From positions 1 to 64,000 of the forward strand of contig NZ_JACSRD010000116.1 of NCBI RefSeq assembly GCF_014879935.1: a stretch of 64,000 bases of DNA, read 5' to 3'. The notes below the pieces were generated by a model, which saw only the letters and a program-made list of their open reading frames with translations, was not told the origin of the DNA and did not search any database. Within the stretch, counting starts at the first letter, position 1, and each line of letters begins with the position of its first letter. This stretch comes from Prosthecobacter sp. (GTDB taxonomy: Bacteria > Verrucomicrobiota > Verrucomicrobiia > Verrucomicrobiales > Verrucomicrobiaceae). The position numbers were made by a program, and so were the translations under genes. This document shows, piece by piece, positions 1 through 64,000 of this stretch.

Positions 1-94
1 GTTTTAAGGTTCGCTCTACTTGAATAACCATAACTTTGGCACGGCATTCCTCTTCCGAAGTCAAGGTCTCCCTGGTCTCGGGAAAACCGCCGTT
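1..94. other. Left-edge sequence, no supported gene
   Basis: This stretch lies downstream of the rarA stop codon. A short minus-strand reading frame is open to the window edge, but it has no recognisable product and no family match I can defend. I see no terminator hairpin. Confidence 0.3.
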
Positions 95-1450
95 TCAGCG
101 CTTCTCTGCGTCCCACTGAGCCCGCCAGTGGTCCAGGCGCTCTTTGATGCGGGCTTCGAGCCCGTTCGACGTGGGATCGTAATATTGACGGCCGCCTTCC
201 AGGCAACGCTGGGGCACAAAACCGCCCTCAAAGTCGTGGGGGTAGAGATAACCTTCCCCGTGGCCGAATTGCTTCGCGCCTTTGTAGTGGGCATCGCGGA
301 GGTGTTTCGGCACTGGCAGCGTGCGCCCCTGGCGGATGTCCTCCAACGCGGCATCAATGGCGACATAGGCGCGATTGCTCTTGGGAGCTGTGGCATTGTA
401 GATCACCGCGTGGGCGAGGATGATGCGTGCCTCCGGCATGCCGATGGATTCCACCGCCTGCTGGGCAGCGACGGCGACACGAAGCGCGTTGCTGTCGGCC
501 ATGCCGACGTCCTCACTGGCGGCGATGACGATGCGCCGGGCGATGAAGCGGATGTCCTCGCCAGCGTGGAGCATCTTCGCCAGCCAGTAGATCGCCGCAT
601 CGGGGTCGGAAGCGCGCATGCTTTTGATGAAGGCGCTCGCGGTGTCGTAGTGCGCGTCGCCATCGCCATCATAGACGACGGTTTTCTGCTGCACCGACTC
701 CTCCGCAGCAGCGAGAGTGATGACGATCTCGCCCGCGCCGCTCTTTGGCGTGGTGAGAACGGCCAGCTCAAGCGCATTGAGGCAACGCCGTGCGTCGCCA
801 TCGGCGATGGTGGCGAGGTGTCGCCTCGCATCCGGTTCCAGACGGGCGTTCATGCCTCCGAGGCCACGTTCGGCGTCGCTCAAAGCGCGATCCATGAGCG
901 CTTCGAGGTCATCAATGCCCAGTGGCTCCAACGTGAAGACCTGCGAACGGCTCACCAGCGGGCTGTTCACATAGAAGAACGGATTGTGTGTCGTCGCACC
1001 GATGAAACGCAGCGTGCCACGCTCCAGATGCGGCAGCAGCACATCCTGCTGCGCCTTGTTGAAGCGGTGGATCTCGTCCACGAACAGGATCGTGGTCTTG
1101 TTGTAGAGACGCAGATGATGGCCCGCATTCTCCGCTTCCTTGCGAATGTCGGCCACGCTGCTTTCCACGCCGCTGAGCGTGACGAAACGCGACTTCGTCT
1201 CCTGGGAAATGATGTGCGCGAGCGTGGTTTTTCCCACACCGGGCGGTCCGTAGAGGATGAGCGACGAAAAACGGTCCGCCTGCACCGCACGGCGCAGTAA
1301 TTTCCCCTCCGCCAGGATGTGCTGCTGGCCGGCATACTCGTCCAAAGTGCGCGGACGCATGCGGGAGGCGAGCGGCGCACCCGCATGATGCACCGCAGCG
1401 GCCGCACGCGGCGGCTCGGGCGGTGTCGGGGCAAAAAAGTCGTCGCTCAT
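95..1450 (-). CDS. rarA: Replication-associated recombination protein A (RarA/MgsA AAA+ ATPase)
   Basis: This is a 451-aa AAA+ ATPase of the RarA/MgsA/WRNIP1 family, which acts at stalled replication forks. The Walker A motif GPPGVGKTTLA is near residue 63 and the Walker B/sensor region DEIHRFNKAQQD follows near 125. The C-terminal half carries the family's tetramerisation region (the ASEDVGMADSNAL and NRAYVAIDAALEDI stretches). The open frame runs upstream beyond the chosen ATG at 1450, but homologs start close to MSDDFF and the extra residues look non-coding. It is divergent from the Rrf2 regulator gene with 88 bp between them. Length fits the family (about 430-450 aa). Cytoplasmic. Confidence 0.95.
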   Translation of the reverse strand: MSDDFFAPTPPEPPRAAAAVHHAGAPLASRMRPRTLDEYAGQQHILAEGKLLRRAVQADRFSSLILYGPPGVGKTTLAHIISQETKSRFVTLSGVESSVADIRKEAENAGHHLRLYNKTTILFVDEIHRFNKAQQDVLLPHLERGTLRFIGATTHNPFFYVNSPLVSRSQVFTLEPLGIDDLEALMDRALSDAERGLGGMNARLEPDARRHLATIADGDARRCLNALELAVLTTPKSGAGEIVITLAAAEESVQQKTVVYDGDGDAHYDTASAFIKSMRASDPDAAIYWLAKMLHAGEDIRFIARRIVIAASEDVGMADSNALRVAVAAQQAVESIGMPEARIILAHAVIYNATAPKSNRAYVAIDAALEDIRQGRTLPVPKHLRDAHYKGAKQFGHGEGYLYPHDFEGGFVPQRCLEGGRQYYDPTSNGLEARIKERLDHWRAQWDAEKR

Positions 1451-1462
1451 GCGGAGGAAGGC

Positions 1463-1483
1463 GATGAATGACGCGGATTCATC
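1463..1483. promoter_or_regulatory. Candidate operator: 7-bp inverted repeat between rarA and the Rrf2 gene
   Basis: GATGAAT at 1463-1469 is mirrored by ATTCATC at 1477-1483 with a 7-bp spacer, inside the divergent region. Rrf2-family regulators often bind dyads near their own promoter, so autoregulation is plausible. The inference rests on position and symmetry only. Confidence 0.25.
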
Positions 1484-1538
1484 CCCACGGCAAATCGCAG
1501 TTTGCGCGTGCGCCGGATTGGTGTTCCGATAGCGGCCC

Positions 1539-1946
1539 ATGAAGCTCTCCAAGAAAGCCGAATACGCCCTCCGCGCCCTGGTGGCGATGGGGCGCGAGCC
1601 GGAGGGCGCGAACTTCTCCATCCAGGACTTGTCCCGCAGCGAGCACATCCCGCTGAAGTTCCTGGAGCAGATCCTCCTGGCTCTGAAAAATGGCGGCCTG
1701 CTGCGCAGCAAACGCGGCGTGGGCGGCGGCTACCAGCTCGTCACCCGGCCCCATCGCATCACGCTGGGCGAGGTCGTCGCCTTGTTTGACGGTCCTTTTG
1801 ATCCGCTGCCGGGAGCCGAGCATGCGGCGCTGGGTGACATCTTCGGCGAACTGCGTCAGCAGGTGAACCAGTGGTTTGAAAAGCACACCATCGCCCAGGT
1901 CATTGAGCGTGAGCAATCGCGGGAGTCGGTGTCATTCGACATCTGA
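1539..1946 (+). CDS. Rrf2-family transcriptional regulator, cysteine-free
   Basis: This 135-aa protein has the typical Rrf2 start MKLSKKAEYALRALVAM, a winged helix-turn-helix (residues about 25-65, with FLEQILLALKNGGLLRSKRG) and a wing ending GGYQL. IscR and NsrR use three cysteines to hold an iron-sulfur cluster, but this protein contains no cysteine. It therefore belongs with CymR-like members that sense a small molecule or a partner enzyme. It is tail-to-tail with the YeiH-family transporter, and the stop codons abut within TGATCA (1944-1949). A link to sulfur metabolism is suggested by that neighbour and by CymR precedent, not shown. Confidence 0.9.
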   Translation: MKLSKKAEYALRALVAMGREPEGANFSIQDLSRSEHIPLKFLEQILLALKNGGLLRSKRGVGGGYQLVTRPHRITLGEVVALFDGPFDPLPGAEHAALGDIFGELRQQVNQWFEKHTIAQVIEREQSRESVSFDI

Positions 1947-3176
1947 TCACTTGCCGAACAGCCACAGGGCCAAAACCAACGTCCACGCGATGTTGAAGAC
2001 CTGACCGCCCAGGAACGCGAGCGCCGGGCGGCCTCCGCCAAGGGAGAACAATTCGCCCAAACGCGTCTCCAGGCCGATGCACACGAAGGCAGCGGCAAAC
2101 CAGGCCTCCCGCACGGCCTTCAGGGGCTTGCTGGCGGCCGCGGCCACTTCGATTGGCACCAGATAGGAAAAAATCACCGAGGCGAGCACAAAGCCGAGAA
2201 CGAATTTCGGGAAGCGCTCCCAGATGACCTTCACAGAAACCTTGCGACGCTCACCATTCGCCCCACCACGCATGCTCCACCACACGGAAAGGATGAACGC
2301 AGCGACGCCAATCAGCACGTTCTGGCTGAGTTTCACGATCACACCAACTTTCGTCGCATCTTTGCCGACCTGTTCCGTGGCTGCGGCGACGGAGCCGCTC
2401 GTATCAAGCGTGCCGCCAAGCCACGCACCGCCCACCGCCTCGCTGAGTCCCATGGACTTGATCGCCACAGGCATCACGATCATCATCGGCACCGCGCAAA
2501 GCAGAACGATGGAGGTCACATAGCTGAGCTTCTTGCGATCCCCTTGAATCGCACCACATGCGGCGATGGCCGCCGAAACGCCGCAGATCGAGACTGCCGT
2601 GGAAAGCATGACGCCGAACTCCTCATCCACCTTCAGCTTCTTCGCAATGAAGTAGCAGGCATACCACACCACCGGAATCACCAGCGCGGCCTGGATCAGG
2701 CCCGGCATGCCCGCCTTGAGCATCTCCTGCAGAAAGATCGTCGCCCCCAACAACACGATTCCCACTTTGATGAAGAACTCCGTCCGCACCGCCTCGCGCA
2801 GCCACTCCGGGACTGGCAGTGTGTGACTCCAGACAAGGCCGATGCCGAGAGCGAAGATCACATATTCGAGTCCGTAGGCTTTCACAGCCGGTTGTGCAGC
2901 GATCCATTGAGAAGCCCAGCCGAGCACATAAATGACAACCGCGCCAAAAACGAACGGCACGATGCGTTTGCCCAGTGAGGCGAGCAACGCGAGCCCGGAG
3001 ATGACTAGAAACCAGACTGGAAGCATCAATTCCGACGGAAAAATGCCTTTGGTCGCCAGGATCAGCACCGGCAGCGCGGCCAGCACGGCCATCCAATCCT
3101 CATTTCTCCACCACGGAGCGGCATTCGGGGTCGGTGATGGGTAGGCAGAATCGGAGGCGTGAGTGTTGGCAGACAT
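1947..3176 (-). CDS. YeiH/UPF0324-family putative sulfate exporter
   Basis: This 409-aa polytopic membrane protein belongs to the YeiH (Cons_hypoth698) family, often annotated as putative sulfate exporters. About ten hydrophobic segments are visible from residue 33 onward. Family stretches include FFIKVGIVLLGATIFLQE, STAVSICGVSAAIAACGAI and GGTLDTSGSVAAA. I chose the ATG at 3176 (MSANTHASD) because the upstream in-frame residues run back into the terminator hairpin of the preceding lipoprotein gene. The substrate is uncertain for the family. The convergent Rrf2 gene may or may not control it. Confidence 0.88.
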   Translation of the reverse strand: MSANTHASDSAYPSPTPNAAPWWRNEDWMAVLAALPVLILATKGIFPSELMLPVWFLVISGLALLASLGKRIVPFVFGAVVIYVLGWASQWIAAQPAVKAYGLEYVIFALGIGLVWSHTLPVPEWLREAVRTEFFIKVGIVLLGATIFLQEMLKAGMPGLIQAALVIPVVWYACYFIAKKLKVDEEFGVMLSTAVSICGVSAAIAACGAIQGDRKKLSYVTSIVLLCAVPMMIVMPVAIKSMGLSEAVGGAWLGGTLDTSGSVAAATEQVGKDATKVGVIVKLSQNVLIGVAAFILSVWWSMRGGANGERRKVSVKVIWERFPKFVLGFVLASVIFSYLVPIEVAAAASKPLKAVREAWFAAAFVCIGLETRLGELFSLGGGRPALAFLGGQVFNIAWTLVLALWLFGK

Positions 3177-3185
3177 GATCGGGAA

Positions 3186-3215
3186 AAAGAAATCGCGGCG
3201 GAGTCCGCCGCGATT
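3186..3215 (-). terminator. Rho-independent terminator of the glycine-zipper lipoprotein gene
   Basis: There is a perfect 11-bp stem, AATCGCGGCGG (3191-3201) with CCGCCGCGATT (3205-3215), and a 3-nt loop. Read on the minus strand it is followed by a T-rich tract (TTTCTTTTTCCC). It lies just past the stop of the lipoprotein gene at 3243 and just before the YeiH start, so it separates the two transcripts. Confidence 0.8.
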
Positions 3216-3242
3216 CAAACGCCCGTCATTCGTGGCATTTTA

Positions 3243-3677
3243 CTACCAGTTGCCAAACGCGTATGGATTGTAGCTCGATGGGTGGCCGTAGCCGTAGCTT
3301 GGCTGCACAAAATCTCCGCTATAGGACTGGTTGCATCCCCCGCCGTAGGGCTGGCAGTTGTCGTAGCCCCGGTTGAAGTTCGGCTGGCTGTAGCAACGCT
3401 GCTGGCGGCTGTTTTGAATCGCGCTGCCGGCCAGAGCACCCAGAACACCGCCGATGGCCGCGCCTTCGAGGCCACGACGGCTTTGATTGCCAATGATACC
3501 ACCCGCCGCCGCACCGAGCAGGGCCCCGGTCACAGCTCCCTGGGCAGGCGGGCGACCATAACCGCCTCCGTAACCCGAGCCGTAGCCGCCACCGTAATAG
3601 GGATCGACGCAGGACGACAACGTGAGGGAGAGAAACACGGAACCGAGGGTGAGCGAACGCATGAGTGTGGTCTTCAT
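3243..3677 (-). CDS. Glycine-zipper, Gly/Tyr-rich lipoprotein
   Basis: This 144-aa protein has a lipoprotein signal peptide ending in the lipobox SLTLSSC (Cys near residue 23). A Gly/Tyr repeat region follows, then a glycine zipper at residues 49-88 (AVTGALLGAAAGGIIGN and GLEGAAIGGVLGALAGSAI), and a Tyr/Asn/Pro-rich tail. Glycine zippers of this YMGG/17-kDa surface-antigen type insert in or line outer membranes. It is a single-gene transcript with its own terminator. The specific function is unknown. Confidence 0.8.
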   Translation of the reverse strand: MKTTLMRSLTLGSVFLSLTLSSCVDPYYGGGYGSGYGGGYGRPPAQGAVTGALLGAAAGGIIGNQSRRGLEGAAIGGVLGALAGSAIQNSRQQRCYSQPNFNRGYDNCQPYGGGCNQSYSGDFVQPSYGYGHPSSYNPYAFGNW

Positions 3678-3814
3678 AACGAGGATGATCTTATCAGCGC
3701 TCTCTGACGCGGGAGCCCGGAAGCTATTCGATCTTTTTCACCACGGCCTCTAAAGCGCTCTAAAGCATCGCCACGGGTTGCAAACCGCACGAGCCTGCGC
3801 TGGGATGCGCGACC

Positions 3815-5887
3815 ATGAAATTGCTCCCTGCCGCCCTCTTCTCGCTGCTTTTGGCCTCCCCTGCCCTTTCGGCACCCGATGTCGTCATTTATGGCGGCAC
3901 CTCCGGTGGTGTCACCGCAGCGATTCAAACGGCGCGGATGGGGAAAACAGCGGTTTTGATCGAACCGACGAAATTCCTCGGCGGACTGACCACGGGCGGC
4001 CTCGGCGCGACGGACATCGGCAACAAAAAGGCCATCGGCGGCATCTCGCGTGAGTTTTACGCGAACATCTTCACCTACTACGCCGATCCGGCGAAGTGGA
4101 AGCAGCAAACCCGCGAGCAATACTTCGCCAAACGCCCGCACGGCAACTCCAGCACCGAAACGACGATGTGGACCTTCGAGCCGCATGCCGCGACGGAGAT
4201 CTACGACGCCATGCTCGCGAAGGTGAAGGACAAGGTGACCGTCGTGTTCGGTGAGCGGCTCGATTTGAAGAGCGGCGTCGTCAAGAATGGGTCAAGGATC
4301 GTCAAGATTGTGATGGAGAGTGGTAAGGAGTTCGAAGGAGCGATGTTCATCGATGCCACTTATGAAGGCGATCTCATGGCGAAGGCCGGCGTAAGCTACC
4401 ATGTCGGTCGCGAGGCGAATTCACTCTACGGCGAGACGATCAATGGCCTCCAGTTGGCGGGCGCGAAGCATCATCAGTTCATCAAAAACGTCGATCCCTA
4501 TGTGAAGCCGGGCGATCCGAGCAGCGGGCTCGTTTGGGGCGTCACGCCGATGCCGGAGGGCAAGGACGGCGACGGCGATCACCGCATCCAGGCCTACAAC
4601 TTCCGCATGTGCAACACGGACGACGATTCCAACCGCGTGCCGTTCCCGAAGCCGGAAGGCTACGACGAAAAGCAGTTCGAGCTGCTCCTCCGCAACTGCG
4701 AGGCCGGTGATCCGCGTCATCCCTGGGCACCCACGCCGATGCCGAATCGCAAGACGGACACGAACAACAACTTCGCCTTCAGCACCGACATGATCGGCAT
4801 GAATTACGACTACCCGGACGCCGATTACGCCACACGGACGAAGATCTGGAAGGCACATGAAGATTATCAAAAGGGCCTCATGTGGACACTCGCCAATCAT
4901 CCGCGGGTGCCGGAGAAAATCCGCAGCTACTACTCGCAGTGGGGCCTGGCGAAGGATGAGTTCACCGAAAACGGCAACTGGCCGCGCCAGATGTATGTGC
5001 GTGAGGCCCGCCGCATGATTGGCGGCTACGTCATGAGCGAGCAGAACTGCAAACGCCGCGTCATCGTCGAGGACAGCGTCGGCATGGGTGCCTACAACAT
5101 GGACAGCCACCACACGCAGCGCTACGTGACGAAGGAAGGCTTTGCCCGCAACGAGGGCGACATCCAGATCGGCGTCCGTCCGTATCCGATCAGCTACCGC
5201 AGCATCACGCCGAAGGCGGAGCAATGCACGAACCTGCTCGTGCCCGTGTGCCTCAGCGCCAGCCACATTTCGTATGGCAGCATCCGCATGGAGCCCGTCT
5301 TCATGGTCATGGGCCAAAGCGCCGCCACCGCCGCCGTGCTCGCCATCGAAGCCAAAGTCGATCTGCAAAAGCTCGACTACGCCAAGCTCAAAGCGAAGCT
5401 CCTCGCCGATGGTCAGGTGCTCGATTTCGAATCCCCTCCTATGCCGGAGCATGTCGCCTTCACCAAAGAGCAACTCGGCGGCATCGTCGTCGATGACAGC
5501 GAGGCCGATTTGACCGGCTTCAGCTCCGAAGGCCACACCACCCCCGGTTTTGTTGGCCAAGGCTACCGCCACGACAGCGACAGTCTCAAAGGCGAGCAAA
5601 AAGCCCGCTTCACACCCAATCTCCCCGCTGTAGGCCAGTATCGCGTTTCCATCGCCTACACCGCGCTCGGCAATCGCGCTGACAAAGTCCCCGTCATCAT
5701 CCACCACGCCGACGGTGAGAAAACCGTCATCGTGAACCAAAAGGAAAAGCCCACGGAGAAGTTCAATCTGCTCCCCCTGGGCACCTTCCGCTTCGAAGCA
5801 GGCAAAACCGGCTGGCTCGAAATCCGCAACGAATGCACCACCGGCCACGTCATCATCGACGCGGCTCAGTGGCTGCCGGCGAAGTGA
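3815..5887 (+). CDS. Secreted FAD-dependent oxidoreductase with C-terminal golvesin/xanthan-lyase-like domain
   Basis: This 690-aa protein starts with a signal peptide (cleavage near ALSA-PDV, residue 20). An FAD_oxidored Rossmann motif follows directly (YGGTSGGVTAAIQTARMGK with LIEP), then the conserved FLGGLTTGGLGATD. The catalytic-type domain runs to about residue 540. The last 130 residues (from about GFSSEGHTTPGFVGQGY) resemble the golvesin/xanthan-lyase beta-sandwich, usually carbohydrate- or surface-binding. Such proteins are abundant in Verrucomicrobiota and Planctomycetota. The substrate is unknown; a sugar or polysaccharide derivative in the periplasm is the likeliest guess. It is tail-to-tail with the flavin reductase gene, the stops sharing TGATCA at 5885-5890. 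Confidence 0.88.
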   Translation: MKLLPAALFSLLLASPALSAPDVVIYGGTSGGVTAAIQTARMGKTAVLIEPTKFLGGLTTGGLGATDIGNKKAIGGISREFYANIFTYYADPAKWKQQTREQYFAKRPHGNSSTETTMWTFEPHAATEIYDAMLAKVKDKVTVVFGERLDLKSGVVKNGSRIVKIVMESGKEFEGAMFIDATYEGDLMAKAGVSYHVGREANSLYGETINGLQLAGAKHHQFIKNVDPYVKPGDPSSGLVWGVTPMPEGKDGDGDHRIQAYNFRMCNTDDDSNRVPFPKPEGYDEKQFELLLRNCEAGDPRHPWAPTPMPNRKTDTNNNFAFSTDMIGMNYDYPDADYATRTKIWKAHEDYQKGLMWTLANHPRVPEKIRSYYSQWGLAKDEFTENGNWPRQMYVREARRMIGGYVMSEQNCKRRVIVEDSVGMGAYNMDSHHTQRYVTKEGFARNEGDIQIGVRPYPISYRSITPKAEQCTNLLVPVCLSASHISYGSIRMEPVFMVMGQSAATAAVLAIEAKVDLQKLDYAKLKAKLLADGQVLDFESPPMPEHVAFTKEQLGGIVVDDSEADLTGFSSEGHTTPGFVGQGYRHDSDSLKGEQKARFTPNLPAVGQYRVSIAYTALGNRADKVPVIIHHADGEKTVIVNQKEKPTEKFNLLPLGTFRFEAGKTGWLEIRNECTTGHVIIDAAQWLPAK

Positions 5888-6490
5888 TCACTTCGGCCTT
5901 CTCATTTCAAACATGTCACGAGTCCGTGCATACCAGTGCGGACTCTGCATTCGGGCGATGGGATGGTAGTGATCCGGCTTCACCAACCATGTGACAGGAT
6001 CGAAAATGCCGTCGCGCACGTGGACGCGGAGCACTTCGCCGATGATGAGACGGTTGTCGCCGATCTCGATGATGCTGTGGCTGCGGCATTCGAGGCTGGC
6101 GGGCGATTCCGCGATGCGTGGCGGTTTGACCACGCTGCTGGCCACGGCGGTGAGCCCGGCATGCTGCAATTCGTCCTCGCCCGGCGGCAAGGAAGCCGCG
6201 CAGAGGTTCATCTTCTCCGCAATTGCCTCGTCCACCAGGTTCACGACGAATTCATGCGTCAGCCGGATGTTGCGCGCGGTGTCTTTTGGCACGCCAGGTT
6301 CGCGATCTCCCGGACAAATGCCGACAATAGGCGGCGAATCCCCCAGCACGTTGAAAAAGCTGAACGGAGCCGCGTTCACGCGTCCCTCGACATCAACCGT
6401 GGTCGTCAGCGCGATCGGTCGCGGCGTGACGAGGCCGGCGAGGATCATGTAGGCATCGTCGCGATGCGGTCCGGTGAGGTCGAGTTCCAT
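5888..6490 (-). CDS. Flavin reductase family protein (FMN-binding split barrel)
   Basis: This 200-aa protein of the Flavin_Reduct (DIM6/NTAB) family contains the hallmark segments TPRPIALTTTVDVEGRVNAAPFSFFNVLG (residues about 20-48) and KDTARNIRLTHEFVVNLVDE. Members reduce FMN with NAD(P)H or use bound FMN themselves. The start at 6490 (MELDLTGPHRDDA) matches the family, and codons upstream run into hairpin sequence. It lies 50 bp downstream of glcF on the same strand, so it may be the last gene of a glcD-glcF transcript. The physiological partner is unknown. Confidence 0.85.
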   Translation of the reverse strand: MELDLTGPHRDDAYMILAGLVTPRPIALTTTVDVEGRVNAAPFSFFNVLGDSPPIVGICPGDREPGVPKDTARNIRLTHEFVVNLVDEAIAEKMNLCAASLPPGEDELQHAGLTAVASSVVKPPRIAESPASLECRSHSIIEIGDNRLIIGEVLRVHVRDGIFDPVTWLVKPDHYHPIARMQSPHWYARTRDMFEMRRPK

Positions 6491-6520
6491 GGTGATGAAT
6501 AAGTTTTGTTTCAAGGAACC

Positions 6521-6560
6521 GGGGTCTCCGACCCCGACATTAATAGGGGCCGGAGGCCCC
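6521..6560. repeat. Twin GC-rich hairpins around the glcF stop codon
   Basis: Two adjacent 6-bp stems with 3-nt loops are present: GGGGTC-TCC-GACCCC (6521-6535) and GGGGCC-GGA-GGCCCC (6546-6560). The second encodes the last residues of GlcF and the first lies in the gap to the flavin reductase gene. They may be a REP-like pair or an mRNA stabiliser or attenuator. Confidence 0.5.
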
Positions 6561-7868
6561 CACTCCTTGTTCGGCACGGTAGGCCTGCGCCAGCAAACTC
6601 ACCGGCTGCGTGACTTCCTGGCAGGAATGTCCGCCGCAGGCCTTCAATCCATTCGCGATCTGCAAGTGACAGCCCGGATTGCTGGTGGCGACTACGGGGC
6701 ATTTCGTCTGCTCCAGGTTCGCCAGCTTCCGCTTCAAAAGCTTCTGGCTCTGCTCAGGCTGCGTGATGTTATAGATGCCCGCGCTGCCACAGCACCAGTT
6801 CGACTCCGGCAGTTCCTTCACCGTGAGCCCGGGAATGCTGGTCAGCACCTGACGCGGCTGATTCACGACTTTCTGACCGTGGCAAAGATGACAGCTTTCG
6901 TGATACGTCACCTCGCTCACTCCAGCGCCTGCCGTCGGCCTGCGGAAGCGGATCTGCACCAGCCACTCGTGAATGTCCTTCACCTTGGCATCCCAGACCT
7001 TCGCTTTGGCGGCGTAAAAGGGGTCATCGTGCAGCAGGTGCCCGTAGGCCTTCAGATGGGAGCCACAACCGCCCGCATTCGTGATGATCGCGTCCAGTGC
7101 ATCGAGATCGAGGCTGTCGATCTGTTTGCGAGCCAGCTCACGGGCCAGTTCGACCTCGCCATTGTGGGCGTGCAGCGATCCGCAGCAATGCTGCGAAGGC
7201 AACGTGACCACCTCACAGCCGTTCGCCAGCAGCACGTCAGCCGTGTCGCGATTGATGTTCGAGAAAGTGATGTCCTGCACACAACCGGTCAGCAAAGCCA
7301 CGCGATACTGCGGCTTGGTGGTCGGTGATTCGAGAGGCAGGATCAGCTCGTTCGAGAACTTCTCAGAGATGCGCGGCGTCTGCGGTTCCAAGGCGGCCAT
7401 GGAGCGCGGCATGAGGCCAAAGAAGCGAACTTTGCGCATCAGCACGTCGAGTTTCGTGTGCTGATAAAGGCGCAAGACGCGACCCACGAGGCGCAGCAGC
7501 CACGGCTTCATGAAGATCACGTTCAAGGTGAGCCAGCGCCAGAATCCGCGCTGCATGCCGTCGTTCACATCCGCCAGCTCAACCTCGGCACGCGCGGTTT
7601 CAAACAGCTCCGCATACTTCACGCCCGCCGGGCAGGCTGTCTGGCAAGCCAGGCAGCCAAGGCAATAGTACATCTCGTCCGAAAGCGCCCGCGACACCTC
7701 CAGTTCACCGTCAGCGACCGCCCTCAGCAGCGAAATGCGGCCGCGTGGGCTGTTTCGCTCCAGCTTCGTCTCGACGTAGGTCGGACAGGTGGGCAGGCAC
7801 ATGCCGCAGTGCATGCACTGCTGGAGCACGGAGTAGTCGAGGTCTTTGAGGAGAACAGCTTGTGGCAT
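6540..7868 (-). CDS. glcF: Glycolate/lactate oxidase iron-sulfur subunit (GlcF-type)
   Basis: This 442-aa protein has two N-terminal 4Fe-4S motifs, CMHCGMCLPTCP (residues about 18-29) and CLGCLACQTACP (about 69-80). Two CCG domains follow (HCCGSLHAHNG and the pair SCHLCHG...NWCCGSAG). This is the GlcF/HdrD-like architecture that passes electrons from a flavoprotein 2-hydroxyacid dehydrogenase to the quinone pool. The start (MPQAVLLKDLDYS) lies 10 bp after the glcD stop, indicating one operon. The C-terminus is encoded by a GC-rich hairpin (see the repeat at 6521). No glcE is present. A D-lactate enzyme with the same domains cannot be excluded. Confidence 0.9.
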   Translation of the reverse strand: MPQAVLLKDLDYSVLQQCMHCGMCLPTCPTYVETKLERNSPRGRISLLRAVADGELEVSRALSDEMYYCLGCLACQTACPAGVKYAELFETARAEVELADVNDGMQRGFWRWLTLNVIFMKPWLLRLVGRVLRLYQHTKLDVLMRKVRFFGLMPRSMAALEPQTPRISEKFSNELILPLESPTTKPQYRVALLTGCVQDITFSNINRDTADVLLANGCEVVTLPSQHCCGSLHAHNGEVELARELARKQIDSLDLDALDAIITNAGGCGSHLKAYGHLLHDDPFYAAKAKVWDAKVKDIHEWLVQIRFRRPTAGAGVSEVTYHESCHLCHGQKVVNQPRQVLTSIPGLTVKELPESNWCCGSAGIYNITQPEQSQKLLKRKLANLEQTKCPVVATSNPGCHLQIANGLKACGGHSCQEVTQPVSLLAQAYRAEQGVGASGPY

Positions 7869-7878
7869 GATGAGGACC

Positions 7879-9264
7879 TCAGTCGAAGATCTTCCCGGGG
7901 TTCAGCAGGCCCTGTGGATCGAGGGCTCGTTTGATGCTGCGCATCAGTTCGTAGCTGCCTTCGCCGAGCTGGCGCTTCAGGAAGCCCTTCTTGGCCAGGC
8001 CGACGCCGTGCTCGCCTGTGACCGTGCCGCCGAGGCGGATGGTTTCATCGACGATCTCCTCCAGCGCGGCCTCGATGCGGTGCATCTCCTCATGATCTCG
8101 TTCGTTCGTCAGGAAGGTCGGATGCAGGTTGCCATCGCCAAGATGTCCAAAGGTGCCGATCAGCAGGCGGTGACGCTTCGCGACATCGTCGATGAAGGCC
8201 ACCATGCGCGCCAGTTCGCTGCGTGGCACGGTGACATCCTCGAGGATCGTCGTCGGGCGGATGCGGGCGAGCGCCGAAAAGGCATTGCGACGTGCGGCGG
8301 CCAGTTTCGCGCCTTCCGCCTCATCGGCCGCAGCACGCACGTCGTGCGCACCGTTCGCTTTGGCCAGTGCCATCATCTGCGCGGCTTCTTCTTCGACCAC
8401 GGCGGGGTGACCATCGGTCTCCATCAGCACCAGAGCCTCCACATCGGTCGGCAGGCCGATCTTGGCGAAGTCCTCAACGCACTGCACGGTCATGCGATCC
8501 AGAAACTCCAGCGTGCAGGGGATGATCTTTGCCGCGATGATCGCTGAGATGGTCTCAGCGGCCTTCTCCATCGAGTCGTAGAGTGCCAGCATCGTTTTGC
8601 GTGCTTTGGGCCGCGGCAGCACTTTGAGAATGACCTCGGTGATGATGCCGAGCGTCCCCTCACTGCCGACGAACAGGTCCTTCATCGAATACCCGGCCAC
8701 GTCCTTCACGCATTTGTTGCCCAGGAAAGTCTGGGTGCCGTCCGGCAGCACGACTTCGATGCCCATCACGTAGTCACGGGTCACGCCATACTTCAGGCCA
8801 CGCAGGCCGCCGGAGTTTTCCGCCACATTGCCGCCGATGGTCGAGATCTTCATTGATCCTGGGTCCGGCGGGTAGAACAGGCCGACCTTGGCGCAGGCAT
8901 CGTCGATCTCCTTGGTGATGACACCGCTCTGCGCTCGCAGCGTGAGGTTTTTCTCGTCCAGCTCGATGATTTTGTCCATCTTGACGAGGCAGATCACCAG
9001 GCATCCAGCCAGCGGCACGCTGCCGCCGCTCAAACCCGTGCCCGAGCCACGCGTGACGACAGGCACCTCGTTGTCGCGGGCGAGTTTGACGCACGCCGCG
9101 ACCTCCGCCGTGGTCAGCGGAAAGACCACCACCCCGGGACGCTGTTTGAGCGCAGCAGTGCCGTCGAAGCTGTAGGGCACGAGATCCTCGTCCGACGTGA
9201 GCACACGTTCGGGAGCTAAGACTTGCCTTAAGGATTGAATGAAGCTGGCGCTGGCGGTGTTCAC
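7879..9264 (-). CDS. glcD: FAD-linked glycolate/D-lactate oxidase subunit (GlcD-type)
   Basis: This 461-aa protein of the FAD-binding-4/VAO family oxidises glycolate (or D-lactate). The FAD-binding region includes VVTRGSGTGLSGGSVP and NVAENSGGLRGLKYG, and the C-terminal FAD-oxidase domain includes FGHLGDGNLHP and the terminal motif TGEHGVGLAKK. A GTG start at 9264 (VNTASASF) is preferred: the in-frame ATG at 9342 would overlap the manA start on the other strand, whereas GTG gives the usual 460-470 aa length. No clear ribosome-binding site precedes it. It is divergent from manA (63 bp apart) and co-transcribed with glcF. Confidence 0.9.
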   Translation of the reverse strand: MNTASASFIQSLRQVLAPERVLTSDEDLVPYSFDGTAALKQRPGVVVFPLTTAEVAACVKLARDNEVPVVTRGSGTGLSGGSVPLAGCLVICLVKMDKIIELDEKNLTLRAQSGVITKEIDDACAKVGLFYPPDPGSMKISTIGGNVAENSGGLRGLKYGVTRDYVMGIEVVLPDGTQTFLGNKCVKDVAGYSMKDLFVGSEGTLGIITEVILKVLPRPKARKTMLALYDSMEKAAETISAIIAAKIIPCTLEFLDRMTVQCVEDFAKIGLPTDVEALVLMETDGHPAVVEEEAAQMMALAKANGAHDVRAAADEAEGAKLAAARRNAFSALARIRPTTILEDVTVPRSELARMVAFIDDVAKRHRLLIGTFGHLGDGNLHPTFLTNERDHEEMHRIEAALEEIVDETIRLGGTVTGEHGVGLAKKGFLKRQLGEGSYELMRSIKRALDPQGLLNPGKIFD

Positions 9265-9327
9265 GGCGCACAGTTTGAAGCGCGTGCCCGCAGCGTCAAC
9301 GAGGGCCGCGTTTTCCTCTCTCCCGAC

Positions 9328-10266
9328 ATGAACTTCGATCATCCGCTACGCTTCATCCCGATCCACCAAAGCCGCATCTGGGGCGGACGCCGCATGGAAA
9401 CCCTCCTGGGCCATGCATTGCCGGATCAAACCACGTCTTTTGGCGAAGCCTGGGCCGTTTCTGATCGTCCCGAGGCGCAAAGCGTGACCACGGATGGCGT
9501 GACGCTGCATGATCTGTGGACCCATCACCGCACCGAAGTGTTTGGCGCGAATGCCCCCACCTGTGAACGCTTCCCGCTGCTGATGAAGATCCTCGACGCT
9601 TGTGACGACTTGTCGATCCAGGTGCATCCGCCGGCGGCGAAGGCTGCCGCTTTGAAGGGTGAGCCGAAGACGGAGATGTGGTTCATCGCGCATGCGGACC
9701 CTGGGGCGAAGATCTACGCCGGGCTCAAACCGGGCGCGACACGTGCGGATTTTGAGAAGGCGCTGGAAAACGGAACTGTGGCCGAGGCGGTGCATGTGAT
9801 CGAGCCACGCACGGGCGACTGCCTGTTCATTCCCAGCGGTCGTGTGCATGCCATTGGCGCTGGCTTGTTGATCTATGAGATCCAGCAGAACAGCGACACG
9901 ACGTATCGCGTGTTCGACTGGAACCGCGTCGGCCTGGATGGCAAGCCGCGTGCGCTGCACGTGCAGGAATCGATGGAGAGCATCGACTTCGCGGACTTTG
10001 AGCCATGCGTGCAATGCATCGAGCCGGACGGGACGCTGGTGCGCTGCGAATACTTCGACGTGCGGCTGTGTGATCGTGCGAAACCGGCCGGAGCGCCAGG
10101 TGAAGGTGTCACGCTGGCCGTGACGAGTGGCGAAGTCAGCGTCGGCGGCGTGACTCTGAAAGCGGGCGATTTTGCGCTGATTCCGGCCTGTTTGGAAGCC
10201 AGCGCCCGCGAAGTGAAACCGGCGACACCGGACAGTCGCTGGCTGGAGATTCGCATTCCGGCGTGA
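9328..10266 (+). CDS. manA: Type I mannose-6-phosphate isomerase
   Basis: This 312-aa protein of the short bacterial class I phosphomannose isomerases interconverts fructose-6-P and mannose-6-P. The zinc-site motifs are visible: SIQVHPP (Gln and His ligands), KTEMW (Glu) and GRVHAIGAG (His), followed by EIQQNSDTTYRVFDWNR. The ATG at 9328 gives MNFDHPLRFIPIHQSRIWGG, the normal family start, and upstream codons overlap glcD. A perfect 18-bp palindrome follows directly after the stop. The product would feed GDP-mannose or exopolysaccharide synthesis, or mannose use. Confidence 0.92.
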   Translation: MNFDHPLRFIPIHQSRIWGGRRMETLLGHALPDQTTSFGEAWAVSDRPEAQSVTTDGVTLHDLWTHHRTEVFGANAPTCERFPLLMKILDACDDLSIQVHPPAAKAAALKGEPKTEMWFIAHADPGAKIYAGLKPGATRADFEKALENGTVAEAVHVIEPRTGDCLFIPSGRVHAIGAGLLIYEIQQNSDTTYRVFDWNRVGLDGKPRALHVQESMESIDFADFEPCVQCIEPDGTLVRCEYFDVRLCDRAKPAGAPGEGVTLAVTSGEVSVGGVTLKAGDFALIPACLEASAREVKPATPDSRWLEIRIPA

Positions 10267-10283
10267 AGTAGCCCGGGCTACTT
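10266..10283. terminator. Perfect 18-bp palindrome between convergent genes, possible bidirectional terminator
   Basis: AAGTAGCCCGGGCTACTT is a perfect palindrome spanning the manA stop and the stop of the minus-strand lipoprotein gene (10278). A hairpin would form in either transcript. The U-tract is weak on both sides, so termination is likely but not certain. Confidence 0.45.
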
Positions 10284-10565
10284 TGTGGTTCCCGTCGCCG
10301 GTTTCTCGGCCTTCTTGACCTCGTCCTGGGGCTTGGCGGCTTTCTTCACCTCCGGATCCTTCGGTGTGCTCGGCACCGCAATGAATTTGGCCTTCTCAGG
10401 GTCCATTTGCGGCAGCTTGCCTTGTGGAACAGGCGGCATCTTCTTCTCCGGCACCGATGCTTTCTTGGCTGAAACGGCCGTGGCTTTTGGCTCGGGTTTG
10501 GCTTCCTGCTTGTCACAAGAACTCAGGAGCAAGCAGGCAATGGCGAGGAAAACGACATGTTTCAT
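10278..10565 (-). CDS. Small Lys/Pro/Glu-rich lipoprotein
   Basis: This 95-aa protein has a lipobox (LLLSSC, Cys near residue 17) followed by a low-complexity, Lys/Pro/Glu/Ala-rich chain without a recognisable fold. Its ATG overlaps the hisD stop by 4 bp (ATGA), so it is translationally coupled to hisD although no functional link is evident. It is probably anchored to a membrane on the periplasmic side. Function unknown. Confidence 0.7.
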   Translation of the reverse strand: MKHVVFLAIACLLLSSCDKQEAKPEPKATAVSAKKASVPEKKMPPVPQGKLPQMDPEKAKFIAVPSTPKDPEVKKAAKPQDEVKKAEKPATGTTK

Positions 10566-11848
10566 GAGCAGCGGATGGAAACGGAGCGGCCGTGGGCGTC
10601 GAGTCCTTCGACTTGGCTGAAAGCGGCCACGACAGGCTCTGATTTGGCACAGCTCGCGGCATCGAGCCGGATGATGCTGGTGCGGCGCTGGAACATGTCG
10701 GCCGTGATGCCGGGGAAGGATTTGCCGGAACCACCTGTGGGCAGCGTGTGGCTGGGGCCGGCGAGGAAGTCGCCGACGGCCACCGGAGAGTGATTGCCGA
10801 GGAAAATCGCCCCTGCGGTGCGGATCAGCGGCAGAATGGCCGCCTCACGCGTGGTGATGAGCGAGAGATGCTCCGGTGCGAAGTCATTCACGAGCCGTGC
10901 GCCTTCCTCCAGACTCGAGACGAGCAGGCAGAACACGCCTTTTTCGAGCACGGGCGTCAGTTGCGCCTGACGGCTGAGTGTTTTCGCCTGCGCATCGACT
11001 TCGGCGACGACAGCATCGAGCAAGGCGGCGTCGTCGGTGAGGAATCCAGCCATGCTGTCCTTGCCGTGTTCCGCTTGAGCGAGGATGTCGGCGGCGATGA
11101 AGGAGGGATTGCCGGATCTGTCGGCAAGGATGAGAACCTCGCTGGGTCCTGGCAGCAGATCGATGGAGACGGCACCGAAAGCCTGGCGTTTGGCCTCCAC
11201 GACGTAGCTGTTGCCCGGGCCGAAAATCTTCACGACGGGACGAATCGTCTCCGTGCCGTAAGCGAGCGCTGCGATGGCCTGCGAGCCGCCGATTTTATAG
11301 ACCTCGGTGGCTCCGGCAACCTTCAAGGCGGCGAGCAGCCCGGGATTCACGCTGCCATCACTGCCACAGGGCGTGCAGACGACGATCTCCGGCACTCCGG
11401 CGGCGGAGGCGATGGCGACGGTCATGAGAACGGTGGATACGAGGGGTGCCGTGCCGCCGGGCACATAGCAGCCGACGCGTTCAAAGGGGTGATAAACCTC
11501 GCCAACTTCGGCTCCCTGCTCGTTTTTGCCGCGCCAGCCTTCGCGCAGGCTGCGTCTGGCAAAGGCGGTGACGTTGCGATGAGACGCTTCGAGCGCAGAG
11601 CGCAGCGTGGCGTCGGCGTTCGCCCAAGCCGCATCGATTTCGGCCTGCGGCACACGCATTTCGCCGGCGGCGAGCTTGGCTCCGTCAAACTTCTCCGTGA
11701 GCTCTAGCACGGCGGCGTCGCCACGTTCGCGGACGGCTTTGATGACGCCGGAAACGACCTCGCGCACGGCATCGCTGGCCTCGGCACGGCGGTTCAGGGC
11801 GGCGATGGCGTCGGCGTAATCGGGGTCGTTGGGTCGGAGGACTTTCAT
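10562..11848 (-). CDS. hisD: Histidinol dehydrogenase
   Basis: This 428-aa enzyme catalyses the last two NAD-dependent oxidations of histidine biosynthesis (histidinol to histidine). Motifs include GCYVPGGTAPLVSTVLM, KIFGPGNSYVVEAKR, the signature LLPGPSEVLILAD, the catalytic Glu-His pair in FAPEHLSL, and the C-terminal GPSHTLPTGG. Length matches E. coli HisD (434 aa). The ATG at 11848 (MKVLRPND) fits homologs; the open frame continues upstream without similarity. No other his genes lie in the window. It is coupled to the downstream lipoprotein gene by a 4-bp overlap. Confidence 0.95.
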   Translation of the reverse strand: MKVLRPNDPDYADAIAALNRRAEASDAVREVVSGVIKAVRERGDAAVLELTEKFDGAKLAAGEMRVPQAEIDAAWANADATLRSALEASHRNVTAFARRSLREGWRGKNEQGAEVGEVYHPFERVGCYVPGGTAPLVSTVLMTVAIASAAGVPEIVVCTPCGSDGSVNPGLLAALKVAGATEVYKIGGSQAIAALAYGTETIRPVVKIFGPGNSYVVEAKRQAFGAVSIDLLPGPSEVLILADRSGNPSFIAADILAQAEHGKDSMAGFLTDDAALLDAVVAEVDAQAKTLSRQAQLTPVLEKGVFCLLVSSLEEGARLVNDFAPEHLSLITTREAAILPLIRTAGAIFLGNHSPVAVGDFLAGPSHTLPTGGSGKSFPGITADMFQRRTSIIRLDAASCAKSEPVVAAFSQVEGLDAHGRSVSIRCS

Positions 11849-11900
11849 GGAGCGTGCGAGGAATAAGGAAAACGGACGGAATGGCAAGAAGGCGACGGAC

Positions 11901-11930
11901 GAAAAAGGCGGGCGCTGGTTGGCGCCCGCC
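11901..11930 (-). terminator. Rho-independent terminator of the gene at 11997-12959
   Basis: There is a perfect 9-bp stem, GGCGGGCGC (11907-11915) with GCGCCCGCC (11922-11930), and a 6-nt loop. Read on the minus strand it is followed by TTTTTC. It lies 67 bp past the stop at 11997 and upstream of hisD. Confidence 0.85.
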
Positions 11931-11996
11931 TGGGGAATCGAATTGAAGCCGATGTCAGGCAGCCGGGTTGGCCATTGGCTGCCTGGAGAGGCCGGG

Positions 11997-12959
11997 TCAC
12001 GGCACCACTTCGCCGGAACCGGTGTAAACCCACTTGTCCACGCGGCCGTTGAGGATGCGGGCCTGGGCCTCGGTCTCAAACTTGCCGAACATCGTCTGGG
12101 TCTCGTATTTGACGTTCACGGTCCAGTAGTCCTTGTCGTCGATCTTTTCTTTCTGCGGATCACCCCAGGACTTGATGTTGTCCGGCTTGATCTCGGTCAC
12201 TTCGCCGGACTTCATGCTGGCAAGAAGAAGCGGGTAGGTGCCGTCGGCATCTTTGACCGGCTTGTCGTTGCCGCCGCCGCTCGTGCTGGCGGTCGTAGCC
12301 GGGGCATTCTTGGCACGATCAGCGGCCGCCAGCTTGTATTCGTGGGCTTTGCGGGCGTTTTCGGTCTGCACGACCTTCAATTGCTCGTAGGCGGCGACGA
12401 ACACGTCTTTGAAATCGGTGTCGTCCATGGCGACCTCACCACGCATGGGCGACCCGGCCGATGCACCGACGATGAGATTCGGCCCCTGCTGGCCCATGAC
12501 GAAGATTTTCTGGCCGGTTTTGAAGTTCGAGGCGGCGGTGGCCTTGCCCATGGCCATCTTGATTTCGAGATCCTTCTTCAGCGTGACCTGCTTCGGCGTG
12601 TTGAAGAAGCCCTTTGGCACTGCGGCCCAGTTTTGCGTCACCTGCTCAACCGTCTGGAAGGTGGGAGGCACGAAGGCATTCGGATCGACCGGCGGCGGCT
12701 CTGGCATCTTCGGCATTTCGGGCTTCGGCTCAGGTTTCGGCTCCTCCATGACGACCTTCGGCTCGGGCTTGGGTTCCGGTTTCGGCTCGGGCTTCGGTTC
12801 CGGCTTCGGAGCGGGCACCACGACGACTTCCTTCTTCGGCTCCTCTTTTTTCGGCTCGTGCTTGGTGAACTTCATCGCCTCTGCGAACGGCGGATACACG
12901 TATTCGTAGGAGACGTAGCCGACGGCGACGGCGAGGATGATGACGATGAGAGCTTTCAT
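11997..12959 (-). CDS. Membrane-anchored protein with Pro-Glu-Pro-Lys linker, function unknown
   Basis: This 320-aa protein has an N-terminal hydrophobic segment (residues 2-19, uncleaved anchor or signal). A charged Lys/Glu segment follows, then a repetitive PEPK-type linker (about residues 50-90) like the periplasm-spanning rod of TonB, then a globular region. The C-terminal 60 residues ([26 protein letters not shown]) could be a small beta-rich domain. No TonB C-terminal motif is visible, so I do not call it TonB. The repeat DNA is a run of 12-bp units, prone to length change. It has its own terminator downstream. Confidence 0.7.
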
Positions 12960-13085
12960 GACGGTGCGGGGAGTCTAGGGGAGAGGCAGGAGATAATCAA
13001 CCGCCTGCTGTCCCGGCGATGAAACGGGCTGGAGCAGGGCTTTCTTGGGCTTGAACTCCCCTGCCCCACGCGGCAACTACCCCGC

Positions 13086-16031
13086 ATGGCCGAAGACGTG
13101 ATCCGCGTGCGTGGCGCACGGCAGCACAACCTCCAGAACATCGACGTGGACATCCCGCGGCACCAGCTCGTGGTGCTCACGGGCGTCAGCGGCAGCGGGA
13201 AGTCGTCGCTGGCCTTCGACACGCTGTTCGCGGAGGGCCAGCGCCGCTATGTGCAGAGCCTGTCGGCCTACGCGCGGCAGTTTCTGGATCAAATGCAGAA
13301 GCCGGAGGTCGATTTCATCGAGGGTCTGTCGCCAGCCGTCGCCATCGAGCAGGCACACTCGAATCCAAACCCTCGCTCGACCATCGCCACAGTCACGGAG
13401 ATCTACGACTACCTCCGCGTCCTCTACGCCGTCGCAGGTCAGCCGCACGACCCGAAAACGGGCGAAAAACTCATCCGCAGCACTCCACCTGAGATCGCGG
13501 ACAAAGTTCTGGCGCTGGGCGAAGGCACACGCGTGGTCGTTTTGTCGCCGCAAGCTCCGGCGAACGGCACGGTGACACGGGCGCTGTTTGAGAAACTGAA
13601 GCGCCAGGGCTTCGTGCGTGTGCGCTTGAACGGCGAGATCGTGGAGATCGACGATTCGCTCAAACCGGCGGCCAGCAGCCAGCATCGGGTCGAGACCGTC
13701 ATCGATCGTCTCGTCGTGCGGGCCGATTCGCGCCAGCGGCTGATGGAGGCCATCGAAAGCTCGCTGCATTGGAATGAGCGTGAGGTGCAGTTCCTCGTGA
13801 ACCTCGACGGCAGCGAGGAAATCCTCAGCTACACGACCGAGTTCGCCAATCCGCGCACCGGTTACGTCATCGAGCGCCTCACACCGCAGCATTTTTCCTT
13901 CAACACCCACCTTGGCGCCTGCCCGGTCTGCGAAGGCACCGGCACCACGCTGACGCCGGACGCGACGCTGCTGGTGCCGGACGAGTCCAAATCGCTCGCC
14001 AAAGGGGCGATCAAGGCCTGGTGGGCCAAGCACCCTAAGCTCCGCGTCGTCTTCAACCGCGGCATTGAGGCGCTGGCGCAGCATTTCGAGGTGTCGATGG
14101 ATGCGCCGTTCAAATCGCTGCCGCAGGCCTTCAAAGAGGCCCTCTTCAACGGCACGGGTGATGTGCTGATCAACACCGGCTGGAAAAAATCCGACACGAA
14201 GCGCAGCGTGGCAAAACCATTCGAGGGCCTGCTCAACGAAGTCCGCCGTCTCTACGACAACGCCGAAAGCGAGATGCTCCGCGCCAACCTCACCCGGCTG
14301 ATGAATCCGCAGCCGTGTGCGAAATGCGAAGGCAAACGGCTCAAGCCGCAATCGCTGGCTGTGAGGCTGAGTTCCAAGTTTCAAGTTTCAGGTTCCAAGG
14401 GGGATGACGCTCGTGATCCCGACCTGAAACTTGAAACTTTAAACTTTAGACTCGGCTTCGATCTTAACATCCACGAGTTCACCGCCCTCCAGATCCGTGA
14501 CGCGTTGCAGTGGATTCGCGAATTGGAAGTCACGGAGCAGCAGAAAGCCTACGTGGGCGAGTTGCAGCGGGAAATCGTGAAGCGGATCGAGTTTCTGGAG
14601 CAGGTGGGGCTCGGCTATCTGGCGCTGAATCGGGAAAGCGGCACGCTTTCGGGCGGCGAAATGCAGCGCATCCGGCTCGCGTCGCAGATCGGCGCGGGAT
14701 TGGCCGGAGTGCTTTACGTTTTGGACGAGCCGAGCATCGGATTGCATCCCGCCGACAACGAGCGGCTCATCAAGACGCTGATACGCCTCCGCGATCTCGG
14801 CAACACCGTGCTGGTCGTCGAACACGACGAGGCCACCATGCGTGCGGCCGACCATATCATCGAGCTCGGGCCCGCCGCCGGCCCGCACGGCGGAAAAATC
14901 ATCGCCCAAGGTTCGCCCGAGCAAATCGCCGCCAATGCCAGTTCGATCACCGGCGGCTTCCTCAGCGGCAAAGTCCGCATCCAGGCCACTTCGCAGCCGC
15001 AAACGCTGCTGACAGCGGATTGCGAACCGCGGACAGAGAACAGCCTCACGATCCACAACGCCACCGCACACAACCTGCGCGGCGTCACGGCTGCCTTCCC
15101 GCTCGGCTGTTTCACGTGCGTCACCGGCCCGTCCGGCAGCGGCAAATCGACGCTGGTCGATGACATCCTCATGCGGGCGCTGCGTCGGCACTTTTACGAC
15201 GCGAAGGACATTCCCGGCGCGCACGAGCGCATCACCGGCCTCGAACATCTCGACAAAGTCGTCGTGATCGATCAATCGCCGATTGGACGCAGCCCACGCT
15301 CGAATCCGGCCACCTACACCGGGGCGTTTGGGCCGATCCGTGAGCTGTTCGCGCAGCTTCCGCTCGCTCGCGTGCGCGGTTACGACGCTGGGCGCTTCAG
15401 TTTCAACACTCCCGGCGGCCGCTGCGAGAAATGCGAGGGCGACGGCTCGATCAAGATCGACATGCACTTCCTCGCCGACGTTTACGTCACTTGCGAAGCC
15501 TGCAAAGGCCGTCGCTACGGTGCCGAGACGCTCGAAGTGACGTTCAAGGGCAAAAACATCGCCGATGTGCTTGAAATGACCGTCAGCGAAGCGGCGCGTT
15601 TCTTTGACAAGAACCCCGCGATCTCGCCCAAACTGCGCACGCTGGAGGACACGGGCCTCGGCTACGTCAAACTCGGCCAGAGCGGTGCTTCCTTGTCTGG
15701 TGGCGAGGCCCAGCGCATCAAGTTGAGCACCGAACTCGCGAAACGCAGCACCGGCCGCACGCTCTACGTGCTCGACGAGCCGACCACCGGCCTGCACAGC
15801 GCCGACATCCAGACCTTGCTCCAGGTCCTCCTGCGCCTGCGAGATGCGGGCAATACACTGATCGTCATCGAACATCACCTCGACGTCATCCGCTGCGCCG
15901 ACTGGGTCATCGACCTCGGCCCCGGCGGCGGCAGCGAGGGCGGGCATATCGTTGCCACAGGCACGCCGAAGCAGATCACGGCGAACGAGAAAGGCGCGAC
16001 GGGCAGATTTCTGCGCGAGGTCATTTCATAG
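13086..16031 (+). CDS. uvrA: Excinuclease ABC subunit A, with a 28-residue hairpin-derived insertion
   Basis: This 981-aa DNA-damage sensor of nucleotide excision repair has two ABC ATPase units: Walker [17 protein letters not shown] (residues about 33-48) and [15 protein letters not shown] (about 681-695), signatures [12 protein letters not shown] and [12 protein letters not shown], and Walker [14 protein letters not shown] and [13 protein letters not shown]. The Zn module CEKCEGDG...CEACKGRR is intact. At zinc finger 1 only the second CxxC pair (ACPVCEG) remains. Residues 429-456, after [18 protein letters not shown], are an in-frame insertion made of an 18-bp inverted repeat (see the repeat at 14370). 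The ATG at 13086 is the normal family start. Confidence 0.96.
14370..14453. repeat. In-frame hairpin element inside uvrA (heptad arms)
   Basis: This 84-bp (28-codon) segment has a perfect 18-bp inverted repeat, 14376-14393 against 14422-14439, with a 28-nt loop. The arms are tandem 7-bp units of the type AAGTTTC. The segment interrupts the region where other UvrA proteins run directly from the CxxC-EGxRL motif into the next domain. The flanks read AGG-CTG and AGA-CTC (both Arg-Leu), possibly a decayed target duplication. No stop codon or frame change is introduced. Confidence 0.8.
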
Positions 16032-16093
16032 CGGCGTGCTTCGCCAAATCCGCATTGTTCATCAAGCGACACCATGTTACTCAAGCACTGTCC

Positions 16094-16897
16094 ATGAAAC
16101 ACCTCCTGCAATATGGCCTGATCAAACTTCTCTCGATTGTCAGGGCGTTTCCGACAGGCATGAGCAATCCGGCCGAGCTTCGCACCCTGCTGGAGAGCCT
16201 GCATCCACGCACGCCTGATCAGAAGTTGATTCGTCTGGGCCCGACGGGCGATGGCGGCTATCTGGTGCCTGACGACCTGGCGGGGATCCAGGCCTGCTTT
16301 TCACCAGGCGTGAGCTTCGTGTCTGGATTCGAGAAAGATTGCGCAGAGTTGGGCATGCAGGTCTTCCTGGCCGACAAATCGGTCGATCAACCGGCAGACC
16401 GGCACGAGCGGTTTCATTTCACGAAGAAGTATCTCGGCGTGACCACGGACGACTCATTCATGACTCTCGAGCACTGGGTGAACTCGTCATTGCCAGGCAG
16501 CGACGCGGATCTGATGCTGCAAACAGACATCGAAGGTTATGAGTACGAGATCTTTCTGTCGGCTTCAGACACGTTGATGAAGCGATTCCGCATCATCGTG
16601 GCGGAGTTTCATTTGCTGGACCAGTTGTACAGCGCGCCCTTCTTCAATGTGGCCAGGCGTGCGTTCGAAAAGATTCTACAGACGCATGTTTCTGTCCATA
16701 TCCACCCGAACAACTACCGCCCGCCGATCCAGCTTCATGGAATCAGCATTCCCAAGGTCATGGAGTTCACGTTCGTGCGGAAGGACCGCCTTCACGGGCA
16801 GTCGTATCAAACCCAGTTCCCCCATGCCCTGGATTGCGACAACTCTCCCAATCCGTCCGTCCTTCTGCCCAAATGCTGGTTCCGGCAAAGCGCCTGA
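16094..16897 (+). CDS. FkbM-family methyltransferase-like protein
   Basis: This 267-aa protein carries the FkbM-type core LMLQTDIEGYEYEIFLSAS (residues about 146-164, compare KIDVEG-E-EVL in the family), followed by RFRIIVAEFH. The N-terminal region GDGGYLVPDDLAGIQACFSPGVSFVSGFEKDCAELGMQVF would hold the SAM-binding fold. FkbM enzymes methylate hydroxyls on glycans or polyketides, often beside glycosyltransferase genes, but none is present here. It starts 62 bp after uvrA at ATG 16094 (MKHLLQYG); an ATG at 16055 is possible but longer than needed. By eye its base composition is slightly lower in G+C than that of its neighbours. Confidence 0.65.
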   Translation: MKHLLQYGLIKLLSIVRAFPTGMSNPAELRTLLESLHPRTPDQKLIRLGPTGDGGYLVPDDLAGIQACFSPGVSFVSGFEKDCAELGMQVFLADKSVDQPADRHERFHFTKKYLGVTTDDSFMTLEHWVNSSLPGSDADLMLQTDIEGYEYEIFLSASDTLMKRFRIIVAEFHLLDQLYSAPFFNVARRAFEKILQTHVSVHIHPNNYRPPIQLHGISIPKVMEFTFVRKDRLHGQSYQTQFPHALDCDNSPNPSVLLPKCWFRQSA

Positions 16898-16914
16898 GAC
16901 GTTAATCCACACGA

Positions 16915-17667
16915 ATGAACAACGGTGACAACAGCCGGCTCGCGGCCCATGTGAAGAACGTCTCCAAAAGCTTTGGCGACGGTGGATCGCGGCTTCAGGT
17001 GCTGAAGGAGATTGAGCTGGAGGTGCGACGCGGTGACATCACCATGCTGGTCGGTCCTTCCGGCTGTGGCAAGACGACCCTCATCAGCATCATCGCCGGC
17101 ACTTTGATGGCCGATGAGGGCAGCCTGGAGGTCCTGGGCCAGGATTTGAACCAGATGACGCCTGCGGCGATCACCCGTTTCCGTGCCCGGAACATCGGTT
17201 TCATCTTCCAGTCATTCAATCTGATCCCCACGCTGAGCTGTGCGGAGAATGTGAGTGTTCCCCTCCTGATCCAGGGCGTTTCCGCCTCGAAGGCGGAAAA
17301 GCGGGCCAAGGAAGTCCTCGCGCAGGTCGGACTGGCAGATCGCTTCAAACATCGCCCGTCTCAGCTCTCTGGCGGGCAGCAGCAGCGTGTCGCCATCGCA
17401 CGTGCGCTGGTGCATGAGCCTCATCTGATCATCTGCGACGAACCGACCGCCGCGCTGGACGCGAAGAACGGCCATGTCGTCATGGAACTCTTCGAAAACG
17501 TCGCCCGTGGCAACGACCGCGCTGTTTTGATCGTGACGCACGACAACCGCATTTTCCACCACGCCAACCGCATCGCCAACATGGACGACGGTCGTGTCGT
17601 GGAGGTGCACGATGTGGATGCCGATCATCCGCCGCCCGAGCACCTGAAGCACGTCGAGCGGCTCTGA
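16915..17667 (+). CDS. ABC transporter ATP-binding protein, LolD/MacB/DevA type
   Basis: This 250-aa ATPase has Walker A VGPSGCGKTTLIS (about residue 45), Q-loop FIFQSFNLIPTLS, signature LSGGQQQRVAIARAL, Walker B LIICDEPTAALD and switch His VTHDNRI. The subfamily is the lipoprotein-release/macrolide-export (LolD, MacB, DevA) group, which pairs with FtsX-fold permeases and acts mechanically across the envelope. No permease or membrane-fusion gene is adjacent, so it is an orphan ATPase or its partner lies elsewhere. It starts 17 bp after the FkbM-like gene and is probably co-transcribed. Confidence 0.88.
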   Translation: MNNGDNSRLAAHVKNVSKSFGDGGSRLQVLKEIELEVRRGDITMLVGPSGCGKTTLISIIAGTLMADEGSLEVLGQDLNQMTPAAITRFRARNIGFIFQSFNLIPTLSCAENVSVPLLIQGVSASKAEKRAKEVLAQVGLADRFKHRPSQLSGGQQQRVAIARALVHEPHLIICDEPTAALDAKNGHVVMELFENVARGNDRAVLIVTHDNRIFHHANRIANMDDGRVVEVHDVDADHPPPEHLKHVERL

Positions 17668-17674
17668 ACGTGGC

Positions 17675-17929
17675 TCACTCGGGCGTCTCGCCCTCCTGCT
17701 TCGGCTGCATGTCCGGCAGCGAATCCAGATACAGCGCCTCCACCTTGGCCCGTGCCCACGGCGTGCGGCGCAGAAAGGTCAGGCTGGACTTGATGCTGGG
17801 GTTCCAGTTGAAGCAATTGATCTGGATCATCCGCCCCAGCATCTCCCAGCCGTAGTGCGCCACGAGCTGCGTGACCATCATTTCGAGCGTGATGCCATGA
17901 AGAGGGTTTTTGGGGCCGGCGGCGTGCAT
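17675..17929 (-). CDS. VF530-family DNA-binding protein
   Basis: This 84-aa protein matches the VF530 (DUF2132) family, with the diagnostic [42 protein letters not shown] and EALYL. The family is small, mostly helical and reported to bind DNA; its role is unclear. It is convergent with the ABC ATPase gene (7-bp gap). The start at 17929 gives the family's short N-terminus. Confidence 0.85.
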
Positions 17930-18097
17930 GAAGAGAGAGTGCCTTCATCCTAACGGCTCCCGCGATGCCGTCCATGGGTTTGGCGTGGAAGGTTTTGATC
18001 CCCTGAACTTCAATCAGGTGGGCAGATTCTTCAGCGACTCACGTGTTGCGGCACGGGCTTTTCCTTCTAGCCTCCGCCCTCCTGATCTCCCGCAGCC

Positions 18098-18973
18098 ATG
18101 AGCTACTACGACGAATTCATCCAATGGATCAACAGCCTCAGTGTCGAGCAAGCGGTCGATTGGCTGAAGCATCTCGAATGGAAACGCGTCGTCCCTGAGC
18201 TCACCGGCAAGTTTCTCGGCTTCCTTCTCGGCTTCTTCGCGAGCTGGCTGCTGCTCTTCCGCCGGCAGCTCAGGGCCCTGGATCGCCTGCGCCGGGGTGA
18301 TTCGGACGACGTGCTGTTTCAGGCCCACTTTCTGGCCAATGTGCCCGGTTCGGACAAGTGCGTGCTCATCTTCCGCAACCTGATGCCCAGCACGACGGTG
18401 AACGACCTCTACGACAACCCCGCCGCCCGGAAAATCGTGCGCGAACTGGCGGATCACACCACGCTGCGCAGCCCGGTCCTGCGCACGGAGGAGCAGCTTG
18501 GCTTTGAGGTGCTCAATGACGCCTTCAACCATATCGCCGGGCACCTCGCCACGACGCCGTTCGCCCGTGAGACGTGGCTCTTCGCGATGACCTGCGAGGA
18601 TCGCCAGGTCGTGCGCCGCAAATGCGTGCGCTGCTTCCTCGTGCGCCCGGCGGAGCTGGAACTCTTCGCCAACTGGCACTGGTGCCGCACCAATGTGCTC
18701 TGCGAGCAGCCCTGGCACTGGTATCGCATCGTCGCCCTGCACCAACTGGCCGTGCAGTGGAAGCAGGAGGAGAAGGACGCGCAGAATCCCGCCGCCGGCA
18801 CCCAGGGCATGCCATTGGTGGACAAGCATGCCACGCATCGCCGCATCCGCCCGCTTTCCGCAGGCATCTTCACGAATGAAAAGCCCGTGGGCGTCCCCGC
18901 CGCCGTGCCATGGGAGGCTCAGGAATGGGAGCTGAAGAAGATGGGCCTCGATCTCAACGAGCCCAAGATCTGA
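18098..18973 (+). CDS. Hypothetical single-pass membrane protein
   Basis: This 291-aa protein is of unknown family. Residues 1-35 are amphipathic helix, one membrane segment follows (about 38-54, KFLGFLLGFFASWLLLF), and a cytoplasmic-type soluble region carries several Cys and Trp residues (for example RRKCVRCFLVRPAELELFANWHWCR). No catalytic motif is recognised. It is convergent with the LprI-like gene 6 bp away. Confidence 0.6.
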   Translation: MSYYDEFIQWINSLSVEQAVDWLKHLEWKRVVPELTGKFLGFLLGFFASWLLLFRRQLRALDRLRRGDSDDVLFQAHFLANVPGSDKCVLIFRNLMPSTTVNDLYDNPAARKIVRELADHTTLRSPVLRTEEQLGFEVLNDAFNHIAGHLATTPFARETWLFAMTCEDRQVVRRKCVRCFLVRPAELELFANWHWCRTNVLCEQPWHWYRIVALHQLAVQWKQEEKDAQNPAAGTQGMPLVDKHATHRRIRPLSAGIFTNEKPVGVPAAVPWEAQEWELKKMGLDLNEPKI

Positions 18974-18979
18974 TTCAGG

Positions 18980-19720
18980 TTACTCCTCGGGCAGGTCGCC
19001 CGTTTTTGCGGCCTGGCTCACCTTGCCCTGCCCCTTCGCACTCAAGGTGCCGGTTTTCACGTATTCACCGCCAAAGTAGGCCCGGACGCCGTGGTAGTAG
19101 CCGGTGTTTGCGCCGACGACTTCCAGTTTCCGGTCACGCAGGACGAAGCAGAGGTTTGTCTCGTCGGCCTTTTCCTTGTCGCGGCCTTTGTCGCTGAACC
19201 AGCCCAGGCCGGCATTCCAGGAAGCGATGCCAGAAAGGCCGCCAACATGGGAGGTGGGGCCGCGCACGCACTGGATCACGAAATGCAGGCGCCCCTCGGT
19301 CTCCACCACCTCAATGAGGCCGCCATAACTGTCCGTCCAGCGGCCCGTGAGCGGCTCATCTGGCTTCGATTCACGGATGAGCCCTTTGAGCCACTCGGTG
19401 CGCATTTCCTCCAGACCCGCCGCCGCATGCAGATACTCCGGTGCGTCCAGCGCCAGTTCGTCGTGCGCCTCCGCACCGGTGTACATCGGCGAACGGGCGA
19501 GATAGTCGCGATACTCCACCCATGCCCGCTGTTCCTCCTTCAGCTGATTGAACTCCGGCTCCGACAGCGCCTTCTTCGCCGCAGCCCAGGCCTCATTCAG
19601 CGCCTTGTCAGCCTTTTCAAATTCCGCCTTTGCCTGCTGGCGAGTGAGTTTCTTCTCCTGGGCCGCGGCAGGCAGGATGGAGACGACCAATGCAACCAGG
19701 ATGAACGTGACGGAGCGCAT
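18980..19720 (-). CDS. Secreted LprI-domain (DUF1311) protein
   Basis: This 246-aa protein has a signal peptide (cleavage after ILPAAAQ, about residue 21) and an LprI/DUF1311-like helical region (about 25-95, LTRQQAKAEFEKADKALNEAW to QRAWVEYRDYLA). That domain occurs in lysozyme inhibitors and other periplasmic proteins. The C-terminal half (about 125-215) is probably a beta-rich domain. A lysozyme-inhibitor role is possible but unproven. The next gene on the strand starts upstream at 20695 with an 18-bp gap, so the two are likely one transcript. Confidence 0.65.
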   Translation of the reverse strand: MRSVTFILVALVVSILPAAAQEKKLTRQQAKAEFEKADKALNEAWAAAKKALSEPEFNQLKEEQRAWVEYRDYLARSPMYTGAEAHDELALDAPEYLHAAAGLEEMRTEWLKGLIRESKPDEPLTGRWTDSYGGLIEVVETEGRLHFVIQCVRGPTSHVGGLSGIASWNAGLGWFSDKGRDKEKADETNLCFVLRDRKLEVVGANTGYYHGVRAYFGGEYVKTGTLSAKGQGKVSQAAKTGDLPEE

Positions 19721-19738
19721 GCGGCCAATGCATAGCCA

Positions 19739-20695
19739 TCACGGACGGCGTGTCCAAAACCGTTTCAGCACGAGCACCAGGCCGACGATGGCGACAATCA
19801 ACGCCACCAGTCGCCAGTCCGACTTCACCGGCGGCTCGGATGTGGAAGGCGGTGCCTCGATCTTGACCGTCTGCGGCAGCAGATCGGCCACCTGGGACAG
19901 TTCCGGCAGCTTCTCACCGGGCAGCGCCTGATCCTTCACCATCTGCTTCCAATCCACCGCCATCACGAGATCCACGCCCGGATTTTGCTCCTTCACCTGG
20001 CAGGAACACGAGCCGATCAGGAACTGCGCGGCGCTGTCCACCGTCTCCACCTTGATGCCCTTGCCCACCAGCGCATACAGGACGCGGCCCTGGCCGAATA
20101 TCGGGAAGACCATCGGCTCCTTGAACTCGCGCAGATCCTCCTCGCTCGCCAGCAGCATCGCCACAAAGGCGTCTTCGGCCGGATCATCGCGTTTCACCCG
20201 CAAGGTGGAGAACGCCACCCGCAATCCGTTGCCAGGCAGCGAGACAAGGCCGTTTTTGATGTCCTGCTCGTCGAGCTTCGGCAGTTCCATCACTCCGGCG
20301 AGGTATCCCAGCCGCTCATCGAGAAACTTGGCCGCTTCGGCATCTTTCACCGCATCACCACTCTCCAGCAGCACCCACACAGCGCTCTCGCCGTTGCTCA
20401 GGCGGTCGGCGATTTCCTTTCTCGCGGGTGAATCAGCGAGCCGCTGCACATTGTCCTCCGAATACTCCGCCGACCAGATGACCGCGTCATTCCGCATCGT
20501 CCGAGGCTGGCGTAATTCAATGCGGTTCTCCTCGTCATGAGTGATCTGGAAGTTTCCAGCCAGCGTCTTCCCATGCGGCAACGTCACCCGATACGCGTCC
20601 GCAGGCCAGTGCTCCAAAGCATAGCGGAAAACCGGCACCGAGCAGGCGATGGCGGAGCTGGTGGCAAGGAGCAGAAAAACGAGAAGTCGGATCAT
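19739..20695 (-). CDS. Secreted protein with C-terminal membrane anchor, PVC-type family of unknown function
   Basis: This 318-aa protein has a signal peptide (MIRLLVFLLLATSSAIA) followed by the motif CSVPVFRYALEHWPADAY, then a long soluble region and a C-terminal transmembrane anchor (about 291-310, LVALIVAIVGLVLVL) ending in basic residues. A CSC pair (GSCSCQVKEQNPG) is present near residue 235. The N-terminal motif recurs in Planctomycetota/Verrucomicrobiota hypotheticals as far as I recall. The start at 20695 is chosen because upstream codons lie in the nested inverted repeat. Confidence 0.65.
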   Translation of the reverse strand: MIRLLVFLLLATSSAIACSVPVFRYALEHWPADAYRVTLPHGKTLAGNFQITHDEENRIELRQPRTMRNDAVIWSAEYSEDNVQRLADSPARKEIADRLSNGESAVWVLLESGDAVKDAEAAKFLDERLGYLAGVMELPKLDEQDIKNGLVSLPGNGLRVAFSTLRVKRDDPAEDAFVAMLLASEEDLREFKEPMVFPIFGQGRVLYALVGKGIKVETVDSAAQFLIGSCSCQVKEQNPGVDLVMAVDWKQMVKDQALPGEKLPELSQVADLLPQTVKIEAPPSTSEPPVKSDWRLVALIVAIVGLVLVLKRFWTRRP

Positions 20696-20749
20696 GCTCC
20701 GATAGATCACGGCCACTGGCCATCTTCTTGCATCTGGAGCATGCGAGAT

Positions 20750-20912
20750 CCCGCGAGAGCGTCGTGGAGTGCGGTGGCAGAGATGCGAGGGCGAAGCCTC
20801 GCATCGGCGACACCGCTTTCGAGCGCCGGAAGAATGCTCTGAGGCCGAAACCGGCATGCGAAAGCGGTGTCGCGCCGAGGCCTGCCACACGCACTCCACG
20901 ACGCTGTCGCGA
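20750..20912. repeat. Nested inverted-repeat element in a divergent intergenic region
   Basis: The outer arms, about 30 bp with small mismatches (20750-20780 against 20882-20912), share AGCGTCGTGGAGTGCG. The inner arms are a perfect 15-bp pair, GCGACACCGCTTTCG at 20807-20821 with its complement at 20859-20873. A third hairpin, GATGCGAGG-GCGAAG-CCTCGCATC, lies at 20782-20805. The whole fills most of the 253-bp gap between two divergent genes. Confidence 0.75.
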
Positions 20913-20948
20913 GAATGATGCATCCCCAGCGTTTTAGCATCATCAACC

Positions 20949-23900
20949 ATGCGCCCGCTCCTTTGCCTCCTCGCTCTCTCCACGGCTGTCTTTGCCGAAT
21001 GGCCGACTTATCTGCACGATGCCTCGCGTGTCGGGGCGACGAACGACAGTCTTCCCGGCACGCTGAAGCCCGCTTGGACCTTCGCGTCACCCACGGCACC
21101 GCAGATGGCCTGGGCGGGCGAGGATGGTCGCGTGATCGAGGGGCATGAGCTCTTCAACCGCATCCGTTTTGACGATGTGTTCCATGTCGCGATCAGTGGC
21201 GGGCGCGTGTTCTTCGGTTCGTCGGTGGATGGGCGGGTGATGTGTCGCGAAGTGGCCACCGGCAAAGAGGTGTGGTCGTTTTTCACGAATGCGCCGGTGC
21301 GGCTCGCGCCGATGATTGCGGATGGGAAGGTGTATGTCGGCTCGGATGATGGCTATGCGTATTGCCTCGATGCGGCGAGCGGCAAGGTGGTGTGGAAGCT
21401 GCGGGCGGGGCCGCATGATGAGCGCATCCTCGCTCGCGGGCGCATGGTGTCGCGCTGGCCGGTGCGGACGGGCATTTTGGTGGATGACGGCGTCGCGTAT
21501 TTCGGCGCGGGCGTGTTTCCGCATGAAAAGGTTTATCTGTATGCCGTCGAGGCGGCGACGGGGAAGGTGATCTGGAAGAATGACGCCATTTCCGAGAAGG
21601 ACGCGGGTCGCAATGACCTCTCGCCGCAGGGTTACTTGCTCGCGACGAAGGACATTCTCTTCGTGCCTTCGGGACGCACGCTGGCAGCGTCGTTTGATCG
21701 CAAAACGGGCGAGTACATCGCGAAACCGGAGCCGGGATGGCGTGGCGATGCGGGCGGGCAGATTGGTGGCACGCAGGCCTTCCTCGCGGATGATCAAATC
21801 TACTCGGTGGGCGAGCATCACATCCTCGCGCTCGACCAGCAGAAGCAAAAAAGCGGCTTCGGATGGTTCGCTGGCACGCAGATGACGCTCGCGGGCGACA
21901 TGGGCTACATGGCGAACGGCAAAACGATCACCGCCGTGGATCGTCTCAAGCATGCGGACGGCACGCGCATCCGTCACGGCCACGAAATGGCCATCGCGAA
22001 GATCAGCGCCGACTTGAAAAAGCATCCGGCACTCGCCGAGGCGAAGAAGTTGCAAGCCGCTGAAGCCGCCGCACGCAAGGCACCGGGCGATCAAGCCTTG
22101 ATCGCCGAGCTGGCCGCCATCGCGGCGAAATACGAGCCGCTGCGTGCCGCCTACAAAGCGAAGCAGGACGAAAGCGCCAAGCACAAGGCCGACCTCGCCA
22201 TCGCAGCCGATGTGGGTGTGAAATGGACGCTCGAATCGCCGCATCAGTCGGCGCTGATCCTCGCGGGCAAGCATTTGATCGCTGGTGGCAAAGACGAAGT
22301 GATCGTGATCGACACCGAAAAAGGTCAAATCACCGCGAAACTGGCTGTGGACGGCGAAGCACGCGGCTTGGCGGTCTCCGATGGTCATCTTGTTGTCAGC
22401 ACGACGAAAGGTCGCGTGCATGTGTTTGGTGAGAAAGAAGGCTCACCGACGCTTGAGGCCTCGAATTTCATTTCGAGCAAGGCTGAAGAAGCAAAAGCCA
22501 TCTTGAAGCAAACCGGCGTCAAAAAAGGTTTCTGCCTCGTTTTGGGCGATGACGGCTCTTTGGCCTATGAATTGGCGAAACAGAGCGAGCTCGTTGTTTT
22601 CGGTGTGAACTCGGATGAGGCCAAAGTAGCCGCTGGAAGGCAAAGTTTGCTCCCAACCGGCCTCTACGGCTCGCGCATCACGCTCGATCATCTCGACCTC
22701 GCGATGATTCCGTATTCGAGCTACTTCGCGAACCTCATCGTCGGTGAACCCGGCGGCGTGCCGAAGGAGGTGGCGAGGCATTTGAAGCCGATCGGCGGCA
22801 AGTTCTGCTTCGCGACGAATGCGAAGAGCGATGCGTGGCTCGCGGAAACGAAGTTGAGCGAAGAAAAGGCCACGATCACGAAAGCGGATGGCTGGACGGT
22901 GCTCACGAGGGCGACTTTGCCGGGTGCGAGCTCGTGGTCGCATCAATACGGCAACGCGGCGAACACTTCGAGCACGAACGACACGCGCATCAAAGGCGGC
23001 ATGAGCGTGCTGTGGTATGGCGATCCCGGTCCAGGGCAGATGGTGAACCGTCACGATGGCGCGGTGGGACCGATCTCGATCAATGGCAGGCTCTTTGTGC
23101 AAGGAAACGAGAGCGTGATGGCCTACGACGCTTACAACGGCCAGTTCCTGTGGGAGACGAAGAACCCCGGCGCGATGCGCACCGGCGTGTACAACGCTCG
23201 CGAGCCGGGGAACATGGTGGCGAGCGATGATTACTTCTTCATGCTGCTCGGTGATGAGTGCCTGCAATACGACGCGGCCACTGGCGAGGTCGTGCGCACA
23301 CTGAAAATCCCCGGCGCAGGCACCAAGAAGGGTCTGGAGTGGGGTTACATCGCCTATGAGGACGGTTTGCTTTATGGGACAGAGACGGAACGCGTCGAGA
23401 AGGCCAGCGAAGTGGCTCGCCGTGGCAAAAGCGCGTCGATTTCGACGGATCGCATCTTTGCGTATGACGTGAAGACCGGTGCGCTGGCTTGGACTTACCA
23501 AGGGAAGCATATCGCGCATCAAACCGTGGCGATTGGCGATGGCAGCGTGTATTTCATCGACGCTTCGCTCACGCCTGAGCAGCGGAATTTGATGCTCAAA
23601 GAGGACAAGAGCGCGCTCGCCAAACTCACCGGCAAGGAGCGCGAACTCGCCGAGGATCGCGTCAAAAACAACGACATGCGCATGGCCGTGGCCGTGGATG
23701 CGAAAACGGGCAAACAACTCTGGGCGAAGCCGGTGGATGTGACGGATTGCAGCGAGATCGGCATCGGCGGCGGTGCTTTGACGCTGATGTATCACAACGG
23801 TCATCTCGTGCTCGGCGGTGCGAACGCGAACGGGCACTACTGGGAGCAGTTTTTGAGCGGTGAATTCAAGCGCCGCCGTCTCGTGGTGCTGAACGCGACG

Positions 23901-24893
23901 AAGGGCGACAAGGTGTGGGCGAAGGACGGCAATTACCGGCATCGCCCGGTCGTGGTGGACGATGAAATCATCGCGGAGCCGTGGAGCTACGATCTCTACA
24001 CCGGGAAGCAGAAGACGCGGCAGCATCCGATCACCGGCGAGGAGACCGCGTGGATGTTTGCGCGGCCCGGGCATCACTGCGGTGCCATTTCGGCCACGCC
24101 GGGCATGATGTTCTTCCGCTCGAAGTTCACCGCCTTTTATGATCGCGACACGGACAGCGGCACGGAGCACTTCGCGGGGCATCGACTCGGCTGCTGGATC
24201 AACACGATCCCCGCCAACGGCCTCGTGATGATCCCGGAGGCCAGCGCCGGCTGCGTGTGCCTTTTCTCCATCGCCAGCACGATCGTCTTCGAGCCGCGTG
24301 AGGACCGCATGAACTGGGGCGTGTACAGCGCCGATGGCGTCACGCTGCCCGTGCAGCACATGGCGCTGAATCTCGGCGCTCCCGGTGATCGACGCGACGC
24401 GCACGGCAAGCTCTGGCTCGGCTATCCGCGCCCCGCGAGCCGCGCCGGCATTGATCTGCCGCTCAACTTCAAGCCGCAGTATCTCAAAGGCGGCGGCGAG
24501 TATGCCTACAACGCCGAGAGCTTCGAAATCACCGGCCACGACACGCCATGGATCTTCGCCAGCGGCCTGCGCGGCCTCACGAAGCTCGAAATCCCTGTTC
24601 AGGCCAAAGGTGCCGCTTCGGCGACTTACACGGTGAAACTCATGTTCGCCGCGCTGGCGGGCGATGTGGCCGGAAAACGCGTCTTCGACGTCAAACTCGG
24701 CGACAAGGTCGTCTTGAAGGCCTTCGACCCCGCGACGCGAAAAGGCGCTGCTGTCGAAGTTTTCGAAAAAGTGCCCGCCAGCGAGCTTTTGACCGTCGAA
24801 CTGATCCCCGTGACCGGGGAACCGATCTTGAACGGCATCGAGATCCTCAAGACGAACGCGAAAGAGATCACGCAGGGCGTGGCGACGCGGTGA
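20949..24893 (+). CDS. Giant secreted PQQ/BamB-type beta-propeller protein with Rossmann-like insert and malectin-like C-terminus
   Basis: This 1314-aa protein has a signal peptide (MRPLLCLLALSTAVFA). The first propeller (about 20-330) contains repeated blades such as GRVFFGSSVDGRVMCREVA and GKVYVGSDDGYAYCLDAASG. A helical Ala/Lys-rich segment (about 330-420) is followed by a Rossmann-like stretch (about 502-600, GFCLVLGDDGSLAYELAKQSELVVFGVN), resembling the SAM-binding half of a methyltransferase. A second propeller (about 660-1150) includes GRLFVQGNESVMAYDAYNGQFLWE. The last 120 residues resemble malectin. Whether PQQ is bound is not visible. It probably works at the cell surface or in the periplasm. 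Confidence 0.85.
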   Translation: MRPLLCLLALSTAVFAEWPTYLHDASRVGATNDSLPGTLKPAWTFASPTAPQMAWAGEDGRVIEGHELFNRIRFDDVFHVAISGGRVFFGSSVDGRVMCREVATGKEVWSFFTNAPVRLAPMIADGKVYVGSDDGYAYCLDAASGKVVWKLRAGPHDERILARGRMVSRWPVRTGILVDDGVAYFGAGVFPHEKVYLYAVEAATGKVIWKNDAISEKDAGRNDLSPQGYLLATKDILFVPSGRTLAASFDRKTGEYIAKPEPGWRGDAGGQIGGTQAFLADDQIYSVGEHHILALDQQKQKSGFGWFAGTQMTLAGDMGYMANGKTITAVDRLKHADGTRIRHGHEMAIAKISADLKKHPALAEAKKLQAAEAAARKAPGDQALIAELAAIAAKYEPLRAAYKAKQDESAKHKADLAIAADVGVKWTLESPHQSALILAGKHLIAGGKDEVIVIDTEKGQITAKLAVDGEARGLAVSDGHLVVSTTKGRVHVFGEKEGSPTLEASNFISSKAEEAKAILKQTGVKKGFCLVLGDDGSLAYELAKQSELVVFGVNSDEAKVAAGRQSLLPTGLYGSRITLDHLDLAMIPYSSYFANLIVGEPGGVPKEVARHLKPIGGKFCFATNAKSDAWLAETKLSEEKATITKADGWTVLTRATLPGASSWSHQYGNAANTSSTNDTRIKGGMSVLWYGDPGPGQMVNRHDGAVGPISINGRLFVQGNESVMAYDAYNGQFLWETKNPGAMRTGVYNAREPGNMVASDDYFFMLLGDECLQYDAATGEVVRTLKIPGAGTKKGLEWGYIAYEDGLLYGTETERVEKASEVARRGKSASISTDRIFAYDVKTGALAWTYQGKHIAHQTVAIGDGSVYFIDASLTPEQRNLMLKEDKSALAKLTGKERELAEDRVKNNDMRMAVAVDAKTGKQLWAKPVDVTDCSEIGIGGGALTLMYHNGHLVLGGANANGHYWEQFLSGEFKRRRLVVLNATKGDKVWAKDGNYRHRPVVVDDEIIAEPWSYDLYTGKQKTRQHPITGEETAWMFARPGHHCGAISATPGMMFFRSKFTAFYDRDTDSGTEHFAGHRLGCWINTIPANGLVMIPEASAGCVCLFSIASTIVFEPREDRMNWGVYSADGVTLPVQHMALNLGAPGDRRDAHGKLWLGYPRPASRAGIDLPLNFKPQYLKGGGEYAYNAESFEITGHDTPWIFASGLRGLTKLEIPVQAKGAASATYTVKLMFAALAGDVAGKRVFDVKLGDKVVLKAFDPATRKGAAVEVFEKVPASELLTVELIPVTGEPILNGIEILKTNAKEITQGVATR

Positions 24894-24923
24894 CTTCATT
24901 GACCCGATTGACGAATTTTTCCC

Positions 24924-26228
24924 ATGCGCTCTCTTCTTCTCCTCCTCGCCGCCGCTGGTGCTCTCGCGGCGGAAAATCGTGATGCGGTGTTTTCGCAAAG
25001 CATCGCGCAGATGTTTCCGAAGCTCGTCGAGATCCGGCGGGACATTCATTCGCATCCGGAGCTGCCGAATGAGGAGGTGCGCACGGCGAAACTCGTCGCG
25101 GATCGTTTGAAGGAGCTCGGATTCACGGACATCCGCACCGGTGTGGCCGGCACGGGCGTGGTGGCGATGCTGAAAGGGGCGCAGGACGGCCCTTGCGTGG
25201 CGGTGCGCGCGGACATGGACGCGCTGCCGATCAAGGAGCTGCGCAGCACGCCCTACCGTTCGAAAAATCCAGGCGTGATGCATGCCTGCGGACATGATGT
25301 GCATGTGACGTGCGCACTCGGCGTGGCCGAGTTGCTGGCGAAGCACAAGGATCACGTGAAAGGCAGCGTGAAATTCATCTTCCAGCCTGCGGAGGAGGCC
25401 ATGCCCGCGACTTTCAAGGGCGACTGGGGCGCAAAGCTGATGGTGGCGCAGGGCGTGCTGGAGGATCCGAGGCCGGCGGCGATTTTTGGCCTGCACACGA
25501 CGGCGAGCGTTCAGCCCGCGAGCACCACGGACGAGGTCACGCAGTATTTGAAGGCCGGACAGATCGGGTACACGGCGGGAGTGGACAATGCGAACAGCGA
25601 CCGCTTTCGCATCGTGATCAAAGGCAGGATGGCACACGGTTCCACCCCGCACAAAGGCGTGGATGCGATCGCCGTGGCGGCGGAGGCGGTGATGGCGCTG
25701 CAGATGATCAAAAGCCGCCAGACCAACACGCGCCAGCCGCTCGTCATCAGCATCGGGCTCATCAAAGGCGGCGACCGGGAGAACATCATCGCGGAGCGCG
25801 TGGAGATGGGCGGCACGGTGCGCACGTTCGACTCGAAATTCCGCGACGGCGTCATCGAGCAAATGCACCGCGTGCTCAAAGGCATCACCGCCGCGCACGG
25901 CGCTGAGTATGAGATGGAGTATCGCAAGACCTATCCACGCATCGAGAATGACCGCGCGCTGGTGGAGGCCACCCTGTCGGCCTTCCGCCGGGTGTGCGGG
26001 GAGAAGAACGTGATCGAGTTCAGCCCCGGCATGGGCGGGGAGGACTTCAGCTACTACGCGCAGGTGGTGCCGGGCTTCTTCTTCCGCCTCGGCGTCGCGA
26101 ATGAGGAGAAGGGCTTCATCCACGGCGGCCACACGCCGATGTATGACTGCGACGAGGAGTCGATCAAAACGGGCGTGGCCGCGATGGCGGCCGCAGTGTG
26201 CGATTTCCTCGATCGCGTGCGCCCGTGA
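24924..26228 (+). CDS. Secreted M20-family amidohydrolase (IAA-amino-acid hydrolase type)
   Basis: This 434-aa metallopeptidase-like enzyme has a signal peptide (MRSLLLLLAAAGALAA). M20D metal-site motifs are visible: DIHSHPEL, RADMDALPIKE, HACGHDVHVT, FQPAEE and IFGLH, with a dimerisation lid (DRFRIVIKGRMAHGSTPHKGVDA) between the catalytic halves. The substrate is probably an N-acyl amino acid or small peptide in the periplasm. It starts 30 bp after the propeller gene and is probably co-transcribed with it. The start is fixed by the signal peptide. Confidence 0.9.
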   Translation: MRSLLLLLAAAGALAAENRDAVFSQSIAQMFPKLVEIRRDIHSHPELPNEEVRTAKLVADRLKELGFTDIRTGVAGTGVVAMLKGAQDGPCVAVRADMDALPIKELRSTPYRSKNPGVMHACGHDVHVTCALGVAELLAKHKDHVKGSVKFIFQPAEEAMPATFKGDWGAKLMVAQGVLEDPRPAAIFGLHTTASVQPASTTDEVTQYLKAGQIGYTAGVDNANSDRFRIVIKGRMAHGSTPHKGVDAIAVAAEAVMALQMIKSRQTNTRQPLVISIGLIKGGDRENIIAERVEMGGTVRTFDSKFRDGVIEQMHRVLKGITAAHGAEYEMEYRKTYPRIENDRALVEATLSAFRRVCGEKNVIEFSPGMGGEDFSYYAQVVPGFFFRLGVANEEKGFIHGGHTPMYDCDEESIKTGVAAMAAAVCDFLDRVRP

Positions 26229-26370
26229 CACGTGAAACGCCTTCTGGCCTCTGGCTGTGGAGGATTCTCCGGGCTGGAGCCCCTGATGTCGAGGGCGTCC
26301 ATCCCCCTGATGCCTGCGACAGAGCCTGAACGGCGACGGTGACCGATGCCTTCATGGGATCTTCATTTCC

Positions 26371-26874
26371 ATGAAAGCCGCTCTCATCCTTGTCACCGCC
26401 GGACTTTGGTCACTGCCGTCATCGGCCGCCGCCGAAACCGTGGAGCTGCCCAAGGCAGACGCCATCGTAACCGCGATGGTGCCTGACTATTGGGACGCCC
26501 GGGACGTCGGCGATGGCATCCAGGCGGTGTCGCCGGGCGGGGTCGGGATGATGTGCTTCCAGATGACCGATGAAAGACGCCCGATGGAATCGATCATCGA
26601 TGCGACCATTCGGAAACTCGCCGACAGCAACGATGTGATCGTGGACACCCTCACCCAGGAGAACAAGAGCCACGAGGAGCTGGGTGGAAAATGGGACGTC
26701 ATCTCCTGGAAGGGCAGCAGCCGCGAATGGGGGGCGACGATGATCGGCCTCATTGTCACCGATGTCGGCTACGGCAAAAGGCTGGTCATCACCTACTGGG
26801 TGTCTAAAAAGGACAGCGAGCGCAGCCTGAAGTCGCTGGGGAAAGTGTTCGCCAGCGTGCGCCCCGTCCGATAA
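26371..26874 (+). CDS. Small secreted protein, function unknown
   Basis: This 167-aa protein has a signal peptide (cleavage near SSAAA-ETV, residue 22) and a compact alpha/beta domain with alternating hydrophobic strands (KRLVITYWVSK). No family is recognised. It is convergent with the XylR-like regulator (29 bp apart). The 140-bp gap before it holds nothing I can identify. Confidence 0.6.
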   Translation: MKAALILVTAGLWSLPSSAAAETVELPKADAIVTAMVPDYWDARDVGDGIQAVSPGGVGMMCFQMTDERRPMESIIDATIRKLADSNDVIVDTLTQENKSHEELGGKWDVISWKGSSREWGATMIGLIVTDVGYGKRLVITYWVSKKDSERSLKSLGKVFASVRPVR

Positions 26875-26903
26875 ACCCTTCCGGCTGTCACACGAGGACA
26901 AAA

Positions 26904-28079
26904 TCACACGGAGCGCCGCTTCCGAAAGTCACCGGGCGTCATTCCCAGGCGTTTGCGAAACGCCTCTGCCATGTATTGCGGATGGGCGAAGCCGCAGCGG
27001 GCGGCGATGGCGTCCAGCGTGAGATCGGTCTGTGCCAGGAGCTTTTCCACCGCGGCAAAGCGCAGACGGTTGATCTCCTCGCCAGGACTGCGGCCGATGA
27101 GGGATTTCATCCGCCGCTCCAGCACGCTGCGTGAGAGCGCCACCTCCCGTGCCACACGCGGCACGTCGATCTGACCCGTGGCATGCTGGCGGATGAAACG
27201 CAGAGCTGCGGCGATGCGCGCATCTTCCACGGCGACAATATCGCTCGACTGCCGCACGACGATGTCGCCGGGCAGGTGGTAATGCCTTTCGCCCGGCTTC
27301 GGTGTGCGTTTCCCGGCCATCCACTCATCCAGGAGCTTTGCCGCGTGATAACCGACCGTCTGCCCGCGCAATCGCACGCTGGAAAGCGCCGGCGAGGCGG
27401 TTTCGCACAGCATGTTGTCATTCTCCGCACCGACCACGGCCACCTCCTCCGGCACCGCAATGCCCGCACGTCTCGCTGCATCGAGCACCCAGAAGCCCAT
27501 CTGGTCGTTCACCGCGAACACACCCGCGGGCTTTGGCAGTTCCCGCAGCCATGCAGCCAGGTCGCGCTGATGCTGCTCCCAGTTTGGATGCTTCGACCGG
27601 AACACGGGACAGTCGAAGCCCATCCCGCCCACCGTTTGTGTGAAGAGTTCGCTGCGTTCGATGAAAAAATTTTCCGAATCGTCCAGCACGCAGGCAAAGT
27701 GCTGAAAGCCGCGGTTGCGCAGGTGCTGGGCCACCCGCGTGCCGATCACGCTGTTGTCCATGCCGACATACGGAAACGGATGTTTCAGCACCGTCGTCCG
27801 CAGCTCCACCACCGGCAGCTTGGTGGCCTTGAGCTGCCGCAGCAGTGTCTCATCGACGGTGCGCGAGAGGATGCCGTCGCCTTTCCAGTCCTTCAGCCAC
27901 GCGGGGAACTGGCTGCGCAGATCACGCGGTTCCAGATAGAGCGACCACGGCCCATGCTCGGCCACGTAGCGCCGGATGCCGCGCACGATGTCGCGCCCAT
28001 ACGAGCGCGAGGTATCGACAAGCACGGCGACCTCGGGGATGCGGGCGGGCTGTCTGGCTGGATTCCGGGAAGGCACCAC
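26904..28079 (-). CDS. XylR-type regulator: periplasmic-binding-like sensor plus AraC helix-turn-helix
   Basis: This 391-aa regulator has a LacI/PBP1-like ligand domain (residues about 15-280, VAVLVDTSRSYGRDIVRGIRRYV and PAGVFAVNDQMGFWVLDAARRAGIAVPEEVAVVG). A C-terminal AraC-type double HTH (about 290-388) contains SRSVLERRMKSLIGRSPGEEINRLR and TLDAIAARCGFAHPQYMAEAFRKRLG. Domain order and length equal E. coli XylR (392 aa). It probably senses a pentose or other sugar. No sugar operon is adjacent; the divergent YHYH gene is the only obvious candidate target. Confidence 0.9.
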   Translation of the reverse strand: MVPSRNPARQPARIPEVAVLVDTSRSYGRDIVRGIRRYVAEHGPWSLYLEPRDLRSQFPAWLKDWKGDGILSRTVDETLLRQLKATKLPVVELRTTVLKHPFPYVGMDNSVIGTRVAQHLRNRGFQHFACVLDDSENFFIERSELFTQTVGGMGFDCPVFRSKHPNWEQHQRDLAAWLRELPKPAGVFAVNDQMGFWVLDAARRAGIAVPEEVAVVGAENDNMLCETASPALSSVRLRGQTVGYHAAKLLDEWMAGKRTPKPGERHYHLPGDIVVRQSSDIVAVEDARIAAALRFIRQHATGQIDVPRVAREVALSRSVLERRMKSLIGRSPGEEINRLRFAAVEKLLAQTDLTLDAIAARCGFAHPQYMAEAFRKRLGMTPGDFRKRRSV

Positions 28080-28168
28080 ACATCAAGCCCAACGGGCACC
28101 GCCAGCGCAAGCAGCAAACGTTCTTCATCCGCCAAGAATGCGCGTAACAATGCGACGGACGCACGGTT

Positions 28169-29143
28169 ATGTCGTCCGTCATGAAGCCCTCCCGCCGATC
28201 CTTTGTCACCGCTTCCCTGCTGCTCCGCACCTGCGGCTGCGTGCTGGCCTCCGCCTGTCTCGCAGCCTCCACAACCCTGCCGCCGAGCGAGGTGAAGATC
28301 ACGACGGATGGAGACTACCGGCGCATCCAGGCCAATGGCATCCCGGATCATGAGCCGGGACAATTTCCCAACCGACGCAATCCCAATACGATCGCACCGC
28401 AGGTCTATGACTACAAAGTGCCGCTGCATCCGAAAGTGGCCGCGAAGCCCTCGCCCTTCCGGATGCAGCCCTTTGGCATCGCGGTGAATGGCGTTGTCTT
28501 CGATCCCTTCGCCGCAGAGTGGTGGCAAAACGATCCCAACAGCGGCTGGCAGTATGAACCGCACGGCGGAGCGATCGATCTAGGCATCGACTCCAGCAAT
28601 GCGCACGTGCAGCCGAACGGCGCGTATCACTACCACGGCATCCCGAACGGACTGCTGGAAAAACTCAGCGGAAACAAGCCTCAGATGACGCTGCTCGGCT
28701 GGGCGGCGGACGGATTCCCCATCTATGGGCCCTGGGGCTACAGCGAGGCGAACAATGCCGGCAGCAGCGTGAAGAAGCTCACCTCCAGCTACGCCGTGAA
28801 ATCAGGCAGCCGCCCCGAAGGCTCGCCCGGCGGCAAATATGACGGTGCCTTTGTGCAGGACTACGAATACGTGGAGGGCTCCGGTGACCTCGATGCCAGC
28901 AACGGCCGCCAGGGTGTCACACCCGAGTTCCCCAAAGGCACCTACTACTACGTGCTCACCAACGAATACCCCTTCATCCCGCGTCAATTTGCCGGAACAC
29001 CGGACGCGAGTTTTGAACGTCGTGGCCCCGGAGGTCCTGGAGGCTTCGGCCCGCCCGGACGCGGCCGTCGCGGTGGCCCAGGAGGGCCTCCTGGCATGCG
29101 TCCGCCGCCTCCCCGTGGTCTTCCACCACCACCGCCCTTTTGA
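28169..29143 (+). CDS. Exported YHYH-domain protein with Gly/Pro/Arg-rich tail
   Basis: This 324-aa protein has an N-terminal export region with paired arginines (KPSRRSFVTASLL, possibly Tat). A YHYH domain follows, with the naming motif in NGAYHYHGIP (about residue 150) and conserved LGWAADGFPIYGP. The last 45 residues are low-complexity Gly/Pro/Arg and end in poly-Pro. The family is secreted and of unknown function. An internal ATG at 28181 is an alternative start. It is tail-to-tail with nasA, the stops sharing TGATCA at 29141-29146. Confidence 0.8.
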   Translation: MSSVMKPSRRSFVTASLLLRTCGCVLASACLAASTTLPPSEVKITTDGDYRRIQANGIPDHEPGQFPNRRNPNTIAPQVYDYKVPLHPKVAAKPSPFRMQPFGIAVNGVVFDPFAAEWWQNDPNSGWQYEPHGGAIDLGIDSSNAHVQPNGAYHYHGIPNGLLEKLSGNKPQMTLLGWAADGFPIYGPWGYSEANNAGSSVKKLTSSYAVKSGSRPEGSPGGKYDGAFVQDYEYVEGSGDLDASNGRQGVTPEFPKGTYYYVLTNEYPFIPRQFAGTPDASFERRGPGGPGGFGPPGRGRRGGPGGPPGMRPPPPRGLPPPPPF

Positions 29144-31384
29144 TCACACCGCCTCCACACGGACGGCCGAGTGCTTGTAGCTCGGCTGGCGGCTGTGGGG
29201 GTCGAAGCTGGCGTGCGTGAGCTGGTTCACGCGGCTGTCATGCATCGGCAGATAGACCTCGCCGGGTTTCACGCAGCCGGTCAATCGGGCCAACGCCGTC
29301 AATTCCGCCCGCTTCGAGATCACCCGCACTCCCTGCCCATCCAAAACTCCGAGCTTCGCCGCATCCGCGGGATTCAAATCCAGCATCAGGTCCTCAGGCA
29401 TCATTTTCGAGAGCACGGCCGACTTTCCGGTCCGCGTCTCGGTATGCCACTGCGCGCTCGTCCCGCGGCCTGTCATCAGGATGAACGGAAACTCGTCGCA
29501 CCGTTGTTCCGGTGCGGCCACGGGTTCGTCGAAGCAGAACCTGGCACGTTTGTCGGCGGTGAAAAACCTCCCATCTTCAAACAACCGCCGTTCATTCGTC
29601 ATTCGCCATTCGTCATTCGTCATTTTCGCCGGCCACTGCACACCACCGCGCTTTCGAATCATCTCATACCCTTCGATCCCCGTGATCTCGCACGGCTGGC
29701 CTTCGGAGCAGCGTTGAAGCATGCGAAAAGCCGACTCGGGCGTCTGCCAGTTTCGAAACAGATCCTCGCAGCCCCAGTAGTGCGCGATCAGGCGGAAGAT
29801 GTGAAAATCGGCCAGCGCCTGGCCGGGTGCGCGACGCACTTTCGGGCTGTAGCCGATCCGGCGCTCGGAATTGATGAAGCAGCCTTCCTTTTCGCCCCAT
29901 CCTGCCGCGGGCAGCACCAAATGTGCACGCTTTGCCGTCTCGGTGGTGCAGTACATGTCCTGCACGACCAGGAAATCGAGCTTGTTGAGCACGCGGTTCA
30001 TCTCGTTCTGGTCGATCCACGAGTGACTCGGGTTCGTGGCGACAAACCAAATCGCTTTTACCGTGCCAGCATCGGCCGCCTGAATGATTTGATCATACGC
30101 GAGACTCGGACGGTCCGGGATGCGCCCCACGGGAATGCCCGTGGCCAGCGAGATCTTCTCCCGGTGCCTCGGATTCTTGAAATCGTGCCCGCCGAGCAAG
30201 TTCGTCGTGTTGGAGAACAAACGCGATCCCATTGCATTGCACTGGCCGGTGATGGAGTTCGCGCCCGTGCCGGGCTTGCCGATGTTCCCGGTCATCAGCG
30301 CCAGATTGATGATCGCCTGCGCGGTGCGCGTGGCCTGGTGGCTCTGATTCACACCCATCGTCCACCAGAACGAGACACGCGGCTTGTCGTAAAACGAACT
30401 TCCAAGTTCGTTGCCTCCCGAACGAACTTGGAAGTTCGTTCTACGCATCAGCGCATTCGCAAACCGCATCAGCTGCTCGGCACTCAGTCCCGTCTCCGCA
30501 CTCACCCGCTCCGGCGTGAAAGCCGCCACAAAAGCCGCGAAAGCCTCAAAACCGCTCGTGTGGTCCTCGACGAAGCTTTGATCAACGCCTCCATCTCGAA
30601 TCAGCAGATGCGCGAGGCCATACAGCAGCGTCAGATCGCTCTTCGGCTTGATGGCATGGTGCTGCGTGGCCGCCATCGCGGTTTCGGTGGTGCGGGGATC
30701 CACGACGATGATCTCAGGCTGACGTTGGTTCCGCAAAACGCGCTGCCACATGATCGGGTGGGCGATGCATGGGTTCGCGCCAATGAAGACGAGCACATCG
30801 CTCTCCTCAAAGTCGGCATAGGTGAAGGGCGGCGCGTCGAAACCGAAGCTCTCTTTGTAAGCGGTGACAGCGGTGGCCATGCACTGGCGAGTATTGCCAT
30901 CGCCGTGGATCATGCCCATGCCGAACTTTGCCAAAGCGCCGAGAAAAGCCATCTCCTCGAACATGATCTGTCCCGTGCTAAGAAACGCGGCGGCCTCGGG
31001 ACCATGCTGGTCGAGGCTGCGCTTCATCTGGTCGCAGAAGTAGCGCAGCGCGGTGTCCCAATCGACTTCCTTGCCATGCAGCAAAGGCATCTTGGCCCTA
31101 TCCGGCGCATCGAGCACGCTGAGTGCTTCCCAACCCTTCGGGCAGGCGGTGCCAAGATTCACAGGGTAATCGGGATCGGGCGTGAGATTGATCGCCGCGC
31201 CGTCTTTGAGGTGGATGTTCAATCCGCAGCCGGTGGAGCAGAAACCACACACCGCTTTTGTCGTCGCATCGGGCAGCAATCGCGATGGCACCTGCCCGAG
31301 CCCGAACTTCGCCGGTTCGCGCACCAGATCGGCCGTCAGAGGGCCGGTCCATTCGCGAAAGGTCATGGCGGGTGCGGTGAGCAT
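29144..31384 (-). CDS. nasA: Assimilatory nitrate reductase catalytic subunit, with two repeat-derived insertions
   Basis: This 746-aa molybdopterin enzyme reduces nitrate to nitrite. The N-terminal 4Fe-4S site is [11 protein letters not shown]...ACPKGW (residues about 46-82), the Mo-ligand Cys region is [10 protein letters not shown], and the family core reads [12 protein letters not shown] and [12 protein letters not shown]. There is no Tat signal, so it is cytoplasmic like NasA/NarB. Residues about 313-332 are encoded by a 25-bp inverted repeat, and residues 587-598 ([12 protein letters not shown]) by heptad repeats; canonical enzymes have neither. It is the last gene of the porin-flavoprotein-nirA-dmsBC-nasA operon. 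MTFREWTGP (31366) is an alternative start. Confidence 0.92.
29594..29621. repeat. In-frame ATTCGTC heptad array inside nasA
   Basis: Four consecutive 7-bp units (ATTCGTC, with one ATTCGCC) lie here and on the coding strand read ATGACGA repeats, translated as [11 protein letters not shown]. The same heptad recurs at 52001-52034. The array replaces a variable loop between the conserved VQWP and RRLFEDGRF motifs. Confidence 0.75.
30388..30445. repeat. In-frame hairpin element inside nasA
   Basis: A 25-bp inverted repeat with one mismatch (30388-30412 against 30421-30445; the inner 20 bp are perfect) has an 8-nt loop. Each arm is itself nearly palindromic (AACGAACT-TCC-AAGTTCGTT). It adds about 20 residues between FANALM and KPRVSFWW without breaking the frame. 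Confidence 0.8.
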
Positions 31385-31390
31385 CAGACT

Positions 31391-31472
31391 TTTGGTGGAA
31401 AAATTTGGGGTAGAAAGATTTCAGAATCAGAGGATTGGGAAAATTTTTCTACCCTCAATCTTTCTACCAAAT
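31391..31472. repeat. Intergenic hairpin element between dmsBC and nasA
   Basis: The arms contain GGTAGAAAGATT (31409-31420) and its exact complement (31457-31468). Each arm holds two related units of about 15 bp (consensus near TTGGTAGAAAGATTT). It fills most of the 115-bp gap between the two genes and would form a stem in the operon mRNA. Confidence 0.6.
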
Positions 31473-31499
31473 TCAAAGTGTCTGTGGGTGTGTGCATGG

Positions 31500-33080
31500 T
31501 CAGTTTCCCGGCATTTTCGGGCAGTGGCAGGCGGTGAAGAAATAGTGTCGCTCGATCAACTGGCTGGAGAACGTCAGCAGCAGCGAGATGGTGAGCATCC
31601 ATGGCATCGGAGCACCTGCGGCGATCAAAACCGGAATCAACAAGCCCGTCATGACGAAAAGCAGACCGCGCAACTCCAACGCAGATGACAGATATTTCTC
31701 CATGATTCGCGCGGATTTGTGCCAGGCACAGCTTTCATCGCTCAAGGCATCGCGATAACCAGAAATCTCCCAGACCGACACGAACCAACGAAGTGCCACC
31801 GCCAACGCGATGGCACACGGAAGTTCCGCAACGCCGCACCAACTCCAAACCACCGCGCAAAGGCTCGCGCCGAGCAACAACGTGGTGCCAAAGAATTTGC
31901 CGCCGGTTTGGGCCAGCGACCAAAACGCCCTGCGCGTGTCCACATAGACCATCACTGAGCATGCAACGGCCCCAAGAGCCGCCAAAGCCGTACCAACAAC
32001 CGCGAGCCGCAACAACGACAAATCGCCAAGCCACCATGCGACTGCGATGGCAACACCACCGCCCGGCAGAGCGCCAAAGGCGATGATCTCACGGGAGAGC
32101 CACGACTTCTTCCAGCCGAGAAACGCACGCCATGCCTTCAAAGGCTGCCCAAGGTGCAAAACACTCAACGCGATGCCGATAAGTCCGAAGAATAGCGCTA
32201 CAGCACTCGTGACGGCGACCTCGTTCAACGAAAGCGGCGCCAGCGCGGCTCCGAGAAAGCCCCCTGCGCTCATCTGGGTGAGGACGAGCATCCACGCGAG
32301 CGGGACGTGACCATGATCGAGATCGAGACGGCCTGCATCCGCGGGTTTCGCGGCTTCAGGGACTGTTTTCGAGCTGACGTAGGTCGTGGTGGGCCGCGTG
32401 TAGCTCGAATCGAATGCTCCAGCGATGATCTGGCCACGATCCGGCACGTCACTTAGTTTCACGACCTGAATTTTGATCGCCTCATTCGGGCAAGCCTGCA
32501 CGCAGGCGGGCGCTTCACCTTCGGTGAGGCGGCCCTGGCACATGTCGCACTTGCGCACAATGCCGCGCTTCAGGTTGAACTTGGGCACGTCATACGGGCA
32601 CTTCAGAATACAGTAGCTGCAGCCGATGCATTGGTCGTCAAGGTGCCGAACAATCCCGGTGATGGGATCTTTGTCATACGCGAGAACCGGACAGCCGTTC
32701 GAGCACGCCGGATCCTCGCAGTGATGGCAGGCACTCGTGACCGTTTGCAGATATGGCTGCTTCCGAGTGCCGACGAGCAGACCGATGTCGCGCCACGACT
32801 CGTCCTCATCGAGACCATTGAGCGAATGACAGGCTGCGACGCAGGCCTTGCACCCGGTGCAGGCGTCCAAATTCACCTGGAATGCAAGTTGCTCGCCCGG
32901 GTTTGGCTTGGAGAGGGGAATCAGATGACTGAAGCGCTCGCGAACCGACCTGGCATCGTATTCTTCGGAGAAGAGCGCGACAGGCGTGCGCAGCGTCTGC
33001 TGCTCACGCAGGGTCGCTTCGAGTATGCTGACAACGGAGCCGCCGCCGGTTGAAATGGTGCGCTCCATGTCCCGAATCAT
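31500..33080 (-). CDS. DmsB-DmsC fusion: ferredoxin-type subunit plus membrane anchor
   Basis: This 526-aa fusion has four cysteine clusters in the N-terminal part (CTGCKACVAAC, CHHCEDPACSNGCP, CIGCSYCILKCP and CDMCQGRLTEGEAPACVQACP, about residues 75-200), the DmsB/NrfC-type 4x[4Fe-4S] electron wire. From about residue 260 about eight hydrophobic segments form a DmsC/YnfH-type quinol-oxidising anchor. It starts 3 bp after nirA and is followed by nasA, so it probably delivers quinol electrons to the nitrate reductase. Assimilatory NasA enzymes normally use NADH flavoproteins or ferredoxin. The ATG at 33068 is an alternative start. Confidence 0.85.
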   Translation of the reverse strand: MIRDMERTISTGGGSVVSILEATLREQQTLRTPVALFSEEYDARSVRERFSHLIPLSKPNPGEQLAFQVNLDACTGCKACVAACHSLNGLDEDESWRDIGLLVGTRKQPYLQTVTSACHHCEDPACSNGCPVLAYDKDPITGIVRHLDDQCIGCSYCILKCPYDVPKFNLKRGIVRKCDMCQGRLTEGEAPACVQACPNEAIKIQVVKLSDVPDRGQIIAGAFDSSYTRPTTTYVSSKTVPEAAKPADAGRLDLDHGHVPLAWMLVLTQMSAGGFLGAALAPLSLNEVAVTSAVALFFGLIGIALSVLHLGQPLKAWRAFLGWKKSWLSREIIAFGALPGGGVAIAVAWWLGDLSLLRLAVVGTALAALGAVACSVMVYVDTRRAFWSLAQTGGKFFGTTLLLGASLCAVVWSWCGVAELPCAIALAVALRWFVSVWEISGYRDALSDESCAWHKSARIMEKYLSSALELRGLLFVMTGLLIPVLIAAGAPMPWMLTISLLLTFSSQLIERHYFFTACHCPKMPGN

Positions 33081-33083
33081 GGC

Positions 33084-34838
33084 TCAAAGACTAAAGACCT
33101 CCTGAAGTTGCCCAACGGTGTGGCGGTTGCAGAAGGAGTGGAAGGATTCCTCACCATCCCGTTTGGCAAGGTAGCCCTTGAGCATGCCTTCAAGCGTGGT
33201 GCCGAGGCTTTCAAAGGCCACACCACTGAAGATCTGGCGGCCAATTTTACGGTTCTCGCCGAAGCCGCCACCGACGGTGATGTGGTAGCCTTCGCCGCTT
33301 TCGGTTTTCACTTTGGTGCCGAGCAGGCCGATATCGCCCATGAAGTGCTGGGCGCAGGAGTGGGCGCAGCCGGTGAAGTGGATGTTGACCGGCTTGTCGA
33401 GCTTCACGCGCTTGTCGAGATGCTCCATCATCGCGATGGCGTGGCCCTTCGTGTCCGTGGCGGCGAATTTGCAGTATTTGTTGCCCGTGCAGGCCACAAA
33501 GCCGCTTTTCAGATTCGACTGCTCGCAGGGGAAGCCGAGCTTTTTGAGCGATTTGGCCAATGTGGCGGCATAGGCCGTCTTCACGTTCGGGATGATGAAA
33601 TTCTGCCAAACGGTCAATCGCACTTCGCCGCTGCCGTAGCTGTCCGCGAGGTCGGCGATGCGCTCCATCTGCTTCGCGGTCATCTGGCCGACAGGCACGC
33701 TGGCACCGACGTAAACGAGTCCTTCCTGCGTCTGCGGATAGATGCCGACGTGGGAGTGGCCTTGCTGTGAGAACTCTCGCCTGGCCTGGATCGGCGAATC
33801 GGGGGCGAGGCGGGTGAGTTTGAATTTGAGATGCTTCTCGGCCTCCACGAGCACGCCATCGAGTCCTTTGTCCTCCACGACATACTTGAAGCGAGCTTTC
33901 TTGCGATTCGTGCGATCACCGAACTGGATGAACACGCGCAGCAGCGCAACCATGACATCGTTGAGCTGCTCGGGCTTCACAAGGACGCCCCAGTCGCTGG
34001 CGAAGGTCTGATGGCCGGTGACGCCGCCGAGTGCGATGCGAAAATAAACGCCGGGCTCGATGCCTTCGCTGTTTTCGGTGATCTTCACGGCGCTGGCACC
34101 GATGTCGTTCGTGTCCTCGACCGACGAGATGAGCCCGCCGCCGTCGTAGGCGATGTTGAACTTGCGTGGCAGGTCGTAGAACTCCTTTGAGCCGATGATG
34201 AGCGTGGCGAGCTCGTTCACGAGCGGTCGCACGTCGATGAGCTCGTGCGGATCGTAACCCGCACAGGGATTCATCGTGATGTTGCGGATGTTATCCGCAC
34301 CCGCGCCCTTGGAATGCAAACCGCAGCCTTGAATGCGTCGAAGCACCTCGGGGCAGTTTTTCGGCTCGATGAGGCGAATTTGAAAATTGTTCCGCGTGGT
34401 GATCTGGATGTAGCCGGAGGTCAGTTCGCTCGTGATCGAGGCCAATTCACGAAGTTGATAGCTCTTCACCACACCACCCGGAATGCGCAGGCGGCACATG
34501 TAGCCGTCTTTGACGGGATTCAGCCAGAAGAGGCCGTTCCACTTGTAGCGGAAGACGGATTCAGGCTCCGGTTTCGCGTTCCAGCGAGCATCGAGCACGA
34601 GTTGCTCAATCGCGTCGAAGGGATGGAGTTCGCGTTTGATGCGCTCCTCCTTGGTCAAATCGTCGAGCGGTGGACCTGCGGGTGCGGCGGGGGCCGGAGC
34701 GAGATCGCCAAAGCTCACTCCACCTGCGGCGATGCCGGCGAAGAAGCCTTCGAGATAACGCTTCTGCTCGTTGGAGAAGTCCTCGCCGATGGGTTGGGCC
34801 GCGATGGCCCTTTCTGTGGCTGGAAGAGCGGCGGTCAT
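33084..34838 (-). CDS. nirA: Ferredoxin-type assimilatory nitrite reductase
   Basis: This 584-aa siroheme enzyme reduces nitrite to ammonia with six electrons. Two ferrite-reductase-like and two siroheme/4Fe-4S halves are recognisable. The cluster ligands are in CTGNKYCKFAATDTK (about residue 450) and HFTGCAHSCAQH (about 490), and the substrate-side motif YIQITTRNNFQIR is near 143. The first 60 residues include FSNEQKRYLEGFFAGIAAGG, a motif also found at the start of the adjacent flavoprotein, and an Ala/Pro linker. A sulfite reductase is the alternative, but the nitrate setting favours NirA. Confidence 0.88.
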   Translation of the reverse strand: MTAALPATERAIAAQPIGEDFSNEQKRYLEGFFAGIAAGGVSFGDLAPAPAAPAGPPLDDLTKEERIKRELHPFDAIEQLVLDARWNAKPEPESVFRYKWNGLFWLNPVKDGYMCRLRIPGGVVKSYQLRELASITSELTSGYIQITTRNNFQIRLIEPKNCPEVLRRIQGCGLHSKGAGADNIRNITMNPCAGYDPHELIDVRPLVNELATLIIGSKEFYDLPRKFNIAYDGGGLISSVEDTNDIGASAVKITENSEGIEPGVYFRIALGGVTGHQTFASDWGVLVKPEQLNDVMVALLRVFIQFGDRTNRKKARFKYVVEDKGLDGVLVEAEKHLKFKLTRLAPDSPIQARREFSQQGHSHVGIYPQTQEGLVYVGASVPVGQMTAKQMERIADLADSYGSGEVRLTVWQNFIIPNVKTAYAATLAKSLKKLGFPCEQSNLKSGFVACTGNKYCKFAATDTKGHAIAMMEHLDKRVKLDKPVNIHFTGCAHSCAQHFMGDIGLLGTKVKTESGEGYHITVGGGFGENRKIGRQIFSGVAFESLGTTLEGMLKGYLAKRDGEESFHSFCNRHTVGQLQEVFSL

Positions 34839-34860
34839 GACTGATGAGAGGCTACTTTGA

Positions 34861-34934
34861 TCTCACGCAAAGGCGCAAAGGCGCAAAGGTTCCCAAACCT
34901 TCTGATCTTTGCGCCTTTGCGCCTTTGCGTGAGA
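34861..34934. repeat. Perfect 28-bp inverted repeat with 8-bp-unit arms
   Basis: The arm 34861-34888 (tandem GCAAAGGC units after TCTCAC) is exactly complementary to 34907-34934, with an 18-nt loop. It occupies the 111-bp gap between the flavoprotein and nirA genes and would form a very stable hairpin in the operon transcript. Confidence 0.9.
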
Positions 34935-34949
34935 CTTTGGATTGGAGGC

Positions 34950-36560
34950 TCAATACACATCGCGGGCGTAACGTTTGGTTTTCTTCATCTCGGCGACGTA
35001 GGCGGCGGCTTCGTCTGCGGTTTTGTTGCCTTGGGTCTCGATGATCTTGTGGAGGGCATCATCGACGTCCTTGGCCATGCGTTTGGCGTCGCCGCAGACG
35101 TAGAAGTGGGCGCCTTCTTCGAGCCATTGCCAGAGTTCGCTGGCGGCCTGGAGCATGCGGGTCTGGACGTAGATTTTTTCCTCCTGATCGCGGCTGAAGG
35201 CGGTGTCTAGGCGCGTGAGATGGCCGCTTTGAACCCAGGCGATGATTTGATCGTGGTAGAGGAAGTCGGTGGCGCGTTTCTGATCGCCAAAGAAGAGCCA
35301 GTTTTTGCCGGGGGCCTTGGTGGCTTCGCGTTCTTCGAGAAAGGCACGGAACGGCGCGATGCCGGTGCCGGGGCCGACCATGATGACAGGCTTGGTGAGG
35401 TCGGTGGGCAGGCGGAAGTGGTTCGCGGCGTGAAAGTAGATGCCCGTGGTGTCTCCGAGCGCGAGACGATCCGAGAGGAAGGTGCTGGCGACGCCTTTGT
35501 GTGCGATGCCATCGGTGGTGTAGCGCACCGCCCCGACGCAGAGATGCACTTCATCGGGATGCGCCTTGATGCTGCTGGCGATGGAGTAGAGGCGCGGCTG
35601 AAGCTTGCGAAGGTTTTCGAGGAAGGAATCGAGCGTGAGGCCGGATTCGGGTGTTTTGCCGAGGAGGCTGCGGATTTCGTAATCGGTGAGAAGAGCTTCG
35701 CGCAGCGTCTTGGTGCCGACCTGGGCGTTTGGATCGAATCCGTGGGCGACGATGACGGCATCGACGACTTCGGGGCAGTTTTGGACGAAGACGCCGAGGG
35801 CGTCTCCGACTTCATAGGTGAGGCCGCTGCCCGTGAGCGAGAAAGCGATGTGGTGCGTGTCTTTGGCGCTGCCGGGGGCGTTTAGCGTGTCATTGGCGAT
35901 GAGCTTCGCGGGGAAGGGATTCTTTTTGGAGTAGGCGGGCTCTGCATCGGACGGATCAGACTGATCGGACTGATTCTTGGTGGAGCCGAAGATGGTGAAT
36001 GCATTCTTCGACCACTCCTTGGCGAGATCATCGAAATCGACATCGCAGTCCACGCGGTCCACGACGCGGGTGGCGCCGAGCTCCGCGAGACGTGCGTCGA
36101 GCTTCTTTCCGGCGAGGCAGAAGGTGTCGGCGTAGTTTTTGTCGCCGAGCGCGAGGACGGAGTAGTTCACGCCGTCGAATTTCGGGCTGCTGCCGTTTTG
36201 ATTGATGGCGTCCCAGAAGGAAACGGCGTTGTCGGGCATGTCGCCCTCACCCCAGGTGGAGGTGATGAGGAGGACGTTTTTGTCTTTGATGAGATCGGCC
36301 GGTTGCAACGAATCGAGGCCCGCGGCTCGCGCCGCGAAACCCCGACTCGTTGCTTCCCTGGCCAGCCGCTTGGCCAAACTTTCCGCATTGCCGCTCTGAC
36401 TGCCGAAGGCGATGAGCAGAGGCTTTTTCGCCTCGGCAGGTGCTGAGGCTCCATTCGGGCCGCCGCCGCGCTGGAGGACTCCGGCGAGGAATCCATTCAA
36501 CCAGGCGCGTTGCTCGGCGGTGAAGGGGGCGCTTTCAGGAATGAGCGGCGTGATCTGCAT
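34950..36560 (-). CDS. CysJ-like diflavin reductase (probable electron donor to nitrite reductase)
   Basis: This 536-aa protein has an N-terminal helix motif (FTAEQRAWLNGFLAGVLQRG, about 13-32), a flavodoxin domain (about 47-190, FGSQSGNAE and STWGEGDMPDN), an FAD-binding domain (about 205-385, RLYSIASS) and an NADP-binding domain (VGPGTGIAPFRAFLEER, FFGDQKRATDFLY, YVCGDAKRMAKDV) ending KRYARDVY. This is the sulfite reductase alpha-subunit layout. No cysI is present and nirA is next in the operon, so it probably passes NADPH electrons to NirA. The linker at about 195-205 (NQSDQSDPSD) is coded by three 9-bp repeats. Confidence 0.88.
   Translation of the reverse strand: MQITPLIPESAPFTAEQRAWLNGFLAGVLQRGGGPNGASAPAEAKKPLLIAFGSQSGNAESLAKRLAREATSRGFAARAAGLDSLQPADLIKDKNVLLITSTWGEGDMPDNAVSFWDAINQNGSSPKFDGVNYSVLALGDKNYADTFCLAGKKLDARLAELGATRVVDRVDCDVDFDDLAKEWSKNAFTIFGSTKNQSDQSDPSDAEPAYSKKNPFPAKLIANDTLNAPGSAKDTHHIAFSLTGSGLTYEVGDALGVFVQNCPEVVDAVIVAHGFDPNAQVGTKTLREALLTDYEIRSLLGKTPESGLTLDSFLENLRKLQPRLYSIASSIKAHPDEVHLCVGAVRYTTDGIAHKGVASTFLSDRLALGDTTGIYFHAANHFRLPTDLTKPVIMVGPGTGIAPFRAFLEEREATKAPGKNWLFFGDQKRATDFLYHDQIIAWVQSGHLTRLDTAFSRDQEEKIYVQTRMLQAASELWQWLEEGAHFYVCGDAKRMAKDVDDALHKIIETQGNKTADEAAAYVAEMKKTKRYARDVY
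35946..35976. repeat. 9-bp tandem repeats coding a flavoprotein linker
   Basis: Three units of the type GATCGGACT/GATCAGACT encode an Asn/Gln/Ser/Asp linker between the flavodoxin and FAD domains. The frame is preserved because the unit is 9 bp. Confidence 0.5.
36305..36353. repeat. Nested hairpin inside the flavoprotein gene
   Basis: The outer arms GCAACGAATCGAGG (36305-36318) and CCCCGACTCGTTGC (36340-36353) pair with two mismatches, and a perfect inner stem CGCGGC-TCGC-GCCGCG lies at 36321-36336. It codes a normal-length part of the flavodoxin domain, so it may be coincidence or a replaced segment. Confidence 0.35.
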
Positions 36561-36572
36561 GACGAATGCGGT

Positions 36573-37982
36573 TTAGAAATCGATCTGCAACTGCACGTAG
36601 CCGAAGTGGGCATCATCCGAGGCTCCGGTGGCCTGGAGGTAATCTCCGGCGATGTAGTAGCTGTAGCCGGCCATGAGTCCGACGTGCGGGTGGAGCTTGT
36701 AGATGGCGGTGAGGTCGATCTCCTGACCGCGGAAGGTGCTGCCGGCACCGGTGGCGGCGGCATTGAGCGGGCGCACCGTGGTGACGCCGTTCACGCGATA
36801 CCAGGAGTCGGCGTTGTTTGCATTCCAGTAGAGGTGGTAGTCGAGCATGATCTTCAGCTTCGGCGTGGGGGAGAAGCTGAGGTTGAGCTGCGGATTGTGC
36901 ATGTTGATCCAGCCCGTGGTGTCCATGTAGCCGTAGAAAAGGTGGTTCGTGGGATACAGGTTCTGGAAGGTGCCGAGGTCGCCATCATTCGGATCGCCAT
37001 CACCGGGGCTGTAGTTGTATTGCAGACCGATGCGGGGCTTCCACGGATGCGTGAGCCAGTTGTAACCGACGGCCCAGTGACCGGCGAAGGCGCTCAAATT
37101 ACGCCCGCTGACCTCGCCGAACTGGTAGGCCATCTCGGTGGTGTAATCCCATCCGCCGAGCTTTTTCGGATCGCCTTTCCACAAGGTGCCGACGGTGTAG
37201 AAATCGGTGTCGCCGCGACGGGCGCCGAAGTTGCCATTGCCGTCATCGCTCTTTTTAAAGAGGTAGAAGTCGGTCGTGAGATTGAACGGCACGAACAGCG
37301 TGGAGGCGTAGATGCCGCTGAAGAGATCATTCGATGCTTCGTCGTTGTCGAGGAAGGGCGACTGGTTCCACATGTTGTTCGTGAAGGCGACAGGCGACGA
37401 CACGAAGAAGTCGAGCGAGTACTTTTCCGCGGTGTAGCGGAACTTCGCCGCATCGAAAGTGCGTGCGGAGTTCAGCCACTCGAGCGGACCGACGAGACGC
37501 TGATCGCCGTAGCTGAGGAACTGGCGGCCGAGCGTGGCGCTGAGGCCTTTTTTCGGATTCCCGAGCTGCACATAGGCCTTCAGGATGTCGAAACTGTCAT
37601 CGCCTTCCGCGGCGAAGGTGCCGACGTTGTTCGGTCGGCTGCCGCCGAGCTCACGAATGTCCTGGCCCTGGATGTAGAGCTTCATCCACGGATTCACATC
37701 ATAGCCGAGTCCGAGACGAAAGCGCTGCAGCAGCCACGAGGCATCCTGCGGACCATTCGCGGCGCTGTTGAAGTCGAAATTGTTGTCGCGGACTTCCATG
37801 CGCATCTTCTCCTGCACGTCGATGGTGAGGCCGCCGTATTTGATCGGCGTGTAGGCCGGTGGTGGCGGTGCCAGCGTGAAGCCCGGCACGGGAGGCGGAG
37901 GAGGCGCGGCCGGTTTGGCAGCGGGTTTTTGCGCGAACGACACGGCGGTCGTCGCGAGCAGGATCGGAAGCAGCCTTTTCAT
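36573..37982 (-). CDS. AlgE-type (alginate export family) outer-membrane porin
   Basis: This 469-aa protein has a signal peptide (MKRLLPILLATTAVSFA), a Pro/Ala-rich linker (about 18-45), then a long series of amphipathic beta strands and a C-terminal Phe (LQIDF), typical of outer-membrane barrels. Motifs such as DASWLLQRFRLGLGYDVNPWMKLYIQGQD and GRQFLSYGDQRLVG fit the alginate-export family. It is the first gene of the nitrate reduction operon, 12 bp before the flavoprotein, so nitrate or nitrite uptake across the outer membrane is its likely job rather than alginate export. The regulatory palindrome at 38141 lies upstream. Confidence 0.82.
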   Translation of the reverse strand: MKRLLPILLATTAVSFAQKPAAKPAAPPPPPVPGFTLAPPPPAYTPIKYGGLTIDVQEKMRMEVRDNNFDFNSAANGPQDASWLLQRFRLGLGYDVNPWMKLYIQGQDIRELGGSRPNNVGTFAAEGDDSFDILKAYVQLGNPKKGLSATLGRQFLSYGDQRLVGPLEWLNSARTFDAAKFRYTAEKYSLDFFVSSPVAFTNNMWNQSPFLDNDEASNDLFSGIYASTLFVPFNLTTDFYLFKKSDDGNGNFGARRGDTDFYTVGTLWKGDPKKLGGWDYTTEMAYQFGEVSGRNLSAFAGHWAVGYNWLTHPWKPRIGLQYNYSPGDGDPNDGDLGTFQNLYPTNHLFYGYMDTTGWINMHNPQLNLSFSPTPKLKIMLDYHLYWNANNADSWYRVNGVTTVRPLNAAATGAGSTFRGQEIDLTAIYKLHPHVGLMAGYSYYIAGDYLQATGASDDAHFGYVQLQIDF

Positions 37983-38315
37983 GGTAGTGCAGGTGTGTGG
38001 GTGTGGTGTTTGGGTTTCGGCTACGCGGCGGCTGTAGGGTCGAGGGAAAGGGACTCAGGGAATGCCGGATCAATCAGCCAGCCCCGTGCCAACGCCCTCC
38101 TGCCCGCCAAGCAGCAGGTTGAATCCTTTGCGTGGTTTGGATGAAATCCGTTCATGGATGACGCGCCACATAGCTAACTGCGAAAAGCAGCCTCTATTGC
38201 CAAAGACAGGCAGCGCTCACGCATACGCGGCTGCAGACTCTCGCCTCGACCGACAAAAGCACTTCCCTTGCCGCCTCCGCGATGCGTATTCTTCATCGAA
38301 CCATCGTCCAACCGC
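37983..38315. other. Divergent intergenic region of 333 bp between the porin and bicupin genes
   Basis: This gap should hold promoters for the nitrate reduction operon (minus) and the bicupin gene (plus). The one recognisable signal is the LysR-type palindrome at 38141-38155. I see no gene, RNA or terminator in the rest. Confidence 0.6.
38141..38155. promoter_or_regulatory. Predicted LysR-type operator upstream of the nitrate reduction operon
   Basis: ATGAA-ATCCG-TTCAT is a dyad of the T-N11-A form used by LysR proteins. The same ATGAA-N5-TTCAT lies in the lysR/nasS divergent region (47613-47627), and both copies are followed by GGAT-S-ACGC. It sits 159 bp upstream of the porin start codon. 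Confidence 0.6.
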
Positions 38316-39257
38316 ATGAACGCCACTACCACCTCAGCCACCGCCCCGACCTGCAATCACGAATGGGAAAAGCACGGCCTGTTCTTCGAGTATGGCAGCG
38401 CGGCGAATCCGCGCATGCCGCGGATCGCGATTGATGTGTTTCCGCCTGCGATGCATCACATCGCCGAGACGCGGGTCATTCCGCTGGAGCTGTCTAAGCA
38501 GCTCGAAACGGGCTATCCGGTCACCGGGCCGAGTTTGTTGGCGAATTTCATCCACATCGCCGCGGGTGAGGAACTGCTCACCGCCTGCCAGGCGAGCAGC
38601 CAAGTCTTTTATGTCATCCGTGGCGCGGGTTTCAGTGTGATCGACGGCAAAACGCTGAGCTGGAAGACGGGCGATCTCTTTGCGCTGCCGGTCACCGGCG
38701 AGATCCGGCATCACGCGAGCGAGGACAGCGCGTTTTACTGGGTGAATGACCAACCGCTGATGGATTTCCTCGGCGCGAAGCCAGTCAGTGCGAGATTTCG
38801 CCCGCTTTATTTCTCGCGTGAACTGCTCACGAGCGAGTTGGAGAAGGTGCGGAAGGAAAACGAGGGCAAGGACAAGAACCGCAACGGCATCCTGCTCGCG
38901 AATCCCGATTGCCCGCAGACGAAGACGCTGACGCACTCCATGTGGTCGCTCTACAACCTGCTGCCTGCGAGGAGCAAACAGAAGGCCCACCGGCACAACT
39001 CCATCGCCCTCGATTTCGCCGTGAAGGCCACAGAAGGCGTTTACACCATGATCGGCCGCGATCTCGACAGCGATGGCAACATCATCAACCCTGTCCGTGC
39101 CAACTGGGTGGCCGGTGGAGCCTTTGTGACGCCTCCCGGCTGGTGGCACTCTCATCACAATGAAAGTGATGAGGACGCCATCGTGCTGCCGGTGCAGGAT
39201 GCGGGACTGCACACCTACCTGCAGACGCTCGACATCCAGTTTGCGCGCGGGTATTGA
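38316..39257 (+). CDS. Bicupin protein related to gentisate 1,2-dioxygenases
   Basis: This 313-aa protein has two cupin domains. The N-terminal one (about 70-140, ASSQVFYVIRGAGFSVIDGKTLSWKTGDLFALP) and the C-terminal one (about 225-305, KAHRHNSIALDFAVKATEGVYTMIGRD and PGWWHSHHNESDEDAIVLPVQD) are arranged as in gentisate/hydroxynaphthoate dioxygenases. Candidate metal His residues are in KAHRHNS and WHSHHN. The substrate is unknown; no aromatic-degradation genes are nearby. The start at 38316 (MNATTTSA) is preferred to an upstream ATG at 38268. The next gene follows 16 bp later. Confidence 0.75.
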   Translation: MNATTTSATAPTCNHEWEKHGLFFEYGSAANPRMPRIAIDVFPPAMHHIAETRVIPLELSKQLETGYPVTGPSLLANFIHIAAGEELLTACQASSQVFYVIRGAGFSVIDGKTLSWKTGDLFALPVTGEIRHHASEDSAFYWVNDQPLMDFLGAKPVSARFRPLYFSRELLTSELEKVRKENEGKDKNRNGILLANPDCPQTKTLTHSMWSLYNLLPARSKQKAHRHNSIALDFAVKATEGVYTMIGRDLDSDGNIINPVRANWVAGGAFVTPPGWWHSHHNESDEDAIVLPVQDAGLHTYLQTLDIQFARGY

Positions 39258-39273
39258 GCAGGCTCTTCCCGCC

Positions 39274-40803
39274 ATGGCACGCCCGTTCATCGCTCTTCTT
39301 TCTCTCTTCGTCGCTCAGGCATGGTCGGCCGATTTGACCGTCTATCCGCCTGTTCCCGGTCTGGAGGCTTCATCGTACTATCGGGTCCGCATTCGTCCAA
39401 GCAGTGATGGCAGTGCCTGGCGGGATGCCTTTGCGTGGCAGACGGAGTGCAAGGATGAGGAGGCCTACTTTGACACGTTGAAGGGCTGGACGCACACCTA
39501 TGTGAACTTTGAAACCTCCGTCGCGGTCGAGATCGAAATCTCCCGCGTGAACGGCCAGCCCATCCGCCGTGCCGCGGTGCATCCGAAGCGCCACGCCTCC
39601 GCCTGCTCAGTGAAGGATGGCAAAGCGCTCGTGAGCCTCGACAAGCCCTGCCTCGTCGCCGTGGATATCGACGGCCAGATGGACGGTCAGGACACGGGCA
39701 AGGGCTACCAGGGGCCGCCGCTGCACACGATCTCGCTCTTTGCCAATCCACCGCTCGCGGGCAAACCCACGCCGGATGGCCCGGGTGTGCTCGCCGTGAA
39801 GCCGGGCGACAAACCACCTGCGGATGGCGACTGGCGCACGCTCTACTTTCTCCCCGGCGTGCACGACATCGGCGCGGCCTTTCCCGTGCATGCCAGCCGC
39901 CAGTATTACATCCCCGGCGATGCGATGGTGTATGGCTCCTTTCACAACGCCGAATGGCCGGATGGTCATCACATCCGCCTCTTTGGCCACGGCACGCTTT
40001 CCGGGGCGCGATTGCAGCACGCGAACGCGTTGAAGAAGCTCTTCGCAGGCGCTTCCAAGGCCAGCCGCAAGCCCATCGAGATTTTTGGAGCCAAAGACAC
40101 GCACGTGGAAGGGCTCACCATCGCCGATTCCGCCTCGCACTCCGTCATGCTGATCAACGGCTACCAGGAAGGTCATCCCAACGAGGTCCGATGGACCAAG
40201 ATCTTCACCTGGCGCGCCAATGGCGATGGCATCAATCCTTTTGGCAACACGCGCATCGAGGACTGCTTCATCCGCACGCAGGATGACTCGCTCTACGCGA
40301 ACGGCCTCGGCATCCGCCGCGTGGTCTTGTGGAATGATGCGAACGGCTCCTCCTTCGTCCTCAGCGCCCTGCCGGACCACAAGCTCATCGTCGAGGACTG
40401 CGACGTGATCTATTCCCGCGCCAAATGGCATCACTGGAGCGGCGGCCGCGTCTTCAACATGCGCGGCGAAGGCGAAGGCCCGGCAGGTGCCGGCGTCATC
40501 TTCCGCAACATCCGCATCACCGACCCGCGCCCCACGCTCCAGCAGTTCTTCATCTGCATGGCCATGCCCAAACCCTACGGCTCAGACCAGCGCGGCCCCG
40601 GCGACCTCTCCGGCATCCTCTTCCAAAACATCTCCATCACCGCCCCCAGCGTGCTCGGCGAGCCCCAACTCCTCTGGGGTAGTGAAAAGGCCCGCATCAA
40701 AGGCCTCATCTTCGAAAACCTCACACTCGGCGGCAAACCGGTGACCAGCGCTGAGTTCTTCAAGGCGAACGAGTTTGTCGAAAGGCTTCAGTTCAAGAAG
40801 TAG
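39274..40803 (+). CDS. Secreted right-handed beta-helix glycoside hydrolase, GH49-like
   Basis: This 509-aa protein has a signal peptide (MARPFIALLSLFVAQAWSA), a beta-sandwich-type N-domain (about 20-185) and a parallel beta-helix (from about 190, TLYFLPGVHDIG). Three acidic residues stand in NGDGIN and, 19-20 residues later, in TQDDSLY. That spacing equals the catalytic Asp triad of GH49 dextranases/isopullulanases and is close to GH28. Hence a dextran-, pullulan- or pectin-type polysaccharidase. The start was chosen for the signal peptide; the upstream ATG at 39160 lies inside the bicupin gene. Probably co-transcribed with the bicupin gene. Confidence 0.72.
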   Translation: MARPFIALLSLFVAQAWSADLTVYPPVPGLEASSYYRVRIRPSSDGSAWRDAFAWQTECKDEEAYFDTLKGWTHTYVNFETSVAVEIEISRVNGQPIRRAAVHPKRHASACSVKDGKALVSLDKPCLVAVDIDGQMDGQDTGKGYQGPPLHTISLFANPPLAGKPTPDGPGVLAVKPGDKPPADGDWRTLYFLPGVHDIGAAFPVHASRQYYIPGDAMVYGSFHNAEWPDGHHIRLFGHGTLSGARLQHANALKKLFAGASKASRKPIEIFGAKDTHVEGLTIADSASHSVMLINGYQEGHPNEVRWTKIFTWRANGDGINPFGNTRIEDCFIRTQDDSLYANGLGIRRVVLWNDANGSSFVLSALPDHKLIVEDCDVIYSRAKWHHWSGGRVFNMRGEGEGPAGAGVIFRNIRITDPRPTLQQFFICMAMPKPYGSDQRGPGDLSGILFQNISITAPSVLGEPQLLWGSEKARIKGLIFENLTLGGKPVTSAEFFKANEFVERLQFKK

Positions 40804-40964
40804 CCGCCTTGAAGCGTCTTGCCAAAGCAGTGGAGGACGTCACCGCCCTCTACGAGCAAGACGCAAACATGCTGACTCTCAACCGCTGATTTGCGCATGA
40901 GCATTGAGCCGGGCTGGGTGAAGACGCGTGTGCGCTGTTGTCCTCAAGCATCACTTTCGTGAAA

Positions 40965-41225
40965 TCACCACGGGCAGGGCACGCCATGAAGCCGTTGAAA
41001 AGCGATTCGCCTGGCCTCCGCACCTGAGATGGCATCCGACTCACGTTTGATGCCTTGCATCACCAGTTCGCGGGCGGTCGCCATCATATCGAGACTCATC
41101 ATGAGGCGCTCTGCAGGCGTTTTGCGCATCATCGCATCAAAGAGCCGCCGGTTGATCTCCGGTGGTGTGTCTTTCACGGCAAAACCCGTGTCAGCATATC
41201 TGTCAGGTTCAATGCGGCTGACCAT
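40965..41225 (-). CDS. Small protein paired with a nucleotidyltransferase
   Basis: This 86-aa helical protein contains PPEINRRLFDAMMRKTPAERLMMSLDMMATARELV and then REsDAISGAEARRIAFQRLHG. Proteins of this size and pattern commonly sit beside MNT-fold nucleotidyltransferase genes in Planctomycetota/Verrucomicrobiota, from memory of the families. Its start lies 52 bp inside the upstream nucleotidyltransferase gene, so the two are translationally linked. It could be the partner (antitoxin or regulator) of that enzyme. Function unproven. Confidence 0.6.
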   Translation of the reverse strand: MVSRIEPDRYADTGFAVKDTPPEINRRLFDAMMRKTPAERLMMSLDMMATARELVMQGIKRESDAISGAEARRIAFQRLHGVPCPW

Positions 41226-41713
41226 GTGCGTAAATAACCCTCGTCATAGCCGGTCGCAATCAGGTTCTCCACGTCCGCAAGCTGCCGCTCCGAGTGCGAG
41301 TCCCGGGCCCATTCCAGCTTGGAAAGGATGAGGTCCTCCTTGCTCACCACCCAGAGCTCAAAGTCAGCCAGTTTCAGCCGCACCCGACGGGTGAACTCGT
41401 GAATTCGGTAATCCTCTCGTTTCCGCACCATGAAGTCCACCTTGATCAAGGTCGCCTCATGGATCGCATTGAAGCTGCTCTGATGCAGCACCGCCTCGCG
41501 AGCGGCCTCGGGAGACACATAGTAGTCACTGCCCAACACCTCCGTGATGCGGGCCGCATCTTTGAGGAAAAAAGCCACCACCAGATCAATGTCACGGGTC
41601 ATACGCGGCTGCGCATGGCAGGCCAGCGCCACCGACCCCGTGAGCATGTAGTCGATGCCCACCGCATCCAGACGGGTCGTGATGTCACGGAGGACGGCGA
41701 GTTCTTCGGTCAT
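41174..41713 (-). CDS. MNT-fold nucleotidyltransferase (AbiEii/MenA-like)
   Basis: This 179-aa protein has the nucleotidyltransferase pattern GIDYMLTGSVALACHAQPRMTRDIDLVV (residues about 18-45; GS followed by DIDL, with the acidic metal ligands) and a C-terminal helical part with KEDLILSKLEWARDSHSERQLADVENLI. This resembles AbiEii/MenA-type toxins and HEPN-partner MNT proteins. It overlaps the 86-aa gene downstream. The ATG at 41713 gives MTEELAVLRDITTRLD, as in relatives. A toxin-antitoxin role is possible; a stand-alone RNA-modifying role is equally open. Confidence 0.75.
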   Translation of the reverse strand: MTEELAVLRDITTRLDAVGIDYMLTGSVALACHAQPRMTRDIDLVVAFFLKDAARITEVLGSDYYVSPEAAREAVLHQSSFNAIHEATLIKVDFMVRKREDYRIHEFTRRVRLKLADFELWVVSKEDLILSKLEWARDSHSERQLADVENLIATGYDEGYLRTWSAALNLTDMLTRVLP

Positions 41714-41909
41714 GACGTGAGACTTTTGAGGATCCAAATCGAGGTGCAGTCGGCATCGCTCACGCTGAGGCAACTGCCCGGCACCGCGGCCAAGTTTAGA
41801 CTCGCGATAAGCATGCGTCGCCCGAAAAACCCGGCTACTCTCGCTATTTCGAAGCCACAATGACTCCTCCAACGCCCTGCGGCGCTGACTTGCCGGAGCA
41901 CGCGTTTCC

Positions 41910-42782
41910 TCAAGCCGCCGCGGGCATGCCGTGGGCGGCCATTTCGGCGGCCATGTCGGGGGAGGGTTTGAACTCGGGCTCGCGGCTGGGGCGGATGTGG
42001 GATTTGTCGTTGAGGAAGGTGATAAGGTGCTCGCGCAGTTCGTAGTAGCGCGGGTCTTCCATGATCTCTTTGCGACTGCGCGGACGCTCGAAGGGGATCT
42101 TCAAAATATCGCCGACTTCGGCTTCGGGGCCGTCGGTCATCATGACGACGCGATCGGAGAGGAAGATGGCCTCATCGACATCGTGCGTGACCATGAGCGT
42201 GGTGATGCGATTGCGACGCCAGAGGTCGAGCAGGACTTCTTGAAGCTCGTAGCGCGTGAGGGAGTCGAGCATGCCAAAGGGCTCGTCGAGCAGCAGCATC
42301 TTTGGCTGGAGGGCGAAGGCGCGGGCAATGCCGACGCGCTGGCGCATGCCTTGGGAGAGCTCGCCGGGGAACTTGTGCATGGCATCGCCCAATCCGACGA
42401 TGGTGAGGTAATACTCGGCCATCTGGCGGCGCTCAGCCTTGCTGGCGGTGAAGTAAACCTGGTTCACGCCGAGCATCACATTGTCGAACGCGCTCATCCA
42501 AGGCAGTAAGCAGGGCGATTGGAAAACGATGCCGCGGTCAGGGCCTGGGCCACTGGCTTCCTTGCCCGCCAGAATCATGTTTCCTTGCGAGAGATCGCTC
42601 AAACCGGCCACCATCATGAGGACGGTGCTTTTGCCGCAACCGGAGTGGCCGATGAGCGTGGCAAACTCGCCCTCCTTGAGCTTGAGGTTGAAGTTTTTGA
42701 CGATGGTGGCCGGGCCTTTGGGAGTGCTGTATGTCTTCCAAAGACGGTCCAGTTCGAGCATGGGGAGCTTGTGCGTGCTCAT
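41910..42782 (-). CDS. nrtD: Nitrate ABC transporter ATPase (NrtD-type)
   Basis: This 290-aa ATPase of the nitrate/sulfonate/bicarbonate class has Walker [15 protein letters not shown]-loop [18 protein letters not shown], signature [15 protein letters not shown] (Gln instead of the usual second Gly), Walker [13 protein letters not shown] and [18 protein letters not shown]. It starts 4 bp inside nrtC (ATGA overlap). With nrtC it forms the heterodimeric motor of the NrtABCD uptake system, and it is the last gene of that operon. Confidence 0.9.
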
Positions 42783-43699
42783 GCGGCCACCTCCACTTCT
42801 TCACGTTTTTCAGCGGTGCGGCGTTTTGGACCGCTGCGATTGAGGAATTGCAGGGAATTCACGGTGGTGAGGTCTTCGGGCAGGATGTCTGGCAGCGTGA
42901 GTTTGAGGCTCGCCTTGGATTTCGTGCGGCCTTTGGCATCCAGGAGCGTGGTGATGAGCTGGGTGCGCAGCTTCTTGAATTTGGGGTCGTGATTGATCGT
43001 GCGGCGATCCCGCGGACGCTCGAGGTCGATGATCATCGGCTCTCCAAGCGTGGCGGGCGCGGTGGGGAGCAGCGGGATGACCTTGTCGGCGACCAAGATG
43101 GCTTCATCGGGGTCGTTGGTGATCCAGATGACGGTGGTTTTGTTGTTCTGCCAGATCTCGCTGATCTCGTCCTGAAGCGTGGCACGTGTGAGGGCATCGA
43201 GAGCGCTCAAAGGCTCGTCCATGAGCAGCACCTTCGGATTCATCGCCAGAGTGCGGGCGACGGAAACGCGCTGCCGCATGCCGCCGGAGAGCTCCTTGGG
43301 AAGCTTGTGTGCCGCTGGCGTCAGTTTGACCATCGCGATGTATTTGGCGACGTGCGCCTTGCGCTGTTCTGGCGCCCAATCCTTGAAAACTTCATCCACC
43401 GCGAGTGCGATGTTTTCCTCCACGGTGAGCCACGGGAGCAGCGAATAGTTTTGGAAGACCAAACCGCGGTCGGGACCCGGTTCGGTGATTTTTTTGCCTT
43501 CGATGAGCGCTTCGCCGGTGTCGGGCTTTACGAGACCGGAGATGAGATTGATGAGCGTGCTCTTTCCGGAGCCCGAGTAGCCGACGATGACGACGAACTC
43601 GCCCTCCTCGACACTCAGGTTGATGTCCTTGAGGACTCCCGAGCGATTGCCCGGCAGGCCATAGCCTTTGGAGGCGTTGTTGATTTCGATGAGCGGCAT
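42779..43699 (-). CDS. nrtC: Nitrate ABC transporter ATPase (NrtC-type, without the sensor domain)
   Basis: This 306-aa ATPase has Walker [15 protein letters not shown]-loop [18 protein letters not shown], signature [15 protein letters not shown], Walker [13 protein letters not shown] and a switch region [15 protein letters not shown] in which the usual His is Asn, as in cyanobacterial NrtC. Cyanobacterial NrtC (about 650 aa) also carries a NrtA-like C-terminal regulatory domain that is missing here; the separate NasS-like gene at 46420 may supply it. The nrtB-nrtC junction is split by a 440-bp four-helix-bundle element. Confidence 0.88.
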
Positions 43700-43704
43700 A
43701 CGAA

Positions 43705-44138
43705 ACTTATGATTTACGATTTATGACTTATGATTTGGAATGGCGTTCCTATGACGAACCAAGAGCTCAAAGAACGGACCATGGACTTTGCGGTGCGAGT
43801 CCTCACGATGGTGGATGCGCTGCCGAAGACGACGGCTGGCAAAACGGTCGGAAATCAGATCGCGAGGAGCGGAACCTCGGTGGCGGCAAATTATCGGGCT
43901 GCTTTGAGGGCCAAGTCCGATGCTGACTTCATCAACAAGATCACGATTGTGCTCGAGGAGGCCGACGAAAGCGGGTTTTGGATCGAACTGGCCGAAAAAG
44001 CCAAGTTGCTGCCCTCCAAGCGTCTGAAGGCCCTTCTTCAAGAAGCCGAGGAACTCACGAAAATCTTCAACGCCACGCGAGCGACGACCAAGCGCCGCAC
44101 GGCCAGAAATCATAAGTCGTAAGTCGTAAATCATAAAT
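43705..44138. mobile_element. Four-helix-bundle (IVS-like) element with heptad terminal inverted repeats
   Basis: The terminal repeats 43705-43736 and 44107-44138 (32 bp) are inverted and match at 29 of 32 positions. Each is built of 7-bp units of the type GATTTAT/GATTTAC/GACTTAT. The only cargo is the four-helix-bundle gene at 43751, on the strand opposite to the interrupted nrt operon, and its stop codon lies inside the right repeat. The element fills nearly the whole nrtB-nrtC gap (6 bp from each gene). Confidence 0.8.
43751..44122 (+). CDS. Four-helix-bundle protein (S23/23S rRNA IVS type)
   Basis: This 123-aa, all-helical protein of the S23/IVP family (TIGR02436 type) has ERTMDFAVRVLTMVDALPKT, GNQIARSGTSVAANYRAA and FINKITIVLEEADESGFWIEL. 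Relatives are encoded in 23S rRNA intervening sequences and are similar in fold to the Avd protein of diversity-generating retroelements. It is not in an rRNA gene here but between nrtB and nrtC, on the opposite strand. The start at 43751 (MTNQELKER) is the family's; the ATG at 43730 lies in the repeat. No enzymatic motif is visible; nucleic-acid binding is likely. Confidence 0.88.
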   Translation: MTNQELKERTMDFAVRVLTMVDALPKTTAGKTVGNQIARSGTSVAANYRAALRAKSDADFINKITIVLEEADESGFWIELAEKAKLLPSKRLKALLQEAEELTKIFNATRATTKRRTARNHKS

Positions 44139-44143
44139 GATGC

Positions 44144-45031
44144 TCAGGCAGTTTTGAAGCGGCCTTCGACGACACTCATGAGGCGATCGAGTACGTAACC
44201 GACGACGCCGATGGTGAGGATGCAGAGGATGATGTGCGAGTAGCTGTTGGCGTTGTATTGCTGCCAGAGGAAGCCGCCCACACCTGGTCGGCCGGTGAGC
44301 ATTTCCACGGCGACGATGACAAGCCATGCAATTCCGAGGCTCAGACGGAAGCCGGTGAACATGTAAGGCAGCGTGGCGGGAACGAGAACCTTCCAGAGCG
44401 TCTTCCACTTCGAGAGTTTGAGCACTTTGGCGACATTCAGGTAGTCCACCGGAACGGCTCGGACACCAACGGCGGTGTTCATCACCGTTGGCCACATGGC
44501 GCAGATGGCGATGGTGAAGAGGGCAGCGGCATCGGAGGCACCAAAAGTCGTGCGGCCGTCACCATCCATGATTTTGACACCGCTGAACAGAATCATGCCA
44601 AGCGGCAGCCACGCGAGCGGTGACACCGGCCGAAGCACCTGAATGATGGGATCAAAGGCTTTCGTGAATTGCTTCGACAGGCCGAGGAAGAAGCCAATCG
44701 GCGTGCCGATGATGAGCGCGATCAAGTAACCCTGTGCCACGAGCACGAGTGACATCCAGGTGAAGCGCAGAATGCCCTGATCGAGTTCACCGCGCTTGGC
44801 GAAAGGCTCGACGATGTAAGGCTTGCTGGCGGTCCAGGTCTCGACGGGCGTGGGCAGATCGGCGGAGAGGCCTTCACGCTTCGTGATTTTGACCTTGTCG
44901 CCGAAATCATCGACCTTTTCCGTCACCACCGACTTTCCGGCGATGGCATACCAGAAGACGCAGGTGATGAAGATCGCGACCAACGGCAGGAAGATGGAGT
45001 CGAGTTTGTATTTGTGGATGAAGGGATGCAT
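44144..45031 (-). CDS. nrtB: Nitrate ABC transporter permease (NrtB-type)
   Basis: This 295-aa inner-membrane permease of the nitrate/taurine class has about six membrane segments (the first at about 12-30, SIFLPLVAIFITCVFWYAI). A binding-protein-dependent transport motif is seen in VLRPVSPLAWLPLGMILFSG and the EAA-like loop near LSKWKTLWKVLVPATLPYMFTGFRLSLG. A periplasmic insertion (about 32-75) is longer than in many relatives. It is third in the operon, between two repeat elements. Confidence 0.9.
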   Translation of the reverse strand: MHPFIHKYKLDSIFLPLVAIFITCVFWYAIAGKSVVTEKVDDFGDKVKITKREGLSADLPTPVETWTASKPYIVEPFAKRGELDQGILRFTWMSLVLVAQGYLIALIIGTPIGFFLGLSKQFTKAFDPIIQVLRPVSPLAWLPLGMILFSGVKIMDGDGRTTFGASDAAALFTIAICAMWPTVMNTAVGVRAVPVDYLNVAKVLKLSKWKTLWKVLVPATLPYMFTGFRLSLGIAWLVIVAVEMLTGRPGVGGFLWQQYNANSYSHIILCILTIGVVGYVLDRLMSVVEGRFKTA

Positions 45032-45034
45032 CGG

Positions 45035-45140
45035 AATTTATGATTTATGATTTTTGACTTATGATTTCCGATCTGACCTCCCTCGCCGCTCCTTGTGGAG
45101 CGGTTTGGGAAATCAAAAATCGTAAATCATAAATCATAAA
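45035..45140. mobile_element. MITE-like cargo-less relative of the four-helix-bundle element
   Basis: The inverted arms 45035-45068 and 45107-45140 match at 30 of 34 positions and use the same GATTTAT-type heptads as the element at 43705. Only 38 bp lie between them, containing a small inner hairpin CCGCTCC/GGAGCGG. It fills the nrtA-nrtB gap. Confidence 0.8.
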
Positions 45141-45148
45141 TGGCTCGG

Positions 45149-46423
45149 TCAGCCCTTGATCGTCTTCACCGCGAAGGAGGCGGCGTAGGCTTCGAGGTCG
45201 GCGGTGGGGTCGAATTTGACGCCGTCAAAGAGGGTTTCGGCGCTGGTGTCGGCTCCGGCGTGGGCGTAGCCGATTTCCTTCATGGCCTCTTCATAGATGT
45301 CGGAACGCATGACCTGCTTGGCGACGCCTTCGTAGTCGGGAGCGCCTTCGACGAAGCCCCAGCGGCGGAGCTGCGTGAGCCACCACTTGGCGTATTTGGC
45401 CTGCGGGTAGTTGCAGTTGCGATCGCTGAAGATCATGTAGTTCGGATCCTTGAACTTGCGGCCGTCGCCCATGAGGTATTTGCCTTCGAGGCGGCCGAGA
45501 ATGGTCTCGGGCGGGCAGTTGATGTAAGTGGCGGCGCTGACGATGTTCGCCTGCTCGGGACGGTTCTCCATCTTGTCGAGCCACACGCTGGCCTCATGCA
45601 GGGCCTTGAGCACGGCTTTGACGGTCTTCGGATTCTTCGCGGCGAACTCCTCGGTGAAGGCGCAGACCTTTTCAGGGTGATCCTTCCACATGGCCTGCGT
45701 GGTGATGGAGGTGTAGCCGATGTCCTCAGCGATGGTCTTGGCGTTCCAAGGTTCGCCGACGCAGAAGCCGTCCATCTTGCCGACTTTCATGTTCGCGACC
45801 ATCTGCGGAGGCGGCACGGTGATGAGGGAAACGTCAGCGCCTGCCCCATTCGCATCGCCGGGATTGATGCCACCCGCGGCGAGGTAATAGCGCATCCACA
45901 TGGCGTGTGTGCCAGGCGGGAAGGTCATCGCGAAGGTCATCGGCGTGCCTTTGGCCTTGGCATCATCGACGAAGGGCTTCAGCGCCTTCGGATCGTCGGC
46001 GACCTTGCCTTTGAGCGAATTCGCGAGCGTGATGGCCTGGCCATTGCGGTTGATTAGCCATGGAATGATCATCGGTTTTTTCGGCGCACCGCCGAGGCCC
46101 ATGGTGGAGGCAATCGGCATGCCGATGAGCATGTGCGTGGCCTGGATGTCGCCATTCGAGAGCGAATCGCGGATGGCGGCCCAGCTCGCGCCTTTGCTCA
46201 CGGTGGAATTGATGCCATATTTTTTGAAGAGACCCTTTTCATGCGCCACGACGATGCTGGAGCAATCGGTGAGGGCAATGATGCCGAGTTTCACATCGGG
46301 GGACTCAGGCGAGTCATCGGCGTAGGCGGAGCCGACCCAGCCAGAGGGCAGGCCGGAGAGGAGGGCGCCGAGGCCAGCCTGGCGGAGGATGTTGCGACGG
46401 GTGAGCGGAGTGGCGGTATTCAT
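45149..46423 (-). CDS. nrtA: Periplasmic nitrate-binding protein (NrtA-type, Tat-exported)
   Basis: This 424-aa substrate-binding protein of the NrtA/CmpA family has a twin-arginine signal (TRRNILRQAGLGALLSGLP). The mature part contains LGIIALTDCSSIVVAHEKGLFKKYGI, WAAIRDSLSNGDIQATHMLIGMPI and MDGFCVGEPWNAKTIAEDIGY, all family hallmarks. It binds nitrate (perhaps nitrite) and hands it to NrtB. The start overlaps the stop of the upstream NasS-like gene by 4 bp. Bicarbonate-binding CmpA is the alternative; the nitrate genes nearby favour NrtA. Confidence 0.9.
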   Translation of the reverse strand: MNTATPLTRRNILRQAGLGALLSGLPSGWVGSAYADDSPESPDVKLGIIALTDCSSIVVAHEKGLFKKYGINSTVSKGASWAAIRDSLSNGDIQATHMLIGMPIASTMGLGGAPKKPMIIPWLINRNGQAITLANSLKGKVADDPKALKPFVDDAKAKGTPMTFAMTFPPGTHAMWMRYYLAAGGINPGDANGAGADVSLITVPPPQMVANMKVGKMDGFCVGEPWNAKTIAEDIGYTSITTQAMWKDHPEKVCAFTEEFAAKNPKTVKAVLKALHEASVWLDKMENRPEQANIVSAATYINCPPETILGRLEGKYLMGDGRKFKDPNYMIFSDRNCNYPQAKYAKWWLTQLRRWGFVEGAPDYEGVAKQVMRSDIYEEAMKEIGYAHAGADTSAETLFDGVKFDPTADLEAYAASFAVKTIKG

Positions 46424-47532
46424 GCGAGGGCGAGTTGGGAACGTTTCTGGGACTTGGTGGCGTGTTTGGGTGCGGCGGCGGGTGCTTCGGGAAGAGGGAG
46501 GGCGCTGGAGGTCCAGCAGTCACGCAGGGCAGCAGCGGCCTCGGCGCGTTGCGCAGGCACCAGAAGGCCATGCGTGATGAATTCATTGATGAGCCAGCGA
46601 CCGCGCTCCGAGGTGGGCTCATTGGCCTCACGGCGCTGGAATATGTGGAAGTGAGACGCCTCGATGGACTTCTCGGTGCCGAGATCGAGCGGACCAACTA
46701 GCGAGCGCTTCAAGATGGCTTCGTTTCCACTGAAATAGCCGCTCTCAGCGAGGATGTGGGCCACTTCAGCGCGATTTTCAGCAGCATCGCAGTAGGCGCA
46801 GGCCTCATGCAGGGCCGCGATGATGGCACGCATCTCATCCGAATGACGCTCCACAAACGTCTCCGTGGTAAGCAGCACTTTTTCGGGGTGACCGGGCGCG
46901 AGTTGCTCGCTCGTGGCGGCGATCCAGCCGGTGCCGCGCTCGACCGCGTAGGAATTCCAAGGCTCGCCGACGCAGTAGCCGTCGATGAGGCCCGCTTCGA
47001 GGTTCGAGGCCATCTGGGTGGGTGGCAGCGCCACGAGGCGCACTTCCTTGTCCACATCGATGCCGCCGGCCGCCAGCCACTGGCGCAGCAGGAAAAAGTG
47101 CGACGCATATCGCGAGACCATTCCGAAAGTGAATTTGCGGCTCGTGCTGCTGCGGATGAGCTTTTTGAGGCTCGCTGCATCGCGCACGCCACGATTCCAA
47201 AGATCGCGGCTCAGCGTGATGGCATTGCCGTGCAGATTGAAGACGAATGGGGCCACCACCCGGCTGGGCGGCGTGCTGAGCCCGAGACGCATTGCCAGCG
47301 CGAGGCCGGCGATGGCGTGGGCGGCATCCACCTGGCCGTAGAGCAGCTTTTCCCGAATGGTGGCCCATCCGACCTCACAACTTAACTCAACTCGAACGCC
47401 ATGTTTGCGGAACAGCTCACGGTTCCGGGCCACAAGCAGCGGAGCGCAGTCGGTGAGCGGAATGAAACCGATGCGCACGGGCTGAACAACCCCGCTGAGG
47501 GTGGCTTTGGAACTGGAAGCGGCGTTTGGCAT
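46420..47532 (-). CDS. NrtA-like protein without signal peptide, candidate cytoplasmic nitrate sensor (NasS-like)
   Basis: This 370-aa protein is homologous to the adjacent NrtA (VRIGFIPLTDCAPLLVARNRELFRKHGV, WATIREKLLYGQVDAAHAI and LIDGYCVGEPWNSYAVERGTGW) but has no recognisable signal at the start MPNAASSSK. A 21-residue extension from ATG 47595 contains a weak hydrophobic stretch but no clear export signal. Soluble NrtA-like proteins include NasS, which senses nitrate with the antiterminator NasT, and the C-terminal domain of NrtC. No NasT is present here. It is first in the nrt operon, divergent from lysR. Confidence 0.75.
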   Translation of the reverse strand: MPNAASSSKATLSGVVQPVRIGFIPLTDCAPLLVARNRELFRKHGVRVELSCEVGWATIREKLLYGQVDAAHAIAGLALAMRLGLSTPPSRVVAPFVFNLHGNAITLSRDLWNRGVRDAASLKKLIRSSTSRKFTFGMVSRYASHFFLLRQWLAAGGIDVDKEVRLVALPPTQMASNLEAGLIDGYCVGEPWNSYAVERGTGWIAATSEQLAPGHPEKVLLTTETFVERHSDEMRAIIAALHEACAYCDAAENRAEVAHILAESGYFSGNEAILKRSLVGPLDLGTEKSIEASHFHIFQRREANEPTSERGRWLINEFITHGLLVPAQRAEAAAALRDCWTSSALPLPEAPAAAPKHATKSQKRSQLALA

Positions 47533-47612
47533 GACGCCAATCCACTCAGCAGCCGCGATGCCAGCAGGCCAAGTCCATGCAGAAACCACGCGCAATGTTT
47601 TTCACTTGATGT

Positions 47613-47627
47613 ATGAATGGCATTCAT
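47613..47627. promoter_or_regulatory. Predicted LysR-type operator in the lysR/nasS divergent region
   Basis: ATGAA-TGGCA-TTCAT is a near-palindrome with T-N11-A geometry, overlapping the first codons of lysR. It is 81-95 bp upstream of the NasS-like start, the usual activation distance. It matches the site at 38141-38155 upstream of the nitrate reduction operon. Confidence 0.6.
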
Positions 47628-48552
47628 GGATCACGCCATCGATTCCCGTCAGCTCCGCGCCTTCATCTGCCTCGCCCGCAGCGGCAGCTTCACGCAGGCC
47701 GGGCGCGAGCTGCATCTCACACAGAGCGCCATCAGCCATGCGATCAAGTCGCTCGAAAACGATCTCGGCACGCAGCTTTTCCATCGTCAGGGCAAGAGCG
47801 TGCACCTCACGCATGCCGGGCGTGAGCTGCTGCCGCACGCGGAGAACATCCTGCAGAGCATGGCCTCCGCGCGGAGCATCCTCGGCACGCTCGATCAAAC
47901 GCCACGCGGCAAGCTGCGCATCGGCTGCACCACCGCCGCGGCACAGTTCATCCTGCCGACGGTGTTTCGCGAATTCAAAGAGAGCTTCCCGCTTTACGAG
48001 ATCAAAGTCATCACCGGCGAGACGCCTGACACGATCGAGAAGCTCGAAAAAAACCAGGTGGACATCACGGTGAGCCTCAAGCCCGCCGAAACGGCCAAGC
48101 TGAGCTGCCACGCCATCTTTGACGATGAACTCGAGTTCCTCGTCTCGCCGCTGCATCCGTGGGCGCAAAAGCCGCCAAAGCTCAAAGAGACCGCGAACGA
48201 GACTTTCATCGTCGCCAGCCGCAACAGCCTCAACTTTGCCCTCACGCAGGAGTACTTCATGAAACAGGGCGTGCGGCTCAACAACTTCATCGAACTCGGC
48301 AGCTCCGAGGCCACCAAGGAACTTGCGAAGCTGGGCATCGGCGTGGCCATCGCCGCACGCTGGATCGCGCGGAGTGAGATCGGGTCCGGCCAGCTCGTGG
48401 CGCAACCGATGCCGCGTGGCAAACTGAAGCGCCGCTGGGTGGTGTCCACGCTCAAAGGGCGGCCCGTGAACCTGCCGGAGCGCACCTTCATCGGTCTGTG
48501 CGAGGAAGTGGGCCGGAGGATGATGCATGACATGCCCGCACGGGCTGACTGA
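47617..48552 (+). CDS. LysR-family regulator, probable activator of nitrate genes
   Basis: This 311-aa LysR regulator has a winged HTH (residues about 6-65, SRQLRAFICLARSGSFTQAGRELHLTQSAISHAIKSLENDLGTQLFHR) and a two-lobed effector domain (about 95-300, GKLRIGCTTAAAQFILPTVFREF). It is transcribed divergently from the nitrate uptake operon, in a position comparable to NtcB of cyanobacteria, which responds to nitrite. The second ATG (47626, MDHAIDSRQ) is an equally plausible start; the operator palindrome covers both. The effector is inferred from context. Confidence 0.88.
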   Translation: MAFMDHAIDSRQLRAFICLARSGSFTQAGRELHLTQSAISHAIKSLENDLGTQLFHRQGKSVHLTHAGRELLPHAENILQSMASARSILGTLDQTPRGKLRIGCTTAAAQFILPTVFREFKESFPLYEIKVITGETPDTIEKLEKNQVDITVSLKPAETAKLSCHAIFDDELEFLVSPLHPWAQKPPKLKETANETFIVASRNSLNFALTQEYFMKQGVRLNNFIELGSSEATKELAKLGIGVAIAARWIARSEIGSGQLVAQPMPRGKLKRRWVVSTLKGRPVNLPERTFIGLCEEVGRRMMHDMPARAD

Positions 48553-48595
48553 TGCCCGCCGTGCGACCACGGGCAGAACAAAGGCGTGCTTGAAG

Positions 48596-49534
48596 CTATT
48601 CCGCAGACCCGCCTTCCTGTTGCGCCCTGCCAGGAGACGGGGCGGCCCCGCCGAGAGTCTGAAGCGATTCGCAGGTGGTGCGGAGCTTCTGGCGCACTTC
48701 GGCCGCCTTCGCGGCCAGGGCGCGTTGTTCACGCTCGTATTGGGCGCGACCTTCGGGCGTTTCGATTTTCACGGGCTCCAGGCTCATGGCACGGAGGTCG
48801 TAGGGACTGGCACGCATGTCGAGATCGCGTCCGGCGAGGGCGAGTTCGAAGCATTCACCGATGAGGTCGGAGCCGGTCCAGGGCCAGAGCTTGGAGGACC
48901 ACTTGTAGAGATCCATGTTGGCATGCAGGCAGGCGGATTGTTCGAAGTCGAGACGGGAGTCGAGATCGGGCTGGAGGGCGTTGAGCGGCCGAGCCTGCGG
49001 AGTGAAGAAACGGAAGGCATCGTAGTGGGAGCAGCACACGGCCTGCGATTCGACGAACGCGGCGAGTTCCGCCGGTGAAAGGCGCAGCTCCCAGCCCTGG
49101 TGGCGGATCTCCTCCGCCGGCTGGCGATAGACCATGGCCCATTCATGGAGGCCAAAACAGTTGAAACGCCCTGCCCTGCCAAGGATGCGGGAGCACAGGG
49201 TGACGACCCATGCGGCGAATTCGCGCTCGCGCAGGCCGAAGCGGGATTCATCGAGGCGAAGCAGGCCGTTTTCCCGCACACAGCGGTCGCTTTGCAGCCA
49301 GGGAAGGTGTTCCAAGTCGTCCGCAGTCACTTCAATGCTGACGCCGAGGGGCGGGAGCCATTGTTTGAGCTTCGCAGGGGTGAAGCTGTAGTAGGTGAAG
49401 AGGAAGTCATGCACGGGATGCTTCGCGCCGCGGCTGCGACGCTCGACAAAAGCATCCGCGGGGGCGGACACACGCCGCAGGTGCGACTGCATGCGGGCCT
49501 GCCATTCCTCGCGGCTCCAGACGACGGAACTCAT
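48596..49534 (-). CDS. Conserved protein annotated in relatives as 3-methyladenine DNA glycosylase
   Basis: This 312-aa protein includes AKHPVHDFLFTYYSFTPAKLKQWLPPLG, LCSRILGRAGRFNCFGLHEWAMVYRQ and HYDAFRFFTPQARPLN. As I recall, this family is labelled 3-methyladenine DNA glycosylase in actinobacterial and verrucomicrobial genomes, but I see no helix-hairpin-helix or catalytic Asp pattern to confirm it. The start overlaps the mgtE stop by 4 bp (ATGA). The last 30 residues are low-complexity. Confidence 0.6.
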   Translation of the reverse strand: MSSVVWSREEWQARMQSHLRRVSAPADAFVERRSRGAKHPVHDFLFTYYSFTPAKLKQWLPPLGVSIEVTADDLEHLPWLQSDRCVRENGLLRLDESRFGLREREFAAWVVTLCSRILGRAGRFNCFGLHEWAMVYRQPAEEIRHQGWELRLSPAELAAFVESQAVCCSHYDAFRFFTPQARPLNALQPDLDSRLDFEQSACLHANMDLYKWSSKLWPWTGSDLIGECFELALAGRDLDMRASPYDLRAMSLEPVKIETPEGRAQYEREQRALAAKAAEVRQKLRTTCESLQTLGGAAPSPGRAQQEGGSAE

Positions 49535-50736
49535 GGCACAAGCAACGTGGCGAGGCCAAGGAAGGTGCCCATGCTGATGACGTCCGTGGCGGTGGTGAGG
49601 AAGATGCTGGACGCGGTGGCGGGATCGGCGCCGACTTTGCGCAGGGCGAGCGGGATCAACGCACCGCTGAGACCGCTGACGACACAACTCACCACCATGG
49701 CCATCCACACCACGACCGCCAGGGAGAGTGCGTTGGCCGCATTGTCGCTCATGCTGGCATACACATACATGCCGATGGCGGCGGAGACGCCGACGAGCAT
49801 GCCGTTGAGGAGGCCGAGCAGGCCTTCTTTGATCACGAGCTTGCGTTCCTCGCCGGATTTGAGGTCGCCCAAGGTCATGCCGCGCAGGGCGACGGCGAGG
49901 GCCTGGCAGCCGGTGTTACCGGACTGGCCGGCGAGCACGGGTAAAAAGACGGCCAGCAGCACGAGGCGGTCGAGCGTCCCTTGGAAGACGCCGACGACTG
50001 CGGCGGCGACGAAGCACGTGAGCAGATTCACCTGGAGCCAGGGATGGCGGAAGCGCAGGCTGCGCAGCAGCGGCGTGGTGAGCCGCTCCTCGTTTTTCAC
50101 ACCGACCATGGAACCGACCTGGGCGCTGATCTCGATGGCGCGTGCCTCGAAAAGGGTCTGGCCGCGCACGAGGCCGAGCAGGACGCCGTCCTTGTCGCAG
50201 ACTGGATAGACGGGGTAGTGCTTGTTGACGACGGCCTTCATTGCCTCAGTGAGCTCCATCTCGGGATCGAGCGTGAAGGGCTGGGGCACCATGACGTCCT
50301 TCAGCCTGGCATCTGGCGCGGCGAGCATGAGGTCGCGCATGACCAGGAGGCCGAGCAGCTTTTCGTTTTCGTCGGTGATGTAGCCGTAGGTGACGAAGGC
50401 CTTCTTGCTGAGAAGACGGATCTCCTCGATGGTGTCGCGGGCAGTGGCGTCCGGGCGGAAGGTGGCGACGGGCGGCTCCATCAGCCAGCCGACGCTGTCC
50501 TCCGGGTGCTCGCGGTTGCTGATCCATTGGCGGGCCTTGTCCTGCGGGGCCATGGACAGGACCATGGTGCGCGGCTCGTCATCCATCTTCTCCAGCACCT
50601 GCTGGGCGACCATGGGGTTCAGGTTCATGAGCACGGTGGCGACTTCCTCACTGGGGGCTTTGTCGAGCAGATCGGCGGCTTCTTGAGCGCCACGCTCCGA
50701 GACGGCGTTGAGGAGATTTTCGGTGTTGGTGTCCAT
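49531..50736 (-). CDS. mgtE: MgtE-family magnesium/divalent cation transporter
   Basis: This 401-aa channel-like transporter has a shortened N-domain (about 1-85), two CBS domains (about 86-205, LLGLLVMRDLMLAAPDARLKDVM and YPVYPVCDKDGVLLGLVRGQTLF) and five membrane segments (from about 235). The MgtE pore signature is PVLAGQSGNTGCQALAVALRG. In MgtE, Mg binding between the CBS and N domains closes the pore. Length is below the usual 450 aa because of the short N-domain. The start at 50736 (MDTNTENLL) fits homologs. Confidence 0.9.
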   Translation of the reverse strand: MDTNTENLLNAVSERGAQEAADLLDKAPSEEVATVLMNLNPMVAQQVLEKMDDEPRTMVLSMAPQDKARQWISNREHPEDSVGWLMEPPVATFRPDATARDTIEEIRLLSKKAFVTYGYITDENEKLLGLLVMRDLMLAAPDARLKDVMVPQPFTLDPEMELTEAMKAVVNKHYPVYPVCDKDGVLLGLVRGQTLFEARAIEISAQVGSMVGVKNEERLTTPLLRSLRFRHPWLQVNLLTCFVAAAVVGVFQGTLDRLVLLAVFLPVLAGQSGNTGCQALAVALRGMTLGDLKSGEERKLVIKEGLLGLLNGMLVGVSAAIGMYVYASMSDNAANALSLAVVVWMAMVVSCVVSGLSGALIPLALRKVGADPATASSIFLTTATDVISMGTFLGLATLLVP

Positions 50737-50829
50737 GCGGGCGGGAATGATAACGAAGAGGCGGCAGGTTGTCACCGGAGCGGAGAAAAAAACCTCGCCA
50801 AGACGGGCCGGTGACGCACATTTCCGGCC

Positions 50830-51795
50830 ATGCCCATCCACGAACGCGACTACATGCGCGAAGACCCGGCCCGCCACGGGCCACGGGGCGTCACGGCTTT
50901 CCAGATTTTCCTGGGGCTGAACATCGCGGTCTTTGTGATGCAGTATGTGTTTGTGATCGGGGCGATCCAGCATCCGGTCTCGGGCAAGGTCTTCCCCTTT
51001 GGCGGGGTCAGCATGCACGAGCTCGCGCAGGGCAAAATCTGGACACTGTTCACCTACATGTTCGTGCATGGCAGCCTGGGACACCTGGCGCTGAACATGC
51101 TGCTGCTCCTGTTCGCCGGCCGCGCCGTGCAGCAGCGCTTCGGCAGCCGGCATTTCACACTGATTTATCTGCTGTCAGGCCTGGTGGGTGCGGCGGCGGA
51201 GATGACGGTGAATGGGTACGTGCGCGGGGACATGATCACCTCGCTCGTGGGCGCGTCAGCCTCGACCTTCGGGCTGCTGATGGCGCTGGCGGTGGCGATG
51301 CCGGACGAGGAGATCACAGCGCTGGTGTATTTCATCATTCCGGTGCGTCTGCGGCTGTGGACGCTGGCCAAGGGCCTGTTTGTGATCCAGCTCATCTTCG
51401 GTCTGGCGGGTTTGCTGTTCGATGTGCTGCCAGAAGGCATGGAGATCGCCTACTTCGCCCATCTCGGCGGTGCCGCGATGGGGTGGTTCTACGCCCGCAG
51501 CCTGGGCTACGGTGGCCGGCCGCTGACGTATGCCAGCCAGTGGCAGCCGCCGCCGGCAGTACGCCGCCCTGCCATGGCGCGGGCACGCACCCGCCGCAGT
51601 GTGGATCTGGAAACGGAGCCGCCCACGGCTGATGCGCCGCTGAAGCCCTCCGACCCTGTGCGCAGTCTTATGGAGGAGGTGATCAATCCGCTGCTCGACA
51701 AGATGAATCAGCACGGGAAGAACAGCCTGACAGAGGACGAACTGCGGGCGCTGGAACGCGCCAGCCGCGAGGTGAACCGCCGCAGCCAGCGTTGA
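50830..51795 (+). CDS. Rhomboid-family intramembrane serine protease
   Basis: This 321-aa membrane protein has about six hydrophobic segments. The rhomboid hallmarks are FVHGSLGHLALNMLLL (HxxxN-like region, about 78-93), the nucleophile in SLVGASASTFGLL (GxSx) and the catalytic His in YFAHLGGAAMGW. The last about 95 residues form a soluble, charged tail (from about 225). It is divergent from mgtE. The substrate is unknown. Confidence 0.87.
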   Translation: MPIHERDYMREDPARHGPRGVTAFQIFLGLNIAVFVMQYVFVIGAIQHPVSGKVFPFGGVSMHELAQGKIWTLFTYMFVHGSLGHLALNMLLLLFAGRAVQQRFGSRHFTLIYLLSGLVGAAAEMTVNGYVRGDMITSLVGASASTFGLLMALAVAMPDEEITALVYFIIPVRLRLWTLAKGLFVIQLIFGLAGLLFDVLPEGMEIAYFAHLGGAAMGWFYARSLGYGGRPLTYASQWQPPPAVRRPAMARARTRRSVDLETEPPTADAPLKPSDPVRSLMEEVINPLLDKMNQHGKNSLTEDELRALERASREVNRRSQR

Positions 51796-51802
51796 TCGGA
51801 TC

Positions 51803-51976
51803 ATGCTGTCCTCACGCTCCATCCGCCTCGCCGCCACCCTCCTGCTCGCGCTATTGTCTGGTTGGACGATTCGTGCCTGGCGCAAAGGCGGTCCCCACGA
51901 TGCTCAGGGCAGGACAACCGCCCCCGCGTCCGCCCCGGCCAAGGCGGACGCGAAAAACGCCTTCCCCGACGAGTGA
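51803..51976 (+). CDS. Small 57-aa putative exported or membrane peptide
   Basis: This short frame starts 7 bp after the rhomboid stop. A hydrophobic N-terminal segment (SIRLAATLLLALLSGWTI) is followed by a charged Ala/Pro/Lys-rich tail ending FPDE. The signal-like N-terminus and tight spacing support it. No family is recognised, and chance is possible. Confidence 0.4.
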   Translation: MLSSRSIRLAATLLLALLSGWTIRAWRKGGPHDAQGRTTAPASAPAKADAKNAFPDE

Positions 51977-52000
51977 CCCCACGCGTATCCCACGCTCCAC

Positions 52001-52034
52001 TTCGTCATTCGTCATTCGTCATTCGTCATTCGTC
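52001..52034. repeat. ATTCGTC heptad array upstream of the adenosyltransferase gene
   Basis: Four perfect ATTCGTC units follow one partial unit, ending 5 bp before the start codon at 52040. The unit is the same as in nasA (29594-29621), so this is a dispersed repeat. Being so close to the start it must form most of the 5' untranslated leader. Confidence 0.8.
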
Positions 52035-52039
52035 CCACC

Positions 52040-52594
52040 ATGTCCATCGCCACCCGCAAAGGAGACCAAGGGCAGACCGATCTGCTGTTCGGCTGCCGCC
52101 TCGCCAAATCCCATCCGCGTGTTCACGCTCTCGGTGCCGTGGATGAGCTGAACGCCGCGCTCGGGCCCTTGCGCATCGCCTGTGCGCGGGATGAGACGCG
52201 GCAGATCGTGCCGCAGGTGCAGCGCTGGCTCATTGCGCTCATGGGAGAACTCGCCACGCCGCCAGGAGAAGAGAAACGCTACCTCGAAACACACTCCGAC
52301 CGCATCACTGAAGCCCAAGTGACCTGGCTCGATGATTGGGTCGCGAAACTCGAGGCTGGAGGCGCCTTGAAGTTCAAAGGCTGGGCTCTCCCGGGCGAGG
52401 CGGGTGTGATGAGCGGCGCGTATGCCGATCTGGCCCGCGTGGCCTGCCGCCGCGCGGAACGCAGCGTGATCGATCTGCAAGGCAGCGCCGATGAAGTGCC
52501 AAACGGCGAGATCATCCGTTTCCTGAACCGCTTGGCGGACGTGCTCTGGCTTCTCGCACGCTGGGAGGAGCAGGAAGCAGCAGCATCGGCGTGA
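52040..52594 (+). CDS. PduO-type ATP:cob(I)alamin adenosyltransferase
   Basis: This 184-aa helical enzyme makes adenosylcobalamin from cob(I)alamin and ATP. The ATP-binding N-terminus TRKGDQGQTDLLFGCRLAKSHPRVHALGAVDELNAALG and the C-terminal CRRAERSVIDL and RFLNRLADVLWLLAR are PduO/MMAB hallmarks. The product would serve B12-dependent enzymes elsewhere in the genome. No cobalamin riboswitch is seen upstream, only the heptad repeat. Confidence 0.92.
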   Translation: MSIATRKGDQGQTDLLFGCRLAKSHPRVHALGAVDELNAALGPLRIACARDETRQIVPQVQRWLIALMGELATPPGEEKRYLETHSDRITEAQVTWLDDWVAKLEAGGALKFKGWALPGEAGVMSGAYADLARVACRRAERSVIDLQGSADEVPNGEIIRFLNRLADVLWLLARWEEQEAAASA

Positions 52595-52739
52595 TAAGTC
52601 CCTGCGCGGAATTTCGCAAATTCCACGCCCCTCCGCGTTTCCCACACTCTCGTCGTCAGCAAACGCAGACTGACAGAAGGGGCAGAAAAGGGGGGCTCAT
52701 GTTTCTGCCAGCCGATCAAGAAGCCGGGAGCAATGCAGG

Positions 52740-53597
52740 CTACACCGCTGCCGCAGCGGTCGCTTGGGGTGTGACCGCAAAAACAAAGCGATGGATGCCC
52801 GCGAGATCGGGAGCGGTGCTGGCAGCTTCGTAGCCGAGCTCGGTGCACCGTGTGGCCACGGCCGGCCCCTGGTCGTGACCGACTTCCAGGGCGATGAGAG
52901 CTCCGGGATTCAAATGCGGCAGCGCGTCTTGGAGGAAACGTTCCACGATTCGCAGCCCGTCCGGCCCGCCATCCAGGGCGAGCATGGGATCACGCCGGAC
53001 TTCGACGCTGAGGGTGGGAAGCTCGGCACTGGGGATGTAAGGCAGATTGGCGACGATGAGATCGAAGGTGGCCGTGATCTTCTCGAAAAGGTCGCTGCGG
53101 ATGAATTTGGCGGCCACTCCGAGGCGTGAGGCATTCAAACGGGCGAGATCGAGCGCGTCCTCGCTGATGTCGGCCAGGACCACGTCGCTGCCAGGCCAGG
53201 CTTTGGCCAGGCTGAGGCCGATGCAGCCGGAACCGGTGGCCATGTCGAGCACACGGGCCGGGGCAGTGGCGGATTTCTTCAAGACGAGTTCGACGAGCGT
53301 CTCGGTCTCCGGCCGTGGGACGAGCGCGCGATGGTCGCACACAAGCTCGTGGCCGCAGAACTCGACGGTGCCCAGCAAATGCTGCAGCGGTTCCCCTTCC
53401 CCACGACGACGCAGCAGCTCGCGCAAGCTGACGAGATCGGTCTCAGGCACGTTTTCGTTGAAGCGCAGATAGAGATCGAGCCGCCGACAGCCAAGGACAT
53501 GCGCGAGCAGATGCTCCATGTTCAGACGGGCCTCCTCGATCTGACGTTTCTCCAGATAGGCGGCGCCAGACTGGAGAATTTCGAGGAGAGGCTTCAT
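52740..53597 (-). CDS. prmC: Release factor glutamine N5-methyltransferase
   Basis: This 285-aa SAM-dependent enzyme methylates the GGQ glutamine of release factors RF1/RF2. It has an N-terminal helical domain (about 1-80) and a Rossmann domain with VLDMATGSGCIGLSLA (SAM-binding) and IVANLPYIPSAELPTL. The catalytic NPPY is NLPY here. VPRPETETLVELVL precedes the SAM site as in the family. The 146-bp gap upstream toward the adenosyltransferase gene shows no gene. Confidence 0.92.
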   Translation of the reverse strand: MKPLLEILQSGAAYLEKRQIEEARLNMEHLLAHVLGCRRLDLYLRFNENVPETDLVSLRELLRRRGEGEPLQHLLGTVEFCGHELVCDHRALVPRPETETLVELVLKKSATAPARVLDMATGSGCIGLSLAKAWPGSDVVLADISEDALDLARLNASRLGVAAKFIRSDLFEKITATFDLIVANLPYIPSAELPTLSVEVRRDPMLALDGGPDGLRIVERFLQDALPHLNPGALIALEVGHDQGPAVATRCTELGYEAASTAPDLAGIHRFVFAVTPQATAAAAV

Positions 53598-53667
53598 GGG
53601 AGGATGGATGGCGATGCGAATGACGGCCTGCGGGCGAGCCGCCAGGTCTTCGCGGGCGACGCTGCCT

Positions 53668-54234
53668 TTACTCCGGCAGGGACGACGGGATCAAGCCGGA
53701 TTCCGTGAGGATTTCATGAACGCGCTGGTCATGCGGCTCGACGGGGAGTGCTGCCACGATTTGAAAGTCGTAAGCCAGGCCGACACGCCGCGCACGGCAG
53801 TCAGACCGCCCGAGAAGCCGGTCATAATAGCCGCCGCCACGGCCGAGGCGTGCGCCATCACGTGTGAACGCCAGACCCGGCACGATGATGAGGTCAATCT
53901 CAGCGATCGATAGCGGCGGACAGGATGCACGGGGCTCCCAGGCTCCGATGTTGCTGCGGACCAGGTCGGCATCGTCACGGATTTCACGCGGCGCGAGCCT
54001 GCCTTCCTCAATCGCAAACAAAACGGCGCGGTGACCCTGTTCACGGAGCCAGGAGAGAAAAGCGCCCGTCAGATCCGGCTCTCCGCGCAATCCGCCGAAG
54101 ATGGCGACGATCCGCGAAGCCGCCCAAGATGCCGCCTGCTGCTGCAACCGGGCCACAAGAGCCCCACCGGCATGCGGGGGCACTTCACGAAGCAACTGAC
54201 GCATGCGCTGGCGGATGACGGTCTTGGTTTCCAT
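53668..54234 (-). CDS. 5-formyltetrahydrofolate cyclo-ligase
   Basis: This 188-aa enzyme (FAU1/YgfA family) converts 5-formyl-THF to 5,10-methenyl-THF. The ATP/folate motif GARLGRGGGYYDRLL is near residue 130, with IIVPGLAFTRDG before it. The start METKTVIRQRMRQ at 54234 aligns with relatives. An in-frame ATG at 54303 overlaps the kinase stop as ATGA and would add 23 residues, so translational coupling from there cannot be excluded. Confidence 0.88.
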   Translation of the reverse strand: METKTVIRQRMRQLLREVPPHAGGALVARLQQQAASWAASRIVAIFGGLRGEPDLTGAFLSWLREQGHRAVLFAIEEGRLAPREIRDDADLVRSNIGAWEPRASCPPLSIAEIDLIIVPGLAFTRDGARLGRGGGYYDRLLGRSDCRARRVGLAYDFQIVAALPVEPHDQRVHEILTESGLIPSSLPE

Positions 54235-54299
54235 GATGGGCGCATGCTTTACGCCATCCCGTGAGCCTGACAATCCCGCCGAGGCCGCAGGAGCCGCGT

Positions 54300-56258
54300 T
54301 CATGGCTTCACTTTGCGAAACAGCGGCACGGCGCGGCGGTTCACCATGTCAGCCGCCCAGCGTCCCTCAAACTCCGGGAGCAACAGCACGGCAGAAGGGG
54401 CGGGCACAGGCCGTGGATCCACGCGGAGCGGCTGTCGAGACCCTGGATTCGGCTGGCCCGGCGTCGGATTCACCGTCCAGCCCCAGGAAAAACCGGTGGT
54501 GTCCGAGATCAGGGACATGTCGGGCGGAAACTCCCGCCACGCACGGTCAAACGCCTGGATCACACGCCCGCGCGGGTCCGACCACGCAAATCTCCCCCCC
54601 TGTGAATCGAGCGAGAAACCAAACTGGATGCGGCCGGGCTCGCGAACCACGTTGCACGGGATCACGCGATACTCGCCAGGAGTGATCATGCCGGCGGGAT
54701 CGTTTTCGCGGACCACGAGCCGGCCTTCGACCGTTCCATCCTTGCTGATGTGGCGCAGATGCCAGCCATGCAGGCTCACCGGCTGCGTTCCAGGATTGAA
54801 CACCTCGACCCAGTCGGGCGTGGTGCCTTCCGGTGTCTTCCACGTGTGCCAGTTTTTGGCCTGTAACTCGGTGATGATGAGCGGCGGTTGCGGCGCCACC
54901 GGCATCCAGGCCTCGAAATCAACCGGTGATCCGTCATCCCAGCCCAGCAGGCTGCCGGTCTCCGTGACGGTGCCACCGGTCCACACGGGATTGGAAATTT
55001 CCCTGGCGTGAAGTCCGCGAACGATTTCATCCAGCTCGGCGGCGGAGTGAATGCTGGCCAGCTTGAAGCCCTGGCGCGCGGCCTGCTGGCGGGCGTCTTC
55101 CCAGGTCATGCGGAGGTTCATGACGGAGAAGGTGTCGTTCAGCTTGATGAGCGCGGCCTCCGCAGTCCTGCTTTCTTCCAGCTTCGGACGATTGCGGAGC
55201 ACCTGTTGATTGATCTCGCCAAAGAGGAAGATGAAGCCGGCGGTGACGATGACGGTGGTCATCATCGAGACAATCGGCCGCTGCACGATGGCACGGTTGA
55301 GAATCGGCGTGGCGATGCGCCGCGCGGCGTCCTCGATGTCCGCGGCGAGCTCCGAGGCCTTTTGATGCCGGTCATCCGGGCTCTCGCGCATGGCCTTGAG
55401 CACGATCTTGTCGAGCACCATGGGCGTGGAGGCCTTTTTCGAGGGCGGATCGAAGTTTCCCACCGGCAACTGCCCGGTGAGCAGCTCATACATCGTCACG
55501 CCAGTGCTGTAGATGTCGCAGCGATGATCCACGACGCCATTGCGGCGCATCTGCTCCGGCGCGGCATACACCGGCGTGCCGCCGAGACTGCTCTGCACGG
55601 CGGAATGAGAGCCCGGCTCCTTCAGATGCAGCTTTGCCAGGCCGAAATCAGCCACGCGCACGCGTTTGCGCTCGTCGATGAGGATGTTCGTCGGCTTGAT
55701 GTCGCGATGCACCACGCCGTGGTCGTGGGCGAACTGCAATGCGAGGCAGGTCTGCCTGATGATCTCCAGCACCTCGTCCACCGGGAGCCGGCGCTCCTGC
55801 ATGATCTCCAGCAGCGAGGTGCCGTTCACGTATTCCATCACGATGTACACGCCGCCGGCGGCATTGCGTCCGAAATCATGCACCGCCACGATGTGCGGAT
55901 GATGCAGGCGGGCGAGCATCAGCGCCTCCTGCTGGAAGCGGGTGACGAAGGCCGCATCCTCGCCGAACTCCGGCGGCAGGATCTTGATGGCCACCCGACG
56001 TTGCAGGGACACTTGTGTGGCCGCATACACCGCCCCCATCGCGCCACGGTCCAGATATTCGAATCCGGTGAATCCCGGAAAAAGACTTTCCAGCTCACGC
56101 GCGGGCGGCGGCTTCCATTCGGAGGCATGCCCGGCCATCACGCCATCCAGCAGCCCCACAGGATCCAGGCCCAGCAGCGAGTCCGACTCAGGAGCCGGAG
56201 AACGCGGGGCGGACCGCGTGGAATCGTTGTTGCGGCTCGGATTGCCCTCGGGTGTCAT
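54300..56258 (-). CDS. Membrane Ser/Thr protein kinase with extracytoplasmic C-type-lectin-like and lamin-tail domains
   Basis: This 652-aa protein has a Hanks-type kinase domain (about 65-320): glycine loop YLDRGAMGAVYAA, Lys in VAIKIL, HRDIKPTNILID, DFGLAKL and AAPEQ. One membrane helix follows (about 332-350, SMMTTVIVTAGFIFLFGE). The outside part begins with a C-type-lectin-like fold (about 375-455, MTWEDARQQAARQGFKLASIHSAAEL and VWTGG). A lamin-tail-type beta-sandwich follows (about 456-600, LIITELQAKNWHTWK and DWVEVFNPGTQPVSLHGW). It is divergent from the sigma-factor gene, a recurrent pairing. Confidence 0.85.
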   Translation of the reverse strand: MTPEGNPSRNNDSTRSAPRSPAPESDSLLGLDPVGLLDGVMAGHASEWKPPPARELESLFPGFTGFEYLDRGAMGAVYAATQVSLQRRVAIKILPPEFGEDAAFVTRFQQEALMLARLHHPHIVAVHDFGRNAAGGVYIVMEYVNGTSLLEIMQERRLPVDEVLEIIRQTCLALQFAHDHGVVHRDIKPTNILIDERKRVRVADFGLAKLHLKEPGSHSAVQSSLGGTPVYAAPEQMRRNGVVDHRCDIYSTGVTMYELLTGQLPVGNFDPPSKKASTPMVLDKIVLKAMRESPDDRHQKASELAADIEDAARRIATPILNRAIVQRPIVSMMTTVIVTAGFIFLFGEINQQVLRNRPKLEESRTAEAALIKLNDTFSVMNLRMTWEDARQQAARQGFKLASIHSAAELDEIVRGLHAREISNPVWTGGTVTETGSLLGWDDGSPVDFEAWMPVAPQPPLIITELQAKNWHTWKTPEGTTPDWVEVFNPGTQPVSLHGWHLRHISKDGTVEGRLVVRENDPAGMITPGEYRVIPCNVVREPGRIQFGFSLDSQGGRFAWSDPRGRVIQAFDRAWREFPPDMSLISDTTGFSWGWTVNPTPGQPNPGSRQPLRVDPRPVPAPSAVLLLPEFEGRWAADMVNRRAVPLFRKVKP

Positions 56259-56418
56259 GCTGGCTTGTGGAAATGCGAAAAGGGTTGTTCAACACGTCGG
56301 ATTGCAGCTCTGCAACGGCATTTTGGAACTAGTCGGATGAACCCATCTTGTGACACGAAAAAAATTTTACTCCGGGGTTACGTCCCGCACTTGCGCATGA
56401 TTCATTCCAATTCATTAC
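56259..56418. promoter_or_regulatory. Divergent kinase/sigma-factor promoter region
   Basis: This 160-bp region separates the kinase and sigma-factor starts. It holds a small dyad, TTGCAG-CT-CTGCAA (about 56303-56316), and an A/T-rich tract (56360-56370). No consensus -35/-10 pair is convincing. Confidence 0.3.
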
Positions 56419-57171
56419 ATGGCGCGCATGGCCCAGCCACACACTCACCATGGAGCGTTTCCAGCCACACGCTGGAGCATGGTGCTGGCCTTGCGTGATG
56501 GCGGGGACGAGCCGCGCGGACGCATGGCGCTGGAGGAGCTCTGCCGCATCTATTGGAAGCCGATCTACTCCTATGCTCGCTATCAGGGGCTCTCGCCTGC
56601 GGACGCGGAAGACCTCACTCAGAGCTTTTTTGGCTTCGCGCTGGAAAAGGATCTCTTCACCACGGCAGACGCGGCGCTGGGAAAGATGCGCAACTACCTG
56701 CTGACCGCCTTCGGCCGTCACATCAAGCACTGGCAGCGCCAGGCGGCCACGCTGAAACGCGGGGGTGGAAAGGAGATCCTCTCGATTGAAGCCTCCCAGG
56801 CGGAGGATGCGCTCGAGATCGACCCGTCTGACGAACGCACGCCTGAGTCCGTGTATCAAAGGATGTGCGCGTTGCGGATCATCGAGGCGGCGGTCGATCA
56901 ACTGGCCGCGGAGCAGCAGGCCGCGGGCAAGCAGCAGCAGTTTGAGTCTCTCCGGCCGCGTCTTGACCCGACGATGGCCGTCTCCGGCAGCGACGCGGAA
57001 CTCGCCGCGCAGCTCGGCATGACGCATGACGCGGTGCGGCAGGCCATCTCACGTCTGCGGCGGCGTTTCCGGGAGATCATGCGCGAGATGGTGGCAGGCA
57101 CCCTTTCCGCGCCCACCGACGAGGCCATTCAAGAAGAACTGGCCTCTCTGCGCAACGCGTTGCTGGGCTGA
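56419..57171 (+). CDS. ECF-like sigma-70 family factor of the kinase-linked type
   Basis: This 250-aa protein has region 2 (about 35-100, IYWKPIYSYARYQGLSPADAEDLTQSFFGFAL) and region 4 (about 195-230, AELAAQLGMTHDAVRQAISRLRRRFREIMREM). Long sigma-like proteins with the opening FPATRWSMVLA are typical of Planctomycetota/Verrucomicrobiota, next to Ser/Thr kinases. The ATG at 56428 (MAQPHTHHG) is an alternative. No anti-sigma factor is seen; the divergent kinase may control its activity. Confidence 0.87.
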   Translation: MARMAQPHTHHGAFPATRWSMVLALRDGGDEPRGRMALEELCRIYWKPIYSYARYQGLSPADAEDLTQSFFGFALEKDLFTTADAALGKMRNYLLTAFGRHIKHWQRQAATLKRGGGKEILSIEASQAEDALEIDPSDERTPESVYQRMCALRIIEAAVDQLAAEQQAAGKQQQFESLRPRLDPTMAVSGSDAELAAQLGMTHDAVRQAISRLRRRFREIMREMVAGTLSAPTDEAIQEELASLRNALLG

Positions 57172-57299
57172 AAAAACGCGGGCGGACAGGCATCAAAAAA
57201 AAGTCTGTCACACAATTCCACAGATTGGTTATCCCCGCACAGCAGACGGCCCCATGCCCGCGAGCTAAGAAACCAAACATCCAAAACGCACTTCATCTC

Positions 57300-57617
57300 A
57301 TGAACGCCATCGCCATCGCCACCTTCGGCACCAACATCCTGCGCTTCACCATGCCCCTGGCCGCCTCTTCAAACGACCTGACCGACCAGTTCAGCGGCAT
57401 CATCAACATCCTGAATCTCGTCGGCCTCGTGCTCGCCTTCGGCGGCCTGCTGTTCTCCGCGGTGATGTTCATGATGGGCCAGACTGAGCGCGTGCTCTAC
57501 GGCCTCGTCGGTGCCGGCATCGGCGGCCTGTCCTTCATCATCACCAAGGTCATGTTCGACACTGGCGCCGGCGGCAACACCGACATCGACGCCCTCGACA
57601 TGAACAGCGGCAACTAA
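57300..57617 (+). CDS. VirB2/TrbC-like pilin subunit
   Basis: This 105-aa protein has two hydrophobic segments (about 38-60, ILNLVGLVLAFGGLLFSAVMFM, and about 66-84, VLYGLVGAGIGGLSFIITKV) joined by a short polar loop (GQTER), the pattern of VirB2/TrbC pilins, and a Gly/Asp/Asn-rich tail. It heads the type IV secretion operon. The ATG at 57300 (MNAIAIATFG) is chosen over an upstream frame start in the leader. Identification rests on size, topology and gene order, since sequence identity in this family is low. Confidence 0.7.
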   Translation: MNAIAIATFGTNILRFTMPLAASSNDLTDQFSGIINILNLVGLVLAFGGLLFSAVMFMMGQTERVLYGLVGAGIGGLSFIITKVMFDTGAGGNTDIDALDMNSGN

Positions 57618-57688
57618 GACAGGCCTTACCATCCACAGTCCTCGCGGCGGGCCTGTCATGGGCCCGTCCGGGCGCTTCATGCCGAATC

Positions 57689-58060
57689 ATGGACCACCAA
57701 GGCGTCAAACTCCACGAGACCAACGAAGGCCGCGAGACCCAGCAGGGAATCGCGGGCTTCGAAGGCGCCAACGCGTTGTGGTTCATGCTGGCCTTCGGCC
57801 TTGCCATCATGATGTTCCAGGGACTGGCGAAAAAGCCGGGCGCCAGCATCCCCTTGGCGCTGCTGCTGGCCTCGATCCCGATCGTGCTGGTATCGCTTTA
57901 CTGCTTCGGCTTGAAGCAGGGCAAGCCACCGTCCTACGACGTCGAGCTCTTTGAATGGCTCATCATCAAGCTGTCCGGCACGCCCTATTTTTCTCCGAGC
58001 AAGGTGGAGCCCATCGCCCTGCCCTGGGTGGATGATCCAACCAAAGATCCTCCCCTCTAA
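57689..58060 (+). CDS. VirB3/TrbD-like inner-membrane protein
   Basis: This 123-aa protein has two membrane segments (about 30-45, LWFMLAFGLAIMMFQGL, and about 52-70, SIPLALLLASIPIVLVSLYCF) and a C-terminal soluble tail. It lies between the VirB2-like and VirB4-like genes (9 bp before the latter), where VirB3 belongs. VirB3 joins VirB4 in the inner-membrane complex. Assigned mainly by position and topology. Confidence 0.65.
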   Translation: MDHQGVKLHETNEGRETQQGIAGFEGANALWFMLAFGLAIMMFQGLAKKPGASIPLALLLASIPIVLVSLYCFGLKQGKPPSYDVELFEWLIIKLSGTPYFSPSKVEPIALPWVDDPTKDPPL

Positions 58061-58069
58061 ACCGCACCG

Positions 58070-60769
58070 ATGGCCCAATTCATCAACACCTATCTCGACG
58101 AGAACCTGATCATCTACCGCGGTCTGCAGCGCGGCGGTGCCATCGGCAGGGGCTACAACGTCGAGATGCCGGACACAGAGAACACAGACGCCTCCTGGCT
58201 CATGTCCCTGGAGGACAACCTGCGCGTCCTCCTCCGCATGGTGCGGCCGGAACTGCGGGTCCAGGTGGCATGGAGTGTGGACAGCGATTATCGCAAGGAA
58301 ATCGAGTCCTACCGGCAGAAGACCGAGATGCTGGCCCAAGACCGGTGGTCCACCCGCCAGCGCGAGGAGCGTTACCAGCGCTACGACCGCAAAATCCGCG
58401 AGCACAAGCTGCGTCGCGAGCATCTGCAGTTCTATTTCACCTCCAAAATCCAGGGGAAGGCCATGGGCGGCGGACGCCAGTATTATGAGGAGCTGCTCCA
58501 GGCCGCAAAACGCGAGCAGGGAGAGCTGGAGGAGGCGCTCCGGCAGCAACTCGGCGGCCTCGGCGGGCGTGTGATGCCCATGGACGACCGGGAGCACTTC
58601 GAGGCCTTCTACCGCTACTTCAATCCCAGCGCCTTCGAGAACGAATCACTCAAACTGGACGATCTCTACGACCCGACGAAGACCGTCTGCGAGATGTGCT
58701 TCAACAGTGATGCCGCACCCGTGCGCATGGGAGCCTCCACCTTCAAGATGGACGGCTTCTACCAGGGCATCTGCGTGGTCAAGTCGCTCCCGAAATTCAC
58801 TTACATCGGGATGATGCGCACGCTGACGCAGCTCGACATCCTCGACTACCAGATCGTCTGCAACATCGAGGCCGGTGACGTGGAGAAGGACCGCATCGCC
58901 ACGGAGGGCAAGGTGGCACGCCTTGAGCGCGGCAAAATGACGCCGTCTCTCGAAGCCACGCTGCTGAAACTGCGCACACGCGTGCGCCGCCTCAGCACCA
59001 ACGAGGTCGTGCCGTATCGAATGCACCTGATTGTGCGTGTGTGGGACAAGGACGCGAACGTCTGCGCCAGCAAGCTTTCCGCCATCCGCAACTCCATCCT
59101 GAAACTCGGCGGGGCGCAGTCCTATGAGCCCACGCTGCCCACCAGCGTGCGCAACTACTGGCAGCTCTGCATGCCGGGCTGGACCTGGGCGAACTACAAT
59201 GACTTCAAGCTCTACGTGGAGGATGTGAACCTCGCCGACCTGCTGCCCATCTCCAGCACGCCGACCGGCGATCTGGAGGAAGCGGAGGCCATTTACGACG
59301 GTCCACGTGGCGCCTTGGTGGGCTGCACCACCTTCGTGGGCAAGGAAGGCGCGATGCGCCCCGAGCACGGCATCATGTTCGGAGCCTCGGGGGCGGGAAA
59401 ATCGGTCTTCACCATCGATCTGCTCACGCAAACCGCGCCCTACTACGACTTCACCGCGATCGTGGAGGAAGGCTTGTCTTACAACCTCTTCACGAGGCTG
59501 TACGGCTGCACGCCGATCATCGTGCAGCCGAACGGGAACCTCACGTTCAACTATTTCGACACCCGCGGCCTTCCGCTCAGTTCCGACCAGCTCGGTGGAG
59601 CCACGGCGGTGGCCCATCTCATGGCGGGACCGCCGCCGGACGTGGACAAGGACCGCATCCGTCAGGCCTTGCTCGCGAAACAGATCGAGCGGCTCTACAT
59701 CGACCAGTTTGAGACCTGGGCCAGCCGCCATCCGAAGGAACGTGCTGAAGCAGCCCGCCGTGTGGCCGTGGCGGATGCCTGGAGGCAGAAGAAAATGCCC
59801 GGTGGCACTGTCCTTTCGGATGCGTGGATGGATTTTTATTCGGCGCTGATGGAGGGAGACCCCGTCGCGAACGAATTGAACCGCATGCAGGTGGACCAGG
59901 CGCTGCTGGAGGACTTCCTGAACAATCCGGGCAACCAGTGGGACATCATGAGCATGGGCTACACGCTCATGAAGGCGGAGGACATGCCCACCCACAGCCA
60001 GTTTGTCGAGCTGCTGAACCTCGAAAGCCGCCAGCGTCGTGCGCATGAGGATCTGGGCCTGCTGCGCATGCTGCTGGAGCCCTGGAGCCGCAACGGACGC
60101 TACGGCGCGATCCTCGATGGCGTGAACAACGTCGATCTCAGCGGCAAGGTGGTGCACTTCGAGCTCAGCTACATCCCGGAGAGTGCCAAAGAACTCCGCA
60201 CCGTGGCCGCCTTCCTCATCACGAACGATTTGCGCAAGGAGATCATGCGCCGGCCACGATCCACGCGGAAGCGCGTGATCCTGGAGGAGCTCTCCGCCTT
60301 CCTCGCCATGCCGGACGGCGACCGCATCACCCGCGAGTACTACGAGCGCATGCGCAAATACTCCTGCTGGGTGTTCTCGATCATCCAGCAGTTCCAGCGC
60401 ATCAAGGACCACCCGGTCCGCTCGTCGGTCGTGGGCAACTCGCGCGTCATGTTCATGCTGAAGCAGCCCGACCAGCGCGATGTGGAGAGCATGAGCGAGG
60501 GCTTCCGCATCCCTTCCATCACGAAGAAGCAGGTCACCAGCTTCCCGGACCCTTCGGAGATGAAGACGGAGCCGTACGGCTCCTTCGTCTATTATCACGA
60601 GGCCACCGGCCGCCCGCGCATCGCCATCGGCCGTCACATGGCCTCGAAGGAGATGATCCTGGCCTCCGCCACGTCCGGCGAGGCCTTCGAGCGCCAGAAC
60701 GAGGAGCTCAAGAACTACGGCGGCGACGCCTTCAAGATGATCACAAGCCAAGCCAAGTTGAAGAAATGA
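58070..60769 (+). CDS. virB4: VirB4/TrbE-type type IV secretion ATPase
   Basis: This 899-aa ATPase has a large N-terminal domain (about 1-430) with a coiled, charged stretch (about 80-130). The C-terminal motor has Walker A MFGASGAGKSVFTIDLL (about 440) and a Walker B-type segment RVILEELSAFLAMPDGDRI (about 735), then the conserved SIIQQFQRI. VirB4 energises pilus assembly and substrate transfer. Length is close to the usual 800-900 aa. Its stop overlaps the next start as ATGA. Confidence 0.88.
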   Translation: MAQFINTYLDENLIIYRGLQRGGAIGRGYNVEMPDTENTDASWLMSLEDNLRVLLRMVRPELRVQVAWSVDSDYRKEIESYRQKTEMLAQDRWSTRQREERYQRYDRKIREHKLRREHLQFYFTSKIQGKAMGGGRQYYEELLQAAKREQGELEEALRQQLGGLGGRVMPMDDREHFEAFYRYFNPSAFENESLKLDDLYDPTKTVCEMCFNSDAAPVRMGASTFKMDGFYQGICVVKSLPKFTYIGMMRTLTQLDILDYQIVCNIEAGDVEKDRIATEGKVARLERGKMTPSLEATLLKLRTRVRRLSTNEVVPYRMHLIVRVWDKDANVCASKLSAIRNSILKLGGAQSYEPTLPTSVRNYWQLCMPGWTWANYNDFKLYVEDVNLADLLPISSTPTGDLEEAEAIYDGPRGALVGCTTFVGKEGAMRPEHGIMFGASGAGKSVFTIDLLTQTAPYYDFTAIVEEGLSYNLFTRLYGCTPIIVQPNGNLTFNYFDTRGLPLSSDQLGGATAVAHLMAGPPPDVDKDRIRQALLAKQIERLYIDQFETWASRHPKERAEAARRVAVADAWRQKKMPGGTVLSDAWMDFYSALMEGDPVANELNRMQVDQALLEDFLNNPGNQWDIMSMGYTLMKAEDMPTHSQFVELLNLESRQRRAHEDLGLLRMLLEPWSRNGRYGAILDGVNNVDLSGKVVHFELSYIPESAKELRTVAAFLITNDLRKEIMRRPRSTRKRVILEELSAFLAMPDGDRITREYYERMRKYSCWVFSIIQQFQRIKDHPVRSSVVGNSRVMFMLKQPDQRDVESMSEGFRIPSITKKQVTSFPDPSEMKTEPYGSFVYYHEATGRPRIAIGRHMASKEMILASATSGEAFERQNEELKNYGGDAFKMITSQAKLKK

Positions 60770-61284
60770 AAACGCACCTCATCCTCCTCCTCGCCTCCAG
60801 TCTTGTCCTCACCTCCTGCTCGAGTTCCGGCGGCGGCATGAGCCGGGGCCTTGTCGGTGCCGGCATTGGCGGTGTGCTGGGCTCAATCCTGGGAGACAAC
60901 CTGCTGAGCAACAACGACAACAACAGCAGCAGCTCCTCGTCGAGCAGCTCATCCGGCGGCTCCTCCGGAAGCTCCAGCAGCTCAAACGGCGGTTTCCTTG
61001 ATGACAACCAGGGTCTCGTCACCGGGGCCGTGGCCGGCTATGCGGCCGGGGCCATCACCGATGCCATGGCAAAGAAGGAGGTGCGTGAACGCTATCTCGA
61101 CGGCTACAACAAGGGCCGCAGCGACGCGATCAAGGACCTCTACTGGGTCAAACGAGACGCCGAACGACCGAATGCCGACGCTGCCGTGCAGCGCCGCTAT
61201 TACGAGGTGCCCGTGCCGGAGCACATCACCACCGACGGCGTGCTGGTGGAGCCGCGGAAGGTCGTCATCGAGGTCGTCGAGTGA
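60766..61284 (+). CDS. Glycine-zipper, poly-Ser lipoprotein in the virB7 position
   Basis: This 172-aa protein has a lipobox (LVLTSC, Cys near 18), two glycine-zipper stretches (GLVGAGIGGVLGSILGDNLL and GLVTGAVAGYAAGAITDA) separated by a poly-Ser/Gly/Asn linker (about 45-75), and a soluble C-terminus (RYLDGYNKGRSDAIKDLYW). VirB7 is usually a much smaller lipoprotein; this larger one may do the same outer-membrane job. It is coupled to virB4 by a 4-bp overlap. Confidence 0.65.
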   Translation: MKTHLILLLASSLVLTSCSSSGGGMSRGLVGAGIGGVLGSILGDNLLSNNDNNSSSSSSSSSSGGSSGSSSSSNGGFLDDNQGLVTGAVAGYAAGAITDAMAKKEVRERYLDGYNKGRSDAIKDLYWVKRDAERPNADAAVQRRYYEVPVPEHITTDGVLVEPRKVVIEVVE

Positions 61285-61303
61285 ATTTCAACCCACTGAA
61301 GCC

Positions 61304-62221
61304 ATGAAACTGCATCTGCCCATTCTCTGGATGCTCGCGACGGCCGGCCCGGCCCTCGCGCAATCTCCTGTACAGGAGGTTATCGACAACGTGCTGATCC
61401 AAAACGTCAACACGAACACTCAGAACATCCTGAGCATGCTCCAGCAGCAGCTCGAGGAGGCTCAGAAGCAGTCGCAATCGCTCAACGACCAGCTCACCCG
61501 CATGGGAGACCCGTCTGCAATCACCCTGCCGGCGCTGGAGCTGATCAAGCAGGACATCGCCATGTCGGCGGAGAAGGCCCTCGCAACAGCGGATGAGCGC
61601 AAGCTGCGACTGGCGGGCGGCACCAGCGGCACTGAAGTCTTCGGTGACACCACGTTCGGCCTCATGAACGCCGTGAATCCGACTTACACGTTCCAGGTCA
61701 CCGAGAACAAGGAGAAGAAGGACGTCACGGTCGATCGTGACCCATCTCTCTACAAGCTCCAGGGAGCCCTGATGGGTGACCTCAATGACTTTGCCACCAA
61801 ATCGGAGGAGGCTGACCAGCGCATTGCCGCCCTTGAAGAGCAGCGCCTGACTCTGCTGGATCAGATCAACAGCGCCACCGATCTGGCCACCATCATCAAA
61901 TTTCAAACGTCCCTCAGCGTGATCGACTCCCAGATCACCAGCGCGAGGGATGATCTGACCAAGACCAAGCAGGACTACGAAGTGCTCAAGGAGAAGCTGA
62001 CTCTGCAGGGCCAGGTTGAATCGCGCGCGAGAGCGGAAGGCAAGAGTCTGGAGAGAAAATACCGGCAGGACACGGCGAAGGCGAAAGCGGCGGGCGGTGG
62101 TGCTAGCGGCGGCTCCACTGGTGGCTCCACCGGCGGTTCCACCGGCGGTTCCACCGGCGGTTCCACTGGTGGCGCGTCTGGCAGCACGAAGCCATTCAGC
62201 AACCTCGGCTGGGGCAAGTAG
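61304..62221 (+). CDS. VirB5/TrbJ-like periplasmic protein with GGST repeats
   Basis: This 305-aa protein has a signal peptide (MKLHLPILWMLATAGPALA). Long coiled-coil-prone helices follow (about 45-70, ILSMLQQQLEEAQKQSQSLNDQL, and 170-260), as in VirB5/TrbJ minor pilins. The C-terminus has five or more Gly-Gly-Ser-Thr repeats (about 265-290, 12-bp DNA units) and KPFSNLGWGK. It lies between the lipoprotein and VirB6-like genes. The family call comes from order and topology. Confidence 0.62.
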   Translation: MKLHLPILWMLATAGPALAQSPVQEVIDNVLIQNVNTNTQNILSMLQQQLEEAQKQSQSLNDQLTRMGDPSAITLPALELIKQDIAMSAEKALATADERKLRLAGGTSGTEVFGDTTFGLMNAVNPTYTFQVTENKEKKDVTVDRDPSLYKLQGALMGDLNDFATKSEEADQRIAALEEQRLTLLDQINSATDLATIIKFQTSLSVIDSQITSARDDLTKTKQDYEVLKEKLTLQGQVESRARAEGKSLERKYRQDTAKAKAAGGGASGGSTGGSTGGSTGGSTGGSTGGASGSTKPFSNLGWGK

Positions 62222-62264
62222 GACTTGCGACACCTCACCAACCTGAACCCGCGCCTGACCCACC

Positions 62265-63314
62265 ATGGACTTCACTCTTCTCGCCAGCTTTGGAGACGCC
62301 TTCGGGCTGATGGAGCCCTATTATGAGGATCTGCGGACGATTTGTGAGGAGATTTTCGACGTCCTGCAGCTCTTCACCTTCACCTTTGCCTTCCTGGGAC
62401 TGCTCCTGACAGGTTACAAAGGCATGATGAGCGGCAGCTTCGAAGGCGCGTTCAGCACCATCCTCTACACCGGCATCGTGTGCACCATCATGCCGTTCTT
62501 CCCTGAATGGCTGATCGAAGAGGTGCGCGTTGCGCTCAGCGACGATCTGCTCGCCGCGCTCGATGTCGATCCGCTCGGCCTCATGGAGCGATTTGGCGAA
62601 AGTTTTGAAGATCTCGACATCGACACGGATTCGAGCGCCATTGTGCAGCTCATTGTCAATCCGCTGGAGATCATCGACTACATCGCCGGCATCATCGCGG
62701 CCTTCTGCATGATCGTGATCGGCCTGGTCTGCTACATCGTCTTCTTTTTCGCCTATGTGGTGCAGATCATGGCGCTGTATGTCGGAGCCGCGGCCTCGCC
62801 GATTTTCTTCGGCATGTTCCTGTTCGAACAGAAGCGGGAGACGGCCGTGAGCTATTTCACCGGCCTGCTTGCCATCTGCATGTGGCCGCTCGGATGGGGG
62901 ATCGGGCTTCTCCTGGCGGATTTCCTCCTCCAGATCGGCATTGACGTGATCATCCTTCTCACCAGCACGCTCCTGCTCAATCCCATCTGGGGTGTGGTCA
63001 TAGAATCGATCGCCATCTTCTGCCTCGTCATCGCGGTGGCCACGTGGATCATGTTTGTGATCTTCGGAGCGCCGAAGATCATCCACAAGGCGGTCGTTTC
63101 CGGGTCGCAAATCGGCCTCGCGTTCGCCGGACAGGCCACCAGTGCCGCCATGGCGGGAGTGGGCGCGGGGGTCTCCGCTGGTTCGGCCGTGGCTGGCATG
63201 GTCCCGGTGGTCGGCGGGGCGGCGTCCTCCGCCATCAGCGGTGCGGGCGGCGCGGTCACAGGGGTGGGCAACTCCATCGGCAGCATGGCCTCAGGCATGG
63301 AGGCAAAAGACTGA
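62265..63314 (+). CDS. VirB6/TrbL-like polytopic membrane protein
   Basis: This 349-aa protein has about six to seven membrane segments between residues 30 and 270 (for example IIAAFCMIVIGLVCYIVFFFAYVVQIMALYVG and VGAAASPIFFGMFLF). That is the VirB6/TrbL core that forms the inner-membrane channel. A Gly/Ala/Ser-rich, glycine-zipper-like C-terminal tail follows (about 285-349). The N-terminus is periplasmic-type and acidic. Confidence 0.75.
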   Translation: MDFTLLASFGDAFGLMEPYYEDLRTICEEIFDVLQLFTFTFAFLGLLLTGYKGMMSGSFEGAFSTILYTGIVCTIMPFFPEWLIEEVRVALSDDLLAALDVDPLGLMERFGESFEDLDIDTDSSAIVQLIVNPLEIIDYIAGIIAAFCMIVIGLVCYIVFFFAYVVQIMALYVGAAASPIFFGMFLFEQKRETAVSYFTGLLAICMWPLGWGIGLLLADFLLQIGIDVIILLTSTLLLNPIWGVVIESIAIFCLVIAVATWIMFVIFGAPKIIHKAVVSGSQIGLAFAGQATSAAMAGVGAGVSAGSAVAGMVPVVGGAASSAISGAGGAVTGVGNSIGSMASGMEAKD

Positions 63315-63335
63315 CATGAAGACTGAACTCCACTC

Positions 63336-63956
63336 ATGAAAGGCGTGACCGACATCTTCATCTCCAAGGAAAAGCTGGCCCTGTTCTGGTTTTCCGTGGC
63401 CTGCCTGTTTCTGGCGGGGACTGCCTGGCACACCTACGACGTGGCGCTCAGCAGCCGCGGCAGCATGCTCTACGTGCCGGTGGAAAAGAGCAAATTCTAC
63501 CTGGACCGCTCGCTGGAGCAGCATGAGCTCGATGACGTGATCAACTATCACACGCGGCTGGCGCTGGAGACCTACCTGAATCGCGGGCCCAAAGGAGCGC
63601 TGAACCTCGACCGCATCCCGCTGCTTTTCACCGGCTTCGCACGCGAGCAGGTGGATTTCGACCTGCGTGACAACGCCTACGACCTCAACACCCGCCGCAT
63701 CCACCAGATGGTGGAGGTGGGCGGCGTGACGGTGGAGTATTCACCCACCGGAGACGCCGAGACCGTCGCCACCGGCCAGATCATCCGCATCAGCGTCGAT
63801 CCCACCACGCAGGAGGGCATCACCCAGTCCATCGCCGTTTCAGCGCGGCTTCAGTGGGTGCGCAATCCGAACCTGCGCGACAGCCGCCGCTTCCCGTTCG
63901 TGTGTACCAACATCGAATACCGCCTCGCCCCCATTTCCAGCTCGGAAGCCCCTTGA
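63336..63956 (+). CDS. VirB8/TrbF-like inner-membrane protein
   Basis: This 206-aa protein has a short cytoplasmic start, one membrane helix (about 13-32, LALFWFSVACLFLAGTAWHTY) and a periplasmic domain (about 45-200) of mixed alpha/beta character. Topology, size and position after the VirB6-like gene match VirB8/TrbF, which organises the channel. Sequence motifs of the family are weak here. Confidence 0.65.
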   Translation: MKGVTDIFISKEKLALFWFSVACLFLAGTAWHTYDVALSSRGSMLYVPVEKSKFYLDRSLEQHELDDVINYHTRLALETYLNRGPKGALNLDRIPLLFTGFAREQVDFDLRDNAYDLNTRRIHQMVEVGGVTVEYSPTGDAETVATGQIIRISVDPTTQEGITQSIAVSARLQWVRNPNLRDSRRFPFVCTNIEYRLAPISSSEAP

Positions 63957-63968
63957 TGATCGCACGTC

Positions 63969-64000
63969 ATGTCCGTCATTCCTGAAAAACGTTCCAGCGT
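63969..64000 (+). CDS. Start of the next type IV secretion gene (cut by the window edge)
   Basis: An ATG at 63969, 12 bp after the VirB8-like stop, begins MSVIPEKRSS and runs off the window. By virB order it should be VirB9 or VirB10, but too little is present to say. Confidence 0.4.
   Translation, partial: MSVIPEKRSS

Follow-up and report, generated by a model that had tools for sequence, protein, structure and literature searches.

The described elements closest to the locus reported here are the intervening sequences (IVSs) of 23S rRNA that carry an S23 protein gene (Coxiella, Leptospira and Azospirillum) and that sit in helix 9, 25 or 45. In the IVS of Coxiella burnetii, tandem heptamers of the type GACAGAT occur ahead of the S23 ORF and RNase III cuts within a 28-bp terminal stem; the same source also states that IVSs took the place of small tetraloops, that the S23p of X. 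campestris is a homopentamer and that the origin and function of 23S rRNA IVSs have been open for more than 25 years (PMC4990558). Both solved S23 entries contain five chains, and S23 is probably a pentamer.

Several systems found outside rRNA offer further points of comparison. In the REP/BIME/RAYT system, arms occur alone, as inverted pairs or on both sides of a protein gene. In diversity-generating retroelements, a reverse transcriptase (RT) is found beside Avd, which shares a four-helix fold with S23. MITEs are, like S23 elements, short inverted-repeat elements without a transposase. Finally, tandem heptamers have been reported in Calothrix (three tandem heptanucleotides, cited in PMC4692102) and in Beggiatoaceae (TAACTGA; PMC4679880). 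As in the S23 arms described below, these are 7-bp tandem units with a mostly intergenic location, but they were described as direct repeats and the word S23 is absent from the main texts of the two papers (PMC4692102, PMC4679880). Searches of the open PMC library, for the most part read in outline, gave no account of S23 elements that stand free and have heptad arms.

An S23 gene between inverted arms in a nitrate transport operon

The window, i.e. the whole stretch of 64,000 nucleotides from a Prosthecobacter sp. contig, contains an S23 gene that lies between two inverted arms and two genes of a nitrate-type ABC transporter:

42779..43699, minus strand: left neighbour, nitrate-type ABC transporter ATPase (nrtC-like; TIGR01184, 289.4 bits)
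43705..43736, plus strand: left terminal arm, with inward-reading heptads ACTTATG, ATTTACG, ATTTATG, ACTTATG and ATTT
43751..44122, plus strand: S23 (23S_rRNA_IVP / TIGR02436) gene whose ATG start gives a product of 123 aa
44107..44138, minus strand: right terminal arm, an inverted copy of the left arm (29/32) that overlaps the 3' end of the S23 ORF
44144..45031, minus strand: right neighbour, nitrate ABC permease (ntrB; TIGR01183, 215.4 bits)

The S23 product exceeds the cut-off of both the Pfam model PF05635 (23S_rRNA_IVP; 61.2 bits, cut-off 33.8) and the NCBIfam model TIGR02436 (87.4 bits, cut-off 24), and its AlphaFold2 model displays four helices with a mean pLDDT of 96.1. A longer ORF (43730-44122, plus strand) is also open, the ATG at 43751 being the likelier start. 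The score of the permease is above its cut-off of 209.05 while that of the ATPase is slightly below the 291.8 required. Arm units are 7 bp long (e.g. ATTTATG, ATTTACG and ACTTATG) and the arms are complementary at 29 of 32 positions, the repeat search returning 30 nt at 93%. When the 350-bp flanks were aligned locally the score was 50, none of 200 dinucleotide shuffles exceeding 29. In the genome of origin, the heptad pattern (3 mismatches allowed) occurs 22 times and its reversed-pattern control not at all. Family scores and repeat search thus confirm what the sequence-only reading had described, namely an S23/IVP gene with 32-bp heptad inverted repeats; its antisense placement between nrtB and nrtC also stands, although the distance between each arm and the adjoining start or stop codon is 5 bp and not 6 bp.

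Like the IVSs of 23S rRNA, this element has an S23 ORF, a length of ca. 430 bp and a terminal inverted stem (predicted at ca. 30 bp, RNA fold z -3.67). Its ends are likewise made of heptamers, a feature documented for Coxiella (PMC4990558) and Azospirillum that may not extend to all IVSs. It differs in its location, antisense between an ATPase and a permease gene and outside 23S rRNA, no Rfam family reaching the gathering score within 43500-45300, and therefore does not entail rRNA fragmentation. On the reading that we favour, with a probability of ca. 0.6, the locus represents a dispersed insertion element, ca. 434 bp in length, in which a single S23 gene lies between two inverted arms of short tandem units.

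The nitrate junction was searched for in 48 genomes of the same genus, including that of the window; 45 gave some match, with many paralogues, and 30 loci were read. The S23 element is present in nine of these and 14 are empty with merely 8 to 20 bp separating the two genes, while in G013 (L016) the junction is occupied by a different insert of 713 bp that carries a GxxExxY gene. For the remainder, L027 and L035 seem empty with a poor alignment at the junction, and L021, L033, L034 and L036 were not judgeable. The 14 clear empty sites bear out the sequence-only reading, which had proposed a discrete insertion outside rRNA and a comparison of the nrtB-nrtC junction in relatives. Judged by presence and absence at orthologous sites, the S23 element of the window is an insertion.

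In a tree built from nrtC and nrtB, filled and empty states are interleaved in a patchy manner: the empty G028 groups with the filled G027 (support 96), adjoining the filled G024, and the empty G008 pairs with the filled G016 (support 95). Several deeper nodes are weak, so that the number of S23 gains and losses cannot be derived from this tree. Near relatives of the window S23 also occur at other sites, in G014, G035 and G047 as well as in G034, where the copy lies in the same operon between the permease and substrate-binding-protein genes. The copy of G046 has an in-frame TAA at codon 4. Within the window clade, a median dN/dS of 0.075 (40 pairs of 10 sequences, many with dS >1) points to strong purifying selection on S23. 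Comparison of 28 diverse S23 sequences shows complete conservation of Q36, R39 and E73 and near-complete conservation of S43 and N47; to our knowledge, S23 has no known nuclease residues.

Arms of S23 genes across phyla and within a 23S rRNA gene

The six S23 matches of the genome of origin all have inverted arms, with units that differ among the six. The genus set comprised 35 S23 loci, 31 of which were tested after leaving out L039, L049, L056 and L061 (<3150 bases); the inverted flank alignment was above dinucleotide shuffles at p <=0.01 in 30 of the 31 and above all 200 shuffles in 26. The sequence-only reading had proposed to test S23 genes elsewhere for terminal repeats and, in keeping with it, arms above the threshold were found for 122 of 134 genes when the genus (30/31), the phylum (23/29, one locus cut by a contig end left out) and a named bacteria-wide set (69/74) were pooled, the last made of the best 80 matches minus six without full flanks. 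Control positions shifted by 750 bp in the same loci met the threshold in 6 of 267 cases, and a second control with other shifts in the named set did so in 8 of 290. Removal of near-duplicates gave 120 of 132. The loci mostly represent the top-scoring match per genome and the survey is thus not a random sample. Half of the 12 loci below the threshold come from the 29 of the phylum set, and at least six of the 12 show short-period arrays by eye (L046, L193, L242, L291, L298 and L311).

The S23 gene family was detected in 220 of 288 genomes sampled from the phylum of the window and in many other phyla, with one weak match in a phage record from human faeces. The nearest named relatives of S23 suggest that the host of the window is probably a member of the Verrucomicrobiota. 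In the plasmid collection, 36 records have an S23 match; the 12 loci examined, among which are three near-identical pairs, all display period-7 arms with scores of 38-63 (controls <=24), and a thirteenth, from Gemmatirosa, has arms scored without control. By these alignments, the inverted-arm architecture of S23 genes spans many phyla.

The period of the better arm in the 122 elements is 7 in 78 cases, 8 in 17, 10 in 12 and another value in four, with none clear in 11; of 2440 segment pairs drawn at random in these loci, 172 also passed the periodicity cut. Heptads, the only unit length in the sequence-only reading, are therefore the commonest period but not the sole one. Read inward, the arms contain more G than C in 117 of the 122 elements, with the reverse in four and a tie in one. 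When neighbours were assigned by a rough ORF rule, 88 of 99 loci had an upstream gene in the same direction as S23. Only five are antisense to both neighbours as in the window, so that this arrangement belongs to a rare class, which qualifies the sequence-only reading. An arrangement similar to that of the window was seen in plasmid pNe_5 of Nostoc edaphicum (L325), where the S23 element lies antisense between the ribonucleotide reductase beta and alpha genes.

Within elements, arm-to-arm identity (median 0.88) is above unit-to-unit identity (0.72). Of the 80 elements whose arms are ungapped and >=24 nt long, 75 have the higher value between arms, in a comparison where best-register alignment favours the arm-to-arm value; this gap suggests that arms are kept up as inverted copies. 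Arm differences in 99 elements reveal no excess of G-U-compatible changes (72 vs 100 other transitions and 241 transversions), the deficit (p 0.04) being opposite in direction to that expected from RNA-pairing selection. Strong selection on RNA pairing of the arms is thus not supported. Recognition of a fixed unit is not supported either, since S23 proteins less than ca. 50% identical have no arm unit in common, which implies that recognition, if any, would be by shape, period or polarity.

The link to rRNA comes from replicon AZO_p2 of Azospirillum lipoferum 4B, where an S23 gene occurs within a 23S rRNA gene (RF02541, 2526.7 bits). The arms of this IVS consist of period-7 units such as GACGGAT and GACAGAG, and its RNA fold has a z of -9.16. 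The S23 insert is absent from the three other 23S copies of strain 4B that were examined and from one of B510. These unfilled copies read GCTGCGGAT-GTGATCTTATGATCAC-GTGGTAGCGG, or close variants of it, while the filled copy reads GCTGCGGAT-element-GTGGTAGCGG, which indicates that the element replaces a 16-nt hairpin and adds a long stem. From its position, we take the replaced hairpin to be that of helix 45. The same heptad-arm architecture thus occurs inside one 23S rRNA gene. This locus is the one direct rRNA case in the analysis, and no typed 23S motif was detected in the S23 loci scanned for such motifs.

The rRNA IVSs and the free element coincide in their gene, in their inverted stem and in the heptad make-up of that stem. 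They look like one dispersed class in which cargo-less copies and, by their shared plan, GxxExxY genes (see below) are included. The window element is probably of the same class as the S23-coding IVSs of 23S rRNA, here placed between two protein genes, and the comparison suggests that the 23S rRNA inserts belong to a far wider family of dispersed DNA elements. If IVSs are rRNA-borne members of such a class, their origin and function become testable in intergenic copies, which suit such tests since insertion there is not masked by rRNA homogenisation.

Cargo-less, solo-arm and GxxExxY relatives

Three further periodic inverted pairs occur in the window and enclose no gene:

45036..45141, no strand: second element, cargo-less, of the same unit family as the window S23 arms; inverted heptad arms of 34 nt (88%), 38 bp apart
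34861..34929, no strand: cargo-less inverted pair of 8-bp units GCGCAAAG, nearly perfect, 2 bp apart
14366..14455, no strand: two arms of AAGTTTC-type heptads in inverted orientation, with 18 bp and no cargo between them, within a long ORF to which they add ca. 30 codons

The first lies between the permease and substrate-binding-protein genes. The octad of the second is also the unit of the GxxExxY insert of G013. The long ORF that holds the third presumably encodes a UvrA-like protein. A search of 661 kb, made up of the window and 80 loci, revealed 29 further pairs of periodic inverted arms. Of these, 17 enclose 2-96 bp, and some of the longer ones join arms of two different elements; none was found in a block-shuffled quarter of the loci. 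The window arm also matches 18 other places in the genus; 10 of these have an inverted partner that scores >=40 at a distance of 13-158 bp, one has a weaker partner (30) and the remaining seven have none within 1 kb. Cargo-less and solo-arm relatives of the element thus exist.

Solo heptad arms were also seen within ORFs, in L131 (G000:C73:84256) and, near the ORF start, in L123 (G000:C123:1873); we assume the products to be UvrA-like and prepilin-like, respectively. In L002, the downstream gene seems to take its N-terminal codons from the right arm of an S23 element (1871-1914), which indicates that arms can turn into coding sequence.

The gene found in the G013 insert encodes a GxxExxY protein with a PD-(D/E)XK fold (PF13366, 132.8 bits; located by TIGR04256) and is associated with 8-bp arrays of the GCGCAAAG type at both ends as well as inside the insert. 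Of 30 GxxExxY loci in the genus, seven were cut short and left out; inverted arms were found in 21 of the 23 full loci vs 0 of 46 controls, with units of ca. 8-9 bp by eye and a weaker periodicity. The cargo between such arms is therefore not always S23, which amends the picture given by the sequence-only reading.

These data also bear on a host-side explanation, in which slippage-prone arrays would serve as mRNA hairpins that aid operon expression, S23 being a resident regulatory gene that rarely moves. The nrtB-nrtA spacer, which in relatives is empty or holds the full S23 element of G034, contains unrelated GC-rich hairpins in others, as such an explanation would have it, and the arm turned coding in L002 is also in keeping with it. 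So is the over-representation of heptamers in bacteria, for which a link to DNA polymerase slippage has been proposed (PMC4692102). Against it, S23 copies of the same family occur at different sites, empty sites exist, one junction has received two different types of cargo, and a single 34-bp arm sequence recurs nine times over six genomes, one of which has it at three places. We consider this explanation distinctly unlikely and retain that of a dispersed insertion element.

Junctions and possible routes of movement

We infer the mobility of the element from the comparison of filled and empty sites, and junctions were read in plasmids of Nostocales, in which filled and empty versions of ca. 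88-95% identity were compared at three sites. At the first site, GGTTCTA-GGTTATG has become GGTTCTA-element-CTAGTTATG, with 3 bp repeated. At the second, which is the next junction on homologous plasmids, an element with another unit is inserted after GGTAATG and before ATGGGATTTG, again with 3 bp repeated and with ca. 35 bp past the right arm. At the third, 11 bp of the target were lost. Within the genus, divergence at the nrt, L002 and L006 junctions was too high for the empty sites to define insertion points exactly. The 122 elements share no target duplication of constant length, the longest direct repeat in 15-bp flanks measuring 3.60 for own vs 3.45 for cross pairs, and this candidate signature of insertion was rejected; wider flanks of 25 bp gave a slight excess of direct matches of >=7 bp (8/122 vs 1.9%). 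Repeat, loss and replacement at different junctions are unlike the outcome of an ordinary transposase.

The genome of origin has 27 matches to Y1 transposases, 19 of them with flanks long enough to be tested. No short-period array was reported at these 19 loci, their repeats being palindrome-like or absent, which speaks against a RAYT/Y1 transposase as the mover of S23 elements. The solo, paired and gene-flanking arms of S23 elements reproduce the three-level pattern of REP/BIME with RAYT (TnpA_REP), but this system relies on a Y1 nuclease and imperfect palindromes, whereas S23 elements have no Y1 and arms made of short-period arrays. Inverted termini, cargo-less versions and multiple sites would equally suit a non-autonomous, MITE-like transposon moved in trans by a DDE or HuH transposase, with S23 and GxxExxY as passengers. 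Such a transposon is hard to reconcile with the inconsistent target duplications (3 bp twice and 11 bp lost in Nostocales), with arm units that vary between elements of one genome, with the Y1 loci and with the strong purifying selection on S23, which make it quite improbable; S23 elements further depart from MITEs in having tandem-unit arms and a conserved gene that is not a transposase.

Movement of a retro type, in which an RT supplied in trans would copy the element RNA held by an Avd-like S23 into DNA that is then inserted, was also considered. In Foldseek searches with the window S23 model, the S23 structures 2rld (E 1.2e-6) and 2gsc (E 6.8e-4) rank first, and Avd (4dwl, TM 0.72, E 0.05) and a DGR ribonucleoprotein (8ub7, E 0.028) are also matched, in agreement with the relation between S23 and Avd folds pointed out in the sequence-only reading. 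The bAvd model also matches one S23 protein of the genus below threshold (21 bits, cut-off 40), and the GxxExxY protein (L016 2191-2580) weakly matches PADLOC models for an RT-associated PD-(D/E)XK protein (RTasPDDEXK, E 3e-4) and Cas4 (0.009), so that both types of cargo recall RT partners. The mostly co-directional orientation of S23 with the upstream gene would also fit. RT genes were encountered next to arms in two instances. In the genome of origin, a split RT (L344 1768-3251, G000:C163) is flanked by a period-7 array and, across the RT, by a weak inverted partner of that array, which scored 25 for a threshold of 26; this RT may be a further cargo of such arms. In G027, an RT of the group II intron type (TIGR04416, 367.3 bits; L343 1634-4227, G027:C113) adjoins an S23 gene, but pieces of that element's right arm are present on both sides of it (2139-2150 and 4204-4227, i.e. 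12 and 24 nt) and it hence reads as an intron that landed in the arm.

The distribution of RTs argues against such a route. The REVERSE TRANSCRIPTASES family RVT_1 is absent from 24 of the 48 genus genomes, and these have 111 S23 matches vs 119 in the 24 genomes with RVT_1. In the genome of origin, RVT_1 matches are confined to contigs C159 and C163, with none on the window contig (C60), which sets the window element apart from diversity-generating retroelements. An RT as resident mover was rejected, half of the genus having no RVT_1 and no clear difference in S23 number, and retro-type movement as a whole is unlikely. Neither a transposase, in the Y1 search of the genome of origin, nor an RT, in the RVT_1 search of the 48 genomes, was found to track S23 elements.

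For the dispersed insertion element favoured here, the following route can be proposed. The arms would fold into a long hairpin, either in a transcript or in single-stranded DNA, and S23, probably as a pentamer, would bind it by shape and not by sequence. Host enzymes would then copy or join the element and its cargo-less relatives into new sites via the hairpin, frequent targets being gene-gene junctions or an existing hairpin that is replaced, with variable junctions as a result. At heptad arms, S23 would thus have the role that RAYT proteins have at REP hairpins, except that no nuclease is known for it. In rRNA, trimming by RNase III would render the insertion tolerable, while intergenic copies of S23 would be expressed by transcription that runs on from the gene upstream; for the window copy, which is antisense to the operon and in the rare class of 5 loci in 99, such expression is doubtful.

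More tentatively, and with less than even odds, S23 and GxxExxY genes may be part of a phylum-spanning class of mobile elements not described before. Its ends would be short-period, G-polar inverted arrays with a unit free to change, and it would disperse by hairpin exchange without a classical transposase, in the form of full elements, of hairpins without cargo and of single arms, the IVSs of 23S rRNA being members that landed in rRNA. A dispersed class of this kind, if true, could account for part of the over-representation of heptamers in bacteria and could point to DNA movement without a recognised transposase.

Downstream of the nitrate operon, the window also contains a gene for an AbiEii-type nucleotidyltransferase (PF08843, 32.7 bits; 41174-41872).
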